Assembly (NCBI RefSeq): GCF_000092305.1
Contig: NC_014122.1
Coordinates: forward strand, 620,001 to 684,000
Direction: 5' to 3'
Length of the DNA: 64,000 nt
DNA from: Methanocaldococcus infernus ME
Lineage (GTDB): Archaea; AGJL01; Methanococci; Methanococcales; Methanocaldococcaceae
Made by a program: the position numbers and the translations under genes
The notes under the pieces: model-generated
The model's database searches: none
Seen by the model: the letters and a program-made list of their open reading frames with translations, nothing else
Told to the model about the DNA's origin: nothing
In this document: one piece after another, positions 1 through 64,000 of the stretch
Position numbering within the stretch: position 1 is the stretch's first letter
Layout: each line of letters opens with the position of its first letter

Positions 1-474
1 CTCTTTTATGCTAACTTCCTCAACAAGGTTAAGCTCTGAGATGTCTTTATGTTTCTTAACCTTCTCCAACAACTCCTCTTTATCCTCCCCTATCCCAGCC
101 TTCATGGCTCCATAAACTCTTATCCTCTTAGTTAGCTCTCTTGTATCAACTCCATAAATCCCTGGAACATCATACTCTTTAAGTAAGTCATCAAGCTCTT
201 TCTTACCCTTGTGATGAGAGGTAAAGTTAAGCTCTTTTATCACTACTCCCTCACACTTAACTCCATCAGATTCAAACCATTCCTCAGAGACTCCATAGTT
301 TCCTATTAAAGGATAGGTGAAGGTTAAAATTTGTCCCTTGTATGATGGGTCTGTTATAGCTTCAACATAGCCAACCATGGCTGTACAAAAAACAATTTCT
401 CCTAAGCATTCTTTTTCAGAGCCAAATCTCTTGCCTTCAAAAATAGTTCCATCTTCTAAAACAAGATAAACCAT
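1..474 (-). CDS. carA: carbamoyl-phosphate synthase small subunit (partial, N-terminal 158 residues)
   Basis: The frame opens at an ATG whose complement is at 472-474 and runs uninterrupted off the left edge. The visible product starts [18 protein letters not shown] and carries the CarA N-terminal domain signatures [20 protein letters not shown] and [12 protein letters not shown]. CarA is the glutaminase subunit that hydrolyses glutamine and channels ammonia to CarB for carbamoyl phosphate, feeding pyrimidine and arginine synthesis. The glutaminase domain with its catalytic Cys lies outside the window, so completeness cannot be judged. It is transcribed divergently from the INO1 gene. Confidence 0.93.
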
Positions 475-564
475 TTTATACACCTATTTATTTAAATATT
501 TGATTATAAACTTTCAAAATTTTTTAATTCTGGGCTTGTGCTAACATCTAAATGCTCCTGAGGG

Positions 565-577
565 TATTTAAAATTTT
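565..577 (-). promoter_or_regulatory. probable carA promoter (TATA-like)
   Basis: On the minus strand this reads AAAATTTAAATA preceded by A/T bases, and it matches the core found 33 bases upstream of tRNA-Leu at 40373-40380. It lies about 90 bases before the carA start, so it would give a leader of roughly 70 nt. Inferred from pattern only. Confidence 0.35.
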
Positions 578-632
578 GTTATATTAAGTGTTTCCAAATT
601 TATTAATCTTAGAAAAATATAAATATAGGATG

Positions 633-640
633 TTTATATA
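633..640 (+). promoter_or_regulatory. TATA box upstream of INO1
   Basis: TTTATATA lies 47 bases before the ATG at 687. With the usual archaeal spacing, transcription would begin near 660, leaving a leader that includes the GGTGGGAGG ribosome binding site just before the start. Confidence 0.45.
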
Positions 641-686
641 ATAGACATCAAAGAACTTTTTTAAACAAATTTTTTTAGGTGGGAGG

Positions 687-1832
687 ATGAAAGTAGCTAT
701 TTTAGGACAGGGGTATGTTGGAAGTATCTTCTCTATAGGGTTGGAGAGAATAAAAAATGGAGAGATAGAGCCTTATGGAGTACCTCTTTCTAATGAGTTA
801 CCTATAAAAATTGAAGATATAGAAATAGTTGCAAGCTATGATGTTGATAAGAGTAAGATAGGAAAGACAGTTTATGAAGTTTGTAAAAGATATTATGACA
901 AAGTTCCAGAGAGCTTAAAAGATATTGTTGTAGAGAAGGGAATTCACTTAAGAAGCTTAAGAAACTTGCCAATAGAGGCTGAGGGATTAGAGGACAATTT
1001 AAGCTTATCAGAGGCTGTTGATAAATTAATAGAGAGCTGGAAAGAGAAAGGAGTTGAAGTTATTGTCAATGTCTGTACCACAGAGTCTTTTGTCCCATTC
1101 AATGATAAAGAGGAGTTAATAAAGGCTATTGAGGAAGATAAGAAGGAGAGGGTAACAGCTACTCAAGTCTATGCCTATGCAGCTTGTAAGTATGCTAAAG
1201 AGGTTGGAGGAGCAGCATTTATAAATGCCATCCCAACTTTAATAGCCAATGATAAAGCCTTTGTAGAGCTTGCTAAGGAAAGTAACTTAGTTATCTTTGG
1301 AGATGATGGAGCCACTGGAGCTACTCCATTAACAGCTGATGTTATAACCCACTTATGCCAAAGAAATAGGCATATAAAATATATTGTTCAGTTCAACATA
1401 GGAGGAAACACTGACTTCTTAGCTCTAACTGATGAAGAGAGAAATAAGAGTAAGGAATATACAAAGTCAAGTATTGTTAAAGATATACTTGGCTATGAGC
1501 CTCCTCACTATATAAAGCCAACTGGTTACTTAGAGCCAATAGGAGATAGGAAGTTTATATCTATGGATATTGAATATATTTCCTTCAATGGAGCTATTGA
1601 TGAACTAATTATAAATGGAAGGATAAATGATAGTCCAGCCTTAGCTGGTTTATTGGTAGATTTAGTTAGACTTGGTAAGATGGCTATTGAGAGAAAAGAG
1701 TTTGGAACTGTTTATGAGGTTAATGCCTTCTATATGAAAAATCCAGGACCAATAGAGAAGAAGAATATCCCAAGAATAATAGCCTATGAAAAACTAAGAA
1801 TGTGGGCAGGCTTAAAGCCAAGATGGTTATAA
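687..1832 (+). CDS. myo-inositol-1-phosphate synthase
   Basis: The 381-residue product belongs to the archaeal inositol-1-phosphate synthase family (NAD-dependent conversion of glucose 6-phosphate to inositol 1-phosphate), which supplies inositol head groups of archaeal phospholipids. The N-terminal Rossmann loop GQGYVGS is at about residues 7-13. Further family signatures are FGDDGATGATPLTADV in the centre, QFNIGGNTDFLAL, and the Lys/Asp-rich catalytic segment SKEYTKSS. Length is normal for the family. A strong GGTGGGAGG site directly precedes the ATG. The gene stands alone, with a DUF371 gene 75 bases downstream. Confidence 0.9.
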   Translation: MKVAILGQGYVGSIFSIGLERIKNGEIEPYGVPLSNELPIKIEDIEIVASYDVDKSKIGKTVYEVCKRYYDKVPESLKDIVVEKGIHLRSLRNLPIEAEGLEDNLSLSEAVDKLIESWKEKGVEVIVNVCTTESFVPFNDKEELIKAIEEDKKERVTATQVYAYAACKYAKEVGGAAFINAIPTLIANDKAFVELAKESNLVIFGDDGATGATPLTADVITHLCQRNRHIKYIVQFNIGGNTDFLALTDEERNKSKEYTKSSIVKDILGYEPPHYIKPTGYLEPIGDRKFISMDIEYISFNGAIDELIINGRINDSPALAGLLVDLVRLGKMAIERKEFGTVYEVNAFYMKNPGPIEKKNIPRIIAYEKLRMWAGLKPRWL

Positions 1833-1907
1833 CTCTTTTTTTTTAGCAAAGTTTTTATTTTTTATAGACTTTAAAAATATTTTAAAAATCTCTTTTTGTA
1901 GATAACC

Positions 1908-2321
1908 ATGGAGTTCATAATAAAGGCTAAGGGGCATAGGAATGTTTCAGCAAGGCATAAGGGAACTATTGAAATAACTAAAGAAGATTATTTAACTCCA
2001 ACAGGAGACTGTATTATTGGGATCTCTGCAGATAAGTCTATGTTAGACTTCCCAGAGGAGTTTAAAGAACTATTAAGGAGAGCTAAGAAGATAGTGGTTG
2101 AGATTGAAGTTGATGGGATTAAAGAGAGAATAGAGGGAGAAGGGCATAAAGAATTAATTTTAGAGCATCCTACTGATATAGTTATAAGAAAGAGCTCATA
2201 TATTTGTCCAAGAACATTAATGATTAAAGCCAATAAGGGAGCTAAGGATATAAATAGAGAGATAGTTAAAAAATTAAAAAAGGGGAAAGAGCTAATTTTT
2301 AAAATAAAGGTAGAACCATGA
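1908..2321 (+). CDS. DUF371 family protein
   Basis: This 137-residue protein is a recognised archaeal conserved family of unknown function. The family signature SARHKGTIEITKEDYLTPTGDC with following IGISADK is at residues 14-42, and a second conserved block HPTDIVIRKSSYICPRTLMI is near residues 87-107. It is predicted soluble, with no signal peptide or membrane segment. Its stop overlaps the start of trm5 by 4 bases (ATGA), which suggests co-translation with the tRNA methyltransferase, but no function is claimed. Confidence 0.85.
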   Translation: MEFIIKAKGHRNVSARHKGTIEITKEDYLTPTGDCIIGISADKSMLDFPEEFKELLRRAKKIVVEIEVDGIKERIEGEGHKELILEHPTDIVIRKSSYICPRTLMIKANKGAKDINREIVKKLKKGKELIFKIKVEP

Positions 2322-3313
2322 CTAAGTGCATAAAGGTAGAGAAAAAGAGAGGAGAGGAAGTTAGAAAAATCTTAGTTAGTAATGACTTACTTAATAAGGA
2401 GTATAAGATAGATAGGGATGAAAAATATTTATACATTCCAATAAAGGAAGTGAATGAAGATTTATTAAACAGCTTAATTAAGGATGTTGAAGTTGTTGAG
2501 AGAGAACTTGAGAAGGTTAAGAAAAAGAAGAGTTTTAGAGATGTGATAGAGGAGAGATATAGAGAGTTGGTAGATAAAAAATTATTGGCTCTTGGTTATG
2601 ATATAATAGGAGACCTTGTCATTTTACAAATTTCTGATGAAGTTCCATACAACATAAGGAAAGAGATAGGAGAGCTTGCTTACAAGTTGATCCCATGTAA
2701 AGGAGTCTTTAGAAAAAAGAGTGAAGTTAAGGGAGAGTATAGAGTTAGAGAGCTTGAACACTTAGCTGGAGAGAATAGAACTTTAACTATTCATAGAGAG
2801 AATAACTATAGGTTGTATGTAGATATAGCCAAGGTTTATTTCTCTCCAAGGCTTAGTGGAGAGAGAAAGAGGATAGGAGAGTTAGTTAATATTAATGATG
2901 TTGTCATAGATATGTTTGCTGGAGTTGGACCATTCTCAATAGCCTGTAAGATGGCCAAAAAAATTTATTCTATAGATATTAATCCTTATGCTATTGAGCT
3001 ATTGAAGAAGAATATTGAGCTAAACAAGGTTTATAAAATTGAGCCTATTCTGGATGATGTTAGAAATGTTAATTTAGAGGGCTCAAGGGTTATAATGAAC
3101 CTTCCTAAGTATTCATATAAGTTTGTTGATAAAGCCTTAGAGCTTGTTAAAAGAGGAGGGGTTATACATTACTACACAATAGGGAAAGATTTTAATGAAG
3201 CTATAAAGTTATTTGAAAGTAAGTGTAACTGTTCTTTATTGTTTAAGAGAGTTGTTAAGAGCTATTCTCCTAAGGAATATGTTTTAGCCTTAGATTTTTT
3301 AATTGAAGAGTGA
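2318..3313 (+). CDS. trm5: tRNA (guanine37-N1)-methyltransferase Trm5
   Basis: The 331-residue product is an archaeal Trm5, which methylates G37 next to the anticodon to prevent frameshifting. The N-terminal D1/D2 region spans about residues 1-160, with the D2 motif LEHLAGE. The Rossmann SAM-binding motif DMFAGVGPFS follows at about 204-213, then SIDINPYAIELL and the NLP motif MNLPKYS around residue 266, equivalent to NPPY of other methyltransferases. It overlaps DUF371 by 4 bases and is followed closely by truD, another tRNA-modifying enzyme. Confidence 0.92.
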   Translation: MTKCIKVEKKRGEEVRKILVSNDLLNKEYKIDRDEKYLYIPIKEVNEDLLNSLIKDVEVVERELEKVKKKKSFRDVIEERYRELVDKKLLALGYDIIGDLVILQISDEVPYNIRKEIGELAYKLIPCKGVFRKKSEVKGEYRVRELEHLAGENRTLTIHRENNYRLYVDIAKVYFSPRLSGERKRIGELVNINDVVIDMFAGVGPFSIACKMAKKIYSIDINPYAIELLKKNIELNKVYKIEPILDDVRNVNLEGSRVIMNLPKYSYKFVDKALELVKRGGVIHYYTIGKDFNEAIKLFESKCNCSLLFKRVVKSYSPKEYVLALDFLIEE

Positions 3314-3317
3314 AATA

Positions 3318-4604
3318 ATGAAATTCTTAGAAAAGATTAGAAAAGAGGAGAGCTTAAAAAACTTAATTGAGAGAAGAAAGAGAATTTTTAAGAGAGTTAG
3401 GGATGAAGTTATTAAAGAGTATTTAAGGGAGATGCCCTTAAATCTAAATAAATTTTTATATAACTATTATACAGGAGGAATTATAAAGAAGTATCCTGAG
3501 GACTTTATAGTTGAGGAGATAACTCCTGACAAGAAAATTTTAGAGGTTGGGAAGAGTATAGAGTTTAAAGATGTTGATAACTGGAAAGGAAGCTTTATAC
3601 ACTTCACCTTAGAAAAGAAAAATTGGACTACCTTAGATGCTATAAGGGAGATAGCCAACAGGTTAGGGGTTCCAAGGAAACACTTTGGCTTTGCTGGGAA
3701 TAAGGATAAGTATGCTGTAACCACTCAAAGAGTTGGCTGTTTTAACATAAAGTTGGAGAAGTTGAAGAGCTTAAAAATAAAGAATATAGTGTTAAGGGAC
3801 TTTCAAAAGGTTAATTGGAAAATCAAGTTAGGAGATTTATGGGGAAACAGATTTACAATAAGGGTTAGAGAGCCTGAAAAGGATTTAGAAAATTTAGAGA
3901 TGAGCTATTTTTTAAACTACTATGGAATTCAAAGGTTTGGGACAACAAGGCCTATAACCCATGTTGTAGGCAAATTTATCATTGAGAGAGATTGGGAGAG
4001 AGCTTTTTATTTGTACTGTGGAACTCCATTAAGATTTGATGATGAGAAGTCAAGGATAGCAAGGGAGTTAGTTGATGAAGGAGAATTTAAAGAAGCTTAT
4101 AAACTTTTCCCAAGATGCTTTTTTTATGAGAGGAAGATGATTAAGAGGGTTATAGAAACTGGAGATTACAAAAAAGCTTTTCTAATCTTACCTCCATATC
4201 TTAGGTGTATGTTTGTTAATGCCTACCAATCTTATTTATTCAATGAGTTAATAAATAGAAGATATGAATATGGCTTCTCCCCCTATGAAGGGGATATTTT
4301 AATTAATAATATTCCCACTGGAGCCTTATTTGGCTATAAATTTGAGTTTGCCTCTGGCTTACAGGGGGAGCTTGAGAGAGAGCTATTTGAAGAAGAGAAC
4401 TTAAGCAGGGAGAAGTTTAAAATAGAGGACTTTGGCTATTTCCAAGGTGGAAGGAGGAAGATGTTAGAGAAAATATATAACTTAACTTACAAGGTAGAAG
4501 AGAATTCATATATTTTAAGATTTTGCTTAAAGAGAGGTTGCTATGCCACCTCTGTTTTGAGGGAACTGTTGAGGGAAGACTATGCATCCTACAAAGTTGC
4601 TTAG
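3318..4604 (+). CDS. truD: tRNA pseudouridine(13) synthase TruD
   Basis: TruD isomerises U13 of tRNA to pseudouridine. The family motif FAGNKDKYAVTTQR contains the catalytic Asp (about residue 130), and a second signature NYYGIQRFGTTRP follows near residue 210. A TTG at 3303 in the same frame would overlap trm5. The ATG at 3318 is preferred because GTGA sits five bases upstream and it clears the trm5 stop. The 428-residue length is normal for archaeal TruD. The 3' end overlaps coaBC by 23 bases. Confidence 0.92.
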   Translation: MKFLEKIRKEESLKNLIERRKRIFKRVRDEVIKEYLREMPLNLNKFLYNYYTGGIIKKYPEDFIVEEITPDKKILEVGKSIEFKDVDNWKGSFIHFTLEKKNWTTLDAIREIANRLGVPRKHFGFAGNKDKYAVTTQRVGCFNIKLEKLKSLKIKNIVLRDFQKVNWKIKLGDLWGNRFTIRVREPEKDLENLEMSYFLNYYGIQRFGTTRPITHVVGKFIIERDWERAFYLYCGTPLRFDDEKSRIARELVDEGEFKEAYKLFPRCFFYERKMIKRVIETGDYKKAFLILPPYLRCMFVNAYQSYLFNELINRRYEYGFSPYEGDILINNIPTGALFGYKFEFASGLQGELERELFEEENLSREKFKIEDFGYFQGGRRKMLEKIYNLTYKVEENSYILRFCLKRGCYATSVLRELLREDYASYKVA

Positions 4605-5739
4605 GGGAAGTAAGACAAGATACTTAGAAAATAAAAAAATATTGGTTGGCTTAACCTCTTCTATAGCCATCATTGAAGCTCCTAAGCTTATGAGAGAGCT
4701 AATAAGACATGGAGCTGAAGTTTACTGCATAGCCACAGAGGAAACTAAAAAGATCATTGGAGAGGAAGCTCTAAAATTTGGATGTGGAAATAAAGTTTAT
4801 TATGAAATTACTGGAGATTTAGAACATATTTCTCTTTATAATGAGTGCGACCTCTACTTAATAATTGCTACAGCCAATACTATAAGCAAGTTGGCAAATA
4901 AAATAGCTGATAATATTGTAACTACCACATATTTAATGTTTAAAGATAAGCCTGTATTAGTGGTTCCTGTAATGCATATAAACATGTATGAGAGCATAAA
5001 AGAAAACTTGGATAAGTTGAAGTATATTACTCCTAAAATAGAGGAGGGAAAAATAAAGATAGATATTGAGAGAATTGTTAAAGAAGTGATAGATAAAATT
5101 GGGAATAAATTTGAAAAGAAGGTTTTAATCTTGAATGGCTCAACTGTAGAATTTATTGATGATGTTAGAGTTATAACCAACCTCTCCTCTGGGAAGATGG
5201 GAATAGCTTTAGCTGAAGCCTTTTTAAGAGAAGGTTATGAGGTTTATATAATCATGGGCTTAGGAGAGGAGGTTCCTTACTATATAAAGAGCTTCAAGGT
5301 TTTAACATCTGAGGAAATGTTGAAAAAAGCTTTAGAGCTTGGGGAGGAAGTAGATATTATAATTTCTTGTGCTGCAATCTCTGACTTTGTGCCAGAGAAA
5401 AAAGAGGGGAAGATAAGTTCAGATGTTGAAGAGATAACTATAAAACTAAGGAGAAATATAAAAGTTTTGAAGAAGTTGAGAGAGAGGTTTAAAGATAAAA
5501 TAATAGTTGGCTTTAAGGCAGAGTATAATGTTGATGAGAAAGAATTAATAGAGAGGGCTAAGAGAAGGTTAGAGGAGTATGGCTTAGATATAATTATAGC
5601 CAATGACTTATCAAAAAACTACTTTGGTAGTGACAATATAGAGGCTTACATTATTAAGAAATATGGTGAAGTTAAAAAGTGCCATGGATCTAAAAAAGAG
5701 GTTGCTAAACTTATAGTTAGTGAGGTGAAACAGTTATGA
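4582..5739 (+). CDS. coaBC: bifunctional phosphopantothenoylcysteine decarboxylase / phosphopantothenate-cysteine ligase
   Basis: The 385-residue protein fuses a flavoprotein decarboxylase half (CoaC, residues about 17-175) to a ligase half (CoaB, about 180-385) and makes 4'-phosphopantetheine for coenzyme A. The ligase half shows the strong signature [21 protein letters not shown]. In the decarboxylase half the usual PATAN/PASANT motif reads IATANT, with Ile for the conserved Pro, and the PAMN-type motif reads PVMHINMY. It starts inside truD and its stop overlaps the Sec61-beta start (ATGA). Confidence 0.9.
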
Positions 5740-5897
5740 GTAGAAGAGAAGAGAGAGGCTTAGCCACAAGTGCAGGTTTAATAAGATATATGGATGAGAG
5801 CTTATCAAAAATAAGAGTTAAGCCAGAGCATGTTATTGGAGTTACTGTTGGAATAATAGTGTTAGAGGTTATCTTAACCTATGGAAGATTTTTCTAA
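5736..5897 (+). CDS. secG: preprotein translocase Sec61-beta (SecG) subunit
   Basis: A 53-codon gene begins in a 4-base ATGA overlap with coaBC. The product [21 protein letters not shown] continues into a basic linker and one C-terminal membrane helix ([18 protein letters not shown]). The polar N-terminus ending in GLIRYMDE, followed by one helix, is the archaeal Sec61-beta pattern. It is the small non-essential subunit of the SecYEG channel in the cytoplasmic membrane. Its 3' end overlaps the convergent pyrE gene by four bases. Confidence 0.88.
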
Positions 5898-6397
5898 TCT
5901 TTTATCTCACTAACCCTAACCAATGGCTCTAACTTAACTCCAATCTTTTTTAAATTTTCTTCAGCTCCTTCCTCTCTATCAACAACAACTATAACCCTCT
6001 CAACTATCCCTCCAGCCTCTCTAACCTCATTGATAGCTTTTATAACACTGTTTCCTGTTGTTGTAACATCCTCAACAATTAAAACCTTCTCTCCCTCTTT
6101 TATCTCTCCCTCTATCTTGCTCATAGTTCCATAATCCTTAGGTTTCTTTCTAATAATAACTAAAGGTTTCTTGGCAAGGACAGAAACTACTGAAGCTATA
6201 GGAACTGAGCCAAGCTCTATCCCAGCTATCTTATCTTCATAAACTCTCTTAGCTATCTCCTTCCCAATCATTTCCAAAACTTCAGGGTTTGTTATAGCCT
6301 TCTTTATATCAACATAATAGCTACTTCTCTTCCCAGAGGATAAAATAAAGTCTCCAAATTTTATACATCCTATTTCCTTCAATAGCTTTGATAACAT
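5894..6397 (-). CDS. pyrE: orotate phosphoribosyltransferase
   Basis: The 167-residue product converts orotate and PRPP to OMP in pyrimidine synthesis. Key features are [16 protein letters not shown] near residues 19-34, the flexible-loop lysines in [16 protein letters not shown], and the PRPP-binding motif [14 protein letters not shown] near residues 105-118. The start is two bases after the enolase-like gene, and AAGGT lies seven bases upstream of the ATG, so the two genes are probably co-transcribed. Confidence 0.95.
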
Positions 6398-6399
6398 GG

Positions 6400-7335
6400 C
6401 TAAAACCTTGTTATACTTGGGTTAGCTATATTTCTCTCAATATTCCAAAGCTCATTTAAGATATTTGACATTATTGAAGTTCTTACTATTGGAACCTTAA
6501 ATCCAGCTGCTATGTGTGAGATAGAAGAGTTTTCTCCTGAGATGATTGGGCTTAGCTCTTTTTCATTTATATAATTTATATAGTAAGATAACTCTGAAAT
6601 GGTGCCTAACTCATAGGGATTTACCTTAATGAAGTCACTTTCTTCATAGAAGCCTTCAGTGCATAAGAAGCCATCAAAGTCCAAAGGCTCATTAGTCTCT
6701 AAGAAATCTATATTTTCTAAATTTTTTCCTTCAATCTTATCTTTTTCAGCCTTTAACCCTAAAAGAATCTCTAAATCTTCATCTTCCTTAATTTTGTTTA
6801 TTATTTCACTAACTTTACTGATCTCATTGAAGATATTGTCACAGAGATATGAGTCATAGGCTAAGATGTAGTTATTTTTTAACTCTTCTCTTATCCTTAA
6901 ATAGAACTCAACAATTTCCTCTATGGATTCTGCTGAAATTATTGGGAATAGAGAATTGTTTTCTTTATCCTTTAAGATGTCACAGGCTACTGTTGGGAGA
7001 TCAGAGATAAAAGAGCCCCCAATAAATTTAAAGAGAGGCATATCTAAAGCATTAGATGCAGCCCTTGCCACACTAACAGAGATTGGCATAGTTATAGAAG
7101 AGCTTAAATTTAACTCTGAGAGAATAGTATCTATAACCTCTATATCCTTAGCAGAATAGCCAATAATCTCAGGAGCTACAACATTCTCTATCTCTGCTAT
7201 AGTGTCTCTTGGCTCCTTAACCTTAACTATATCATAACCAACAGATAAATTAGTTATAATAGAAACCATTATCTTTAGCTCTCCTCTTTTAAAAACCTCT
7301 TTTGCATTAACTTGCTCTATGATAACATCTATCAT
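6400..7335 (-). CDS. enolase-superfamily paralogue, probably inactive
   Basis: This 311-residue protein aligns by eye with enolase along most of its length (SVARAASNALDMPLFKFIGG; IKVNPYELGTISEL; IMSNILNELWNIERNI) but is about 110 residues shorter. The substrate motif normally read SHRSGET appears as PIISGEN, so the His-Arg pair is gone. The metal-ligand Asp in GLDxAAS reads GLKAEK, and the GDD segment is not recognisable. It sits directly after rpo6, where many archaea carry the genuine enolase gene. Its role is unknown. A true enolase is expected elsewhere. Confidence 0.75.
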   Translation of the reverse strand: MIDVIIEQVNAKEVFKRGELKIMVSIITNLSVGYDIVKVKEPRDTIAEIENVVAPEIIGYSAKDIEVIDTILSELNLSSSITMPISVSVARAASNALDMPLFKFIGGSFISDLPTVACDILKDKENNSLFPIISAESIEEIVEFYLRIREELKNNYILAYDSYLCDNIFNEISKVSEIINKIKEDEDLEILLGLKAEKDKIEGKNLENIDFLETNEPLDFDGFLCTEGFYEESDFIKVNPYELGTISELSYYINYINEKELSPIISGENSSISHIAAGFKVPIVRTSIMSNILNELWNIERNIANPSITRF

Positions 7336-7338
7336 TTT

Positions 7339-7506
7339 TTACCTCTCTCTAATAGGTTTTAAAGGAATTTTTCCTCTCTTAAACTCTTCAAAGGCTATCT
7401 TTAAAGAGCTTAACTCCTCTATATCAATGGTTGAGTAAGCTCCATCTGCTATCTGTAAGCTTCTTGCTCCTATAATTCTTGCAACTTCAAACTTTGTTAG
7501 CTTCAT
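7339..7506 (-). CDS. rpoK: DNA-directed RNA polymerase subunit Rpo6 (RpoK)
   Basis: A short 55-residue gene lies between tRNA-Pro and the enolase-like gene. The product begins MKLTKFEVARIIGARSLQIADG and ends FEEFKRGKIPLKPIRER, the conserved core of archaeal RpoK/eukaryotic RPB6, which helps assemble the polymerase clamp. The conserved ARIIGARALQI-type helix and the EEFxRGKIPL tail leave little doubt. The ATG has GTGAGGGGA immediately upstream. Confidence 0.93.
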   Translation of the reverse strand: MKLTKFEVARIIGARSLQIADGAYSTIDIEELSSLKIAFEEFKRGKIPLKPIRER

Positions 7507-7542
7507 CTCCCCTCACTTATTTAAAGTTTTAAAATAAAAAAT

Positions 7543-7619
7543 TGGTGGGGCCGCCGGGACTTGAACCCGGGTCGCACGCCCCCCAAGCGCACAGGATAAC
7601 CAGGCTACCCCACGGCCCC
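7543..7619 (-). tRNA. tRNA-Pro(GGG)
   Basis: The minus strand folds as a full cloverleaf. The acceptor GGGGCCG pairs with CGGCCCC, the anticodon stem TGCGC/GCGTG encloses loop TTGGGGG (anticodon GGG), and the T arm is CCGGG-TTCAAGT-CCCGG. The 3' CCA is encoded. It lies between rpo10 and rpo6 on the same strand with no clear TATA box of its own, so it is probably processed from the ribosomal/RNA polymerase operon transcript. Confidence 0.95.
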
Positions 7620-7643
7620 TTGGAAAAAGGTTAAGAAAGATAG

Positions 7644-7865
7644 TTATAGATAAGTTTCATCATGTTTTATCATTTCATCTATTATCTCTTCTCCATTCTT
7701 TCCAATTCTGTATGAGATGAACATCCTTCTACAGCAGTATTTTTTAATTCCTAAGTCATCTAAAACCTTTCCTGGATCTTCTCCTTTTAACACTCTCTCT
7801 TTATACTCTTCAAAAACTTCAGCAATAACATTACCACAAGAAAAACATCTTATAGGAAACATCAT
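7644..7865 (-). CDS. rpoN: DNA-directed RNA polymerase subunit Rpo10 (RpoN)
   Basis: This is the small zinc-binding polymerase subunit, homologous to RPB10. It carries the N-terminal FPIRCFSCG motif and the second Cys pair KYCCRRMF, which together form the zinc site. An in-frame GTG at 7874 exists, but GTGA lies just before the two adjacent ATGs at 7865 and 7862, and family members begin within one or two residues of the xPxRC motif. One of these two ATGs is therefore the start. About 73 residues. Confidence 0.93.
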   Translation of the reverse strand: MMFPIRCFSCGNVIAEVFEEYKERVLKGEDPGKVLDDLGIKKYCCRRMFISYRIGKNGEEIIDEMIKHDETYL

Positions 7866-7894
7866 AAAAATCACATAAAAAAGTTTTTAAGAAT

Positions 7895-8305
7895 TTATCT
7901 ATAGGATTTTTGTCTCTTAGCTCTTGGTCCTTTTGTAGACCTACTTGGCTTGTGTGGTTCAGTCCTTCTTGCATCACTAACTAATAGAGTTCTGTCATAG
8001 GCTAAGAACTTATCCCTTAACTCCTTACTTCCAGTGAATTCAACTATTGCCTTTCCTATAGCTGTTCTTGCAGCATCCATTTGCCCCATTACTCCTCCTC
8101 CTTTAACAGTAACATCTATATCCATCTTGCTAATAACCTCCTCTCCAGCCAATAAGATTGGCTCCATTAATTTCATTCTCTTATATTTTGGTTCTATTAA
8201 CTCAATTGGGATCTTATTTATTCTTATTCTCCCTTTCCCCTCTCTTGCTACAGCCCTTGCTATAGCTCTCTTCCTTTTCCCTACAGTCATCACTATCTTA
8301 CTCAC
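7895..8305 (-). CDS. rpsI: 30S ribosomal protein uS9
   Basis: uS9 reaches into the small-subunit P site with its basic C-terminal tail. Signatures are [12 protein letters not shown] at the N terminus, [21 protein letters not shown] in the middle and the tail [24 protein letters not shown]. Two GTG codons are possible. The one at 8305 is preferred because AAGGTGA ends six bases before it; the other, at 8314, lies within that site. The gene sits directly after uL13 in the ribosomal operon. Confidence 0.93.
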
Positions 8306-8315
8306 ACCAATCACC

Positions 8316-8732
8316 TTAGAACTTTGCTCCTAAGTGTTTGCTAAGCTCTCCTAAGGTTATGTATTTAACTGACTTAAGCTCTCTTTTCATTGTTTCATCA
8401 GGTTCTAAATTTAAAGGATTTCCAACATAAACCTTAACTCTCTTAAATGCCTCTCTTCCCTTAGCTTTCTTGTAAGGAAGCATCTTTCTTATGGTTCTTC
8501 TTAATATATCATCAGGTCTTCTTGGAAACTTAGGCCCAAATCTTCTTGGGTTGGCTACATTTTTCTTAGCTCTCTCTTCTTGGTAGTGTTTTATAACCCA
8601 CTGCTTGTTTCCTGTTATAATAGCTTTCTCAGCATTTATAATAATTATTTCCTCTCCTCTTAAAACTCTCTTAGCAACATTAGAGGCTAACCTTCCTAAT
8701 ATTGCTCCCTCAGCATCTATTACTGTTGGCAA
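8316..8732 (-). CDS. rplM: 50S ribosomal protein uL13
   Basis: A 138-residue large-subunit protein. The family signature is [23 protein letters not shown] at the N terminus, followed by [13 protein letters not shown] and [37 protein letters not shown]. The start is a TTG, supported by AGGTGA six bases upstream. It belongs to the conserved archaeal order eL18-uL13-uS9-rpo10-rpo6. Confidence 0.95.
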
Positions 8733-8738
8733 AGTGTT

Positions 8739-9104
8739 TCACCTCATAATTTTTACATTACTTCCCTTAGGATTTCTTTTTATAAGCTCTTCTATTGTAA
8801 TAGCCTCTCCTCCTGCAGCCTCTATTAATTTCTTAGCTGTTTCACTGAAGGAGAAGGCTGCAACAACAACCTTATGCTCTAACTTCCCAGCTCCTAAGAC
8901 TTTCCCAGGAACTACAACAATATCTCCTTCTTTTGTATATCTGTTAATTTTACTTATATTAACCTCAGCTCTTCTTCTCCTTGGCTTAGCTAACCTTCTT
9001 GCTAAATCCTTCCAGATCTTAGCATTGTTTTTATAGCTCTCATACTTAAGTGTTTCAATCAGCTTAACCAATCTTGGGTCTGTTGCTCTTGTTTTAATTG
9101 CCAT
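8739..9104 (-). CDS. rpl18e: 50S ribosomal protein eL18
   Basis: A 121-residue archaeal/eukaryotic-type large-subunit protein. Recognisable blocks are the N-terminal [13 protein letters not shown], the basic [28 protein letters not shown], and [28 protein letters not shown]. It overlaps the end of rpo3 by about ten bases and is six bases from uL13, so it is translated within the same operon. Confidence 0.94.
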
Positions 9105-9681
9105 CCTCTCCCTCCAACTCTTCCAGTTGTTTCAGAAACTCTTGAGCCTTATTTTTTAAAATTTTTGTAGCCTCTTCTAAAATTTCTAAGCTATCCATTT
9201 GCCCAAAACTCTCTACAAGAAACTCAACTTCATCCTCAGATAGTTGTTTATAAACAGCATTACAGGGTTGCCACTTGGCATGAACCTTTCCAATCCCAGG
9301 AACAGCTTCACACTCAATTTTTATCCTTTGTTTTTCTCCCAATTTTACAATAGGGATATTTTTAAAAGCTACTTCTCCATTATCAGACTTTAAATCTGAG
9401 GAATAGACTACACAAGGACCTTCTTTTTCTAAGGTAAATAAGATGGTTTCATTTTCAAATGCAGGCTTTCCCTTAATTGGAATTAAACCAAGTCTATGGG
9501 CTAAGATTTCATCATCCATAGATGAAGAGTTCTCATATATAAAAACATCTTCAATAGCAAAAGTTGGGACTTCAGAGATCATAATTCTTCTTATGGCATT
9601 AGAAAAAGAAATAGGGGCTTTTAGGGAGAAGATAAACTCTTCCCCTATTCTTGTTTTTTTCTTCTCTTTAATATTTAACAA
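9094..9681 (-). CDS. rpoD: DNA-directed RNA polymerase subunit Rpo3 (RpoD)
   Basis: This is the alpha-like assembly subunit of archaeal RNA polymerase, which pairs with Rpo11. The conserved core [46 protein letters not shown] covers about residues 24-70. The C-terminal part is [10 protein letters not shown] onward. The four-Cys ferredoxin-like insertion found in some archaeal Rpo3 proteins is not present; only isolated cysteines occur. The start is TTG with GGGGGAT about six bases upstream, the same unusual site used by uS13 in this operon. Confidence 0.94.
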
Positions 9682-9701
9682 AGAAAATCCCCCTTTACAA
9701 A

Positions 9702-10088
9702 TTATTTCTTGAATCTCTTCTTTGGAGTGGTTCCATCATGAGGAATTGGTGTAACATCTTCAATTCTTCCAATTCTTAGCCCAGCTCTTGCTAAAGCCCT
9801 AATTGCTGCCTGTGCTCCTGGTCCAGGATTCTTTTGCCCACTTCCCCCAGGAGCTCTAACCTTTATATGTATGTTGGTAACTCCTCTCTCCTTTAAAATT
9901 TCTGCCAATTTAAAAGCTGCCTGCATAGCTGCATAAGGAGATCCTTCATCTCTCTGGTTTCTTGTAACCATACCACCAGAGACTCTTGCTATGGTTTCAG
10001 CTCCTGTTATGTCTGTAGCATGTATAATGGTGTTGTTGTATGAAGAATAGATATGAACAATTCCCCACTTCTCTTTTTTCTCTGTCAT
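9702..10088 (-). CDS. rpsK: 30S ribosomal protein uS11
   Basis: A 128-residue small-subunit platform protein. Typical segments are [52 protein letters not shown] and the glycine-rich [44 protein letters not shown], ending in the basic PKKRFKK tail. The ATG has AGGTGAAAC upstream. It lies between uS4 and rpo3. Confidence 0.95.
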
Positions 10089-10111
10089 GAGTGTTTCACC
10101 TTAAAATTTTA

Positions 10112-10663
10112 TTATTCTTGTTGCTCTTCCTCAACTAATCCAATAATCTTAGCTCTCTCAGGATGATCTTTATTTACAAATGGAGAGTTTTTATAGTAAT
10201 CTATACTATCCTCTTCCTCAACTGTAACTAAGTAGCTTGGAACTGTAACCCTTCTACCATTGATAGCTATGTGTCCATGGACTATTAACTGTCTTGCCTG
10301 TCTTGGAGTTCTTGCTAACCCCTTTCTGAAAACTAAGGTTTGTAATCTTCTCTCTAAGATATCTTCAACAGTTAAAGCTAAGACATCATCCAATGTTGGG
10401 TTATCCTTTCTTAAAATTCCATATCTTCTTAAGACATTGAATAACTGCTGAGCCTCCTTAGCCCCTTGTTCTGTTGTGTCACTAATTAACCTTCTTGCCT
10501 GTCTTCTGTACTTTCTTAAGATTGTTTCAGCTTTCCAAACTTCTCTTTTTCTCCTTAAACCATACTTTCTACAAAGTTCTTTTTCTCTCTCAATTCTCTC
10601 CTTAATCCATGGGTGGTTAGGTGTTTCATACTTCTTAGGAAATCTTCTCCTTGGGTCTCCCAT
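10112..10663 (-). CDS. rpsD: 30S ribosomal protein uS4
   Basis: A 183-residue primary 16S rRNA-binding protein. The N-terminal [34 protein letters not shown] is characteristic of the archaeal form. The S4 RNA-binding domain lies around residues 104-155 ([44 protein letters not shown]). AAGGTGAAAAG precedes the ATG. By eye it contains no CpG dinucleotide at all, in contrast to its upstream neighbour uS13. Confidence 0.95.
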
Positions 10664-10672
10664 CTTTTCACC

Positions 10673-11134
10673 TTACTTTTTCCTTCTTGAAACTCCAACT
10701 GTTGGACCTCTTCTAAATGTACTCTTTGTTCTCTGTCCTCTACATGGTAATCCTAATTCGTGTCTAATTCCTCTGTAACACTTGATTCTCTTCAATCTGT
10801 TAATATCTTCCTGCTTAACAACAATTAAGTCTCCTTCAATAACGTGTTTATCTTCTCCTGTAACGTAATCTTTCCTTCTATTAAACATCCAAGAAGGAAT
10901 TCCAAACTTAGCAGGATCTTGTAAAACCTCTTCTATCTTTTTAACCTCTTCATCAGTTAAGTAACCGGCTAACTTGTTTGGGTCGATGTTGGTTACTCTA
11001 ACGATAGCTCTTGCCATCGCCTCTCCAATTCCGTAGATGTCTTGGAGAGCCATGATCACTTTTTTATTACCATCAATATCGGTTCTTGATATTCTAATTA
11101 AATATTTAAATTCAGAATTTTGGACTTCTGCCAA
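10673..11134 (-). CDS. rpsM: 30S ribosomal protein uS13
   Basis: A 153-residue small-subunit head protein. Signatures are LIRISRTDIDGNKKVIMALQDIYGIGEAMARAIVR, a helix-two-turn-helix-type region, and the basic C-terminal HELGLPCRGQRTKSTFRRGPTVGVSRRKK. The start is TTG (MAEVQN) with GGGGGATAAC just before it. It is the first gene of the ribosomal/RNA polymerase cluster and lies 59 bases after tRNA-Ser on the same strand. About nine CpG dinucleotides occur within it, against essentially none in adjacent genes, clustered in the 5' half. Confidence 0.95.
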   Translation of the reverse strand: MAEVQNSEFKYLIRISRTDIDGNKKVIMALQDIYGIGEAMARAIVRVTNIDPNKLAGYLTDEEVKKIEEVLQDPAKFGIPSWMFNRRKDYVTGEDKHVIEGDLIVVKQEDINRLKRIKCYRGIRHELGLPCRGQRTKSTFRRGPTVGVSRRKK

Positions 11135-11159
11135 GTTATCCCCCTTTCTCAGTTATCAG

Positions 11160-11171
11160 AAACACGTGTTT
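11160..11171. promoter_or_regulatory. 12-base perfect palindrome ahead of the ribosomal operon
   Basis: AAACACGTGTTT is a perfect inverted repeat centred about 31 bases upstream of the uS13 TTG start, between it and the end of tRNA-Ser. It could be an operator or a processing signal. No matching regulator is known to me and the site could be chance. Confidence 0.25.
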
Positions 11172-11193
11172 GAAAATAAAATAAAAAAATAAG

Positions 11194-11282
11194 TGGCGCG
11201 GAGGGGGGGATTTGAACCCCCGCGGGGCAAAGCCCCATGGGATCTCCAGTCCCACGCCGTAGCCGGGCTTGGCTACCTCCGC
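11194..11282 (-). tRNA. tRNA-Ser(GGA)
   Basis: The acceptor GCGGAGG pairs with CCTCCGC, with discriminator G and encoded CCA. The anticodon stem TGGGA/TCCCA encloses loop CTGGAGA, anticodon GGA. A long variable arm (GGGGC-TTT-GCCCC) identifies a class II serine tRNA. It is immediately upstream of and co-directional with the uS13 operon. Confidence 0.96.
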
Positions 11283-11313
11283 ACTTTACAGCATCATTTA
11301 ATAGTTACCAATG

Positions 11314-11323
11314 ATTATATATT
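11314..11323 (-). promoter_or_regulatory. TATA box for tRNA-Ser
   Basis: On the minus strand an AATATATAAT element preceded by CGAAAAT (BRE-like) lies about 32 bases from the tRNA 5' end, the spacing also seen for tRNA-Leu. It may also drive the downstream ribosomal operon, because no clear TATA box is seen between the tRNA and uS13. Confidence 0.5.
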
Positions 11324-11339
11324 ATTTTCGGTTCAAAAA

Positions 11340-12527
11340 TTATAAATTTATCAATCTTTTTATCTCTTTCAACTTCTTAGGTAAGTGTTTCCATCTCCAA
11401 AATCCCCTTAATATCTCTTCTTCAGAGTAACCAAAGCTCTTTAAAGCATTTACCCACTTATTGAAGAGTTCAGGATAGAGCTCTCTAACTCTTAAAAACT
11501 CAGCATTTAGCATAGCTGGGCATAGATAACAGCCAATCCTTTCAAAGCCTTTATCATAGAGAGGATTGTAAAGGATGTCATTAAGATAGATCCAAGACCA
11601 AACATCAACCCCTTTCCAGTCCAAGATTGGGAAGACATTTATCTGATTCTCTATCAGCCCTCTCTTCTCATAACTCAACCTTTCCCTTGAAAAGCTTTCA
11701 GCTCTTCTACTTCCATTTATTGTATAAACTAACTTGTATTTTTTTAAGTATTCCCTTAGAGGGTTAAGCTTACAAATAGTGTTACACCACCTATTATCCT
11801 TGGTTGGAACTCCTCTTTTATTAAGCTCTTCCCAAAAGTCTCCTCCTTTTAAGATTGTTAAGTTTAAGTCATATTTCTTAGCAAAGTCTTTAACAAACTT
11901 TATAGTTTCAGGAAACTCTAAGCCAGTGTCTATAAAGATGACTTCTATATCTTTAATAATTTCATTGGCTAAGAGTGTTGAGACAGAACTATCTTTCCCT
12001 CCAGAGAATGAAGCATTTATCTCCTTACCCTTATAATTTTTAATTAAATTTTTAGCTTTTTTTTCTAACTTCTCTATCCTATTTTTATTCTTTTTTATGT
12101 AACTATCAAGTTTTTCAAGGAAAACCTCTCTTTTTAGTGTTAAGTCTTTAATTTTAATTTTATCTCCCTTCTTAATCCCAACTCCTACATAATTCCCCAT
12201 CTCAAAGCCAAAGTATCCCTCTTCTAACTCCTCTGGATTTTCAATTAGCTCTAAATTTATCTTTTTCCCTTTAATTTTTCTTCTTGTTGGCTTTAACCTT
12301 ATTTTAGGCTTCTCTATTAAGTAGAAGTTGGCTGAGGGGTGAAATTCCCACTGTAGAGTGATTAAATTAAATTCTAATATGCCAATATATAAGTTATCAA
12401 TATAAACCTTCTTCCTATAATCAAGGCCTCCAATCTTTTCCAAGATGACAGCTAAGTCTTTAAAATCTTTTCCTGTTAACCTTTTTAAAATCTCATTTTC
12501 ATAGGGAGAGAGGAATTTGTTGTCCAT
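11340..12527 (-). CDS. PP-loop (PAPS reductase-like) family protein
   Basis: The roughly 395-residue product has the PAPS reductase/ATP-pyrophosphatase fold: the PP-loop SFSGGKDSS near residues 174-182, IFIDTGLEFPET, then GSRRAES and a C-terminal GCYLCPAML cysteine pair. An extra N-terminal domain of about 130 residues precedes the PP-loop and ends in a PUA-like GVGIKKGDKIKIKD stretch. Such proteins resemble those remembered from M. jannaschii under phosphoadenosine phosphosulfate reductase. Real PAPS reduction is doubtful here, and sulfur or tRNA chemistry is equally possible. The ATG at 12527 is favoured over 12533 by spacing to AAGGG. Confidence 0.75.
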   Translation of the reverse strand: MDNKFLSPYENEILKRLTGKDFKDLAVILEKIGGLDYRKKVYIDNLYIGILEFNLITLQWEFHPSANFYLIEKPKIRLKPTRRKIKGKKINLELIENPEELEEGYFGFEMGNYVGVGIKKGDKIKIKDLTLKREVFLEKLDSYIKKNKNRIEKLEKKAKNLIKNYKGKEINASFSGGKDSSVSTLLANEIIKDIEVIFIDTGLEFPETIKFVKDFAKKYDLNLTILKGGDFWEELNKRGVPTKDNRWCNTICKLNPLREYLKKYKLVYTINGSRRAESFSRERLSYEKRGLIENQINVFPILDWKGVDVWSWIYLNDILYNPLYDKGFERIGCYLCPAMLNAEFLRVRELYPELFNKWVNALKSFGYSEEEILRGFWRWKHLPKKLKEIKRLINL

Positions 12528-12582
12528 TGTCATCCCTTAATCTAAATCTTTAAATTTAGGTTGAAAATAAAAAATTTTAAAA

Positions 12583-14292
12583 TTAAGCCCAGAAGGTTAG
12601 ATAAGCTTCAACTAACTTCTTACCAGCATCTGTTAAACCTCTCTTTCCAATGAAGCCAGTGTTTTTAAGTATAACCAAAGATTTTTTAATCTCATCTATT
12701 GTTAAAGGTAAGAGCTTAGCCAATAAAATAATCTCATTCTCCTTATGCTCCTTACCCTCCTCTTTCTCCTTCCAAACTCTATCAAACTCCTCTCTATTCT
12801 CATAGATAGCTCTTAGTATATTAAAGGTTGTTGGGGTTACAGCAAATTTAGTATTTAAAAGTTCTGGGACTCTTGCCTCTTCTACAGCATCTTTAACATC
12901 TTCTCCTAACTTGGTTAGCTTTATCATCTTGTTCTGTAGCTCAACTATAAACCCTTTAGATTCAGCCTCATTGATAGCTCTTATAATCTCTTCTTCCTCT
13001 CCTCCAACATGCTCCATAATTAATTTAACAAGCTCATCTCTGTGGATATATTTCTTCTTAGGAACCTTTACTAAGGCTGAAACATCATACTTTGTTAAGT
13101 ATGGCTTTCTCTTAATAGTTTTAGATAGGTTCATATAGAACTTTCCTTTCTCAGTGATTCCTCTCTTCACTGTCCCCTCTTCCTTTCCAACCATTACCCA
13201 CTCAGCTATTGGCACATCTCCAGCTTCTGGGTAGGTTATAGCTTTCATTCCATCAGTTGTTACCTTTCCAAACTCTTTAGCCTTCTCTCCAAATTCTGTC
13301 ATCCAGTAAGTATCTTTATTATCAACAACTTTCCTCTCAATTAACTCCTTAGACTCTAAGATGTGTAAAGTCTCTCCTAAGTCTTTAATATTAACTCTCT
13401 TTTCAATCTCTTTATATGTTGGTATAACCTTTGGATTGGTTTCATATATCTTCTTAATCTCTTCTATAGCCTTTAAAACCTCTAACTCATCCTCTAAAAC
13501 ATATATTGGCAGGGTTTTCTCTTCAACCTTCCCCAACCCTTTATAGGTTTCCATCATCTCCTTACCTAACTCTGTAACCCCTTCCTTATAGAAGCCACTT
13601 TCCTCTAAGCTCTCACTACCCTTTCCACTCTCTAACAATTCAAAGTCCTCCTTTCTCAAAATTAAAGCTCTTGATATATTTGGAACCATGTTTGCTATCT
13701 TAATAACATTGGCTAAGGTTTTTGTTGTTGAAAAGGCTTTATCAGATGTCTTTGGAGAGATCATCAATAATCTCATAGCCTGTAGAGCATTTATTATGTA
13801 GTCCCCAAAATTCTTAGAATTTTTGTAAGTTATGAGTTCATCATACAATCCTATCTTTGGCATGTTTCTAACAAAGCTTAATATTTGTGGAGTTAAATAA
13901 ACTATTGGGTGTGTTTCTCTGTAGATCTTTAATATCTCTTTCCCTATCTCATTTAATCCATTGTCATCAGCTAACTGTCTCTCCTTTAGTAAGGCAAGCC
14001 AATCCTCTGGAACCTGTCCAGTCTCTTCAAGTAACTCCATAATTTTTATAATTTCACTGTCAATAAAGATTTCTGGCAAGTTCTCAATGTCTAACTTTTC
14101 AACAAGCTCTAACAACCTCTTCCCAGCTTCAGTAAATCTTATGCTATCTCCTTCAAGCTCAACAAATCCTAAGATGTAAAGCTCAACTACTCTATTTTTA
14201 AAATCTTCTGGTAAAGCTTTTTCAATCTCTTTCTGACTCTCTGTCTCTTTCATCTTTTTTAATATCTCTAAATGTCTCTTTTTCAAGAACAT
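12583..14292 (-). CDS. DUF505 family protein with repeated winged-helix-like segments
   Basis: This 569-residue protein of unknown function matches the methanogen DUF505 family. It contains at least four similar units ending in phrases such as RFTEAGKRLLEL, GLNEIGKEILKIY, GVTELGKEMMETY, WMTEFGEKAKEFG, GITEKGKFYMN, LTKLGEDVKDAV and GLTDAGKKLVEAY. These look like the wing or recognition end of winged-helix modules, so DNA or RNA binding is a reasonable inference. No catalytic motif is evident. Its start abuts the membrane-protein gene upstream with no gap. Confidence 0.7.
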   Translation of the reverse strand: MFLKKRHLEILKKMKETESQKEIEKALPEDFKNRVVELYILGFVELEGDSIRFTEAGKRLLELVEKLDIENLPEIFIDSEIIKIMELLEETGQVPEDWLALLKERQLADDNGLNEIGKEILKIYRETHPIVYLTPQILSFVRNMPKIGLYDELITYKNSKNFGDYIINALQAMRLLMISPKTSDKAFSTTKTLANVIKIANMVPNISRALILRKEDFELLESGKGSESLEESGFYKEGVTELGKEMMETYKGLGKVEEKTLPIYVLEDELEVLKAIEEIKKIYETNPKVIPTYKEIEKRVNIKDLGETLHILESKELIERKVVDNKDTYWMTEFGEKAKEFGKVTTDGMKAITYPEAGDVPIAEWVMVGKEEGTVKRGITEKGKFYMNLSKTIKRKPYLTKYDVSALVKVPKKKYIHRDELVKLIMEHVGGEEEEIIRAINEAESKGFIVELQNKMIKLTKLGEDVKDAVEEARVPELLNTKFAVTPTTFNILRAIYENREEFDRVWKEKEEGKEHKENEIILLAKLLPLTIDEIKKSLVILKNTGFIGKRGLTDAGKKLVEAYLTFWA

Positions 14293-14703
14293 CTATTCCA
14301 CCTCTACAAGTTTTTGAAACTCCCTTATAGCTTTAAACTTATAATACCAAAGGATTAGCATAAAGAGAGTAGCTCCAAAGAATGGAGACCAAACAAGTAA
14401 TGATAGCTTAGGGACTATAAATAATGTTACACTAATAATAAATAGAACCATATAACCAACTTCTAAAGCATACCTTAACCTCTCAATCTCAAATAAAAAG
14501 GTTGATGCCACTATCAACTTTGTTAATTTTTCTACCCCTTTTAGTAAGATACTCCTCTCTAAGATCTTGCTCTCTAACCTTTTATATTCTTCATCTTCAG
14601 CCTTTAGGAAGGCTATAACTAACTTGTATCCTAAAACTATGTGCCAACCTAAGGCTAAGAATATAAAGAATCCTGTGAATATTAAGAAAATATATAGGAA
14701 CAT
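14293..14703 (-). CDS. small membrane protein of unknown function
   Basis: A 136-residue protein with an N-terminal membrane helix (about residues 2-22), a charged central stretch (KAEDEEYKRLESKILERSILLKGVEKLTKL) and two further hydrophobic helices around residues 84-122, ending in a charged tail. I do not recognise the family. It ends exactly where the DUF505 gene begins and is upstream of it, so the two are probably co-transcribed and may work together at the membrane. Confidence 0.65.
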   Translation of the reverse strand: MFLYIFLIFTGFFIFLALGWHIVLGYKLVIAFLKAEDEEYKRLESKILERSILLKGVEKLTKLIVASTFLFEIERLRYALEVGYMVLFIISVTLFIVPKLSLLVWSPFFGATLFMLILWYYKFKAIREFQKLVEVE

Positions 14704-14857
14704 TTATTCACCTTAAGAGTTTCTTATAATATGACTTAGAGGTTCTATAAAAACTTTACTATAATTAGTATATTTAAATCTTTTGATTAAATGAATAAAA
14801 AATTATTAAAAAAGATAAAAAATAAAAAAAATTAAGATCAAAAAAAGAAGAGAAAAA

Positions 14858-14936
14858 TGGTAGCGGGGGGAGGATTTGAACCTCCGATCTCCGGGTTATG
14901 AGCCCGGCGGGATGGACCTGGCTACCCCACCCCGCT
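14858..14936 (-). tRNA. initiator tRNA-Met(CAT)
   Basis: The acceptor AGCGGGG pairs with CCCCGCT and CCA is encoded. The anticodon stem carries the GGG/CCC run around loop CTCATAA, and position 1 is A paired with U72. These are archaeal initiator features. It is transcribed divergently from larE. Confidence 0.93.
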
Positions 14937-14969
14937 TCCCAAAACAGGCATAAGTTAGATATAGGTAAG

Positions 14970-14980
14970 TTATATATAAA
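14970..14980. promoter_or_regulatory. shared bidirectional TATA box (tRNA-iMet and larE)
   Basis: The near-symmetric TTATATATAAA reads as a TATA box on both strands. On the minus strand it is about 35 bases from the tRNA-Met 5' end. On the plus strand it is about 25 bases from the larE ATG at 15003, which would make the larE mRNA leaderless. No other TATA candidate lies between the two genes. Confidence 0.45.
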
Positions 14981-15002
14981 AGTTATGGAGTTGTGCATAA
15001 AC

Positions 15003-15710
15003 ATGGAACATATTGAGAAACTCTTACAAACTTACAAAGGAAAGAAAGTGATTCTGGCATTTTCTGGAGGAGTTGATAGCTTAATCTTAGCAATATTGTT
15101 AAGTAGAGTAGCTAAGGTTAAGTGTGTCTTTATAAAAACTCCATACATTCATAAATATAAAGAAGAAGATGCCAAGGCTTTAGCTAAGAAGTTTAACTTA
15201 GATCTTGAAATTCTTTATGTTGATAAGATTGTTGAAAATAGTAAGTTAAGATGCTACCATTGTAAAAAGATGTTTTTCTCAATTTTAAATAAGATGAAAG
15301 AGGAGTTAAGTTATGACTTAGTAGTTGATGGAACACACTATGATGATCTCTTTGAGGATAGACCTGGACTAAAAGCTTTAGAAGAGCTTAATATCTCTTC
15401 TCCTTTTGCAGAGTTTAAGGTTAGAAAAGGGGATATTTTAAAATTAGCTAAAGATTTAAATATAAATATTCCAAAAGAAACCTGTTTATTAACAAGATTT
15501 GATAGAGATGTTGATGAAAAAGAGCTTAGAAAAGTTGAAGCCTTGGAAGAGTTTCTAAGAAAGTTTCTTAAGGGATCAATAAGGTTAAGGGATCGTGGAG
15601 ATAAAGCTATATTGGAAATTGAGGACATAAAAAACTTTGAACATAATAGAGAAGTAATTTTAAGTGAGTTGAGGAAGTATTATGATGATATATTGGTTAT
15701 AAAAAAATAG
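15003..15710 (+). CDS. larE: ATP-dependent sacrificial sulfur transferase LarE-like protein
   Basis: The 235-residue PP-loop protein has SGGVDS at residues 21-26, a cysteine pair RCYHCKK at 83-89, and PKETCLLTRF, where LarE proteins carry the sulfur-donor Cys (ACLASR-type motif). LarE adenylates and sulfurates the pyridinium dicarboxylate precursor of the nickel-pincer nucleotide. The three cysteines could hold an iron-sulfur cluster, as proposed for some LarE forms. A longer frame from 14898 would run through the tRNA-Met gene. The ATG at 15003 sits at leaderless distance from the TATA element. Confidence 0.8.
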   Translation: MEHIEKLLQTYKGKKVILAFSGGVDSLILAILLSRVAKVKCVFIKTPYIHKYKEEDAKALAKKFNLDLEILYVDKIVENSKLRCYHCKKMFFSILNKMKEELSYDLVVDGTHYDDLFEDRPGLKALEELNISSPFAEFKVRKGDILKLAKDLNINIPKETCLLTRFDRDVDEKELRKVEALEEFLRKFLKGSIRLRDRGDKAILEIEDIKNFEHNREVILSELRKYYDDILVIKK

Positions 15711-15718
15711 TTCTTGCT

Positions 15719-16417
15719 TTACTTAAAGTTTCCTAAAAGTAGCTTGGCAGCATTATAGTATCTTCTCCAATCCCCACTCCTTGAGGTGTCAATATAATTA
15801 ACCTTCTTTTCTGAGAGTAAGATGGCCCCATAGCCTTCTAATTTACAAACCAAGGCTAAGCATCTAAATATTAAATTTCCACTTATCCCATCTGGAGCCA
15901 CTATTAAATTAAAATCTTCTTTTAAATACTCTTCAATCACTATCCCCCTATGCTCCACAATATAAGAGACTCTCTTTTTTACTTCCTCAGCTTCTTTTAT
16001 TGTTCTATCAACTCTCTCATCCCTTCCTAAGTCCTCTAACCTACCTCCTGAGAGTAAGGCTATTTTTGGCTCAATCTTAAGCTCTTCCAAAAATTTGGCT
16101 CCATAGTTTATAATATTAATTTTATCCTCTAAACCCTTAACCTCATCTATGCCAACAGGAGATAGTAAAAAAATGTTCTTTGTAAAAGGGTTCTTCAATA
16201 TTGAGGCTCTATAAAATTTCCCTAACCTTTCTCTAAGTAATGGAATAACTTCTGAAGAAGGTAGAGAGCCTCTTATAACTCCTTTAACATCCTTATCAAA
16301 GAGATAACTTATAAGTTCCTCTGGATCCTTAACAATTTTAACCTCTATCCCTTCCTCTTTTAATTTTTCATAGGCTTTTAACACTTCTTCATTCCCTCTA
16401 TATCCTATTATTATCAT
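15719..16417 (-). CDS. methanogenesis marker protein 4 (MtxX family)
   Basis: A 232-residue member of the MtxX / marker 4 family, conserved across methanogens and of unknown function. Segments typical of it include GVIRGSLPSSEVIPLLRE, LLSPVGIDEV, ALLSGGRLEDLGRDERVDRTIKEAE and VAPDGISGNLIFRCLALVC. The fold is reminiscent of phosphate acetyltransferase-type proteins (family knowledge, not seen directly). It overlaps the 3' end of marker 12 by 20 bases, implying coupled translation. Confidence 0.82.
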   Translation of the reverse strand: MIIIGYRGNEEVLKAYEKLKEEGIEVKIVKDPEELISYLFDKDVKGVIRGSLPSSEVIPLLRERLGKFYRASILKNPFTKNIFLLSPVGIDEVKGLEDKINIINYGAKFLEELKIEPKIALLSGGRLEDLGRDERVDRTIKEAEEVKKRVSYIVEHRGIVIEEYLKEDFNLIVAPDGISGNLIFRCLALVCKLEGYGAILLSEKKVNYIDTSRSGDWRRYYNAAKLLLGNFK

Positions 16418-17384
16418 AGCAAATTCCCAAAAAGTCTTTTTTTCCTCTTAGTATATCTTCAGCTATCATAGCTAAGCCTATAGAAGCACTTTCTCCTTCT
16501 AAGATATACAAATTAACATTTGGAAGAAGCTCTTTTATCATCTCTCCTATATTTGGCTCTTTTAATGAACCAATGGAGCCTGCTAAAACCACATTCTTCT
16601 CCTTAGTTAAAATTAAGAGAGAAGAGATTTCCATAGCTACACTTAGCACTAAGCTATCTATTGCCAATTTACAATTTTCATTAGTATAGTAATTTTTAAT
16701 AATCTCCTCCTTGGTTTCCTCTGGTCCTTTATAGATCTTAGCTATCTTCACAGCTCCAGCTCTGGAGAAGGCCTCATTTGCTGTCATCTTTTTCATGTCA
16801 ATAGCTCTAATAAACTCTAAGTCTAATGGGCCATGTAACATACCAATAGCTCCAATACAGGCATCAAAGCCCCCAACTATTTTTTTATCTTTAATTAAGA
16901 GTGTGACAGTATTTGATGAAATGTCTGAGAGTATAAAATTATCTAAATTAAATAATTTATGGGCATAGTAAGCTATTCCAATCTTCTCAGGGGAAGAGAT
17001 GTGAGAATATAAAGCTCTAAATCTCTTGTCTAAGCATTCTGTCTCTCTATGTAAGCCAGGGATAACAACAGTTGGAATTCCACTATCCTTAATCTCATCA
17101 TAAACCTTAGTTCCTCCTCCTATCTTCTCTCCAGCTCCTTCTAAGCTCTTAACTCCTCTATTTTTAACCTTCTCAATTGGCATTATCTTGTTAATCCCAT
17201 CCCCCATAGAATAGGTTAGAGCTATTAAATCTATTTTTTCAAGATCAACATGTTTTTTAAGCTCTTCTAAGTAAGATTTCTTTAACAATTCTTTCCTCCT
17301 TAGCTTAAATATCCTATTTTTTCCATTCTCTCTTATACATGTAACAATGCCAGAGGTTCCATGATCTATGCCTATGGTTATCAT
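16398..17384 (-). CDS. methanogenesis marker protein 12 (ASKHA-fold ATPase-like)
   Basis: A 328-residue protein with the N-terminal phosphate-binding loop GIDHGTSGI of the actin/acetate-kinase/Hsp70 fold. Further segments are LIALTYSMGDGI, GGGTKVYDEI, GGFDACIGAIGMLHGPLD and the second glycine loop VVLAGSIGS. It matches methanogenesis marker 12, a methanogen-restricted family without a settled role. Marker 4 follows in a 20-base overlap. ilvD is divergent, 75 bases away. Confidence 0.82.
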   Translation of the reverse strand: MITIGIDHGTSGIVTCIRENGKNRIFKLRRKELLKKSYLEELKKHVDLEKIDLIALTYSMGDGINKIMPIEKVKNRGVKSLEGAGEKIGGGTKVYDEIKDSGIPTVVIPGLHRETECLDKRFRALYSHISSPEKIGIAYYAHKLFNLDNFILSDISSNTVTLLIKDKKIVGGFDACIGAIGMLHGPLDLEFIRAIDMKKMTANEAFSRAGAVKIAKIYKGPEETKEEIIKNYYTNENCKLAIDSLVLSVAMEISSLLILTKEKNVVLAGSIGSLKEPNIGEMIKELLPNVNLYILEGESASIGLAMIAEDILRGKKDFLGICYDNNRI

Positions 17385-17459
17385 CTCAACACCAAAACAG
17401 AGAAACTATATTTAATGATGATGACATTCTATATTTTAAAATTTGTTGGAGGGACATAA

Positions 17460-19115
17460 ATGATAAGTGATAGTGTCAAAAAAGGGATTGAAAGAGCTCC
17501 ACATAGGAGTTTATTAAAAGCCTGTGGTTATAGTGATGAAGATCTTGAAAAGCCCTTTATTGGAGTTGCTAATAGCTTCACTGAAGTGGTTCCAGGACAT
17601 ATACATCTAAGAGAGATAGCTAAGGCTGTTAAAGAAGGAATTTACTCAAATGGTGGGACAGCCTTTGAGTTCAACACCATGGCTATCTGTGATGGTATAG
17701 CTATGGGACATGAGGGGATGAGATATTCACTACCTTCAAGGGAGATAATAGCTGACACTGTAGAAAGCATGGCTAAAGCTCATGGATTTGATGGCTTAGT
17801 TTTAATTCCAAGTTGTGATAAAGTTGTCCCTGGAATGCTAATGGGAGCTATAAGAACAGGCCTACCTTTCATAGTGGTTACTGGAGGAGCCATGCCTCCT
17901 GGAGAGATTAGAGGGAGAAGAATAGATTTAATAAGTGTCTTTGAGGCTGTTGGAGAATATAAGGTTGGAAAGATCTCAGAGGAAGAGCTTAGAGAACTTG
18001 AAAATCATGCTTGCCCTGGAGCTGGAAGTTGTGCTGGGCTATTTACAGCCAACACTATGGCATGTGTAACAGAGGCCTTAGGCTTATCTCTTCCATATTG
18101 TGCCACTTCCTTAGCAAAAACTGCAGAGAAGATAAGGATAGCAAGGAGAAGTGGAAGGAGGATAGTTGATTTAGTTAAAAATAATATAACTCCTGACAAA
18201 ATACTAAGCAAGGAAAGTTTTGAAAATGCTATTTTAGTAGATTTAGCCCTTGGAGGTTCTACAAACACAACCTTACACATTCCAGCTATAGCCCATGAGT
18301 TGGAAGAGAAGTTAATAACCTTAGATGACTTTGATAGGCTCTCTGATAAGGTTCCTCACATAGCTTCACTCAGACCTGGAGGAAAATACTTTATAGAGGA
18401 TTTACACAAAGCTGGAGGAATTCCTGGAGTATTGAAAGTTTTAGAAGGAGTGATTAATAAAGACTGTCTAACAGTTAGTGGCAAAACCATAGGAGAAATA
18501 ATAAGTGAAGTTAAATATATAGATTATGAGGTTATTAGGCCAATAGATAATCCTGTACATGAAACTGCTGGAATAAGAATTTTAAGGGGAAGCTTAGCTC
18601 CTAATGGAGCTGTTGTTAAAATCTCAGCAGTGAAGCCAGAGATGTATAAATTTGAAGGAGAGGCAAGAGTTTTTAACAGTGAGGAAGAGGCTGTTAAAGC
18701 TATACTAAATGGAGAGATAGAGGGAGGGGAGGTTGTAGTTATAAGATATGAGGGCCCTGCAGGGGGGCCAGGGATGAGGGAAATGTTAGCTCCAACCTCA
18801 GCCATCTGTGGGATGGGGTTGGATGATAAAGTGGCATTAGTAACAGATGGTAGATTTAGTGGAGGTAGTAGAGGGCCATGTATTGGCCATGTATCTCCAG
18901 AAGCCATGGCTGGAGGGCCAATAGCTATAGTTGAGGATGGAGATCTTATAAAGATAGACATGATCAATAAGAGGTTAGACCTTTCCCTCTCAAAGGAGGA
19001 GATTGAAGAAAGATTAAAGAAGTGGAAAAAGCCAGAGTTGAAGGTTAAGAAGGGATGGTTAGCAAGATATGCTAAGTTGGTTAGCTCAGCTGATGAAGGA
19101 GCTATCTTAAAATAA
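17460..19115 (+). CDS. ilvD: dihydroxy-acid dehydratase
   Basis: The 551-residue enzyme dehydrates dihydroxy acids in isoleucine and valine synthesis. The iron-sulfur ligands are in [11 protein letters not shown] (about residue 121) and [18 protein letters not shown] (about residue 185-200). The C-terminal catalytic region has [34 protein letters not shown]. Full length. GGAGGGACATA precedes the ATG. The aconitase X gene follows within about 20 bases, in the same direction. Confidence 0.96.
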
Positions 19116-19135
19116 AAAATTTTTTGGTGTCTAAC

Positions 19136-20326
19136 TTGTATTTAACAAAGGAAGAGGAGAAAATTTTAGATGGAGAGAGAGGGGAGATTTTAAGAAGGTG
19201 TTTGAATCTCTTAGTTTCCCTTGGAGAGATCTATGGAGCTGAGAGGTTAATAGAGATAAGGTCAGCTCAGATCTCAGGAGTTTCTTACAAAACTATTAGA
19301 GATGTTGGCTTAGAGTTCATTGAAGACTTAGCCAGGGAAAATGTTAAAGTTAAGGTTATCTCTACCCTAAACCCAGCAGGGATGGACTTAGATAGATGGA
19401 GAGATCTTGAAATAAGTGAAGAGTTTGCTGAAAAGCAATTAAGGATTATAAAAGCCTTTGAAAAACTTGGGGTTGAGCTTAGCTGTACTTGCACTCCCTA
19501 TTTAACTGGCAACATTCCAACCTTTGGAGACCATATAGCTTGGGCTGAAAGCTCAGCTGTAGCCTTTGCCAACTCTGTCTTAGGAGCCAAAACCAACAGA
19601 GAAGGAGGCCCATCAGCACTGGCAGCAGCTATATTGGGGAAAACTCCTTACTATGGCTATCACTTAGATGAGAATAGGAAAGCTAACTATATAGTGAAGT
19701 TAGAGCTTTCAAAAAATTGGGGAGAAAGCCTTTATGGAGCTTTAGGTTATCTTATAGGAAAGATGGTTAAGAATGGAATCCCTTATTTTGAAAATCTTTA
19801 TAAGCTTAAGCCAAGCTTAGACAGCTTAAAAAGCTTAGGAGCTTCAATGGCAGCCTCTGGAGGAATAGCTCTATTTCATGCTAAGCATCTAACAGCTGAG
19901 GCTAAAGTGAGAGATGTTATTGGAGAGGCTGAGAGGATAGAGATTGATGATAAGGAGATAGAAGAAGCTTACAGTTCTCTCAACTCAACTGAAGATTATG
20001 AGCTAATTTGCTTAGGCTGTCCCCACTGTAGCTTAGAAGAGATAAAGAAAGTGGCTAACTTATTAAAAGATAAAAAATTAGATAGGGAACTTTGGGTCTG
20101 TACCTCTCTACAAGTAAAGGCTATTGCTGATAGAATGGGATACACCAAAATTATAGAAAAAGCTGGGGGAAAGGTTATAAAAGATACTTGTATGGTTGTA
20201 GCTCCAATAGAAGAGCTTGGCTATAAAAGTGTGGCAACAAACTCTGGAAAGGCTTCTGTCTATTTACCAAGCTTCTGTAAAAGTAAGGTTTATTTTTCAG
20301 ATGTAGAAGATATCCTTAAGCATTAA
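19136..20326 (+). CDS. aconitase X catalytic subunit / probable phosphomevalonate dehydratase large subunit
   Basis: The roughly 396-residue product belongs to the AcnX (DUF521) family. In archaea the large subunit with a separate DUF126 small subunit dehydrates mevalonate 5-phosphate in the archaeal mevalonate pathway. Motifs include CTCTPYLTGNIPTFGDHIAWAESSAVAFANSV, TNREGGPSALAAAI, GCPHCSLEEI and CTSLQVKAIADRMGY with DTCMVVAP, supplying cluster cysteines. TTG codons at 19124 and 19136 and a GTG at 19127 are in frame. The TTG at 19136 gives MYLTKEEEKIL with GGTG upstream. The small subunit is not in this window. Confidence 0.82.
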   Translation: MYLTKEEEKILDGERGEILRRCLNLLVSLGEIYGAERLIEIRSAQISGVSYKTIRDVGLEFIEDLARENVKVKVISTLNPAGMDLDRWRDLEISEEFAEKQLRIIKAFEKLGVELSCTCTPYLTGNIPTFGDHIAWAESSAVAFANSVLGAKTNREGGPSALAAAILGKTPYYGYHLDENRKANYIVKLELSKNWGESLYGALGYLIGKMVKNGIPYFENLYKLKPSLDSLKSLGASMAASGGIALFHAKHLTAEAKVRDVIGEAERIEIDDKEIEEAYSSLNSTEDYELICLGCPHCSLEEIKKVANLLKDKKLDRELWVCTSLQVKAIADRMGYTKIIEKAGGKVIKDTCMVVAPIEELGYKSVATNSGKASVYLPSFCKSKVYFSDVEDILKH

Positions 20327-20418
20327 AATATTTAAAATCTTTTGAAATATATTAAAATTAATTGATTAATCAAAAACTATAAATATTAGTTGAGCCATGT
20401 TAAATGTTTGGTGATAAC

Positions 20419-20670
20419 TTGGTAGTAATAAGAGTGTTTGGAACTGGCTGTCAGAAATGTCAAGAAGTTTATGAGAATGTTAAGAAAGCTGTTGAAGAAC
20501 TTGGAATAGATGCTGAAATTATAAAGGTTACTGATGTTGATGAGATAGCCAACTGGATCTATGTAACCCCTGGAGTAGCTTTTGATGACTATATTATCTT
20601 TGAGGGAAAGGTTCCAACAGTTGAGGAAATTAAGGAAGAGTTAAAAAGCTATTTGGAGGAGAAAGAATGA
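20419..20670 (+). CDS. small thioredoxin-like redox protein
   Basis: An 83-residue single-domain thioredoxin-fold protein with the active-site FGTGCQKCQ (Cys 11 and 14 from the proposed start) and a conserved TPGVAFDD segment providing the cis-proline. It resembles the Thioredoxin_3 group. A TTG at 20419 has GGTGATAAC directly upstream. An ATG at 20404 would add five residues and could be leaderless from a TATA-like AACTATAAATATT. The next gene begins in an ATGA overlap, so the pair is translationally coupled. Confidence 0.8.
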   Translation: MVVIRVFGTGCQKCQEVYENVKKAVEELGIDAEIIKVTDVDEIANWIYVTPGVAFDDYIIFEGKVPTVEEIKEELKSYLEEKE

Positions 20671-21047
20671 AGGTAGCAATAATAGCATGTGAAAAGATGG
20701 TTTTATCAGGATGTCCTGGAAAAGAAGCTTGTGTCTCCTGCTTTAAAGCTATAAATGAGAAGAGTGGAGCCTTTGAGAGATATAAAGATGTTGAGTTAGT
20801 TGCCTTTACAACCTGTGGAGGCTGTCCAGGGAAGAGATTTACAAGTAGAGTTAAGCTATTAAAAAATGCTGTTGGAGCTGAGGCTATACACATAGCTAAC
20901 TGTACCTTCTTAGAGCCAAAATGTCCATACTTAAACTTTGAAGAGCTTAGTAAGAAGTTAATGGAAGAGCTTGAAATCCCCATAGTCTTTGGAACCCATA
21001 AGTTAATTAAAGGCTTAGAGCTTGTTTGCACCTGTGATAAAAAATAA
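20667..21047 (+). CDS. CGGC domain protein
   Basis: A 126-residue cysteine-rich protein of the CGGC family, of unknown function. Cysteines are at about 8, 16, 22, 25, 50 and 53, the last two within TTCGGCPGKR, followed by further cysteines in ANCTFLEPKCPY and a C-terminal CTCDKK. The pattern suggests redox or metal/cluster binding. It lies between a thioredoxin-like gene (4-base overlap) and a heavy-metal/metalloid type permease gene. Confidence 0.82.
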   Translation: MKVAIIACEKMVLSGCPGKEACVSCFKAINEKSGAFERYKDVELVAFTTCGGCPGKRFTSRVKLLKNAVGAEAIHIANCTFLEPKCPYLNFEELSKKLMEELEIPIVFGTHKLIKGLELVCTCDKK

Positions 21048-21099
21048 ATCCTAAAATTTTTTTAGATATTTAGATTAATAAACTTAAATAGGTGAGAAT

Positions 21100-22170
21100 T
21101 TGGATTTTATAATGATTATAATCAATACAGTTATTGATTATTTAACCCCAAATAGGGTTATAGCCTTACTAACAGCCTTCCTTATGGCTGGAGGGATATC
21201 TGCTTTAATAGACAAGGAAATAATATTAAGGTACTTTAGCTCAGAGAATAGGGTAGTTTCTTACTTAGTGGCTTCAGTGAGTGGAGCCATCTTAACAGTT
21301 TGCTCCTGTACAGTTATCCCTCTCTTTGCCTCCATATATAAAAAAGGAGCTAATATAGGGCCAGCAGTAACACTTCTCTACTCCGCTCCAGCTATTAATA
21401 TCTTAGCCATCTTCTACTCAGCAGCTGTTCTTGGCTGGGACATTGGGATATTAAGGGCTGTATTTGCTATTGTTATTTCAATAGTTATAGGCTTAATTAT
21501 GGAATTTATATTTAGGGAGAAGAAAGAAGAGAAAAGAAGAGTTAAGAGGTTATCAAGAAAGAGAAAGATGGAAATGAAAAAGTTATTAATTTTCTTTGCT
21601 CTACTGTTGTTAATGCTACTTGATATAACAGCATCTCCTAAGTTCTTCCCTCAACTTTCCTATTCCATATATGGCTCTTTCTTAGTGAAGCATTTAATAT
21701 TTGTTATATTAGCCATAATCTTCTCTATCTATGTGAAATTAAACTTTGACAAAAGAGAGATAAAGAGCTGGCTCTTAGAAACTAAGATTTTACTTAAAAT
21801 TATCTTCCCTCTCCTAATCTTAGGGATTGCTATAGCAGGAGTTATTAAAGCTCTAATTCCTCCTGAGTATGTAGCCAACTATGTTGGGCAAAATACAATA
21901 TTCTCTAACCTTATAGCCTCTCTAATTGGAGCTACTATGTACTTTGCCACCCTAACAGAGGTTCCAATAGTTAAGTCTCTTATGGATCTTGGAATGAATG
22001 TAGGCCCAGCTATGGCCTTACTACTTGCTGGACCAAGTTTAAGCATTCCAACAGTCTTGGCTGTATCTAAAATTATGGGATATAAGAAAGCTCTAACATA
22101 CTTCTCCTTAGTTGTTATCTTTTCAGCCCTCTGTGGTTATCTCACAGGATTTATATTATCTCAACCCTAA
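21100..22170 (+). CDS. DUF318 / ArsP-type permease
   Basis: The 356-residue integral membrane protein shows roughly eight to ten hydrophobic helices in two halves. Each half carries a related motif: VCSCTVIPLFASIYKKGANIGPAVTLLYSAPAIN in the first, TEVPIVKSLMDLGMNVGPAMALLLAGPSLSIP in the second. A basic cytoplasmic linker (KEEKRRVKRLSRKRKMEMKK) joins them. This is the permease family including ArsP and YraQ, proposed to export organoarsenicals or metals. The start is a TTG with GGTGAGAAT upstream. The 3' end overlaps convergent dapB by 15 bases. Confidence 0.78.
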   Translation: MDFIMIIINTVIDYLTPNRVIALLTAFLMAGGISALIDKEIILRYFSSENRVVSYLVASVSGAILTVCSCTVIPLFASIYKKGANIGPAVTLLYSAPAINILAIFYSAAVLGWDIGILRAVFAIVISIVIGLIMEFIFREKKEEKRRVKRLSRKRKMEMKKLLIFFALLLLMLLDITASPKFFPQLSYSIYGSFLVKHLIFVILAIIFSIYVKLNFDKREIKSWLLETKILLKIIFPLLILGIAIAGVIKALIPPEYVANYVGQNTIFSNLIASLIGATMYFATLTEVPIVKSLMDLGMNVGPAMALLLAGPSLSIPTVLAVSKIMGYKKALTYFSLVVIFSALCGYLTGFILSQP

Positions 22171-22968
22171 AACATCAAAGGTGTCATAAATCCCTTCTTC
22201 TTTATCTTTGATAAACCTTATAGCTAAGATAACCCCATTAACAAAGGCTTGCCTACTACTTGCTTTATGGGTTATTTCCAACCTCTCCCCATCTCCAGCA
22301 AAGATAACTGTATGCTCTCCAACAACATCTCCACATCTAACTGCATGTATCCCTATCTCCTCTTTTTTCCTCTCTCCAACTAATCCCTTCCTTCCATAGA
22401 TAAAATAGCTCTCTCTACTTCTGTTACTCTTTATTATCTCAGCAGCCTTAAGGGCTGTTCCAGATGGAGCATCTTTTTTATATCTGTGATGAATCTCTAT
22501 AATTTCAATGTCATAGTCTCCCAACTTCTTAGCCAAAATTTCTAAAATTTTGAAGAAGATATTTACTCCAATGGCAAAGTTCTCTGAAATAACAGCTGGA
22601 ACTTTATTCTCTTCTATGGACTTTAACATCTCTTTCCTCTGCTCTTCAGTAAAGCCTGTAGTTCCAATAACCAACTTAACCTTATTTCTTGCAGCTATCT
22701 TAACATTCTCAACACATGCATGGGCTATAGTGAAATCAACTAAAACATCTGGTTTAACTTCCTTTAAAACCTTGTCTAAGTTTTCAGCACTCTCTAACTT
22801 AATGTTTAGTTTTCCTAAGCCTAATAACTCTCCTACATCCTTCCCTATATTTGGATTGTTTGGAGCTTCAAAGGCAGCCACTAATTTCATATCCTCTTGC
22901 TGTAAGATAGTTTTTATAATATTGCTCCCCATCCTTCCTAAGGCTCCAGTTACTACTACTTTTATCAT
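22156..22968 (-). CDS. dapB: 4-hydroxy-tetrahydrodipicolinate reductase
   Basis: The 270-residue enzyme reduces the lysine/diaminopimelate intermediate. The N-terminal NAD(P) loop VTGALGRMGSNI is at residues 6-17. VDFTIAHACVENV and the catalytic/substrate segment EIHHRYKKDAPSGTALKAAE follow, with GIHAVRCGDVVGEHTVIFAGDGERLEITHKASSRQAFVNG near the C terminus. Full length. It overlaps the upstream ABC ATPase gene by four bases, a pairing with no obvious functional logic. Confidence 0.95.
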   Translation of the reverse strand: MIKVVVTGALGRMGSNIIKTILQQEDMKLVAAFEAPNNPNIGKDVGELLGLGKLNIKLESAENLDKVLKEVKPDVLVDFTIAHACVENVKIAARNKVKLVIGTTGFTEEQRKEMLKSIEENKVPAVISENFAIGVNIFFKILEILAKKLGDYDIEIIEIHHRYKKDAPSGTALKAAEIIKSNRSRESYFIYGRKGLVGERKKEEIGIHAVRCGDVVGEHTVIFAGDGERLEITHKASSRQAFVNGVILAIRFIKDKEEGIYDTFDVLGLR

Positions 22969-23741
22969 GCTACCCCTCTTTTAATTGTCTTTAAAACCTC
23001 TTCTTTTAATATTTCAACTATCTTCTTTCTATATTTTAAGAATTCTACACTATTCTTATCCCTTGGCCTCTCCAAGTCTATCTCAACAATCTCCTTTATC
23101 CTTCCAGGCCTTGCTGTCATTATAGCCACTCTGTCAGAGAGGTAGATGGCTTCATCAATACTATGTGTAACAAAGAAAACAGTCTTCTTATCTTTCTCCC
23201 AAATCTTTAATAACTCATTCTGTAATATAGCCCTTGTCTGAGCATCTAAGGCAGCAAAAGGCTCATCCATTAAAACAATCTCTGGATTGTTGGCTAAGGT
23301 TCTTGCTATTGCCACCCTCTGCTGCATTCCCCCACTTAGCTGGTGAGGATAAGCATTTTCAAATCCTTTTAGCCCAACAAGTTCTATAAACTTCTTAGCT
23401 ATTCTCTCCCTCTCCTCTTTAGGAAGGCCTTTAAGCTCTAATCCAAAGGTAACATTTTTCAAAACAGTTCTCCAAGGCATTAATGTATACTGTTGAAATA
23501 CAACCCCTCTATCAGCCCCTGGTCCTTTAACTTCCTTTCCATCCAATAAAACCTTTCCAGAGCTTGGCTTTTCCAAGCCTGCTATAATTCTTAATAAAGT
23601 TGTCTTTCCACAGCCAGAGGGGCCCATGACAGTGAAAAACTCATTCTCCTTAATTTCTAAGTTTATGTTATCTAAGGCTTTAACCTCCTTATCTTCTAAC
23701 TTAAACACTTTACTAACATTCTCTATAATTAACTTTGACAT
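22965..23741 (-). CDS. ABC transporter ATP-binding protein (nitrate/sulfonate/taurine family)
   Basis: The 258-residue ATPase has Walker A GPSGCGKTTLL at residues 40-50, Q-loop FQQYTLMPWRTV, signature LSGGMQQRVAIARTL, Walker B IVLMDEPFAALDAQTR and the H-loop VTHSIDEA. It is closest to the SsuB/TauB/NrtD-like group. It is paired with the permease upstream, six bases away. No substrate-binding protein gene is adjacent, so the substrate cannot be assigned. Confidence 0.88.
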   Translation of the reverse strand: MSKLIIENVSKVFKLEDKEVKALDNINLEIKENEFFTVMGPSGCGKTTLLRIIAGLEKPSSGKVLLDGKEVKGPGADRGVVFQQYTLMPWRTVLKNVTFGLELKGLPKEERERIAKKFIELVGLKGFENAYPHQLSGGMQQRVAIARTLANNPEIVLMDEPFAALDAQTRAILQNELLKIWEKDKKTVFFVTHSIDEAIYLSDRVAIMTARPGRIKEIVEIDLERPRDKNSVEFLKYRKKIVEILKEEVLKTIKRGVA

Positions 23742-23747
23742 GAAGAA

Positions 23748-24536
23748 TCACTTCATTGCTGTTCTCCAGAAGAAATATTTCTTTTCAATGTATCTTAACC
23801 CTCTATCTAAGATAAGGCCAATTAACCCTATAACAATCATTGCAGCAATAACTATATCCATTCTACTTAATGAGTAGGCATAGGTTATAAGATAACCAAG
23901 CCCTGAATTACTCCCTGGAAGCATCTCAGCAGCAACCACACACATCCAAGCTATTCCTATTCCCACCCTTAAGCCAGTTAAGATGGATGGAGAAGATGCT
24001 GGAATAACAACCTTAATTAAGATGTCTCTTTTCTTAGCCCCTAAGGTTAGAGCAGCTTCAATTAATGGCTTAGGAACCCCTTTAACTCCTGAGATAGTGT
24101 TAATTAAGATAGGGAAGAATGCTCCAATGAAGATAATGAAAACCATGGACACTTCTCCAATCCCAAACCATGCAAGTGAGAGAGGAACCCATGCAAGTGG
24201 AGGAATTGGTCTAAAGAGTTCTATAACAGTGTCAAATAAAGCATTAATAACAGTGAAGTAACCCATCAGTATCCCTAAGGGGACAGCTAAGAGAGAGGCT
24301 ATAATAAAACCTGAGAGAACTCTCTTTATACTAATGAGGGCATTACTAACCAAACTTCCAGTTCCTAAGAGATCTACAGTAGGATGAAGAAGAATTTTTA
24401 GAACATCTTCAACCCTTGGAAGGATAACAGGGTTATTAATATAGATAGCTAAAAGCTCCCAAATAACTAATAGGGTTAAGGGCATGGCTAACTTTATTAA
24501 GATACTAACTACACTATCTTTTAATCTCAACTCCAT
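23748..24536 (-). CDS. ABC transporter permease (nitrate/sulfonate/taurine family)
   Basis: A 262-residue inner-membrane subunit with about six hydrophobic helices and the family's EAA-loop, EAALTLGAKKRDILIKVVIPASSPSILTGLRVGIGIAW, around residues 156-194, which couples to the ATPase. It begins the transporter operon followed by the ATPase and dapB. GGGGA lies immediately before the ATG. Confidence 0.87.
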   Translation of the reverse strand: MELRLKDSVVSILIKLAMPLTLLVIWELLAIYINNPVILPRVEDVLKILLHPTVDLLGTGSLVSNALISIKRVLSGFIIASLLAVPLGILMGYFTVINALFDTVIELFRPIPPLAWVPLSLAWFGIGEVSMVFIIFIGAFFPILINTISGVKGVPKPLIEAALTLGAKKRDILIKVVIPASSPSILTGLRVGIGIAWMCVVAAEMLPGSNSGLGYLITYAYSLSRMDIVIAAMIVIGLIGLILDRGLRYIEKKYFFWRTAMK

Positions 24537-24655
24537 TCCCCTGTTTTCATTTTTTGGTAAAATTCTGTGAATATAGAGTTTAAAATAAGGCTATAGCTAA
24601 TATATAATTTTCCTTTTAATGTTAATGGTTTATGTAAATTCATAAAATCATAAGC

Positions 24656-24663
24656 TTTATATA
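24656..24663 (+). promoter_or_regulatory. TATA box for tRNA-Val
   Basis: TTTATATA followed by CC ends 28 bases before the tRNA-Val 5' end, with an A-rich stretch following, as typical for archaeal tRNA promoters. Confidence 0.6.
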
Positions 24664-24690
24664 CCAAAAGAAATTTTTTATAATTCCCGA

Positions 24691-24764
24691 GGGCCCATAG
24701 TCTAGCTGGCTATGACGCCGCCCTTACAAGGCGGAGGTCGCCGGTTCGAATCCGGCTGGGCCCA
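24691..24764 (+). tRNA. tRNA-Val(TAC)
   Basis: The acceptor GGGCCCA pairs with TGGGCCC. The anticodon stem CCGCC/GGCGG encloses loop CTTACAA (anticodon TAC), and the T arm is GCCGG-TTCGAAT-CCGGC. Unlike the other four tRNA genes here, CCA is not encoded: the genome reads CTA after the discriminator A. Confidence 0.96.
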
Positions 24765-24908
24765 CTATTTTTTACTTTCAAATTAATGAAATTTGATAAT
24801 ACTGACTTTTACTATTAATTTATATTTTTAAATTAATGAAAATTTCACTCAAAGCTTATATAAGATAAGCTATTAATTGTATTAAAAAACTTGAAAAAAG
24901 GTGAGAGG

Positions 24909-25208
24909 TTGGAAGAAGAGCAACAAATTAGGGTAAGAATACCAAAAAAAGAAGAAAATGAAATTTTGGGAATTATAGAGCAGATGTTAGGAGCAAGTAG
25001 AGTTAGAGTTAGATGTATGGATGGGAAAACAAGGTTAGGAAGAATTCCAGGAAGATTGAAGCATAGAATATGGATAAAAGAGGGAGATGTGGTTATAGTT
25101 AAACCCTGGGAAGTTCAGGGAGATGAAAAATGTGACATTATTTGGAGATACACAAAGACACAGGTTGAGTGGTTGAGGAGGAAAGGATACTTAGATGAGA
25201 TCTTATAA
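24909..25208 (+). CDS. translation initiation factor aIF1A
   Basis: This factor binds the small subunit A site during initiation. The OB-fold core reads [57 protein letters not shown], followed by the C-terminal [22 protein letters not shown] longer frame starts at TTG 24891, but the TTG at 24909 follows AAGGTGAGAGG directly and gives [12 protein letters not shown], as expected for the family (99 residues). The 3' end overlaps the convergent ABC ATPase by six bases. Confidence 0.94.
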
Positions 25209-25964
25209 TTTTGGGACTACTATTTTAAATTTATCAATATTCTTAATCTCACAGATATCTCCATATAGTGATTTTAGAACTTCCTCAGTTAAAGTTTCCT
25301 GAGGGTTTCCATAAGCAAGTATTCTCTTTTTATGCAACACAATAACCTTATCACAGAACCACATCATTAGGTTAGGGTCATGAACACTAACAATAATTGA
25401 CATCCCACTCTTAGCCAACTTCTTTAAAATATTCCAAATCTTTAATTGATTTCTAAAGTCCAATGCTGAGGTAGGCTCATCTAAAACCATAACCTCAGTT
25501 TCCTGAGCCAATGCTCTGGCTAATAAAACTAACTGTCTCTGGCCACCACTTAAGTCAGTGTATGGTTTATCAGCAAGGTTTATAACACCAATGGCTTCCA
25601 TAGCCTTAATAGCCTTATCAACATCTTCCTTTTTTGGTCCAAATATTCCATTTAAGTGGGGAGTCCTTCCCATTAAAACTACTTCTTTAACTAAGTAGGG
25701 AAAAGGAGGTTTATGCTCTTGAGGGACATAAGCTATTAACTTAGCAATCTTCTCTATAGGCATTTTTGTAATATCTTGCCCATTAACATGTATTTCTCCT
25801 CTATTTGGCTTTAAAAAGCCAATTATGCACTTAAATAAAGTTGATTTTCCAGCTCCATTGGGGCCAAATATAGCACACAGTTCTCCTTTATTCACTACAA
25901 AGGATATATCTTTTAAAACTTCATGCTCTCCATAGCTATAGCTTAAATTTTTAACTTCTAACAT
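25203..25964 (-). CDS. ABC transporter ATP-binding protein (iron chelate/corrinoid type)
   Basis: The roughly 253-residue ATPase has Walker [12 protein letters not shown] near residues 32-42, Q-loop VPQEHKPPF, signature [15 protein letters not shown], Walker [17 protein letters not shown] and switch SVHDPN. This is the FepC/BtuD/HmuV-like group. The ATG at 25964 has GGAGGAGAT upstream; an earlier TTG at 25982 lies within that region. It is the last gene of a permease-ATPase set whose binding protein is further upstream. Confidence 0.9.
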
Positions 25965-25968
25965 ATCA

Positions 25969-26991
25969 TTAATCTCCTCCAAAAAATTGGGTTTTCTTTG
26001 ATCTCAACAAGTATATTAAATAAGGAGCTCCTAAAATAGAGGTTACAATCCCTAAAGGAACTTCTCCAGTAGTTATGGTTCTTGCTATGGTGTCACAAAT
26101 TATTAGAAAGATTCCTCCAAGTATTGCAGACATTGGTAGCAAAAATCTATGATCTGGCCCAAGTATTAAACGAGAAGCATGAGGGATCATTAATCCTACC
26201 CATCCAATAATCCCAGCAACAGAAACAGCTAATGAAGTTATAAATGTTGATAAAATAATTAAAATTATCTTTAGCCTTTCAGTATTTATTCCCAAAGCTC
26301 TTGCTTCCTCATCTCCAAGAGATAAAATATTTAATTTCCAAGAGTAGGACATTATTGCCAAAATTCCAAGAGGGATTAGTAGGCCCACACTATAAACATC
26401 CTTCCAACCAACATGGTAGAGCCCTCCCATTATCCAAAATACTATAGCCTTTAGTTGGGCCTCACTTGCAAAATATTGGAAGATAGCTACAAGTGCATTA
26501 AAGAATGATCCTAAGATGACTCCAGCAAGTAGTAAGGTTACTAATGGAGTTCTTCCTCTAACCCTTGCTAATGAATAAGTGGCAAAGACTGCAATCATTC
26601 CAAATATAAAGGCTGAAATCTGTGCTGATAGTGGAATAAAAGAGTACATAATGGATAAAGCTGCCCCAAAGGCTGCTCCAGCTGAAACTCCAAGTATAAA
26701 AGGGCTAACTAATGGGTTTCTAAAAACTCCCTGATAAGTAGCTCCTGAAGTGGCTAAAGCCATTCCTATTAACATTCCAACAATAACCCTTGGTACTCTA
26801 ATGTCCCAGACTATTGTATTGTAAATTCCTGTAATTTCCTTACCAAAAATATGGGCTATTAAAACTTTAAATACTTCATTTATTGGGACATTATAAGCTC
26901 CAACACTTATGGAAATTAACATAGTTGCAAATAAAAGAAAAGCTGAGAAACCAATTATAAAAATTTTTGATCTGTAACTAAAATCAACCAT
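25969..26991 (-). CDS. FecCD/BtuC-family ABC transporter permease
   Basis: The 340-residue permease has about nine to ten membrane helices. Family motifs are GMLIGMALATSGATYQGVFRNPLVSPFILGVSAGAAFGAALSI and, near the C terminus, VAGIIGWVGLMIPHASRLILGPDHRFLLP with GEVPLGIVTSILGAPYLIYLL. It imports siderophore-bound iron, haem-like compounds or corrinoids in its family. Methanogens need both iron and corrinoid, so the ligand is open. It lies 38 bases after the binding-protein gene. Confidence 0.9.
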   Translation of the reverse strand: MVDFSYRSKIFIIGFSAFLLFATMLISISVGAYNVPINEVFKVLIAHIFGKEITGIYNTIVWDIRVPRVIVGMLIGMALATSGATYQGVFRNPLVSPFILGVSAGAAFGAALSIMYSFIPLSAQISAFIFGMIAVFATYSLARVRGRTPLVTLLLAGVILGSFFNALVAIFQYFASEAQLKAIVFWIMGGLYHVGWKDVYSVGLLIPLGILAIMSYSWKLNILSLGDEEARALGINTERLKIILIILSTFITSLAVSVAGIIGWVGLMIPHASRLILGPDHRFLLPMSAILGGIFLIICDTIARTITTGEVPLGIVTSILGAPYLIYLLRSKKTQFFGGD

Positions 26992-27029
26992 TCTATGTCA
27001 CCAAAAAAGATTTTTTTGAAAAAAAGAGA

Positions 27030-28184
27030 TTAGTGAGGATTTCCTCTATATCTTTGAGCTTTTATAGCCTCTTGTAATGTATTATCATCCAGCTTATAGA
27101 GCTCTTTATATAGCTTAATCTCCTCTTTATCAGGGTCTATATCTGTAAATCTCTCTGGGTAGAGAGTTTTAGCTTCTCTTAATAAGCCTATAGGGAACTC
27201 TATTGTTGCTCTCCATTCAGTGATTCCTAAGCTACCAACTTTCCTATTTTTAATAGCATTTATATCCTGAACTAATTTCCAGTTAAATCCAGTATCTTTA
27301 CCTTCATAAACTTCTTCTGGACTTACATATCCAGCATGGCCTAAGATAATTAAAGCATCAGGGTTTAATTTTAAAACTTGCTCAGGAGATGTTTTTAACC
27401 ATCTACCCTCTTTTAGAACATTCTTCCCATGAACTATTTCCTCTAAGAAATAGGACTGGATAGTTCCAGGTCCTAACATGTAGTCAGGAGTTGCAAATAG
27501 CAAGACCCTTGGTCTTTTGTCTTCAGGAATATCCTTTGTTCTGTCAGATATTAGCTTAACATAATTGTTTAAATAGTTGATTAGATCATCAGCTTCTTTC
27601 TCTTTGTTAAAGATTTGTCCCAATATTCTTATCTCTTCCCACATGGTTTTTACATCTGGCTTGTCAAATGATGTTGGATGGAGTAATATAACAACTGGAA
27701 TATTCATTTCATCCAACTTCTGAATCATATCTTTGTATCTATCTTCCCTTTCCTTATTGGTGACAAATGCTCTAATTATTACAACATCAGGCTTTGTAGA
27801 AGCTAAGGTTTCATAATTTATCTCTTTTGAACTTCCAACATCAACTATATTTTCAATTCTTGGACAAATAACTCTTAAAAATTCATTTTTCTTTTGTGAG
27901 TGATCAACAGCTACAACTCTGTCATCCATATCCCAGATCTTTAAAACCTTAATATATGTTCCTGTGAAGTCAATTAGAGCTACCCTTTCCACATTATTTT
28001 TAATTTTAACATCTCTTCCCCACATGTCTTTAACAACTTTGTAATTCTCCATCTCTACCTTATTTCCAACTTGTTCTTTAGTATCTATAGCCTCTTTTTC
28101 TTGGGTTGTGCATCCACATAACATACCTATAAGAGCTCCACATAGTAATAATATTATTAATGCTCTTATGCTCAAAAATCTCAC
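27030..28184 (-). CDS. ABC transporter substrate-binding lipoprotein (iron chelate/corrinoid type)
   Basis: A 384-residue secreted binding protein. The first 25 residues form a signal sequence with a lipobox-like LCGC ending at Cys 25, so it is probably tethered to the outer face of the membrane. The mature part has the periplasmic-binding-protein III features KVVKDMWGRDVKIKNNVERVAL, SKEINYETLASTKPDVVIIRAF and LNPDALIILGHAGYVSPEEVY. It heads the operon with the FecCD permease and ATPase. Confidence 0.88.
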   Translation of the reverse strand: MRFLSIRALIILLLCGALIGMLCGCTTQEKEAIDTKEQVGNKVEMENYKVVKDMWGRDVKIKNNVERVALIDFTGTYIKVLKIWDMDDRVVAVDHSQKKNEFLRVICPRIENIVDVGSSKEINYETLASTKPDVVIIRAFVTNKEREDRYKDMIQKLDEMNIPVVILLHPTSFDKPDVKTMWEEIRILGQIFNKEKEADDLINYLNNYVKLISDRTKDIPEDKRPRVLLFATPDYMLGPGTIQSYFLEEIVHGKNVLKEGRWLKTSPEQVLKLNPDALIILGHAGYVSPEEVYEGKDTGFNWKLVQDINAIKNRKVGSLGITEWRATIEFPIGLLREAKTLYPERFTDIDPDKEEIKLYKELYKLDDNTLQEAIKAQRYRGNPH

Positions 28185-28256
28185 CTTTCTCTCATATTAT
28201 AAGAAAAAGTATGAGAAAATTAATGATTATTATTAAATATAAACCTTACTATTTAG

Positions 28257-28282
28257 TTTAAATAATAATTAGTTATTTTAAA
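28257..28282. promoter_or_regulatory. imperfect inverted repeat between the ABC operon and the RIO1 gene
   Basis: TTTAAATAA and TTATTTTAAA flank a seven-base spacer in the 149-base divergent intergenic region. The arms match except for one extra T. A metal-responsive operator is conceivable, but the composition is so AT-rich that chance is a serious alternative. Confidence 0.2.
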
Positions 28283-28333
28283 TTCATCAGTATAGATTTT
28301 TATACTTCAAAAGAGATTTAATTATTAATAATA

Positions 28334-29167
28334 TTGGAGGATGATAAGATAGAAGAAGAATTTAAATTAGATGGAAAGGAAGAGCTTAAATTAGATAGAG
28401 AATATCAAAAGAAGATTATTGAGAGGGAAAGAAAATTTTTTGAAGAATTTAAGACTTTTAATGAAGTGTTTGATCAGAGGACTTTAAAAACTCTCTTCAG
28501 TTTATTAGCTGGGAAGCACTTAACAGAGTTTATAGGGGTTGTTAGCTCTGGGAAAGAGGCTGTAGTTTTTAAAGCAAGGAAGGGAAAATTTTACAGGGCT
28601 GTTAAGGTTTATAGGGTAGCTACTTGTGACTTTAAAACTATGATCAAGTATTTACAAGGGGATCCAAGGATACATGTTAGGAGAAGTAGTAGAAGAATGA
28701 TAGTTCATGCCTGGGTTGAGAAGGAATTTAGAAATTTAAAGAGAGCTTCAGAAATTATAAATGCTCCTAAGGCAAGGTTAAGGAGAGAGAATGTCTTAGT
28801 TATGGACTTTGTTGGCTATAGAGGAGAGCCAGCTCCTAAGTTGAAGGATGTAACTCTTGAGTGGGAGGGATGTTTTAAAGAGATTAGGGAGAGTATGAAA
28901 AAGCTATATGAAGAGGGGGAGTTAGTCCATGGGGATTTAAGTGAGTATAACATTTTAGTTAAAGATAACTCTCCTGTCTTCATAGACTTCTCTCAGAGTG
29001 TTACTATTCAACATCCTTTAGCTCAGCCCTTACTAATTAGAGATTGTATAAATATCTGTAGCTTTTTCAAGAAAAAGGGAGTTTCTTGTAACTATAAAGA
29101 GCTATATAAATATATAACTGGGAAGGACATAAATCCTGTAGATGAGATGATGATTAAACAACTTTAA
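28334..29167 (+). CDS. rio1: RIO1-type serine protein kinase/ATPase
   Basis: The 277-residue RIO1 kinase acts in late small-subunit maturation. It has the nucleotide-binding loop GVVSSGKEAVVFKA near residues 68-81, the catalytic lysine in AVKVYR, the RIO1 segment YLQGDPRIHVRRSSRRMIVHAWVEKEFRNL, the catalytic loop LVHGDLSEYNIL and metal-binding VFIDFSQSV. The first usable start is a TTG at 28334. A TATA-like TTTTATACTT lies about 30 bases upstream, suggesting a leaderless mRNA. The KH-domain gene follows in 10 bases. Confidence 0.92.
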   Translation: MEDDKIEEEFKLDGKEELKLDREYQKKIIERERKFFEEFKTFNEVFDQRTLKTLFSLLAGKHLTEFIGVVSSGKEAVVFKARKGKFYRAVKVYRVATCDFKTMIKYLQGDPRIHVRRSSRRMIVHAWVEKEFRNLKRASEIINAPKARLRRENVLVMDFVGYRGEPAPKLKDVTLEWEGCFKEIRESMKKLYEEGELVHGDLSEYNILVKDNSPVFIDFSQSVTIQHPLAQPLLIRDCINICSFFKKKGVSCNYKELYKYITGKDINPVDEMMIKQL

Positions 29168-29177
29168 GGTGATTTTT

Positions 29178-29804
29178 ATGGTTTTTAATAGAGTTGGTGA
29201 AGCTACAAATGTTGAAATTATTAAAGTTCCTAAGGATAGGATAGGGGTTTTAATAGGAAAGGGTGGAGAGGTTAAAAAAAGAATTGAAGATGAGCTAAAG
29301 GTTAAAATAAAGATTGATGCTGATGGCACTGTTACTATTTACTCTAAAAATAATGAAGATCCCTTAGCCCTTTGGAAGGCTAAAGATATTGTTAAGGCTA
29401 TAGCAAGAGGCTTTAATCCAGAGATAGCCTTAAGGTTGTTAAGTGATGACTATGTCTTAGAGATTATAAATATTGAAGACTATGCTAAGTCAGAGAATAG
29501 CTTAAGGAGGTTAAAGGGAAGGGTTATAGGAAAGGAGGGAAAGTCAAGGAGATACATAGAAGAGCTAACTGGAGCAAGTGTTTCAGTCTATGGGAAAACT
29601 GTTTCTATTGTAGGGGAAGCTGATCAGGTTCAGATAGCTAAAGAAGCTGTAGAGATGCTCTTAAGAGGGGCCTCTCATTCAAGAACTTACAAGTTCTTAG
29701 AGAGAGAAAGACAGAAGTTGAAAGAAGCTAACTTCAAGCTCTGGAAGAAAAAGAGTGAAGTAGATGAATTATATGAAAAGCTTTACAAGGGTGAGGAGGA
29801 ATGA
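29178..29804 (+). CDS. KH-domain RNA-binding protein (Dim2/Pno1-like)
   Basis: The roughly 208-residue protein has two KH domains. The first GxxG-type loop is [21 protein letters not shown], the second [20 protein letters not shown], and a conserved [18 protein letters not shown] follows. It resembles archaeal Dim2/Pno1, which binds the 3' end of 16S rRNA during maturation. The ATG at 29178 follows AAGGTGAT. A GTG at 29169 lies inside that site. Its position after RIO1 fits a joint role in ribosome biogenesis. Confidence 0.88.
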
Positions 29805-30556
29805 TTGATACACATACACACTTAGACACAAGAGGGTTAGAGGATTTGGAGTTAATGGCTCTAACCTTAGAGAAAGTTGTTACTTTAGCCCATGATCCCT
29901 TTGAGATGAAAACCTTGGATGTTTGGGAAGTTCATTTAAATAAAGTTTTGAGTGAGATAAAGAGAGGGGGAAAGGTTGGCTTAGATGTCTATGTATGCTT
30001 AGGGATACATCCAAGGGCTATTCCTCCAAGTGTTGATGAAGCTATAAAGCTCTTGGAGAAGTATATAAAGTTGGATAAAGTTGTAGCCATTGGAGAGATA
30101 GGCTTAGAGAAAGGGGATAAGAAAGAGGAGGAAGCCTTTATAAAGCAGGTAGAGTTTGCTAACAAAGTTGGCTATCCTATAGTTGTCCATACTCCAAGAA
30201 GAAATAAGGAAGAGATAACAAAGAAGATTTTAGAGCTTCTACAAACTTTTAATTTAAAGGTTGATGTTGTCATTGATCATTGTAACAAGGAGATAATAAA
30301 TAGTGTATTAGACCAAGGATACTATGCTGGCTTAACAGTCCAGCCAGGGAAATTAACAGCTGATGAAGCCCTTAACTTAATAAAGGATAATTTAGATTTC
30401 TCAGATAAGATTATGTTGAACTCTGACACTTCCTCAAACTATTCAGATGTCTTAGCTGTTCCTAAAACAGTGTTAAAGATGAAGTTAGAGGGGATAGATA
30501 AAGAGGTTATAGAAAAAATAGCTAAGAAAAATGCTGAATCATTCTTCAAATTTTAG
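29801..30556 (+). CDS. TatD-related metal-dependent hydrolase
   Basis: The 251-residue TIM-barrel amidohydrolase-like protein has the N-terminal metal site DTHTHLD at residues 3-9, GIHPRA in the middle, [22 protein letters not shown] and a late aspartate in [11 protein letters not shown]. TatD-family members are nucleases or hydrolases, so the substrate here is uncertain. It overlaps the KH gene by four bases (ATGA) and is 11 bases from aroC. Confidence 0.85.
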
Positions 30557-30567
30557 AGTGGGAAATT

Positions 30568-31692
30568 ATGAACACCTATGGAGATATGTTTAGAGTTACA
30601 GTCTTTGGAGAGAGTCATGGAAAAGCTGTTGGAGCTGTTGTAGATGGCTGTCCAGCTAACTTACCTTTAAGTAAGGAGGATATACAGAAAGAGCTCAACA
30701 AAAGAAGGCCTGGGCAGAGTATATTTACAACTCCAAGGAAGGAAGAGGATGAGGTTGAAATTCTTTCTGGCCTATTTGAAGGGAAAACTACAGGCTCTCC
30801 AATCTGTGCTTTAGTTTATAATAAACATATGAGGCCAAAGGACTATGAAAAATTAAAAGATACTCCAAGACCAGGACATGCTGACCTAACTTACAAATTA
30901 AAATATAAAAATTATGACTACAGAGGTGGAGGTAGAGCAAGTGGAAGGGTTACAGTTGGACATGTCATTGGTGGAGCTATAGCTAAGAAGCTCTTACAAT
31001 ACACTTACAACATAAAGATATTGGCTTACACCATAAAGGTGGGTAAGATAGAGGGAGACTTTAGTTATTACAAAAAGCCAGAGATCTTTGAAAATCAGGA
31101 ATCTTTAAAGAGTTTGGAAAGTAAGATATGGGAAAATCCTTTAAGATGTCCAAGCTCTAACTATAAGGAGATGGAAGAGTATGTTTTAAAAGCTATGGAA
31201 GAGAAGGATAGTGTCGGAGGAGTTGTAGAAATTGTTGCTTTAAATGTGCCTATTGGAGTTGGAAACCCTATTTTCAATAAGTTAAATGGAGAGTTAGCAA
31301 GAGGATTAATGAGTATAAATGCTGTGAAGGGAGTAGAGATAGGAGTAGGATTTAAATGCTCTGAACTCTATGGTAGTGAGATGAATGATGAAATGTACTT
31401 TGATGATGAAAAAAATATTAGATTTAGAAGTAATAACTGTGGTGGAACCTTAGGAGGAATAAGTTGTGGAACTCCAATAGTGTTAAGAATTGCTGTTAAA
31501 CCAACCCCATCTATTGGAAAAAAGCAGAGAACTATCAATTTAAAAAGCTTTGAGAATACTGAGATAGAGATTGAAGGAAGGCATGACCCTATTATAGTCC
31601 CAAGGATTGTTCCAATAGCTGAGGCTATGGTTGCTGTAACACTGGCTGATCTAATGATAAAGGGAGGCTTTATTCATCCATGCTGCTTATAA
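30568..31692 (+). CDS. aroC: chorismate synthase
   Basis: The 374-residue enzyme makes chorismate from EPSP with reduced FMN. Diagnostic motifs are GESHGKAVGAVVDGCPANLPL at residues 14-34, RRPGQSIFTTPRKEEDEVEILSGLFEGKTTGSPI, RPGHADLTYKLKYKNYDYRGGGRASGR and the late RHDPIIVPRIVPIAEAM. Full length. It overlaps the convergent TudS-like gene by 23 bases. Confidence 0.97.
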   Translation: MNTYGDMFRVTVFGESHGKAVGAVVDGCPANLPLSKEDIQKELNKRRPGQSIFTTPRKEEDEVEILSGLFEGKTTGSPICALVYNKHMRPKDYEKLKDTPRPGHADLTYKLKYKNYDYRGGGRASGRVTVGHVIGGAIAKKLLQYTYNIKILAYTIKVGKIEGDFSYYKKPEIFENQESLKSLESKIWENPLRCPSSNYKEMEEYVLKAMEEKDSVGGVVEIVALNVPIGVGNPIFNKLNGELARGLMSINAVKGVEIGVGFKCSELYGSEMNDEMYFDDEKNIRFRSNNCGGTLGGISCGTPIVLRIAVKPTPSIGKKQRTINLKSFENTEIEIEGRHDPIIVPRIVPIAEAMVAVTLADLMIKGGFIHPCCL

Positions 31693-32158
31693 TTCTCTCA
31701 AGCTCTTTTAAGAAATCTTTATAATTATTTATCCCTACAGGAATCTCAATTTTATGCTTAATATTAACATATTTTAAGAGCTCTTCCATTAATATTCCTC
31801 TTCCCTCTCTTAATCCATCCTTTGTTTCAGTTTTAAAGATCCCACAGGTTGGAGAGCCTTCAATTCCTATTAATAGGAATTTATAGCCATCTTTCTCATA
31901 TTCTCTTATATACTTAAATATATTTTTTAGTAATTCTCTACACAGCTCTCTATACTCTTCAGTATCATACTCCTCTTTAACCCTTCCCTCTCTATTGATT
32001 CCTAAGTATATAAGTTCAGGACAGGGTAATTGAATAATTCCAAAATCATTTTTTATTAATAGGCTAACAACTTCCTTAAAAGAGCCTTTAACTCTTCTTA
32101 GGGATTTTACTACACTATTTTGGTTTAATATGCAGTGTGAAACTATAGCTATCCTCAT
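31670..32158 (-). CDS. TudS/DUF523-related putative desulfidase
   Basis: The 162-residue protein has three conserved cysteine sites: SHCILNQN (Cys 9), QLPCPEL (Cys 46) and EGSPTCGIF (Cys 105). These match the TudS-like family, in which three cysteines bind a [4Fe-4S] cluster used to remove sulfur from thiouracil in characterised bacterial members. The substrate in this organism is unknown. Its start overlaps the activase gene's stop by four bases, so it is co-expressed with an ATP-dependent electron activator. Confidence 0.78.
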   Translation of the reverse strand: MRIAIVSHCILNQNSVVKSLRRVKGSFKEVVSLLIKNDFGIIQLPCPELIYLGINREGRVKEEYDTEEYRELCRELLKNIFKYIREYEKDGYKFLLIGIEGSPTCGIFKTETKDGLREGRGILMEELLKYVNIKHKIEIPVGINNYKDFLKELERIISSMDE

Positions 32159-32904
32159 CTTATCCCTTTTTTAGCTTCTAAGATGGCTCCAACACAACAA
32201 ACTATTTGTGGCTCTTCTGGGATTAAAAGATGTCTATCTAACTTCTCCTCAAGAAGCTCAGCTAAAACCTTATTCTTTGCCACTCCTCCACTAAATACTA
32301 TATTATTTATCTTTAATTTCTTAACCATAGGAACTATCCTATTACAAATACTTTCATAAACTCCCATTAGTATCTCTTCCTTAGGAACATTCTTAGCCAA
32401 TAAGGAGATAATTTCACTCTCTGCAAAGACTGCACACATTGAAGAGATCTTAGCTACATTTTTAGATTTGTATTTATTTATATTGTCTATATCTATTTTT
32501 AAAATCTCTAAGACTTTCTCTAAAAACTTCCCTGTGCCAGCTGCACACTTGTCAGAGAGGATAAAGTCTTTAACACTTCCATCCTTGTCAATTTTTATAA
32601 CCTTACTGTCCTGTCCTCCTATGTCAATAACTCCATCAGCTTCCTTAAAAAAATAGTTAGCCCCTCTTCCTAAGGCAATAACTTCAGGAACAACCTTATC
32701 AGCAAACTCTACCTTATGCCTTCCATAACCAGTAGCTACTACCTTTTTAACATTATATTTAGCTTTAAATTTATTAACTTCTTTTAAAAGTTCTTCTTCA
32801 TTGAGGGAAACACCAAAATTCTCTATTTTATAGTCAACAATTTTATTGTTATCCATAACTACCATCTTTGTGGTTGTAGAGCCAACATCCACTCCTAAGA
32901 TCAT
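32155..32904 (-). CDS. 2-hydroxyacyl-CoA dehydratase-type activase (BadF/BcrA/HgdC family ATPase)
   Basis: The 249-residue activator has the phosphate loop GVDVGSTTTK, DIGGQDSK near residue 94-101, cluster cysteines in DKCAAGTGKFLE (Cys 120) and SSMCAVFAESE (Cys 157), and the second glycine loop VFSGGVAKN. In the family a homodimer bridges one [4Fe-4S] cluster and uses ATP to push low-potential electrons into a partner reductase. The ATG at 32904 is preceded by AAGGTGG; an upstream frame to 32940 lacks a site. The likely partner is the divergent double-cubane gene at 33006. Confidence 0.85.
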   Translation of the reverse strand: MILGVDVGSTTTKMVVMDNNKIVDYKIENFGVSLNEEELLKEVNKFKAKYNVKKVVATGYGRHKVEFADKVVPEVIALGRGANYFFKEADGVIDIGGQDSKVIKIDKDGSVKDFILSDKCAAGTGKFLEKVLEILKIDIDNINKYKSKNVAKISSMCAVFAESEIISLLAKNVPKEEILMGVYESICNRIVPMVKKLKINNIVFSGGVAKNKVLAELLEEKLDRHLLIPEEPQIVCCVGAILEAKKGIR

Positions 32905-33005
32905 TATAACCACCTTGGATATTAGAAAATCTAATAGCAAAATTTAAAAATATTGCTAACATTTATCAATATAGAAGTTACTTAAAAATTTTTTGTGTGA
33001 TAGTG

Positions 33006-34124
33006 ATGGAGCTAAATGCAATCAAAAAATTGATGGAAAAATTTTCCAAAAGAAAGGAACAGTTATATAAGCAAAAAGAAGAAGGAAAAAAAGTTTTTGG
33101 AATGTTCTGTGCTTATGTACCCATTGAGCTAATCTTAGCCTCTAATGCTATTCCTGTTGGACTATGTGGAGGGAAAAATGACACAATTCCAATAGCTGAA
33201 GAAGACCTTCCAAGAAACCTCTGTCCTCTAATAAAATCTTCCTATGGATTTAAGAAAGCTAAGTCTTGTCCTTATTTTGAAGCTGCTGATGTCATTATTG
33301 GAGAAACTACATGTGATGGGAAAAAGAAAATGTTTGAACTTTTAGGAAGAATGGTTAAAATGCATGTTATGTTCCTCCCATGCATGAAAACAGAGAAGGC
33401 TAAAGAATTGTGGGTTGAAGAAGTAAAAAAATTAAAGGAACTAATTGAAAAAGAAACTAAAAATACAATTACTGAAGAAAAATTAAAAGAAGCTGTTGAG
33501 AAAGTAAATAAAATGAGGAAGCTCTTTTATAGGCTATATGAGTTAAGGGCTAATGTGCCTACACCAATTAGAGGATTAGACACTTTAAAATTATTCCAAT
33601 TTGCCTACCTCTTAGATATAGATGACACTATTGAAATCTTAGAAGAGCTTATAGAAGAGTTAGAGGAGAGAGTTAAGAGAGGAGAAGGATATAGTGGTAA
33701 AAGAATCTTAATAACTGGCTGTCCTATGGTTGCTGGGAATAGTAAGATAGTTGAGATCATAGAAGAGGTTGGTGGAGTGGTTGTTGGAGAAGAGAGTTGT
33801 ACAGGAACAAGATTCTTTGAGAATTTAGTTGAAGAGCCAACTATTGAAGGTATAGCAGAGAGATATTTAAAAATCCCATGTGCTTGTATGTATAACAATG
33901 ATGAGAGAATAGAAAATATTAAAAGGCTGGTTAAGGAGCTAAAAGTTGATGGAGTTGTTTATTACACCTTACAGTATTGTCATACCTTCAATATTGAGGG
34001 AGCAAGAGTTGAAGAAGAGCTTAAGAAGGAGGGAATCCCTATTATTAGGATAGAAACAGACTACTCTGAAAGTGACAGAGAGCAGTTAAAAACAAGATTA
34101 GAGGCATTCATTGAGATGATCTAA
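33006..34124 (+). CDS. double-cubane-cluster protein (HgdB/2-hydroxyacyl-CoA dehydratase D-like reductase)
   Basis: The 372-residue protein belongs to the HgdB-like family whose stand-alone members bind a double [4Fe-4S] cluster and reduce small molecules with ATP-driven electrons from an activase. Visible cysteines include positions 35, 54, 73, 88 and 103, then those in [22 protein letters not shown] and LQYCHTF. The ATG at 33006 follows a GTGTGAT site. The matching activase is divergent, 101 bases away. Its physiological substrate is unknown. Confidence 0.83.
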
Positions 34125-34152
34125 TTTTTATTTTTTATAAAAAATAAAAAAT

Positions 34153-34710
34153 TTATCCAAAAATTCCTGAAGCTTTTAAAGATAAGAATAAATTTATTAT
34201 TCCCATAATCAAAGTGGCATAAATCAACAACTTTAGTTTAAAAACTTCTTTAGTAATTAATTCTTGATTCTTTGATAAGGTTTTTAAGGATGTAAATAGA
34301 GTTTCTATTTTTTTACTATTGTTTTTTAAAGTGGTTTCAAGTATGTTATATTTATTATTTATGCTCTTTGATGTAAGGTCAAAGTTGTTCTTTAAGTTGT
34401 TGAACTCATTTTTTATCATTAGGACATCATCTTTAGTATTTTCCAAAGAGTTTTTAACCTCATCTAAGATAGAGAGATAATAATTTAATTTTTTTGAGAG
34501 AGAATTTATTTCATTCATTGATATATCTATCTTTTCATTAGTTATCTTTAAACCATAGTGAATTTCATTAATATATGAATTCAAATCTGAAATAAGACTA
34601 TCTAATTTTGATATTATATCATCTAAAATAAACTCTGTTTCAGACACCTTTCTTTTGTTATCAATTTCTTCTAACAACTTTGATATCCAATCCACATCTT
34701 TTTGAGCCAT
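34153..34710 (-). CDS. tail-anchored coiled-coil protein of unknown function
   Basis: I do not recognise this 185-residue protein. Residues about 25-155 are rich in heptad-like Leu/Ile with many Asn, Ser and Lys (LNSYINEIHYGLKITNEKIDISMNEINSLSKKL), predicting a long coiled coil. One hydrophobic helix near the C terminus (LKLLIYATLIMGIINLFLSLKA) would anchor it in the membrane with the coil in the cytoplasm. It is monocistronic and divergent from marker 9. Low-complexity composition makes homology detection hard. Confidence 0.6.
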   Translation of the reverse strand: MAQKDVDWISKLLEEIDNKRKVSETEFILDDIISKLDSLISDLNSYINEIHYGLKITNEKIDISMNEINSLSKKLNYYLSILDEVKNSLENTKDDVLMIKNEFNNLKNNFDLTSKSINNKYNILETTLKNNSKKIETLFTSLKTLSKNQELITKEVFKLKLLIYATLIMGIINLFLSLKASGIFG

Positions 34711-34811
34711 ACAACAACCCCCTTAAACAAGCAGTACAAAAAAGTAAATTTAAATAATTGTTCAATAACTCAAATTGTTCAAACAAATATATATTTTTTA
34801 AGGTGAAACCT

Positions 34812-35282
34812 ATGGGTTGGGATAATGCTCCATCTCACATCTGTAGAGGAGGAGATCTAAGAGGTTTAGCTTTCTGTTGCCCTCCTATAAAGTATTGTCC
34901 AATACACCAAGCTCTTCAGATACTAAAGATAAGCCCTGAAGAGTTTATAAAGATAAAGGAAGAGTTTGGGAAGAGAACAAAATTAGGAGTTGGAGAGAAC
35001 ACTTGTTTCCACTCTTTGGTTTGGTGTTGTAAGATAACAAAGCCATGCCCATATAGAGATTATGAGTTAAAGAGAAATAATATCTCTCCAGATGAGTATA
35101 TGGAGTTAAAGAAGAAGTTGGCTGAAGAAATTTTAAGAAATAGTAGATTCTTTAAAGAGGCTGTTGAAGCCTTTGTTAAGAGAGGAGTTAGTAGGGAGTT
35201 AGCTGAAAAAGCCTTATTAGAAACAGGAGATTTAAAAAAAGCTTATGAGTTAATTAAAAGAAGTTTGGGAACTCAAGAATAG
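34812..35282 (+). CDS. methanogenesis marker protein 9
   Basis: The 156-residue cysteine-rich protein starts [21 protein letters not shown], the hallmark of marker 9. Eight cysteines fall in two similar clusters: 11, 22, 23 and 29 ([10 protein letters not shown]), then 65, 72, 73 and 79 ([10 protein letters not shown]). This resembles two cluster-binding motifs. The C-terminal 40 residues are UBA-like ([26 protein letters not shown]). The ATG at 34812 follows AGGTGA by five bases; an earlier in-frame ATG at 34758 would add 18 atypical residues. Function is unknown. Confidence 0.85.
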
Positions 35283-36297
35283 TTTTTAAGACTAACTCAG
35301 ATGTCTTCTTTAAATCTCTTTTGTCAATAACTTCAACTGGAGTATGTATATACCTTGCTGGCACTGAAATAACTCCTGTAGGAATTCCCTCCCTTGCTAA
35401 ATGTATGGCTGTAGCGTCAGTTGTTCCTCCCTCTCCAACTTCCCACTGAACCTCTATATTATACTTTAAAGAAACCTCTTCTATAAGCTCTAAAACCCTT
35501 GGATGAGCTATTAAACCTCTTCCAGAGGCATCAACTATGCCAACAACTGGCCCCTTGCCAAGCTCAACAGGAGCATCTTCTTTTTTAATCCCTGGATGAT
35601 CCCCAGATATAGTAACATCTAAAGCTATAGCCATGTCTGGATTAAGCTTAAAGGCTGAAACCTTGGCTCCCTTTAGTCCAACCTCTTCCTGAACTGTTCC
35701 AACAGCATAGACTTTAAAGTCTAAGTCATCAGGTAAGTTTCTCATAACATCAAGTAAGATTGAGCATCCAACTCTGTCATCAAAGGCTTTCCCTGTTAAC
35801 CTATGCTTTCCAAGCTCATGAACCTCAGTTAAGAAGGAAACCCATGTTCCTATTCTAACCCCCATCTCCATGGCTTCCTCTCTACTCTCTGCACCAATGT
35901 CTATGAACATGTCTTCATATTTTATTAATTTATTTCTCTCTTCCTCTTTCATTCTATGAGGAGGCTTAGAGCCAAGAACCCCTATTATATCTCCTTTCCT
36001 TCCATGAACTACAACCTTCTGGTTTAGAATTGTTGGATCATAGATTCCTCCTATCTTGGTGAACTTTAAAAATCCATTGTCATCAATATACTTAACCATT
36101 AATCCAATCTCATCCATGTGTGCAGCAAGCATTAAGCTCTTCTCTCCTTCTCCCTTCTTAGCTATTAAATTTCCAAACTTATCTATTTCAACTTCACAAT
36201 ATTTTTCAAGCTCTTCCTTCATGAACTCTCTAACACTGTCCTCTCTTCCAGAGATCCCATGAAGCTCTGAAAGTTTTTTAAGATACTCTATAACCAT
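35254..36297 (-). CDS. M42-family metallo-aminopeptidase
   Basis: The 347-residue protein is an M42 peptidase of the tetrahedral/deblocking aminopeptidase type, acting on peptides released by larger proteases. Two-metal ligands and catalytic residues are in [32 protein letters not shown] and [12 protein letters not shown], with a final HTPVEVID. Full length. It overlaps marker 9 at the 3' end by 29 bases and its start overlaps hflX by 20 bases. The PAN gene lies just beyond hflX, giving a loose proteolysis cluster. Confidence 0.9.
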
Positions 36298-37480
36298 CCT
36301 CTCTCACCACCCTATGAATCTTTAAAATTCTATTAACTTCCCTCTCCTTGGCTCTAAATGTTATTATCCTCTTCCCCTCTTCCTCAATATCTTCAATTAT
36401 CTCAGTATTTTGATATAAGAAGGAAACAACCTTAGGATTGTTTGTTTCAATAACTCCAATTGATAAGTTCAATTTATCTAAAATAAGGTTCTTTAACCTC
36501 TCAATTCCCTCTCCAGTCTTAGCTGAAACAAAGATAGGATTAACTATATATCTTTCTAATTTAGTTAATATCTCTTCCCTCTTCTCCTCAGTTATTAAGT
36601 CACACTTGTTAAAAACTGTGATTATTGGAGATTTACAATTAACCTTCTCTAAGATTTCATGGTTAACCTTTAACTTCCTCTCTATCTCTTCAATGTCTTC
36701 AGAGGCATCAATAACCAATAAGATTAAGTCAGAGTCTGAACTCTCTTCAATTGTGGATAAAAAAGCCTCTATCATGAATGGAGGTAGGTCATCCATAAAC
36801 CCAACTGTATCAGTAACTAATATCTTCCTCTTTATTCCTCTTATTCTCCTTGTTGTTGTAGACAGTGTAGTAAATACTTGATTTTTAGCCTCTTTTTTTT
36901 CTCCACATAGTATATTTAATAAAGAGGTTTTCCCTGCATTTGTATATCCCACTAAGCCAACAGAGTCAAACTTTTCCCTTCCCTTTCTTGCTATCCTTCT
37001 ATGCTCTCTAAGCTTTTCCAACTTCTTTTTTATACTTGCTATTTCTCTCTTAACCTTTTGGTAGTATCTCTCAACTTCATAATCCCCATATCCCATAAAC
37101 CCTGGCTGTTCTCCTTTCTTAGCTAACCTAACCTTTTCCTTAGCCCTTGGAAGTTCATACTGTAGCTCAGCTAACTTAACCTGAAGCTGAGCCTCTTTAG
37201 TCCTTGCATGCTTCTGGAAGATTTGTAAAACTAACTCTATCTTATCAATAACTTCAACTTTAAACTCCTTAGCCAAATTATATTTCTGAGTTGGAGACAG
37301 TTGGTTACCAAACACAACTATGTCAATGTTGTTCTCTCTAACATAATTTTTAATTTTCTCCACCAAACCCTTACCAATCTGAAACTTAGCATCAGGCTTT
37401 CTTATCTGAACAAAGCTCTTAACAGGATTGTAGAGAACTTTAACCAACTCTTCTAACTCCTCTAAACTCTTCTTATCCAT
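36278..37480 (-). CDS. hflX: HflX-like ribosome-associated GTPase
   Basis: The 400-residue protein has the glycine-rich N-terminal HflX domain ([48 protein letters not shown]) followed by a GTPase domain. P-loop GYTNAGKTS is at 178-186, then [32 protein letters not shown] and SAKTGEG. HflX splits or rescues stalled ribosomes in bacteria; the archaeal role is less clear. The coiled region between the domains is typical. Confidence 0.92.
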
Positions 37481-37545
37481 CTTATTATCTTTCCTTAAAA
37501 CAATGACTGCTTTAATAAGCTGATCACCTCAAAAAATAATATTAT

Positions 37546-38811
37546 TTATCTGTAAAGCACTTCTAAGTGCTTTGGCTCCTTCTTCTCCTTCTTCTTGCCC
37601 ATAACCTTATCAATAGCCTTTAAGAAGTCTTCCATTGTAACATAGTCCCTTAACTCTCTAATAGCATTCATCCCTGCCTCTGTACAGATAGCCTTTAACT
37701 CAGCTCCAACACATCCCTCTGTCAGCTTAGCTATCTTCTCTAAATCAACATCCTTCAAGTTCATCTTTCTTGTATGTATCTTTAAGATTTCTAACCTTCC
37801 TTTCTCATCTGGTGGAGGCACTTCTATAATTCTATCAAACCTTCCAGGTCTTAAGATAGCTGGATCTAAGATATCTAACCTATTAGTTGCTGCTATAACC
37901 TTAACATCTCCTCTTGGGTCAAAACCATCCATCTCTGCCAAGAGTTGCATTAGGGTTCTTTGAACCTCTCTATCTCCTCCAGTTAAAGCCTCAGTTCTCT
38001 TAGCAGCTATAGCATCAATTTCATCAATGAAGATGATGGAAGGAGCTTTCTCCTTAGCCAACTTAAAGATATCTTTAACTAAACTTGCTCCCTCTCCAAT
38101 GAACTTTTTAACCAGCTCTGAACCAACTACTCTTATAAATGTGGCATTTGTTTCCCTTGCTACAGCTTTAGCTAATAAAGTCTTCCCTGTTCCTGGTGGA
38201 CCATAGAGGAGAACTCCTTTAGGTGGCTCAATTCCAATCTTTTCAAAGAGTTCAGGATGTTTTAATGGTAGCTCAACAACTTCCCTAATCTCTTGAATTT
38301 GCTTATCTAAACCTCCAATATCTTCATATCTAACATTTGGCCTCTCTTCTATCTCCATAGCCTTAGCTCTATAATCCTTAGTCTCTGGAAGAACGTCAAC
38401 TATTGTCAATGTCTGCTGATTTAAAGCTACCCTTGTTCCTGGTGTAAGGTCATCAGGATTTACAAAGTGAGAAATATTAACTAAAAAGCTTGGCCCTGAG
38501 GAACTTTTAACTATAGCCTTCCTCTCACCAATTTTATCAACAATTGTCCCTACCAATAAAGGAGGAACTCTCATTCTATCTAATTCTCTTCTTAAAATTT
38601 CAACTTCCTTAGAAAGTTGGATGTTCTCTCTCTCTAATTCTCTCTTTTCAATCTCTAATTTTAAAATTTTACTTTCCAGCTCAGCAATTTTTGCCTTTTC
38701 ATGTAAGTCTTCAACATCCTTTTTAATCCTATCCTCTAATTCTTTAAATTCCTCTTCTCTAAATTCTTTTTTCTCCTTCTTATCTAAATTTAGTATTTCA
38801 TCAAAAACCAT
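37546..38811 (-). CDS. pan: proteasome-activating nucleotidase (PAN)
   Basis: The 421-residue AAA ATPase unfolds proteins for the archaeal 20S proteasome. An N-terminal coiled coil spans about residues 12-80, an OB domain about 83-150, Walker A GPPGTGKT 204-211, Walker B FIDEIDAI, the sensor ATNR and the arginine finger region RPGRFDR. The last three residues, LYR, are a HbYX gate-opening motif. Proteasome subunits are not in the window. Confidence 0.96.
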
Positions 38812-38919
38812 CTACAACACCAGAAAATCTTTTAAAGCTGTTCCATGTAATTTAAATGTAGTTTGTCTTAATATAAATAGATTAAAATTAAATTATAAAT
38901 TTAAATTGAGTGATAAGGG

Positions 38920-39201
38920 ATGATAGTTAGGGATGCTGAAGGCAAGGAGATAAAGATAGGAGACTATGTTATTTATATAAATACTGGTAGTAAGGGAAGG
39001 GTTGTAGATATTGTTGAGAGAGAAGGCTATGATAACAATATCTGGGTTCTCTTAGACAATGATCTATTATATAAGCCCTCTCTTTTAAGGGTTATTGAGG
39101 TTAAGGAAGAGAAGGAGAAGAAAGAAGAGGAGAAGATTGAGATTGAGGAAGAGATTAAGATAGATTCAACTGATCTCTCCGAAGCTGGAGGGGCTGGATA
39201 A
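38920..39201 (+). CDS. DUF2098 family protein
   Basis: A 93-residue protein. Residues 1-60 form a compact beta-rich domain ([43 protein letters not shown]) typical of the methanogen DUF2098 family. An acidic/Lys-rich linker ([19 protein letters not shown]) and a short Gly/Ala tail follow. No function is known. The stop overlaps the start of the PLP-enzyme gene by one base, so the two are co-translated. Confidence 0.75.
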
Positions 39202-40274
39202 TGGAAATTGATAGGATTAGGAAGGCTCAAGAGTTGGTTTTAAAAATTTTACATGAAAAGGGTAGAGAACATTTATATGACTTAAGTGGCCTCTCTGGAG
39301 GGTTCTTAATAGAGGATGAGGATAAAGATTTACTAAATACTTATATAGGCTCATCTTACTTCTCTAAGAAGGTTGATGAGCTTGGAAGGGAACATTTAAA
39401 AGGAGAGAGATGTGTAGCATTTAATAGAACAACATCAGCTATATTAAGTACAATACTAACCTTAAAGCCTAAGAAAGTTATTCACTACCTCCCAGAGCTT
39501 CCAGGACATCCATCTATAAGGAGAGCTTCCTCCCTTGTAGATGCTCAATACATGGAAGACAATAACTTAGAAATACTTGAAAATTTAGATAAAGGAGATT
39601 TGTTAGTTATCACTGGCACAACTATGGATTTAGAGGTTATAAATCTTAAAGACTTTAAGGAAGCTATAAGGATTGGGAAAGAGAGAGAGGCCATAATATT
39701 AGTTGATGATGCCTCTGGAGCAAGGGTTAGGCTTCTCTATAACCAACCTCCAGCCCTTGAGCTTGGAGCTGACCTTGTTGTTACAAGCACTGACAAACTA
39801 ATGGATGGACCAAGAGGAGGCTTATTAGCTGGAAATGATATAGAGTTAGTTGAAAAAATCTATGAGACTGGATTAAAATATGGGTTAGAGGCTCAGCCTC
39901 CAGCATTGGCTGGCATCTATAGAGCTTTACAAAACTTTAGCTTGGAAAGGTTAAGGAAAGTTTTTGAGAGAGCTAAGAAGATAAATTTGGATAAGATAAA
40001 GTGGGCTAAGAGGACAGCTACAGGTTTTGTTATAAAGAAGGTTGTTGATGATGAAAAGAGGAATAGGGAGATATTAGAAGAAGCTGCCTTTTACTTGCTA
40101 AAGAAGTATGGGATCTTAACCATAACTGCCTTAGGGTCTCCAGGAGCAAGTAGAAGTTTAAGAATTGACTTATCATCAAGAGATGCTGAGAGGTTAAGTG
40201 ATGAAAAAATCGTTGATGCTGTTTATGATAGCTTAACCTACGCCTTAAAAAATGGTGCGGGGGACGGGATTTGA
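39201..40274 (+). CDS. SelA-like PLP-dependent enzyme (MJ0158 family)
   Basis: The 357-residue fold-type I PLP enzyme resembles the archaeal SelA-like family. [10 protein letters not shown] is the cofactor Asp region, [17 protein letters not shown] contains the PLP lysine, and [13 protein letters not shown] is the phosphate-binding region. Archaeal members do not make selenocysteinyl-tRNA the bacterial way, and their substrate is unsettled. The final seven codons and stop lie inside the antisense tRNA-Leu gene, giving an unusual Gly-rich tail NGAGDGI. Confidence 0.82.
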
Positions 40275-40340
40275 ACCCGCGAACCCCTACGGGACCAGAC
40301 CCTCAATCTGGCGCCTTTGGCCAGGCTTGGCGACCCCCGC
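40253..40340 (-). tRNA. tRNA-Leu(GAG)
   Basis: The acceptor GCGGGGG pairs with CCCCCGC, discriminator A, CCA encoded. The anticodon stem CCAGA/TCTGG encloses loop TTGAGGG, anticodon GAG. A long variable arm (TCCCGTAGGGGTTCG) marks class II. The 3' 22 bases overlap the end of the opposite-strand PLP-enzyme gene. Confidence 0.96.
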
Positions 40341-40372
40341 ACGGCAAAGCATTTTTTATATTTGTTGCAAGG

Positions 40373-40380
40373 TATTTAAA
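40373..40380 (-). promoter_or_regulatory. TATA box for tRNA-Leu
   Basis: On the minus strand TTTAAATA followed by CC begins about 40 and ends 33 bases upstream of the tRNA-Leu 5' end, preceded by TAAAT as a possible BRE. Confidence 0.45.
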
Positions 40381-40428
40381 ATTTACGCACTTTAAATTAA
40401 ATAATCAAATAATTAAATAGGTGAGATT

Positions 40429-41730
40429 TTGATAGTTGAGAAGGCTGAAGAATACTTAGAGAGGATAGAGAAGAATAAAGATTTAAATGCCTTCATTGAG
40501 GTTCAAAAGGAGAGGGTTTTAAAAGAAGCTGAAAGGTTAGAGAAGGATGAGGAGGCTAAGAAAAAGCCTTTATATGGAAAAATAGTAGCTGTAAAGGCTA
40601 ATATAAATGTTGAAGGCTACACTATTTCCTGTGCTTCCAAAACTTTAGAGAACTATGTAGCTCCTTACAATGCCACTGTTATAGAAAAGCTTTTAGATGC
40701 TGGAGCCTTAATTATTGGAATTACAAATATGGATGAATTTGCCTGTGGAAGTTCTGGGGAAACCTCTTACTATGGACCAACAAAAAACCCTGTAGCTAAG
40801 GATAGAATCCCTGGAGGTTCTTCCTCTGGCTCAGCTGCAGCTGTTTCAGCTGAGTTATGTGACATAGCCTTAGGTAGTGACACTGGGGGAAGTATAAGAA
40901 ATCCCTCATCCCACTGTGGAGTCTCTGGGTTTAAGCCAAGCTATGGAGTTGTAAGTAGACATGGGCTATGTGACTTAGCCATGAGTTTTGATCAAATAGG
41001 GCCAATAGCTAAGAGAGCTGAAGATCTCTTATTGGTTATGAACATCATTAAAGGGAAAGATGTAAGGGATACAACAACAGTAGAAACTCCAGAATTTAAG
41101 AAGTTAGATGTCTCAAAGTTTAAGGTTGGAGTTGTTGAAGAGTTTATGGAAGCTGCAGATGAAAAAATAAGGAAGGAGATTGAGAAAGGAATAGAAGTTT
41201 TTAAAGATATGGGATGTGAAATAGTTCATTTAAACTATAAATATTTAGATTTAGCTCTACCAACTTACTATTTAATAAACTATGTTGAGTTCTTCTCAGC
41301 CACAAGGAGATATGATGGTAGAAGATATGGTTATAGGATAGAAGAGGTTTGTGGAGAAGAGGTTTTAAGAAGAATAACTATAGGGTCAATGATAAGTCAG
41401 AAAGAATATAGTGGAAAGTATTACAAGAAAGCTTTAAAGGCAAGAAACTTGTTAAGGAAGGAGATGATAAAGTTAATGAAAGATATTGACATTATTGTCT
41501 CTCCAACTGTTCCTAAACTTCCTCATAAGTTAGGGGAGAAGTTATCTCCTATGGACATGTATAACTATGATGTCTTAACAGTCTTAGCTAACATCTGTGG
41601 AGTTCCAGCTGGAACTGTTCCATGCTCAGCCATCAATGGCATTCCAATTGGGCTACAGATAATGGCTAAGCCCTTTGAAGATGAGAAGGTTTTAAGTGCA
41701 ATGATTGAGTTTGAGAACTTAAATAAATAA
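40429..41730 (+). CDS. gatA: Glu-tRNA(Gln)/Asp-tRNA(Asn) amidotransferase subunit A
   Basis: The 433-residue amidase subunit releases ammonia from glutamine or asparagine for transamidation of mischarged tRNA. The amidase triad lysine is in IVAVKANIN, the cis-serine in PGGSSSGSAAAVSA, and the nucleophilic serine in GSDTGGSIRNPSSHCG. It is somewhat shorter than bacterial GatA. The start is a TTG with GGTGAGAT upstream. GatB and GatC are not present nearby. Confidence 0.94.
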   Translation: MIVEKAEEYLERIEKNKDLNAFIEVQKERVLKEAERLEKDEEAKKKPLYGKIVAVKANINVEGYTISCASKTLENYVAPYNATVIEKLLDAGALIIGITNMDEFACGSSGETSYYGPTKNPVAKDRIPGGSSSGSAAAVSAELCDIALGSDTGGSIRNPSSHCGVSGFKPSYGVVSRHGLCDLAMSFDQIGPIAKRAEDLLLVMNIIKGKDVRDTTTVETPEFKKLDVSKFKVGVVEEFMEAADEKIRKEIEKGIEVFKDMGCEIVHLNYKYLDLALPTYYLINYVEFFSATRRYDGRRYGYRIEEVCGEEVLRRITIGSMISQKEYSGKYYKKALKARNLLRKEMIKLMKDIDIIVSPTVPKLPHKLGEKLSPMDMYNYDVLTVLANICGVPAGTVPCSAINGIPIGLQIMAKPFEDEKVLSAMIEFENLNK

Positions 41731-41744
41731 CAAAGAGGGAGAGC

Positions 41745-41993
41745 TTGAAATATAAGGCTACAGTCACAATAAAGTTAAAAAAAGGAGTTCTAAATCCTGA
41801 GGGAAGGACAATAAAGAGAGCTTTAGAATTTTTAGGCTATGAGGTTGAGGATGTAAATACTTACAAGATGATAGATCTTATCTTAAATGGGGAGAGTGAG
41901 GAAGAAGTTTATAAGAAAGTTGAAGAGATGTGTCAAAAACTCTTAGCCAACCCTGTTATACATGACTATAGGATTAAGGTAGAAAGGCTATGA
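41745..41993 (+). CDS. purS: phosphoribosylformylglycinamidine synthase subunit PurS
   Basis: An 82-residue small subunit that bridges PurL and PurQ in purine synthesis. It matches PurS by YKATVTIKLKKGVLNPEGRTIKRALEFLGYEVEDVNTYKMIDL. The start is TTG with GAGGGAGAG upstream. It overlaps serB by four bases. PurL and PurQ are elsewhere. Confidence 0.92.
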   Translation: MKYKATVTIKLKKGVLNPEGRTIKRALEFLGYEVEDVNTYKMIDLILNGESEEEVYKKVEEMCQKLLANPVIHDYRIKVERL

Positions 41994-42610
41994 GGAAAAA
42001 AATTATCTTTTTTGATTTTGACAGTACATTAATTAACAATGAAACCATAGATGAGCTTGCTAAAGAGGCTGGAGTTGAGAGAGAGGTTAAAGAGATCACC
42101 AAGAAGGCAATGAGAGGAGAAATAGATTTCAAGGAAGCTTTAAAGGAGAGGGTTAAGCTCTTAAAAGGCTTACCTTTAGAGAAGGTTAATGAAGCTATTG
42201 AAAGATTAACCTTAACTGAAGGGGCTGAAGAAACCATTAAAGAGCTTAAAAAGAAAGGTTATATAGTGGCTGTAATTAGTGGAGGCTTTGACATAGCTCT
42301 CAACAAGTTTAAGGATAAGCTAAATATAGATTACTCTTTTGGTAATACTTTAATAGTGAAAGATAATAAGCTAACAGGAGAGGTTGAGGAGAAGGTTATT
42401 GACAAGGGAGAGGTTGTAGAGAACTTAGTTAAAGAGTTAAAGATTCCCAAGGAGAATATTGTAGTTGTGGGGGATGGAGCTAATGACATAGCTATGTTTG
42501 AAAAAGCTGGGTTAAGGATAGCTTTCTGTGCCAAACCAATATTAAAGGAGAAGGCAGACATCTGTATAGAGAAGAGAGATTTAAAGGAGATTTTAAAATA
42601 TGTTAAGTGA
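41990..42610 (+). CDS. serB: phosphoserine phosphatase
   Basis: The 206-residue HAD-family enzyme performs the last step of serine synthesis. The nucleophile motif is FDFDSTL at about residues 6-12. ISGGFDIAL carries the conserved Ser, and the metal-binding segment is VVGDGANDIAMFEKAG. Size and motifs match the structurally known archaeal SerB. It is translated from an ATGA overlap with purS. Confidence 0.94.
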   Translation: MRKKIIFFDFDSTLINNETIDELAKEAGVEREVKEITKKAMRGEIDFKEALKERVKLLKGLPLEKVNEAIERLTLTEGAEETIKELKKKGYIVAVISGGFDIALNKFKDKLNIDYSFGNTLIVKDNKLTGEVEEKVIDKGEVVENLVKELKIPKENIVVVGDGANDIAMFEKAGLRIAFCAKPILKEKADICIEKRDLKEILKYVK

Positions 42611-42616
42611 TAAACC

Positions 42617-43585
42617 ATGTTAAAAGGGATAGTGGAAGAAATAAAGAATTTTGAAGGGCTTTTAAGGAAAAAGGCTATAAAGGATGTTATTGGAAACTTC
42701 ACATTTGATGAAGACTATGAGTTTGAAATCATAGAAGACTTTGGAGATGATGCAGCTGTTATAGGGATAGATGGAGAGAATGCTATTTTACTTGCAGCTG
42801 ATGGGATCTGGGGAAAGCTTTTAGAAAAAGACCCTTGGTGGGCTGGCTATTGTTCAGTGTTGGTTAACTGTAATGACATTGCTGCCATGGGAGGAAAGTG
42901 CTTAGGGATGACCAATATCATAAGTATGAAGGATAAAGATGTTTGTAGAGAGGTTTTAAAGGGAGTTAAGGATGGAATTAAGAAGTTTGGAGTCCCTATG
43001 GTTGGTGGGCATACGCATCCAGATGCTCAGTGCAATGTGTTAGATGTAGCCATAACAGGAATTGCTAAGAAGGATAAATTATTATTAAGTAGAAATGCAA
43101 AAGTTGGAGATAAAATAATCTTTGCCTATGACTTAGATGGAAAGTTATATGAGAATTTCCCACTAAATTGGGATACTACAACTATGAAACCAAAGAAGTT
43201 AGTTAAGGCTCAACTCCTCTCACTTGTGGAAATTGCTGAGAATAACTTGGCTAACTCATGTAAAGATATCAGCAACCCTGGAGCTATAGGAACACTTGGC
43301 ATGCTTTTAGAGTTAGCCAAGAAGGGAGGAATTGTAGATATAACAAAAATTCCTAAGCCTGAGGAGATAGAGTTAGTCCATTGGCTTAAGGTTTATCCTG
43401 GCTCTGGCTTTGTTTTAACAGCCAAGGAGGAAAATGTAAAAGAGATCAAAAGAATTTTTGAGGATGTTAATATCACTGCTGAAGTCTGTGGAGAGGTTAA
43501 AAGAGAAAGAAAGTTATATATAACAGATGGAAAAGAAAAAGAGCTTGTCTTTGACTTTGAAAAAGAGTTTATTTGTGGTTGCTAA
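42617..43585 (+). CDS. methanogenesis marker protein 2 (AIR synthase-like)
   Basis: The 322-residue protein has the PurM/ThiL/SelD/HypE fold: FGDDAAVIGIDGENAILLAADGIW for the N-terminal ATP-binding Asp-rich segment, NCNDIAAMGGKCLGMTN and VPMVGGHTHPDA. These match methanogenesis marker 2. Members are presumed ATP-dependent but no substrate is assigned. A Cys-containing tail FICGC ends the protein. The 3' end overlaps the convergent protease gene by 17 bases. Confidence 0.85.
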   Translation: MLKGIVEEIKNFEGLLRKKAIKDVIGNFTFDEDYEFEIIEDFGDDAAVIGIDGENAILLAADGIWGKLLEKDPWWAGYCSVLVNCNDIAAMGGKCLGMTNIISMKDKDVCREVLKGVKDGIKKFGVPMVGGHTHPDAQCNVLDVAITGIAKKDKLLLSRNAKVGDKIIFAYDLDGKLYENFPLNWDTTTMKPKKLVKAQLLSLVEIAENNLANSCKDISNPGAIGTLGMLLELAKKGGIVDITKIPKPEEIELVHWLKVYPGSGFVLTAKEENVKEIKRIFEDVNITAEVCGEVKRERKLYITDGKEKELVFDFEKEFICGC

Positions 43586-44384
43586 CTGTCTGATATTCAA
43601 CTGTTCCTCTCTCCCTTACTGGCTGTTTGTAAAGTTCCATCAATAAGTAAATCTCTTCAGGAACATCAGTATCTACTTTTAAACCTAACTTTATAGCTTC
43701 ATCTACAGTAATAGGATAGTCATGTGTCCATCTTCCCTCAGTTAAGATCTTAGCCAACTCTTTAGCCTTCTCTTCTCCATACTTATCTTTTAAAAGCCAA
43801 TAGACAAAGTTTTCAACTTGTTTTATAGCTTTCTTAGCAACATCAGCTAAAATTAAAGTTTTATCTTCAACATTCTCCTTTCCTTTCTCTTCTACAGCTT
43901 TAACAATACTTGGAGCTGGATATTGGCCGAGTTGAGGATCAACTGGGCCAAGGACAGCATTTTTATCCATAATTATCTTATCAGCAGCTAAAGCTATTAA
44001 TGTCCCTCCACTCATGGCATAGTGTGGAACTATAACCCTTGTCTCTGCAGGATGATTTTTTAAAGCCCTTGCTATCTGTGAAGCTGCTAAAACTAAGCCT
44101 CCTGGAGTATGTATAATTAGATCTATTGGCTTATCCTTAGGAGCTGATCTTATAGCCCTTAAAATTTCTTCACTATCCTCTATAGAGATAAATTTATAAA
44201 TTGGAATTCCAAATAGGCCTATACTCTCCTGCCTGTGAATTAAGGTTATGACTGTTGAACCTCTCTTATTGGCTATCTCTTTCAATAATCTATTTCTTGC
44301 AGCTCTCAAATTCCAAAAGTGAAATTGAGGAGCCATTAAAAGATAAAAAAAGAAAAGCCACCAAATTAACCCTATAATGTCCAT
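43569..44384 (-). CDS. SDH-family Clp-fold serine protease (membrane-anchored)
   Basis: The 271-residue protein has an N-terminal membrane helix (residues about 3-18) and a Clp/SppA-type catalytic domain. The nucleophile is in HYAMSGGTLIALAAD, preceded by IDLIIHTPGGLVLAASQIARAL for the oxyanion region. The Asp of AVLGPVDPQ and the His of GRWTHDYP fit the Ser-Asp-His triad after which this archaeal family (DUF114) is named. It probably cleaves membrane or membrane-proximal proteins. The MBF1 gene is four bases upstream. Confidence 0.85.
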   Translation of the reverse strand: MDIIGLIWWLFFFYLLMAPQFHFWNLRAARNRLLKEIANKRGSTVITLIHRQESIGLFGIPIYKFISIEDSEEILRAIRSAPKDKPIDLIIHTPGGLVLAASQIARALKNHPAETRVIVPHYAMSGGTLIALAADKIIMDKNAVLGPVDPQLGQYPAPSIVKAVEEKGKENVEDKTLILADVAKKAIKQVENFVYWLLKDKYGEEKAKELAKILTEGRWTHDYPITVDEAIKLGLKVDTDVPEEIYLLMELYKQPVRERGTVEYQTVSNHK

Positions 44385-44388
44385 GGTC

Positions 44389-44880
44389 TCACTTCTTTAT
44401 TTTTAAAAAGTGTCCCAAGGTTAAGCTGTCATCTTCACTTGAGATATTATAAAATTCAAAGCCTTCAGAGCTTTCAGTTAGCTTAACCTTTAAAAACTTC
44501 TCCAACTTTTTAATTTCTTCATCACTTGGCTCTAACTCATATCTCTCAAACTTATGGAGAACTGTAGCTTTCATTTTAAGCTTTTCAGCAAGTTCCTCTA
44601 TTGACAAACCAAGTTTTTCCCTTGCCTTTCTAATAACATCTCCATAATCCTCTCTAAGTGAAGGCAGAGAGTCAAAAATATCTCTCCTTCTTGGCTTTTT
44701 AACTCCTTTATTACCTTTATAGCTACCAATAGCCATTTTTTTAACTTTCTTAACCCTTGAGTAGGTTTTAGGAGCCTTACCAAATTTTAAACACTCTTTA
44801 CAGACATACATTTCAGAACCTTCAATCATAACCTTGTAGAGTTTATCTACAAGTTTTCCACATAATTCACACATCTGCAT
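44389..44880 (-). CDS. multiprotein bridging factor aMBF1
   Basis: The 163-residue protein has an N-terminal zinc ribbon (CELCGKLV at 4-11; CKECLKFG at about 27-34), a basic linker ([11 protein letters not shown]) and a Cro-type helix-turn-helix ([50 protein letters not shown]). aMBF1 associates with translating ribosomes and transcription factors in archaea. It is transcribed with the downstream SDH protease. Confidence 0.9.
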
Positions 44881-44958
44881 AGCTGCACCTTTAGAAAAAT
44901 ATGTTTTATAAGTTAAGTTTAATAAATTAAGTATAAAAGTATTTTGGGTTGGGTTGAG

Positions 44959-45693
44959 ATGAAAGTTGAAGAGAGAATAAATAAGATAATTGAAGAGGAT
45001 GGATCAGCTTATTTTATCCTCTTAGATCCTGAAGAAAATATTATTGATATTGCTGAGCAAGTCTATAGCTATGTTGATGCCTTCCTTGTTGGGGGTAGTA
45101 TAGGAATCTCTAATTTAGATGAGAAGGTTAAAGAGCTTAGGAAGTTTAAGAAGCCAATCATCTTATTCCCTGGTAATGTTGATGGGCTAACAAGATATGC
45201 TGATGCTGTCCTTTACATGAGTTTAATGAACTCCCTAAATCCTTACTGGATAGTTACAGCTCCAACCTTGGGAGCCTTAAAAATTTTAGAATATAAATTA
45301 GAGCCAATACCAACAGCTTATCTATGCATAGAGCCTGCTAAGAAAACATCAGTTGGTTTTGTTGGGGATATAAAAGAGATTCCAAGAGATAAGCCAAAGA
45401 TAGCAGCTCTCTATTGTTTATCAGCTAAGTTCTTTGGAATGAGATGGGCTTACTTAGAAGCTGGAAGTGGGGCTGAGAAGCCAGTTAGTGATGAGATGAT
45501 AAAGCTCTGTAAAAAGTTGTCAGGAATTAACCTAATAGTTGGTGGAGGCATTAAAAAACCTGAAATAGCTTATAACAAAGTACTGGCTGGGGCTGATGTT
45601 ATAGTAACTGGTAATATACTTGAGAAAGACACTAACTTAGCAGAGAAATTTTATGATTCAATAAAAAAGGCAGGTAGAGAGAAATGGAAATAA
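44959..45693 (+). CDS. geranylgeranylglyceryl phosphate synthase
   Basis: The roughly 244-residue TIM-barrel enzyme forms the first ether bond of archaeal lipids from glycerol-1-phosphate and GGPP. Typical segments are [45 protein letters not shown] and [13 protein letters not shown]. The ATG at 44959 with GGTTGAG upstream is chosen over the TTG at 44944. hisA begins ten bases before its stop. Confidence 0.92.
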
Positions 45694-46403
45694 TTCCAGC
45701 AGTAGATATAAAGGAGGGAAGGTGTGTTCAACTTGTTCAAGGAGATCCAAATAAAAAGCTGTTAGAGATAGAAGATCCTGTTGAAGTTGCTAAGAGATGG
45801 GTTAATAAGGGAGCTAATTACTTACATCTTATAGACTTAGATGCAGCTCTTGGGGAGGGAGATAACTTAGAAGTTATTAAAAGGATTGTTGAAGAGGTTA
45901 ATGTTCCTGTAGAGGTTGGAGGAGGAATTAGAGATATAGAGAGAGCTTTAGAGTTAATTGAGTTAGGAGTGGATAGAATAATTGTAGGAACTAAGGCAAT
46001 AACTGATAGCAAATTTTTGGATGAGTTAAATGGTTACATAGAGAAAGATAGAATTGTCTTAGCTGTTGAGAGTAAAGAGGGAAAGGTTGTTATAAAGGGC
46101 TGGAAAGAGAAGCTAAATTTAAAGCCTATTGATGTGATAGAGAAATTTAAGGATAAAGTTGGCTACATACTCTACACAAATGTAGATGTTGAAGGCTTAA
46201 TGAAGGGAATAAAGATAGAGGAAATTAAAAATCTTATAAAAAACTCTCCCCTACCAGTTATATACTCAGGAGGAGTTACTAAGATTGATGACATAATAAC
46301 ATTAAAAGAGCTTGGAGCTTATGGAGTTGTGATAGGCTCAGCTCTCTATAAGGGAAAGATTAGCCTTAGAGAAGCTTTAAAGGTTTTAGAGAATGAAGGT
46401 TAA
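45684..46403 (+). CDS. hisA: ProFAR isomerase HisA
   Basis: The 239-residue beta/alpha-barrel enzyme of histidine synthesis shows the paired half-barrel motifs: [17 protein letters not shown] with the catalytic Asp 8, [17 protein letters not shown] with the second catalytic Asp, and [12 protein letters not shown]. Overlaps of about ten bases at both ends link it to the GGGP synthase and DUF192 genes. Confidence 0.94.
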
Positions 46404-46719
46404 AATTAAAGATTTAGAGTTTGAAGTAGAGTTAGCTGACAACTTTATAAAAAGAGCCTTTGGCTTAATGCTGAGGGATATTAAAGATAAGGCTATGCTC
46501 TTCAAATATGGGAAGAGAAAGGTTAGGGTTCATACTTACTTTATGCTCTATCCCATAGATATCTTATTCATTTATAATAATAAAGTGGTAGATGCTGTTA
46601 GACTAAAACCTTGGAAGGGTTATAAGAGTAAGGTTTATTCCAACATGATGTTGGAGTTTAAGAGTTTAGAGGATAGGGATGTTAAAGAGTTCATAGGAGA
46701 AGAAGTTATCTTTAAATAA
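46393..46719 (+). CDS. DUF192 family protein
   Basis: A 108-residue small protein with DUF192 features: [10 protein letters not shown] at about residues 22-31 (family GLMFR-type motif), [21 protein letters not shown] and MMLEFKS. No function is known. The family is often extracytoplasmic, but here there is no signal peptide. It overlaps hisA by 11 bases and the convergent RNase J by 8. Confidence 0.82.
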
Positions 46720-48058
46720 CCCTCTCAAAGCTTAGGCATTGTCCATTCCTCAATAGATGGACATCCTCTCCTAATCTGTAACCCTCTTCTTCAGCCAACT
46801 TTGTATATTCTGCTGTTAGGTTAAAGTCTCCATGAGATGGAATAATATGCTCAGGGTTCAGCCATCTTAGCATATCCCTATGATCTTCCTTAGAGGCATG
46901 ACCAGAAACATGAGCTCCTTTAAAGATTCTAACCCCTAAGAGTTTTAATCTTGACTCTAACATATATCTCTGAGCTGCATTCATTGGGTTAGGGATAGGG
47001 TCAGCTGAGAATACAACACAGTCATATCTATCAAACTTATATGATGTCTTATTTGTAGCCATCCTTGATAGAACAGCTCCTTCTTCTCCTTGATGCCCTG
47101 TAGCCACTATTAAGTAATTCTCTTTTCCTTCCTTCATAATCATCTTTAAAGCCATCTCTATAGAGCTTGGATCCCCATAAATTCTTAAGTCATCTGGAAA
47201 CTTAACTAAGCCAATATCTTGAGCTATTCCACAGTATCTCATCATACTCCTCCCTAAGAGTACTGGAGTTCTATTCATCTTTTCAGCAATCTCAACTATT
47301 GACTTAATTCTTGCTATGTGGGAGGAGAAGGTTGTAACTATAACTCCATTCTTCTCATTGTCAGTTGCTAAGAGATCATTCTTCAGCAAGCCAGAGGCTA
47401 TAATCTCTGGTGGAGTCTTTCCCTCATGGTTTATCCTTGTTGTCTCTGAGATAAAGCAGAGAACTCCATTCTTTCCAACTCTTTTTATTGCTCTATAGTC
47501 TGGCCTCTCCCCAACAACTGGGAAGTTGTCAAACTTAAAATCATTTCCATAAACTATAGCTCCATAGGGAGTGTGTAGAACAGGTAAAACAGAGTCTGGA
47601 ATACTGTGGGTTATTCTAATAAACTCTAAGGTTATGTTTGGGGTTAAATCTATAGATTCTCCAGCATTTAAAACAACCAGTGGATTTCTAACATCAAATT
47701 TTTTCTCACTTAATATTTCCCTTTTAACAAGCTCTATAGTATATGGAGTTCCTATAATTGGAGCATTGTATCTATGGGCTAACTTAGGAACAGCCCCTAT
47801 GTGATCAAGATGCCCATGGGAGAGGACTATAGCTTTAACCTCTCCCTCAATGTTTTTCATAACTGTATCATTTGGAATAATTCCTTTCTCTATTAACTCT
47901 AAGCTGTGTAACTTAGATATGTCAGTATCTTCATGAATTAAAACTCTATCTAACCTAACCCCCATGTCCATAATGATGATTTCTCCATCTACATTAATAG
48001 CTGTCATGTTTCTACCAACTTCCTCATAACCACCAATAGCAACAATCTCCAATTTCAT
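46712..48058 (-). CDS. rnj: ribonuclease J
   Basis: The 448-residue metallo-beta-lactamase/beta-CASP nuclease has the metal motif [14 protein letters not shown] near residues 80-93, motif [15 protein letters not shown], the beta-CASP segment [11 protein letters not shown] and [16 protein letters not shown], and the final [11 protein letters not shown] and IIPSHGD. It is a 5'-3' exonuclease family in euryarchaea. It overlaps the idi2 gene by four bases. Confidence 0.92.
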
Positions 48059-49119
48059 ACTTTACACCCTCTTTCAACTAAGATACTTTTTAGTGGCTCT
48101 TTTAAGATATAGGGAATTCTCCTTAATTCCTCAATGTTTTCAGCACCAACTAAGAACATGGTAATCTTTAGCTCCTCTATATACTTACTTAAAAGCTCTA
48201 CAACCTTCTCATAGCCTTTTAAAGCTGCTCTCAATACAGGAAGAGCTACAGCTGTACAAGAACAGCCAAGAGCTAAGCATTTAGCTATGTCAATTCCAGA
48301 CCTTAAGCCTCCAGAGCCAATAATGATTTTATTATAAGAGCTCTTAACCTCTAAAATAGACTGAGCTGTAGGAATTCCCCAATTTAGGAAATTTTTTAAG
48401 ATTTCTCTTTTTTCTTTATCTTTAACTCTATAATATTCAACCTTAGCCCAGGAAGTTCCACCACTTCCTTGGACATCAATAGCATCAAAATATTCAAGTT
48501 CTTTAGCATCCTCTTTGCTAAAGCCCTCACCAACCTGCTTAGCAATGAAAGGAACATCTCTATGCTTTTTATACTCAGAGATAATATCTTTTAGCTTCTC
48601 ACTAATGTTTTTAAAATTTACATCCCCCTCTGGCTGAATAATCTCTTGAAGAGGGTTGAAATGGATAGCTAAGGCATCAGCATCTATCATTTCTATAGCT
48701 CTGTCAATAACTTCCAAATCCCAGCCATCTTTAATAAAATTTACAGCTCCTAAGTTTCCTATAACCAAGCTTTCAGTGTAGTCTCTGACAACTCTGTAAG
48801 TGTCTTCCAGCTCTTTATTTACTATAGCAGCTCTCTGAGAGCCTAAGCCCATTCCTAAGTTTAGCTCTTCAACAGCCTTAGCTATATTTTTATTAATTTC
48901 CTCAGCTCCTCTAAACCCTCCAGTCATTCCAGAGACAATAATAGGAGCTGACAACCTCTTCCCAAAAAGTTTAACCTCAGTGTTTATATCATCAAAATTA
49001 ATATTAGATGTCCCTTTATGGATAAGCTCAATACACTCTAATAGAGTAGATCTATCATACTCAACATTACAGTGGCTACATAGGAAGATATGCTCTAACT
49101 TCCTTATTGAGATTTCCAT
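48055..49119 (-). CDS. fni: type 2 isopentenyl-diphosphate delta-isomerase
   Basis: The 354-residue FMN-dependent enzyme interconverts IPP and DMAPP for archaeal lipid synthesis. Family segments are SAPIIVSGMTGG, GLGSQRAAI, HFNPLQEIIQPEGDVNF with the metal and substrate residues, FIAKQVGEGFSKEDA, DVQGSGGTSWAKVE and IIGSGGLRSGIDIAKCLALG. It sits between mtnA (16-base overlap) and RNase J (4-base overlap). Confidence 0.94.
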   Translation of the reverse strand: MEISIRKLEHIFLCSHCNVEYDRSTLLECIELIHKGTSNINFDDINTEVKLFGKRLSAPIIVSGMTGGFRGAEEINKNIAKAVEELNLGMGLGSQRAAIVNKELEDTYRVVRDYTESLVIGNLGAVNFIKDGWDLEVIDRAIEMIDADALAIHFNPLQEIIQPEGDVNFKNISEKLKDIISEYKKHRDVPFIAKQVGEGFSKEDAKELEYFDAIDVQGSGGTSWAKVEYYRVKDKEKREILKNFLNWGIPTAQSILEVKSSYNKIIIGSGGLRSGIDIAKCLALGCSCTAVALPVLRAALKGYEKVVELLSKYIEELKITMFLVGAENIEELRRIPYILKEPLKSILVERGCKV

Positions 49120-50099
49120 TTTATCCCTTTAAATAATTTTATTATCTCCTCTTCCTTAGGCTTGATAATCCCTTTCTCTGTTATAATTCCTGTTATTAAC
49201 TCAGCTGGAGTTTTATCAAAGGCATAGTTTATACATGAAACTCCTTCTGGAACAATCCTTATATTTTCAATGTAAGCCACTTCCCTCTCATCCCTCTCCT
49301 CAATCTTAACATCTTCTTCAGAACTCTCTAAGTCAAAGGTTGATAGTGGAGCAGCTACATAGAATGGAATATTATGATACTTTGCCAAGATAGCTAAAGA
49401 ATAGGTTCCAATTTTGTTATAGGTAGTTCCATCCCTTAAGATTCTGTCAGCTCCAACTATAACCTTGTTAATCTCCCCCCTCTGCATTAAAAAGCCAGCT
49501 GAGCTATCAACAATAACCTTAACAGGAATTCCCTCATAGTTGAGTTCAAAGGCTGTTAACTTAGCCCCTTGTAATCTTGGCCTTGTTTCATCAGCTATAA
49601 CTCTAATCCTTTTCCCACTGTAGTGGGCAAACCTTATAACACTTAGAGCTGTTCCATACTTAGATGTAGCCAAGGCTCCAGCATTACAGTGAGTTAAGAT
49701 AGTATCTCCATCATCAACTATCTTCTCCCCTATCTCCCCTATCCTCTTACAAACCTCTTCCTCCTCTCTTTGTATCCTCTTAGCCTCTTCCACTATACTC
49801 TTTCCTTCTTTGTAAGCTTTTAAACATCTATTTAATGCCCAAAATAGATTTACTGCTGTGGGCCTTGTATTTTTTAAGGTTTTGTAAGCCTCTTCAATAT
49901 TCTCATTATTAATCTCAGCTAAAGCCATTCCATAAGCTGCAGCTATCCCTATGGCTGGAGCTCCTCTAACAACCATCTCCTTTATGGCATAGGCAACATC
50001 CCTATAATCTTTACAAATAAAATATTCTAACTTATTTGGCAGTTTTCTTTGATCAATTAGGCTTAACCTATCTTCCTCCCAAACTATTGGCTCTAACAT
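49104..50099 (-). CDS. mtnA: S-methyl-5-thioribose-1-phosphate isomerase (aIF2B-like)
   Basis: The 331-residue protein matches MtnA: MVVRGAPAIGIAAAYGMALA, ILTHCNAGALAT with the catalytic Cys, ADETRPRLQGAKLTAFEL, KVIVGADRILRDGTTYNKIGTYSLAILAKYHNIPFYVAAP with the catalytic Asp, and KTPAELITGIITEKG. In methanogens of this family the enzyme may also isomerise 5-deoxyribose-1-phosphate. It overlaps fni and directly abuts the HemK2-like gene. Confidence 0.88.
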   Translation of the reverse strand: MLEPIVWEEDRLSLIDQRKLPNKLEYFICKDYRDVAYAIKEMVVRGAPAIGIAAAYGMALAEINNENIEEAYKTLKNTRPTAVNLFWALNRCLKAYKEGKSIVEEAKRIQREEEEVCKRIGEIGEKIVDDGDTILTHCNAGALATSKYGTALSVIRFAHYSGKRIRVIADETRPRLQGAKLTAFELNYEGIPVKVIVDSSAGFLMQRGEINKVIVGADRILRDGTTYNKIGTYSLAILAKYHNIPFYVAAPLSTFDLESSEEDVKIEERDEREVAYIENIRIVPEGVSCINYAFDKTPAELITGIITEKGIIKPKEEEIIKLFKGIKWKSQ

Positions 50100-50675
50100 T
50101 TAATCTCCCCTTTTATAAGCATTTATTACAACTAAGTATTCAAATGGAACCTTTAATTTATCAACAACCTCTACAGAGAATCCTTTAAGCTTGAAAGCCT
50201 TCAGTGTTTTTTCAATGTCTGTTAAAGAGCTTTGAACCAGTTGAACTACTCCACCCTCTTTTAAATAGTTAGGAACTTGATCAATAAATCTATCTAAGAT
50301 CTCTCTTCCCTCCTTTCCTCCATCAAAGGCATAGTTTAAGTAACCCTCTATTTTATCATCTTCCTCTGTTGGAAGATATGGAGGGTTAAAAAGAATGACA
50401 TCATACTTTCCTTTAACATTTTCAAATAGATTACTAAGATAGAACTTTACTTTAACCCCATTTAACTTAGCATTCTTCTTGGCCAACTCTATAGCCTTTG
50501 GATTTATATCTATTCCTTCAACTATTCCTCCCTTTAGAGCAGAGGCTATAGCTAAAATCCCTGTACCTGTTCCAACATCTAAAACTCTCTTTCCCTTAAC
50601 ATCAACAATATTTTTTAAGAGTAAGTAAGAGTCTTCAGCTGGTTCATAAACATCTTTATCATAAATTAGCTTCAT
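50100..50675 (-). CDS. HemK2/MTQ2-type protein glutamine methyltransferase
   Basis: The 191-residue SAM methyltransferase has DKDVYEPAEDSYLLL at the N terminus, motif I LDVGTGTGILAIA, acidic EGIDINPKAIELA and the catalytic NPPYLP near residue 98. This is the short archaeal/eukaryotic MTQ2 form, which methylates the GGQ glutamine of release factor aRF1 with a Trm112 partner. It overlaps uppS by four bases. Confidence 0.88.
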   Translation of the reverse strand: MKLIYDKDVYEPAEDSYLLLKNIVDVKGKRVLDVGTGTGILAIASALKGGIVEGIDINPKAIELAKKNAKLNGVKVKFYLSNLFENVKGKYDVILFNPPYLPTEEDDKIEGYLNYAFDGGKEGREILDRFIDQVPNYLKEGGVVQLVQSSLTDIEKTLKAFKLKGFSVEVVDKLKVPFEYLVVINAYKRGD

Positions 50676-51481
50676 CTTCCAAATCTTCTCTCCCTCCTCT
50701 GATATTCCCTTATGGCCCTAAGTAAGTCTATCCTTCTAAATAGTGGCCAATAGACATCACAGAAGTATAGCTCTGAATAAGAGCTTTGCCAGATTAAAAA
50801 GTTACTTATTCTTTCTTCTCCAGAGGTTCTTATAATGAGATCAGGGTAAGGATAGGGAAGATGAGCAGTATAGAGATGCTTATCAATCAACTCCTTGTTT
50901 ATTTCCTCTGGCTCTATCTCTCCCCTCTTAACCTTCTCAGCTATCTTTCTTACAGCATCAACAATCTCCTGCTGTCCTCCATAGGCTATGGCTACATTAA
51001 TATAGTAGTTAGAATAATGCTTAGTCTTCTCCTCAGCATACCTTATAGCTTCCCTAACATCCTCTGGTAATAAATCTAACCTACCAATAGCTTTAATCCT
51101 AACTTTATACTTATGTATATCCCTATTCTCAGCAGCCTCATAAAATTTCTCTTTAAATAGGTTCATTAAAGCTTCAACTTCATCCTTAGGCCTATTAAAA
51201 TTTTCTATGGAGAAGGAGTAGAGAGTGACAACTTTAACTCCTAACTCTAAACACCATCTTAAAACTTCTTTAACCTTCTTAGCCCCTAACTTATGCCCCT
51301 CTATCTTGTTTCCTAAAATTTGTCCCAGCCTTCTATTTCCATCCATTATTATGCCTATATGTTTTGGAATCTTGTTCTTATCAATCTCCATCTCTAAGAG
51401 TTTTTCGTAAATTTTAAAGCCAATGAAATTATTTGTAAATTTATATCCTTTTAAAATTAACTTTTTTAGCAAGTGTTTCAC
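50672..51481 (-). CDS. uppS: cis-prenyltransferase (undecaprenyl-diphosphate synthase family)
   Basis: The 269-residue enzyme makes long-chain polyprenyl diphosphate, the precursor of the archaeal dolichol-type glycan carrier. Motifs are HIGIIMDGNRRLGQ with the catalytic Asp, GHKLGAKKVKEVLRWC, TLYSFSIENFNRP, INVAIAYGGQQEIVDA and DLIIRTSGEERISNFLIWQSSYSELYF. It lies within a tightly packed run with four-base overlaps on both sides. Confidence 0.94.
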   Translation of the reverse strand: MKHLLKKLILKGYKFTNNFIGFKIYEKLLEMEIDKNKIPKHIGIIMDGNRRLGQILGNKIEGHKLGAKKVKEVLRWCLELGVKVVTLYSFSIENFNRPKDEVEALMNLFKEKFYEAAENRDIHKYKVRIKAIGRLDLLPEDVREAIRYAEEKTKHYSNYYINVAIAYGGQQEIVDAVRKIAEKVKRGEIEPEEINKELIDKHLYTAHLPYPYPDLIIRTSGEERISNFLIWQSSYSELYFCDVYWPLFRRIDLLRAIREYQRRERRFGR

Positions 51482-52344
51482 CTTTTTAGTATAACATTAT
51501 CCCCTCTCTTAACTCCAATATTTTGAGCAACAGGGTTACATTTAGCCTTTAAAATAAAGAATATTGGCTTCTCTATGTTATATTCAGTTAAACTCTCATA
51601 ATTTCCCATTCCTTTAGCAATAATGATATCAGAGCTATCAAGCTCTTTTAAAAACTCTTCTGAGCATTCCTCTAAAATGATTCCAATAATGTCTGAGCCA
51701 GTTGTTACTATCTTAGCTACTTCATCAATCTTAGCCACCTTAGCATCCTCAATTGTAGCATCATTTAGAATAGGCTTTCCCTTAACAACAGCTATAACCT
51801 CTTTCCCATAGCTCTTTATAAGTTCCATTAATAGTTTGTCAAAAACTATCTCTCCAGCATTGTCACAGATATATAAAACTTTTTTAATATTTTTATCTTT
51901 TAAGTATTTTAATAGCTCTTCAGAGTCGTCTATCTTCAACTCTTCATTTAAGGTTTTTAATAAAACCTCCTCTATATTTAAATTTGTGCTATATGCTCCA
52001 TAGTCAATGGTGTTTCCAGCAATTGTAGCTAAGACACTCTTCCTTAACCTTTCCCTTTCATCCCCTTTAATTAAATTTTTAACATAGTCATAGTATTTTA
52101 AAGCTATCTCATTGGCTTTCTCTTTCAACCTCTTGTATGGGTCTTCACAGCCACTTATCTCTTTAAAATATCTATGTACATTAGTTCCCATAACAGCTGG
52201 TACTACATCCTTTCCATAGTTCTCTTCAATGACTTTAAAGCATTTCTTTATTAAATTAAATTGCTCTTCTTCATCAGCCACCTCTTTAGAGATGTCAACA
52301 ATTTGCCTAACTATACAGATGGCACACTCTGGCTTTATCTTCAT
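51478..52344 (-). CDS. DUF89 (ARMT1-like) damage-control phosphatase family protein
   Basis: A 288-residue protein with the archaeal N-terminal CAICIVRQ cysteine pair, the central KSVLATIAGNTIDYG and the metal-binding motif YICDNAGEIVFDKLL, followed by VVKGKPILNDAT, TGSDIIGI and AKGMGNYESL. DUF89 proteins are metal-dependent phosphatases of phosphometabolites, and the N-terminal cysteines suggest a subfamily with extra metal. The substrate is unknown. Four-base overlaps tie it to uppS and the SAM hydrolase gene. Confidence 0.87.
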   Translation of the reverse strand: MKIKPECAICIVRQIVDISKEVADEEEQFNLIKKCFKVIEENYGKDVVPAVMGTNVHRYFKEISGCEDPYKRLKEKANEIALKYYDYVKNLIKGDERERLRKSVLATIAGNTIDYGAYSTNLNIEEVLLKTLNEELKIDDSEELLKYLKDKNIKKVLYICDNAGEIVFDKLLMELIKSYGKEVIAVVKGKPILNDATIEDAKVAKIDEVAKIVTTGSDIIGIILEECSEEFLKELDSSDIIIAKGMGNYESLTEYNIEKPIFFILKAKCNPVAQNIGVKRGDNVILKR

Positions 52345-53078
52345 AGACTCACCTCTACCCTATCCCCATGCTTAACATTTAAATATTTATTTGCACTATC
52401 CATAAACTTAGCCACTTCTAAAAACCCTTCAGAGTTTCTAAGACAGATAAATCCTTCTTTCCCTTGATAGTAGCTTTCTACAAATTTAGCCACTATCTTT
52501 TTCTCTCCATTGAACACTATCTCAACTTCATCCCCTGGCCTGAGGTTGAAGTCTCTAATGCCTAAAATGATGTTTCCAAACCTATCTATGTGTATTACTC
52601 TATTTTTATAGTCTAATTTAACAATCTCCTTAATCCTCTCTCCTTCAAATTTGAAGTCATTTATGAAAATTTCAGCTCCAACTACAGCATAGACATCTCT
52701 CCCATGGAATGTTTTTGAAGGACAATATTGAGATTCATCAATTTTATAGATATTTTTAACCTTAAAATCTTCAATTAAATAGGTGAAGAGGCCATTATCA
52801 GGCCCAACTAAGAAGAAGTTTTCAGTTTCAACTACTATTGATCTCCTCTCACTTCCAACAGTTGGGTCAACAACAGCTATGTGAATAGCTTTAGGAAAGT
52901 AAGGGACAGAGGTTTTTAGAACATAAGCTCCATGCCAAATATTGAATGGCTCAATCTCATGGCTTATATCTACAACTTCACAGCCTTTATTGTACTTCTT
53001 TAATAAGCTGTAAATTCTTCCCTTCATAGCCCCTACATAGCCCTCAGATAAGCCAAAATCTGTAGTTAGGGTTATCAT
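52341..53078 (-). CDS. SAM hydroxide adenosyltransferase (DUF62 family)
   Basis: The roughly 245-residue protein starts MITLTTDFGLSEGYVGAMKG, the DUF62 signature, with VAVVDPTVGSERRSIVV, VGPDNGLF, TFHGRDVYAVVGAEI and HIDRFGNIILGI. Family members split SAM with hydroxide into adenosine and methionine. A longer frame to 53129 exists. The ATG at 53078 is chosen because it overlaps the marker 14 stop as ATGA and begins at the conserved N terminus. Confidence 0.9.
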   Translation of the reverse strand: MITLTTDFGLSEGYVGAMKGRIYSLLKKYNKGCEVVDISHEIEPFNIWHGAYVLKTSVPYFPKAIHIAVVDPTVGSERRSIVVETENFFLVGPDNGLFTYLIEDFKVKNIYKIDESQYCPSKTFHGRDVYAVVGAEIFINDFKFEGERIKEIVKLDYKNRVIHIDRFGNIILGIRDFNLRPGDEVEIVFNGEKKIVAKFVESYYQGKEGFICLRNSEGFLEVAKFMDSANKYLNVKHGDRVEVSL

Positions 53079-54523
53079 CTTATCATTCCTCTCTCTCTTT
53101 GCCACTTCATTCTCAACCCTAAGATACATGGGCCTCCTCTAACTCCTCCAATAGGAACCTTAGGAGTTCCTAAGCAGTTCATACATCTCGCCATGACACT
53201 GGCTCCTAAGGCTAAGCCATCCTCAACAAAAACAACATTATCCTCAACTTTATCCCAAATTTTTAGCTCATCTAAGTACTCTAAAATTATCTCTGGCTTC
53301 TTTCCAGTAATTCCAGCTCTTCCTGTAACTCCTATGGCTGTTTTCTCATCAATTAAGTTTTTGTTATGGGCTAACTCAACCAATCTTTTAACAACCTTTG
53401 CCATAGTATAATCTAAGGTTCTTAAAAGTGTTCCCATTCCATAATTCTCATAAATCTCCTTTCCAATCTCCTTAAGCTTCTCTAAATCTGAACCATTTTC
53501 TCCAACATCACAGCCTAAAAGAGTGGTTCCAGCCTTCTCAGCAGATTTTGGATCAACTGGGACAGTTCCAAATCTATTAACATTCTTTGGAACTTCCTTT
53601 ATAATGATATACTTATGAATCTCCTCACTATACTCCTTAGCCTTCTCTTCATTAACCTTACCATCCTCTTTAATATCTAACACAGCTCCAGTTTTTGGGT
53701 CAACCTTTCCTGAACCTCTGACAATGGAATCAGCTATAGCTCCAGCTAAGCCACAGAGGTTACCTATAACATTAGAATATGGAAGTTTTTCATCAGTTAT
53801 CCTTCCTGCTAATGTTGTCCCAAAGTCTATACTCATACATGGGTTTCTAAAATCAACATGTGTCCATTTACTTCCTACTTTAATTCCAGCTGTAACTAAT
53901 TCCCCTTCCATCTCATTAGCCACTACTTCCTTCCCTGTAGGTGGTAGCACTCCAGTAACAGCTCCATCAAAGATAATCTTGTCCAAGAATGAGTATTTAT
54001 CAAAAGGCTTTGGCAACTGTTCCTTACTCATAGCTGGAGTCATCTTTGCAGGAGGAACACCAGCCAACATACAGCCCTGGGCTAAGGCTATGATTACTTC
54101 AGAAACCTCCTCTGGAGAGGCAAAACCAGCTGTAACCCCTGTACTTCTAACAACAAAGTGTAAGTCATCAATTGTTAAGTTAGCCTTCTTCAAACTTTCC
54201 AATAAAACATCTCTAACCATCTCAGCCACAGCTTCCCTTGAAAGCTCAACCCCCCAGAGTGTTTTACCAAAAACCTTTTCCCCCTTCTTAGGCTTCCTAA
54301 CCTCTCTTGTCATCCTGACAGCTTTACTTATTATATAGGTTTTCCCAGTATCCATGTTGGTAGCTGTTACTATAGACTTTGTTGTTGTATTCCCAAGTTC
54401 TACTGAAGCAACAATATAGTAAGGGTTTTTCTTTAACTCTATCAGATCAACACTCTGACTTTTTGCATAGGCTATATTTCTCTTCTTTTTGAAAATATTT
54501 AATATGCTATCTAAGAATCCCAT
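53075..54523 (-). CDS. methanogenesis marker protein 14 (ASKHA-like)
   Basis: The 482-residue protein contains an N-terminal phosphate loop SVELGNTTTKSIV (about residues 40-52), SIDFGTTLAGRI in the middle, GVTGRAGITGKKPE and ending GTPKVPIGGVRGGPCILGLRMKWQ. This matches methanogenesis marker 14, a methanogen-specific family related to activator-type ATPases. A predicted amphipathic/hydrophobic N-terminal stretch (MGFLDSILNIFKKKR) precedes it. Its function is unknown. It overlaps the SAM hydrolase gene by four bases. Confidence 0.85.
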   Translation of the reverse strand: MGFLDSILNIFKKKRNIAYAKSQSVDLIELKKNPYYIVASVELGNTTTKSIVTATNMDTGKTYIISKAVRMTREVRKPKKGEKVFGKTLWGVELSREAVAEMVRDVLLESLKKANLTIDDLHFVVRSTGVTAGFASPEEVSEVIIALAQGCMLAGVPPAKMTPAMSKEQLPKPFDKYSFLDKIIFDGAVTGVLPPTGKEVVANEMEGELVTAGIKVGSKWTHVDFRNPCMSIDFGTTLAGRITDEKLPYSNVIGNLCGLAGAIADSIVRGSGKVDPKTGAVLDIKEDGKVNEEKAKEYSEEIHKYIIIKEVPKNVNRFGTVPVDPKSAEKAGTTLLGCDVGENGSDLEKLKEIGKEIYENYGMGTLLRTLDYTMAKVVKRLVELAHNKNLIDEKTAIGVTGRAGITGKKPEIILEYLDELKIWDKVEDNVVFVEDGLALGASVMARCMNCLGTPKVPIGGVRGGPCILGLRMKWQRERGMIR

Positions 54524-54533
54524 TATCTCCCTC

Positions 54534-56039
54534 TTAAAATCTTACAATTCTTTTTATTAAGATACCTTCAACCTTTATAGGATATAAAGTTCTTGCCAGC
54601 TTTATAGCATTCTTTAACCTATCTTCGGAGCTTGAGTAAATGGTAAATAAAAGGTCTCCTTTCTCTACTTTATCTCCAACCTTCACATTTAAATAAACAC
54701 CAGCCTTTTTATCATTTGGAGCTCCAGCCTCTTTAGCTATCTTTGTTATCTTATTATTTGATAATTCAATTACATAACCATCCTTTGGAGAGACAATATC
54801 TATAAAATACTTCCCTACTTCAATCTCTTCACTTCTTACCTCCTTTCCACCCTGAGCCACTATTATGTCCATAAACTTGTCATGAGCCTTTCTAAATAAT
54901 AGCTCTTCAGCCACTTCTTTCCCTTCTCCAGCTGGAGCTATCCCTCCCATCTCTAATAGGATGCCAGCTAAGTGGGTAGCTTTATCAACTAAGCTATTTG
55001 CACCTTTATAAGGATCTTCTAAGGTTTCTAAAGCCTCTTTTGCCTCTAAAGCTGGCCCTATGGCTCTGCCAATTGGTTGGTTTCCATAGGTTAAGGCACA
55101 TTCAGTAGTAATATTTAACCTCTCCCCAAGCTCTATAAACTCTCTTGCTAACTTGTTCCCCTCTTTCTCATCCTTAACCTTAACCTCTCTTCCAATAGGG
55201 ATGTCTATCAATAATTTACTAACTCCCATAGCCAATTTTTTAGCCATGACACTTGATAATAATAGAGGCTTAGGGTCTATCCCAAGAGGTCTTTCAACAT
55301 TTATGGTTATGTCATCAGCTGGAGCCAAGTTTAAAGCTCCACCCCAAACTAAACATCCATTAGTTTCTTTCACAACATTTTTAATTTCTTCTATACTTAA
55401 ATCAACCCTTGTTAGAACTTCCATAACATCAGCTGTTCCTGCTGCTGAAGTAATAGCTCTTGAAGAAGTTTTAGGAATCTTCAGCCCAGCTGAAGCTACA
55501 ATAGGGACTGTTAGAAGAGCATACTTATTCCCAGGAACTCCTCCTATGGAGTGGACATCAAAAACCAAGCTTTCCCATTCAACCATCTCTCCAGTCTCAG
55601 CCATCCTTATGGTTAAAGCTTCAATCTCATCCATATCCATGCCATTTATGTAGAGAGAGGTGACAAAGGCAGAGATCTCAATATTTGTTAGCTTATTATT
55701 AACCATTTCATCAACAATTAAGAATATCTCTTCCTTACTTAACTTATTCTTATCCATCTTTTTCTTTATGTAGGCTAAGCTTCTTGGCTTGTCAGCATGT
55801 TTTATAGTTATTAACTCCCCTTCCTTAACCTTTAAACTCTTAGCCAACTCTTTAGTTATCCCTATCTCTCCCCTATTAACTAATGTAGAGGAATAAATAG
55901 TTCCTATCTCTTCCTTATTTTTGTATATTAAGACAACCCTATCTCCTGGAAAATATTGAGAAGCTTTAATATCCTCAGGATTTATTAATACTAAGTCTAA
56001 TAAATCTATATCTAATAACCTAACCTTTAGGAATAACAA
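54534..56039 (-). CDS. deoA: AMP phosphorylase
   Basis: The 501-residue protein belongs to the thymidine phosphorylase family in its archaeal AMP phosphorylase form, which cleaves nucleoside monophosphates to ribose 1,5-bisphosphate plus base. Features are the extra N-terminal domain (VRLLDIDLLDLVLINPEDI), KLSKEEIFLIVDEMVNNKL, DVHSIGGVPGNKYALLTVPIVASAGLKIPKTSSRAITSAAGTADVMEVLTRV, and a lipoyl-like C-terminal domain. The open frame extends to 56171, but the first residues of that extension are unlike the family. The TTG at 56039 has GGTGGT upstream. Confidence 0.88.
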   Translation of the reverse strand: MLFLKVRLLDIDLLDLVLINPEDIKASQYFPGDRVVLIYKNKEEIGTIYSSTLVNRGEIGITKELAKSLKVKEGELITIKHADKPRSLAYIKKKMDKNKLSKEEIFLIVDEMVNNKLTNIEISAFVTSLYINGMDMDEIEALTIRMAETGEMVEWESLVFDVHSIGGVPGNKYALLTVPIVASAGLKIPKTSSRAITSAAGTADVMEVLTRVDLSIEEIKNVVKETNGCLVWGGALNLAPADDITINVERPLGIDPKPLLLSSVMAKKLAMGVSKLLIDIPIGREVKVKDEKEGNKLAREFIELGERLNITTECALTYGNQPIGRAIGPALEAKEALETLEDPYKGANSLVDKATHLAGILLEMGGIAPAGEGKEVAEELLFRKAHDKFMDIIVAQGGKEVRSEEIEVGKYFIDIVSPKDGYVIELSNNKITKIAKEAGAPNDKKAGVYLNVKVGDKVEKGDLLFTIYSSSEDRLKNAIKLARTLYPIKVEGILIKRIVRF

Positions 56040-56067
56040 GGAATACCACCATAGAAAGTTGATAGTT

Positions 56068-57186
56068 ATGGATGTGAAAAAAATAGAGGAGTACATAAAT
56101 AAAAATTTTGATAAATTACCTGAAGGTTGTAAGCAGTGTGTTAGAGGAGAGAAGTTAGTTCTCTTCATCACAGGGACCTGTAAAAATAATTGTTATTATT
56201 GTCCTCTCTCAGAGAAGAGGAAGGATAAAGATGTCATTTATGCAAATGAGAGACTTATTAGTAGTGTAGAAGAAGCTATAGAGGAGGCTAAGCTCTGTAG
56301 TAGCAGAGGAGTTGGAATTACTGGGGGTAACCCTTTATTAAGAGTGGATAGAACAAAAAAGTATTTAGAGGCTTTAAAGAAAGAGTTTAAAGACTTTCAT
56401 GCTCACCTCTATACAACTCCTGAAACCATAACCACTGAAAATTTGGAGAAGATAAAGGAGTTGGATGAGCTAAGGATCCATCCAACAAAGATTTTTAATA
56501 TTGGTTATAAGGAAGAGTTTGTTGATGAGCTAATTAAAAAGATTAGGTTAGCTAAGAAATATATTCCAAAGGTTGGGGTGGAAATTCCTTCAATTCCTGG
56601 GATGGATGAAGAAATTTTAAACTTAGCCTATGAAATAGATGGAGTAGCAGACTTTTTAAATATAAATGAGCTTGAGTTTTCTGATGAGAACTATGAAAAC
56701 TTGGAGAAGAGAGGATTCTATCCTAAGGATGATGTTAGCAATGCTATAGCTGGAAGTGAAGAGACTGCTTTAAATGTGATAAAGAACTTTAAAGGCTCTC
56801 TCTTTATTCACTATTGCCCTTCCATATTAAAAGATGCCATACAGATGAAAAATAGGTTAATAAGAAGAGCTAAGAATATAGCTAAGCCTTATGAAGTGGT
56901 TACTGATGAAGGCCTCTTATTGAGAGGGATAATGATCTTTGATAGAGAGGAAGACTTAAATGAAATAGTTGAAATCTTGGAAGATAATGAGGTTGAATTT
57001 GAGATAGATGGAAATAAGATTTACTTAAATCCCTTTATCTTAGAAGACCTCTTAGACCTAATGAAGAGGGAGAGGTTTCCTATAAAGTTCTCTGCTTACA
57101 TCTCTGAGTATTATCCAACAGTTGATAAGTTAGAGGTTGAGAGAATTCCACTTCATATTAAAAAGAGAAAACTTAGATTTAAGTGA
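56068..57186 (+). CDS. radical SAM protein (COG2108 type)
   Basis: The 372-residue protein has the radical SAM cluster motif CKNNCYYC (Cys 38, 42 and 45) after FITGT, an additional CKQC pair at 21-24, and the SAM-contact GITGGNPLL segment. The rest is a partial TIM barrel with HLYTTPETITTENLEK and VGVEIPSIPG. A C-terminal region of about 70 residues is not recognised. It resembles an archaeal radical SAM family of unknown product. The ATG at 56068 follows AAGTTGAT. RaSEA follows at once, so a shared role in RNA modification is possible. Confidence 0.75.
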   Translation: MDVKKIEEYINKNFDKLPEGCKQCVRGEKLVLFITGTCKNNCYYCPLSEKRKDKDVIYANERLISSVEEAIEEAKLCSSRGVGITGGNPLLRVDRTKKYLEALKKEFKDFHAHLYTTPETITTENLEKIKELDELRIHPTKIFNIGYKEEFVDELIKKIRLAKKYIPKVGVEIPSIPGMDEEILNLAYEIDGVADFLNINELEFSDENYENLEKRGFYPKDDVSNAIAGSEETALNVIKNFKGSLFIHYCPSILKDAIQMKNRLIRRAKNIAKPYEVVTDEGLLLRGIMIFDREEDLNEIVEILEDNEVEFEIDGNKIYLNPFILEDLLDLMKRERFPIKFSAYISEYYPTVDKLEVERIPLHIKKRKLRFK

Positions 57187-57190
57187 AATT

Positions 57191-58126
57191 ATGATCTGGA
57201 TAGAAGATGAGATAACCAACAACTTGGAGAGAGTTAAGGCACTAACCATAATTCTAAAAACTAAGGGTTGTAGTTATAGAGAGTGTGTTATGTGCTCTTA
57301 CTACTTAGACTCTCATAAAGAAGTGAAAGATAAAGAAATTATAGAGCAGTTTGAATATGCTATAAATAAATTTAAAGATTTTGATATGGTTAAAATTTTC
57401 ACCTCAGGAAGCTTCTTAGATGATAAAGAGATTTCTAAGGATGTTAGAGACTATATATTAAAAAGATTGTCTGAGCTAAACTTAAAGGAGATTCATATAG
57501 AGTCAAGGGTAGAGTTTATAACTGAAGATAGGTTAGAGGAGCTTAAGGATTATAATGTGGTGATTGGCTTAGGAATAGAGAGCTTTAATGAAAGAGTTAG
57601 AGAAGTCTTAAATAAAGGAGTTAGTAATGAGGAAATTGTAAGAGCTATAAGCTTAATAAAAAAATATAAGTTAACTCCTAAGGCTTACCTCTTAATAAAG
57701 CCTCCATTTCTAACTGAGAGTGATGCTATAAAAGATGCCATTTACTCAGGAAACAAAGCTTTAGAGTTAGGCTGTATAGTTTCCTTTTGTCCTTTAACAG
57801 TTCATAAAGATACTTTGGTAGAATACTTTTATAAAAAAGGAGAGTACTCTCCACCATTTTTATGGACTGTCTTAGAGGTTTTAAAAAATGTTAGAGATGG
57901 CTTAGTTAGATGTGACACCTCAGGCTTTGGCTCCCTGAGAGGAGCAAGTAATAGGTGTAAATGTGATAGAGAGATCATTGAAAAAATTAAAAAATTTAAC
58001 TTAACACAGAATAGAGAAGTGTTAGAGCATAGCTGTGAGTGTAAAAAACTCTGGGAAGTATTCTTAGAAACTGAAAAAAGAAATATTGTTCCTCTAAATA
58101 GGGAGCTTACTCTAACTTACCAATAA
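57191..58126 (+). CDS. archaeosine synthase radical SAM subunit RaSEA
   Basis: The roughly 311-residue radical SAM protein has the unusual CSYRECVMC spacing (Cys 27, 32 and 35) of RaSEA, which with ArcS converts preQ0-lysine tRNA to archaeosine at position 15. TSGSFLDDKEI and VVIGLGIESFNERVREVLNKG are typical of its fold. C-terminal cysteines (RCKCDREI; CECKKLW) may bind metal. A frame from 57137 overlaps the previous gene; the ATG at 57191 follows AAGTGA. ArcS is not in the window. Confidence 0.82.
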   Translation: MIWIEDEITNNLERVKALTIILKTKGCSYRECVMCSYYLDSHKEVKDKEIIEQFEYAINKFKDFDMVKIFTSGSFLDDKEISKDVRDYILKRLSELNLKEIHIESRVEFITEDRLEELKDYNVVIGLGIESFNERVREVLNKGVSNEEIVRAISLIKKYKLTPKAYLLIKPPFLTESDAIKDAIYSGNKALELGCIVSFCPLTVHKDTLVEYFYKKGEYSPPFLWTVLEVLKNVRDGLVRCDTSGFGSLRGASNRCKCDREIIEKIKKFNLTQNREVLEHSCECKKLWEVFLETEKRNIVPLNRELTLTYQ

Positions 58127-59225
58127 CCTCTAAGTAAAGGTCTTTCAAGGGCTTTTTTAATTTTAAAGCCAGTCTTTTTAAATCTTCATATTCAGGCTTT
58201 TTCATAATAACTTCATTATCTATCTTCCCTATCTTCACCCTAACCTCTTCTCCATAAACTTTAACTCTCTTCACTTCCCTCTCAGCAACAACCCTCTTAT
58301 ATTTTAAAATCCTCACCCCTAAGGTTCCAGTCTCTCTCATAATTATTTTAGTCACTTCCTTAGGGTTATCTTTAACTATAGCCCTTATTAAATAAGCTGG
58401 CCTATTCTTCTTCATGTAAATTGGAATGAAGTGAAGATCTCTAACCTTCTCTCTTAAAACTTCATGTAAGTAACCTAAAACCTCTGGAGAGATGTCATCA
58501 ACATTAGTCTCAACTATGTAAATATTTTCCTCCTCATTCAACAGTTTAAAAACCCTTAAAACATTTGGGATTTCCAACTCTTTCTCTCCAGCTCCATAGG
58601 AGATGGAAGAGTATTCAAAACTTTCTATAAGCCTTGGATTAATGTACTTTAAAATAGCTCCACCTGTTGGAGTTGTTAGCTCTCCATAGTTTGAGTAAAA
58701 GATTCTAAAGCCTTTTAAAAGTTCAGCAGTTGCTGGAGCTGGGATAGGGTAGAGGCCATGAGAAGTTTTAACAAAACCTCCACCAACATTTATAGGCCTG
58801 TAGAAACAGTTGTTTTTTAAATTTAGCTTATTTATTATGTAAGAGGCTCCAACAACATCTACTATAGTGTCATAATCAGCTATCTCATGGAAATGAACCT
58901 TCTCTATCTCAACTCCATGAACCTTAGCTTCAGCCTCAGCAAGTAGGTGAAGGATTTTTAAACTATCTTCTTTAATTTTATTATTAAGGTTAGAGTTTTT
59001 AATGAGCTCTTTAAACTCTTGATATGTTGAGAGAGAAAAATTTTTCCTTAAGCTGATATCAATTTTGTTAGCTAAGATTCCTTTTTTATTTACTTTTTTT
59101 ATTTCAATATCAACATCAATAACTTTTTTTACAGTTTCTATTAGCTCATCTTTATCAACAAAGTCTAAGAATGCTGAGATAAACATGTCTCCACTAACTC
59201 CGGAGAAGGGATCTATAACAAACAT
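58107..59225 (-). CDS. larC: nickel-pincer cofactor biosynthesis protein LarC
   Basis: The 372-residue protein begins MFVIDPFSGVSGDMFISAFLDF, the LarC/DUF111 hallmark, with VHFHEIADYDTIVDVVGA, PINVGGGFVKTSHGLYPIPAPATAELL and GELTTPTGGAILKYI. LarC inserts nickel into the thiolated pincer nucleotide. It appears as one uninterrupted frame, unlike some bacteria with a split gene. It overlaps RaSEA at the 3' end by 20 bases and is one base from sua5. Confidence 0.88.
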   Translation of the reverse strand: MFVIDPFSGVSGDMFISAFLDFVDKDELIETVKKVIDVDIEIKKVNKKGILANKIDISLRKNFSLSTYQEFKELIKNSNLNNKIKEDSLKILHLLAEAEAKVHGVEIEKVHFHEIADYDTIVDVVGASYIINKLNLKNNCFYRPINVGGGFVKTSHGLYPIPAPATAELLKGFRIFYSNYGELTTPTGGAILKYINPRLIESFEYSSISYGAGEKELEIPNVLRVFKLLNEEENIYIVETNVDDISPEVLGYLHEVLREKVRDLHFIPIYMKKNRPAYLIRAIVKDNPKEVTKIIMRETGTLGVRILKYKRVVAEREVKRVKVYGEEVRVKIGKIDNEVIMKKPEYEDLKRLALKLKKPLKDLYLEVIGKLE

Positions 59226-59226
59226 C

Positions 59227-60168
59227 TCACAAACCTTGAGCCTTTCTTAATCTGTCCATAATGGCCCTTCCCAAGCCAACCTCTGGCACAGCTTCAGCTA
59301 TAATAATATCTAAATTTTGCTTATCTAACCTATGTAAGGAATCATATAAATTTGCTGCAGCCTCTCTTAAGTCTCCTTTCCTTGAAAGTATTTCAACAAC
59401 TTCAAAACCCTCTCTTGGCTCTTTAAATGCTAATAAGCCACACCTTAAGTTAGGGATAGGCTTAGGTTCTTTCATAATTTTCAGTGGAGTTGTTGGAGAG
59501 TAGTGTTTTTTCAACATCCCAGGAGCCTTTATCTTCTTATTCTCCTTGGTTATCTTAACCTCTCCTATAACTTTTTCAATGGCTTCAACATCTAAGCCTC
59601 CAAGCCTTAAGATGGTTGGGGGTTCTGTAGTAAGATCAATAATAGTTGATTCAACTCCAACATCACACTTACCACCATCTAAAATAATATCTACCTTATC
59701 TCCAAGCTGCTCATAGACATGCTCAGCCCTTGTTGGTGAGAGCTTGCTAAATAAGTTTGCACTTGGAGCAGCTATAAAAGTTTTAGATTCTTCAATTAAT
59801 TTTAAAGCCACTGGATGGGCTGGCATTCTTATGGCTACAAAGTCTAAGCCAGCTGTAACAATACTTGGCACAACCTCCTTTTTAGGTAGAACCATAGTTA
59901 ATGGCCCTGGCCAGAAGGCTTTAGCTAACTTATAAGCTAACTCTGTTGGATAAGCCAATTTCTCCAAATCCTCAAATTTTGAGATATGAACTATGACAGG
60001 ATCAATTAAAGGCCTCTGCTTAACCTCAAAGATCTTAGCTACAGCCTCTTTATTTAAAGCATCAGCCCCTAAGCCATAAACTGTTTCTGTAGGAAAAGCT
60101 ACTAAGCCACCTTTTCTAATCACTTCAGCAGCCTTTTTTATATTTTCTTCAGTTGCCTTTAGAATCAT
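59227..60168 (-). CDS. sua5: L-threonylcarbamoyladenylate synthase Sua5
   Basis: The 313-residue protein has the YrdC domain (residues about 8-185: GGLVAFPTETVYGLGADA, KQRPLIDPVIVHI, WPGPLTMVLPKK, VAIRMPAHPVA, APSANLFSKLSPT, GVESTIIDL) and a C-terminal Sua5 domain after the linker KAPGMLKKHYSPTTPL. It makes threonylcarbamoyl-AMP for t6A37 of ANN-decoding tRNAs. Its promoter may be the shared TATA element at 60188. Confidence 0.93.
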   Translation of the reverse strand: MILKATEENIKKAAEVIRKGGLVAFPTETVYGLGADALNKEAVAKIFEVKQRPLIDPVIVHISKFEDLEKLAYPTELAYKLAKAFWPGPLTMVLPKKEVVPSIVTAGLDFVAIRMPAHPVALKLIEESKTFIAAPSANLFSKLSPTRAEHVYEQLGDKVDIILDGGKCDVGVESTIIDLTTEPPTILRLGGLDVEAIEKVIGEVKITKENKKIKAPGMLKKHYSPTTPLKIMKEPKPIPNLRCGLLAFKEPREGFEVVEILSRKGDLREAAANLYDSLHRLDKQNLDIIIAEAVPEVGLGRAIMDRLRKAQGL

Positions 60169-60185
60169 TTTTATGACACCTAAAG

Positions 60186-60196
60186 CCTTATATAGG
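60186..60196. promoter_or_regulatory. possible bidirectional TATA element between sua5 and the small membrane protein
   Basis: CCTTATATAGG is nearly symmetric and lies 20-26 bases from the sua5 start on one side and about 52 bases from the ATG at 60248 on the other. It is the only TATA-like motif in the 79-base divergent gap besides a weaker ATTATATTTAA. Confidence 0.3.
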
Positions 60197-60247
60197 AGAA
60201 ACTTTAAAAATTCATTATTATATTTAATAATTGTGAGGTTTTAGCTT

Positions 60248-60625
60248 ATGAACATAAACAAAGATAAAATTATAACTCCTGTTCTCATTGGTGGAGTTGT
60301 TGGAGGGATTTTAGGAGTTTTTTGCTGTTTAATGTATATTGTTGCTGGAGCCTTGGCAACATATTTATATAGTAAAGAGGAGTTTATAGAGTTGGAAAGT
60401 TCAGCTGTGGTTGGAGCCATTGCTGGTGTAATAGCTGGTGTTATTGAATTTATAATAAACTTCATCTTAAATATGGTTTTTCTAATTCATATGTCTAACA
60501 CTCCTCCAATGTTCTCAGGATTTTATAGTATTGCTTTAGCCATTGGGTTCATCTTTTCCATTATCTTTGGAGCCATCTTAGGGGCTATAGGAGGAGTTTT
60601 ATATCACTACATAGCTAATAGATAA
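60248..60625 (+). CDS. small glycine-rich membrane protein
   Basis: A 125-residue protein with three to four hydrophobic helices rich in Gly and Ala (VLIGGVVGGILGVFCCLMYIVAGAL; AVVGAIAGVIAGVIEFIINFIL; IALAIGFIFSIIFGAILGAIGGVLYHYI). It resembles small archaeal membrane proteins annotated DUF5518, though I am not certain of the family. Its TAA stop is immediately followed, with no gap, by the candidate H/ACA RNA. Confidence 0.65.
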   Translation: MNINKDKIITPVLIGGVVGGILGVFCCLMYIVAGALATYLYSKEEFIELESSAVVGAIAGVIAGVIEFIINFILNMVFLIHMSNTPPMFSGFYSIALAIGFIFSIIFGAILGAIGGVLYHYIANR

Positions 60626-60700
60626 TCCCCAGGGTGGGTTAGCCTCCCTGACTTGGCTCTGCTTAGGATGATGGGAGTGTGTTAATCCCTGGGGACATCA
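60626..60700 (+). ncRNA. candidate H/ACA guide RNA (structured, GC-rich)
   Basis: An isolated GC-rich stretch folds into one long stem-loop. The lower stem is CCCCAGGG (60627-60634) with CCCTGGGG (60687-60694), eight perfect pairs, and the triplet ACA follows at once (60695-60697). The internal loop has two unpaired nine-base strands (60635-60643 and 60678-60686), the expected guide pocket. The upper stem is CTCCC/GGGAG (60644-60648; 60673-60677). Above it TGA (60649-60651) faces ATGAT (60668-60672), resembling a kink-turn. This is the archaeal H/ACA layout for rRNA pseudouridylation. The pocket-to-ACA distance (17) is slightly above the usual 14-16. Confidence 0.7.
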
Positions 60701-60728
60701 TCTCTTTTAAAGTTTTAAGGGTGGGAAA

Positions 60729-61274
60729 TTGGAGATCTATTTTATTACAGGGAACATAAATAAGGTTAGGGAAGCTGAAACTATTTTAAAAGATATTAAG
60801 ATTAAGAATATAAAAATAGAGTATCCTGAACTTCAGGGAACCCTTGAAGAAGTTGCTGAGTTTGGAGCTAAGTACTGTTATGAAAGATTAAAAAAGCCTT
60901 TAATAGTTGAAGATAGCGGCTTTTTTGTTGAAGCCTTAAAAGGATTTCCTGGGACATACTCAAGGTTTGTTTATGAAACTATAGGAAATGAAGGGATATT
61001 AAAATTACTAAAAGGAGTAAGTGATAGGAGAGCTTACTTTAAATCTGTTATTGGCTACTGTGATGAAAATGGAGTTCAACTATTTTCAGGAGTAGTTAAA
61101 GGTTATGTATCCAGTGAAATAAGGGGAGATAAAGGATTTGGCTATGATCCTATCTTTATTCCAGAGGGTTATGATAAAACATTTGGAGAGCTTGGGATTG
61201 AGGAGAAGAGTAAAGTGTCCCACAGAAGGAAGGCTTTTGAGAAGTTAAGAGAGTTCTTACTAAAGAAAATTTAA
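60729..61274 (+). CDS. XTP/dITP pyrophosphatase (Ham1/RdgB family)
   Basis: The 181-residue housekeeping enzyme removes non-canonical purine triphosphates. Motifs are [15 protein letters not shown] at the N terminus, [50 protein letters not shown] and [14 protein letters not shown]. The start is TTG with AAGGGTGGGAAA directly upstream, which supports it. It begins 29 bases after the candidate guide RNA, in the same direction. Confidence 0.94.
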
Positions 61275-62881
61275 ATATCTTTATAACTAATAAGCTCTGA
61301 AAATTTGGTAATTTCATGCATAGCCTTAATTTCAACAGAGATCTCATTTTCATTTAAGAAGGATAGAGGGTTAGCTCCACCAATGGTTATAACTCCACAC
61401 ATATCTTTATTAACCTTAACTCCAGCAAGCTCATTATTTGGCTCTCCTATGCATTTAATTCCATTCCACTCTAATAATTCAATAATTCTCTCTAACTCCT
61501 CTCTACAAATTCTATGTATCTCTCTAAAGCCTGCTAAGAATGTAGTTTCACAATCAACCTTATTAAAGAAGATCTCATGAGGGTCTAAAGAGGTTCCACT
61601 ATACTTAATGATGTCTATAAATCTCATCTCCTCTTCTTTAACTTCTAAGATTCCTCCATACTTAGGAATAATTGGAACTCCTAAGTTATTTATTATCCCA
61701 TCTAAAGTTACTGCACAGATTGTTTTTATCTTAACCTTATCCTTTAAAACCTCATAACCAAACCTATCTGAGATTCCTAAGCCCTTACTGTAAGCCTCTT
61801 TTAAGATGTCAAGGGCTTCATCTAAATATTTCTTATCTATATAACCAATGTTAACTATAACATCTCCATCCTTCTCATAGATATCATAATTTACATGAGC
61901 CATTAGGTTGATCATCTTAGATAGAGCTGTTTTTATCCTTACATTTGCCTTTTTAGTAGAAATTTTTAAGCTCTTTTTTTCCAACTTATGGAGAGAGCTT
62001 AACCTAACAATTGATGACATAGGGATAATTTCAGTTGGAATATCTTTCTCAACAAATGGAGCTATTGGAGATAGGCCACCAATCATAACTATTCCTATAT
62101 GCTCTTCACCAACATCCAAGCCTAAGACATTCTCAGAGCCATAAGAAATAATTCCATCCAACTTTTTAATGATTCTCTCAAACCTCTCCCTATAGTTGGC
62201 TCCAATAACCCTAAAGTTTGCTGGTAGGTAGCCTTCACCATTCTCAATAATCCCTAAGACATCAGTTTTTTTCCTTTCTATAAATGCCAGTAGAGGATCA
62301 ATTGAGGTAGCCTTATACTTTATGATCTCTTTAAACTCAACTGGCTCATAGTTTTCATATTTAACAATTCCTCCACAGATGTGATAAACTGGAATTCCAT
62401 TTTTAACTAAGAGACCATCAAGGTTTAGTGAGCATAAAGTATAGAGCTCTATATACTTCTCCCTATCTACTATCCCAACTCTATCTCCAATAGCTAACCC
62501 ATTTTCATAAACCTTCTTTATTAAGGAAAGAGCCTTTTCATAATCTGTATAAACTATTGATCTATTCACAACCACTAAACCAGCTTGATAGTCTGAGAGG
62601 ATAACCTTCTCTAAGATATTTGAGTAAATATTTCCTAATCTATATGAGATATTAGCCTTCTCTAACTCCTCTAACCCTTTTTCAGTTATAATTCTTCCTA
62701 AATAGCCTACTTTTTTAGTTAAGCCCATGCTGTCTAAGAGCTTTAAATGATATCTTACAGCCCTCTCTCCTATCTTATATCCTCTCTTGCTAAGCTCTTT
62801 AGCTATTATCTTTGCTCCCACTGGTTCATTATACTTAGACAATATATCCAAGATTTCAATTAACTTCCTATCTAAATCCAT
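61271..62881 (-). CDS. nrpR: nitrogen regulatory repressor NrpR
   Basis: The 536-residue protein has an N-terminal winged helix (residues about 5-70: [48 protein letters not shown]) followed by two homologous NrpR domains (about 75-300 and 310-530). Each has the ending [28 protein letters not shown] or [21 protein letters not shown]. NrpR represses nitrogen-assimilation genes and is released by 2-oxoglutarate. It is downstream of and overlaps the APC transporter gene by ten bases, suggesting joint expression. Confidence 0.92.
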
Positions 62882-63954
62882 ACTACCATCCTTAAAAGAA
62901 TTAATGAGCCTGTCACAATTAAGGAAAGAAAGGTTAAGAACTTAATTTTTTTAGTTCCTACTTTAAATACTGATAAGTAGAGAATAAAGTATGCCACTAA
63001 GGTTAAGAACATACTTATATCCACTAATACTTTAACATTAAGGGTTATTAAAACTATTGTCAGAAGGGCATTTAAAAGAACTCCATAAATAGGAACTCCT
63101 CTATAGAGGGTTTCAAAGAACTTAGGAAAAATCTTATCCTTTGAAAAGCCATAGGGCATATATGAGAGTGTGAAGAGGACACTGAAGGCACAGCTTCCTA
63201 TAATAGTAAGGATACAAATATACAAAAAGATATTTTCTCCAATTAAAGCCTTTAAAATTTCCTCTATACTGTTACTCTTTAAATTTAGTGAAACCACTGT
63301 TAGAGCAAAGAGAAGATAAAGAATTCCAATTATTAGAGTTCCTATAATTAAGCCTAAAGATATAGCCCTTTGATCCTTAAAAGCTGAGAGGGGCATGGTA
63401 ACCCCTTCCCAGCCTGTAGTTGACCACAGGGAATAATAAACTGAAAAGATAGCCTCTTTTAAATTAAATTTATAGAGCTCTAAGTTAAATCCATTTTTGA
63501 AGCATATATATAAGATGGTTAAAATAGTTGTTAAACCTAAGATCCTTACAGCTAAGCCAACAATTCTTAAGCCTGAAAGAATTAGGAGAGTTATCAAAAT
63601 TACCAAAAAATACTTAATTGGAAAGCTAAAATAGATGTTAAAAACTATATTAAAGAATGAAACTACTCCAGAGAGTGCAAAAACACAAGAAAGCCACATA
63701 ATAATGCCTGAAGCTATCCCAATCCTTTTACCAAGAGTGTCATTAATAAATTTATATACTCCACCACTCTCAGAAATTTTTAGTGTTGCATAGGAGAAGG
63801 GTAGAGCCATAACTAAGGCAGTTGGGATTAAGAGGATCCAGCCATATATGGAAGAGGAGCCAAACATTAAGTATGTTAGAGGGGCTAAGATAAATATCCC
63901 TCCTCCAACAATTGAAGTTATAGTTAAAAAGATAGCATCTTTTAATGTTAGCAC
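62872..63954 (-). CDS. APC-family amino acid/polyamine permease
   Basis: The 360-residue transporter has about ten hydrophobic helices. The first carries the APC substrate-site motif TSIVGGGIFIL, followed by FSYATLKISESGGVYKFI and a later WSTTGWEGVTMPLSAFKD. It is shorter than many 12-helix APC members. The GTG start is supported by GGTGAGA upstream. The substrate cannot be read from sequence. Linkage to nrpR hints at nitrogen-source uptake. Confidence 0.82.
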   Translation of the reverse strand: MLTLKDAIFLTITSIVGGGIFILAPLTYLMFGSSSIYGWILLIPTALVMALPFSYATLKISESGGVYKFINDTLGKRIGIASGIIMWLSCVFALSGVVSFFNIVFNIYFSFPIKYFLVILITLLILSGLRIVGLAVRILGLTTILTILYICFKNGFNLELYKFNLKEAIFSVYYSLWSTTGWEGVTMPLSAFKDQRAISLGLIIGTLIIGILYLLFALTVVSLNLKSNSIEEILKALIGENIFLYICILTIIGSCAFSVLFTLSYMPYGFSKDKIFPKFFETLYRGVPIYGVLLNALLTIVLITLNVKVLVDISMFLTLVAYFILYLSVFKVGTKKIKFLTFLSLIVTGSLILLRMVVWI

Positions 63955-64000
63955 ACTCTCACCAACTAATTTAGATATAAAAATTTAGTGAAAAGTAAAA

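Follow-up and report, generated by a model that had tools for sequence, protein, structure and literature searches.

In bacteria, the pseudouridine at position 1915 (E. coli numbering) of 23S rRNA is made by RluD. The same residue corresponds to Ψ2016 of Pyrococcus abyssi and Ψ1956 of haloarchaea, and Ψ2016 has been introduced in vitro by the RNAs Pab40 and Afu-4 (PMC2584109). Pab40, described also as HgcG or Pf7 and represented in Rfam by RF00064, is a three-hairpin RNA of ~270 nt. In PMC4652768, its third hairpin (Pa40.3) is assigned position L2016 and a related motif of M. jannaschii position L2015.

A short GC-rich hairpin in the 64,000-nt stretch of Methanocaldococcus infernus DNA analysed here (the window) belongs with Pa40.3. 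The reading in which we have high confidence is that of a free-standing box H/ACA guide RNA of ~71 nt, which as a ribonucleoprotein (RNP) would direct the conversion of 23S U2018 to pseudouridine, and which has a gene of its own, usually upstream of an ITPase gene. Once expressed, the RNA would assemble with Cbf5, Nop10, Gar1 and L7Ae, the last of these binding the kink-turn; the GGGUUA and GUUA strands would line the pocket and base-pair with the loop of 23S helix 69, where U2018 (E. coli 1915) would be made pseudouridine. Hairpin 3 of HgcG/Pab40 would here, as elsewhere in the genus, have become a separate gene, most often placed just before that of the ITPase.

Identification of the family

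At the curated gathering scores, Rfam finds only tRNAs in the window and no match at the hairpin. When 241 bp around it were searched by E-value, the third hairpin of HgcG was matched (25.8 bits, E = 1.2e-5), and RF00064 run against the whole genome gave 38.1 bits at the hairpin (E = 2.7e-9). The covariance search proposed in the preliminary description is thus positive, for the hairpin 3 portion of the model only. The complete three-hairpin HgcG is not what is present: hairpin 3 alone matches, and 38.1 bits compare with a gathering score of 77, which is missed because only one of three hairpins is there. The RNA has the same guide cores, target and hairpin fold as HgcG hairpin 3 (Pa40.3). A second RF00064 match in the M. 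infernus genome proved to be the reverse strand of tRNA genes. Among the tRNAs of the window itself, a tRNA-Pro (GGG) at window positions 7543-7619 (minus strand) is recognized by ARAGORN but goes unlisted when the Rfam tRNA model is run at the gathering threshold.

Homologues were searched with the HgcG model and with a structure model built in this analysis; a DNA search with the 72-mer had returned only three relatives. They were found in 13 of 14 genomes of the genus and in 21 of 22 of the sister family, and were not found in G031 or in G004, an incomplete genome whose sole match is a different hairpin. All 30 loci collected carry GGGUUA in the 5′ strand, GUUA in the 3′ strand and ACA or AUA exactly 10 bases later; this guide/ANA pattern was also the means of locating them, and every HgcG-model locus of the genus or family fitted it, tRNA false matches aside. 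A sister-family sequence found later (G021) has GUUG in place of GUUA. Elsewhere in the genus, several Methanocaldococcus genomes share a second and different single hairpin, H/ACA-like and conserved (CCCCCUACGGCCCACGCUCUCGACGUGGC...GAUGAGAGAGGGUAGGAUAU...ACA; L110, L109, L108 and L104, i.e. G008:C1:986083-986151 and relatives, and also L191); it was not found in the M. infernus genome.

Architecture of the hairpin

The features of the RNA and of its surroundings are collected in Table 1.

Table 1. Features of the guide RNA locus (window coordinates)
Feature	Position	Strand	Basis or remark
Box H/ACA guide RNA with a single motif, homologous to hairpin 3 of HgcG/Pab40	60627-60697	+	Rfam RF00064, homologues, covariation
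Lower stem, 5′ arm	60627-60634	+	Pairs with 60687-60694; sequence and covariation
Lower stem, 3′ arm	60687-60694	+	Covariation
5′ guide strand GGGUUA	60636-60641	+	Invariant in 28 aligned homologues; pairs with 23S UAACCC just 3′ of U2018-A
Upper stem, 5′ arm	60642-60648	+	7 bp with 60673-60680, U60678 bulged; comparison with relatives
Kink-turn and apical loop, presumed L7Ae site	60649-60671	+	UGA 60649-60651, GAUGA 60667-60671
Upper stem, 3′ arm with bulged U60678	60673-60680	+	Comparison with relatives
3′ guide strand GUUA(A)	60681-60685	+	GUUA invariant in 28 aligned homologues; pairs with 23S UAAC just 5′ of U2018
ACA box	60695-60697	+	Every aligned homologue has ACA or AUA
DUF5518 small membrane-protein gene, neighbour outside the RNA	60248-60625	+	Pfam PF17647, E = 4e-8
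ITPase (Ham1) gene, conserved downstream neighbour	60729-61274	+	Pfam PF01725, E = 1e-53
TATA-like element TTTATATC, putative own promoter	60598-60605	+	Centred ~25 nt before the RNA, in the final DUF5518 codons

The elements first read from the single sequence are all in place, i.e. a lower stem of 8 bp followed by ACA, two 9-nt strands (60635-60643 and 60678-60686), an upper stem of 5 bp (60644-60648 with 60673-60677), and the UGA and GAUGA motifs. The hairpin is also, as had been noticed, a GC-rich island in AT-rich DNA, with a GC fraction of 0.57 as against 0.35 for the 64-kb window; 72-nt stretches at least as GC-rich occur at eight places in the window, five of which are tRNA genes. The idea of two 9-base unpaired strands holds for the letters and fails for the function, the guides proper being of 6 nt and 4-5 nt. 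Relatives show two more upper-stem pairs, G60642-U60680 and C60643-G60679, that flank U60678; this U is an insertion in the M. infernus upper stem and presumably bulged, and most relatives lack it and pair without a bulge. A ninth pair of the lower stem is replaced by U-U in M. infernus.

The GA of the first strand of the kink-turn and the AUG of the second are invariant in 28 sequences, and the UGA...GAUGA motif is the presumed, putative binding site of L7Ae. The ANA box stands directly 3′ of the lower stem, 14 nt from the G of GUUA, and in H/ACA RNAs the box lies ~14-16 nt from the upper edge of the pocket. The genome also encodes Cbf5 (G000:C1:600675-601628, 535.9 bits), and genes for Nop10, Gar1 and L7Ae would be expected by analogy with the M. 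jannaschii literature.

Folding and covariation

Folded by itself, the sequence is only mildly more stable than its shuffles (z -2.5), and the minimum free energy structure of the naked RNA pairs both guide strands with each other. Since single-sequence folding is only mildly unusual, the case rests on comparison. Among 13 homologues of the same stem length, 97.1% of the alignment cells that should pair do so, 12 of the 16 pairs have changed on both sides, and the covariation score is 0.48; not one of the three values was attained in 500 shuffles. Sliding the partners against each other lowered pairing to 37-65% and gave at most five pairs with double changes. In the lower helix, both sides have changed in seven of nine pairs among the homologues. 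This formal count was restricted to the 9-bp form of the lower stem, because a one-block alignment mis-registers that stem between its 9-bp and 10-bp forms. In a separate analysis of 30 homologues the register was picked in each sequence for maximal pairing and is thus biased towards pairing; the count on 13 homologues involved no such choice. One relative of the genus (L011) folds directly into the canonical form, with 9 bp, guide strands of 6 and 5 nt, and 7 bp.

Compensatory change, which the preliminary description had named as a check, is therefore present in both stems. Together with the independent Rfam match in the whole genome, the covariation argues that the hairpin is not a product of chance. 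Collectively, the homology to HgcG hairpin 3, the covariation, the kink-turn, the ANA box with its 14-nt spacing, the conserved rRNA target described below and the Cbf5 gene bear out the kind of RNA first proposed. On this comparative evidence, the hairpin is a genuine archaeal box H/ACA guide RNA of a known family, lying below the Rfam threshold.

Gene neighbourhood and transcription

The hairpin starts one base after the stop codon (60623-60625) of the upstream reading frame, as first described, and on the same strand. This is the argument for producing the RNA solely within the DUF5518 mRNA, from which it would then be cut out, and the preliminary description had accordingly seen a guide RNA joined to the tail of a membrane-protein gene. 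The neighbourhood in relatives does not support such a fusion. Of the 13 genus loci examined, only that of M. infernus has DUF5518 beside the RNA; in the other 12 it was not found there, and tRNA-Leu, other genes or non-coding DNA lie upstream. The upstream gene in G008 likewise differs from DUF5518. The conserved neighbour is downstream. In 12 of the 13 loci, 17-64 nt separate the RNA from the ITPase gene after it, which in M. infernus begins with TTG; the G002 locus lacks the ITPase gene.

The TATA-like element lies in M. infernus at the right distance for an independent start, and a similar sequence occurs at a similar distance in most relatives, despite their differing upstream genes. Because DUF5518 adjoins the RNA only here, the ITPase gene is the usual neighbour and a TATA-like box is present, transcription from an own promoter, or jointly with the ITPase gene, appears to be favoured over excision from the DUF5518 mRNA, and the latter is unlikely as the sole source of the RNA. 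The RNA probably has its own TATA promoter, which in M. infernus would overlap the final codons of a gene unrelated to it.

Probable target in 23S rRNA

The canonical guides (GGGUUA and GUUA) have a single perfect site in the 16S and 23S rRNAs of the genome, namely 23S U2018 in 5′-GUAAC-U2018-A-UAACCC. Any perfect site was obtained in 13 of 5000 trials with shuffled guides of the same composition. A scan of both rRNAs for a bipartite target had been suggested at the outset, and it yields one, with guide complementarity on both sides of U-N. The 6 + 4 bp with the 23S site are intact in M. infernus and in all 18 relatives in which hairpin and 23S rRNA were both read; this match reflects conservation rather than covariation, both sides being nearly constant. 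The 23S rRNA of Thermococcales carries the same site. U2018 was equated with E. coli 1915, in the loop of helix 69, by visual comparison with the known loop of E. coli. The 3′ guide-target duplex has only 4 bp, and the 5′ duplex has an energy of -6.4 kcal/mol, just beyond the -6.0 cut-off of PMC4652768, the two values having been computed by different programs. Taken together with the published assignments, this complementarity suggests that the RNA very probably directs formation of the near-universal pseudouridine at 23S U2018, the Ψ1915 of E. coli.

A different target follows if the 9-nt strands are taken at full length, as the preliminary description did, and the two basal pairs of the upper stem are opened. 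The 9 + 9-nt formula then leads to 16S U107 (G000:C1:898998), a striking match to the longer strands of the hairpin that is not kept in relatives, and the conserved fold leads to 23S U2018; the formula as proposed is not supported. That the RNA guides 16S U107, instead of or besides 23S U2018, is very improbable, although in M. infernus the pairing is good: the 16S sequence 5′-UAACACG-U-G-GCUAACCUA forms 9 + 7 bp with no mismatch and two G-U pairs, none of 5000 shuffled guides equalled it, and the extra U60678, absent in most relatives, forms a U-G pair adjoining the pocket. Against this, relatives show a mismatch with 16S rRNA directly beside the pocket, and complementarity is broken without compensation in three genomes whose 16S sequence has changed to GUCAACC (G014, G017 and G032). 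The Thermococcales 16S sequence, GUCGGUAACC, does not fit, though hairpin 3 of Thermococcales has the same guide cores. Moreover, this register would place the pocket 17 nt from ACA as against 14 in the homologues and requires two conserved stem pairs to open, and the target given for this RNA in the literature is in 23S rRNA. Very improbable, too, is a use of both registers, in which the conserved one would serve 23S U2018 and a longer one, aided by U60678, would serve 16S U107; were it true, one small RNP would modify both ribosomal subunits.

Probable splitting of the three-hairpin RNA

The homologous hairpin of the sister family and of Thermococcales closes a row of two or three neighbouring hairpins. 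When the 13 other genomes of the genus were searched with a model built on hairpin 1 of the sister family, each proved to have a separate locus for it (L201-L213, e.g. G008:C1:537593-537665), with weaker scores in G002 and G003, and in several of them a hairpin-2-like sequence visibly follows; in the M. infernus genome no hairpin 1 was found by this model. As judged from these loci, the multi-hairpin RNA is split in Methanocaldococcus, hairpins 1-2 being at one place and hairpin 3 alone at another. As the joined form is present in both the sister family and Thermococcales, we infer that it is ancestral. A stable GC-rich hairpin between two genes, with the ITPase gene next to it in 12 of 13 genus loci, could also be read as no guide RNA at all, being instead a DUF5518 terminator or a leader element that regulates the ITPase gene. 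This is extremely improbable: the guide strands are invariant and unpaired, a kink-turn and an ANA box are present, the homologues of the sister family and Thermococcales end multi-hairpin RNAs, and the locus of G002 has no ITPase gene.

The multi-hairpin HgcG-like RNAs of the sister family (L018, L020, L034 and others) reach up to ~290 nt and score ~20-48 bits, as against the gathering score of 77. Being well under this threshold, they are probably left unannotated by Rfam.

Comparison with known systems

The guide RNA reading of the hairpin adds no new principle: the kind of RNA and its target are already known, and for M. jannaschii a related motif has been published that shares this target. 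What is gained is a guide RNA, missed by the Rfam thresholds, in a small methanogen genome, which may account for a near-universal pseudouridine of helix 69, together with an example of a three-hairpin guide RNA broken into separate genes within one genus, of use for annotation and for the study of guide RNA evolution.

With hairpin 3 of HgcG/Pab40/Pf7 (RF00064; Pa40.3), the M. infernus RNA shares the guide cores, the kink-turn, the ANA box, the spacing and the 23S target (L2016 of P. abyssi). It differs in being one hairpin of ~71 nt instead of three in ~270 nt, and in staying below the Rfam gathering score. A further contrast is with RluD, a stand-alone enzyme that acts at the equivalent position without a guide RNA, unlike the H/ACA RNA of M. 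infernus. The same RNA occurs in G008 (C1:216280-216350), upstream of the ITPase gene and with no bulged U in its upper stem; we take this genome to be that of M. jannaschii and its RNA to be, presumably, the published motif. That motif, related to Pa40.3 and assigned L2015 in PMC4652768, has an equivalent target position. In Haloferax volcanii, Hvo2/HP2 (targets 1956 and 1958) is likewise an H/ACA hairpin assigned to the equivalent of E. coli 1915, and its hairpins have also become separated (PMC2584109).
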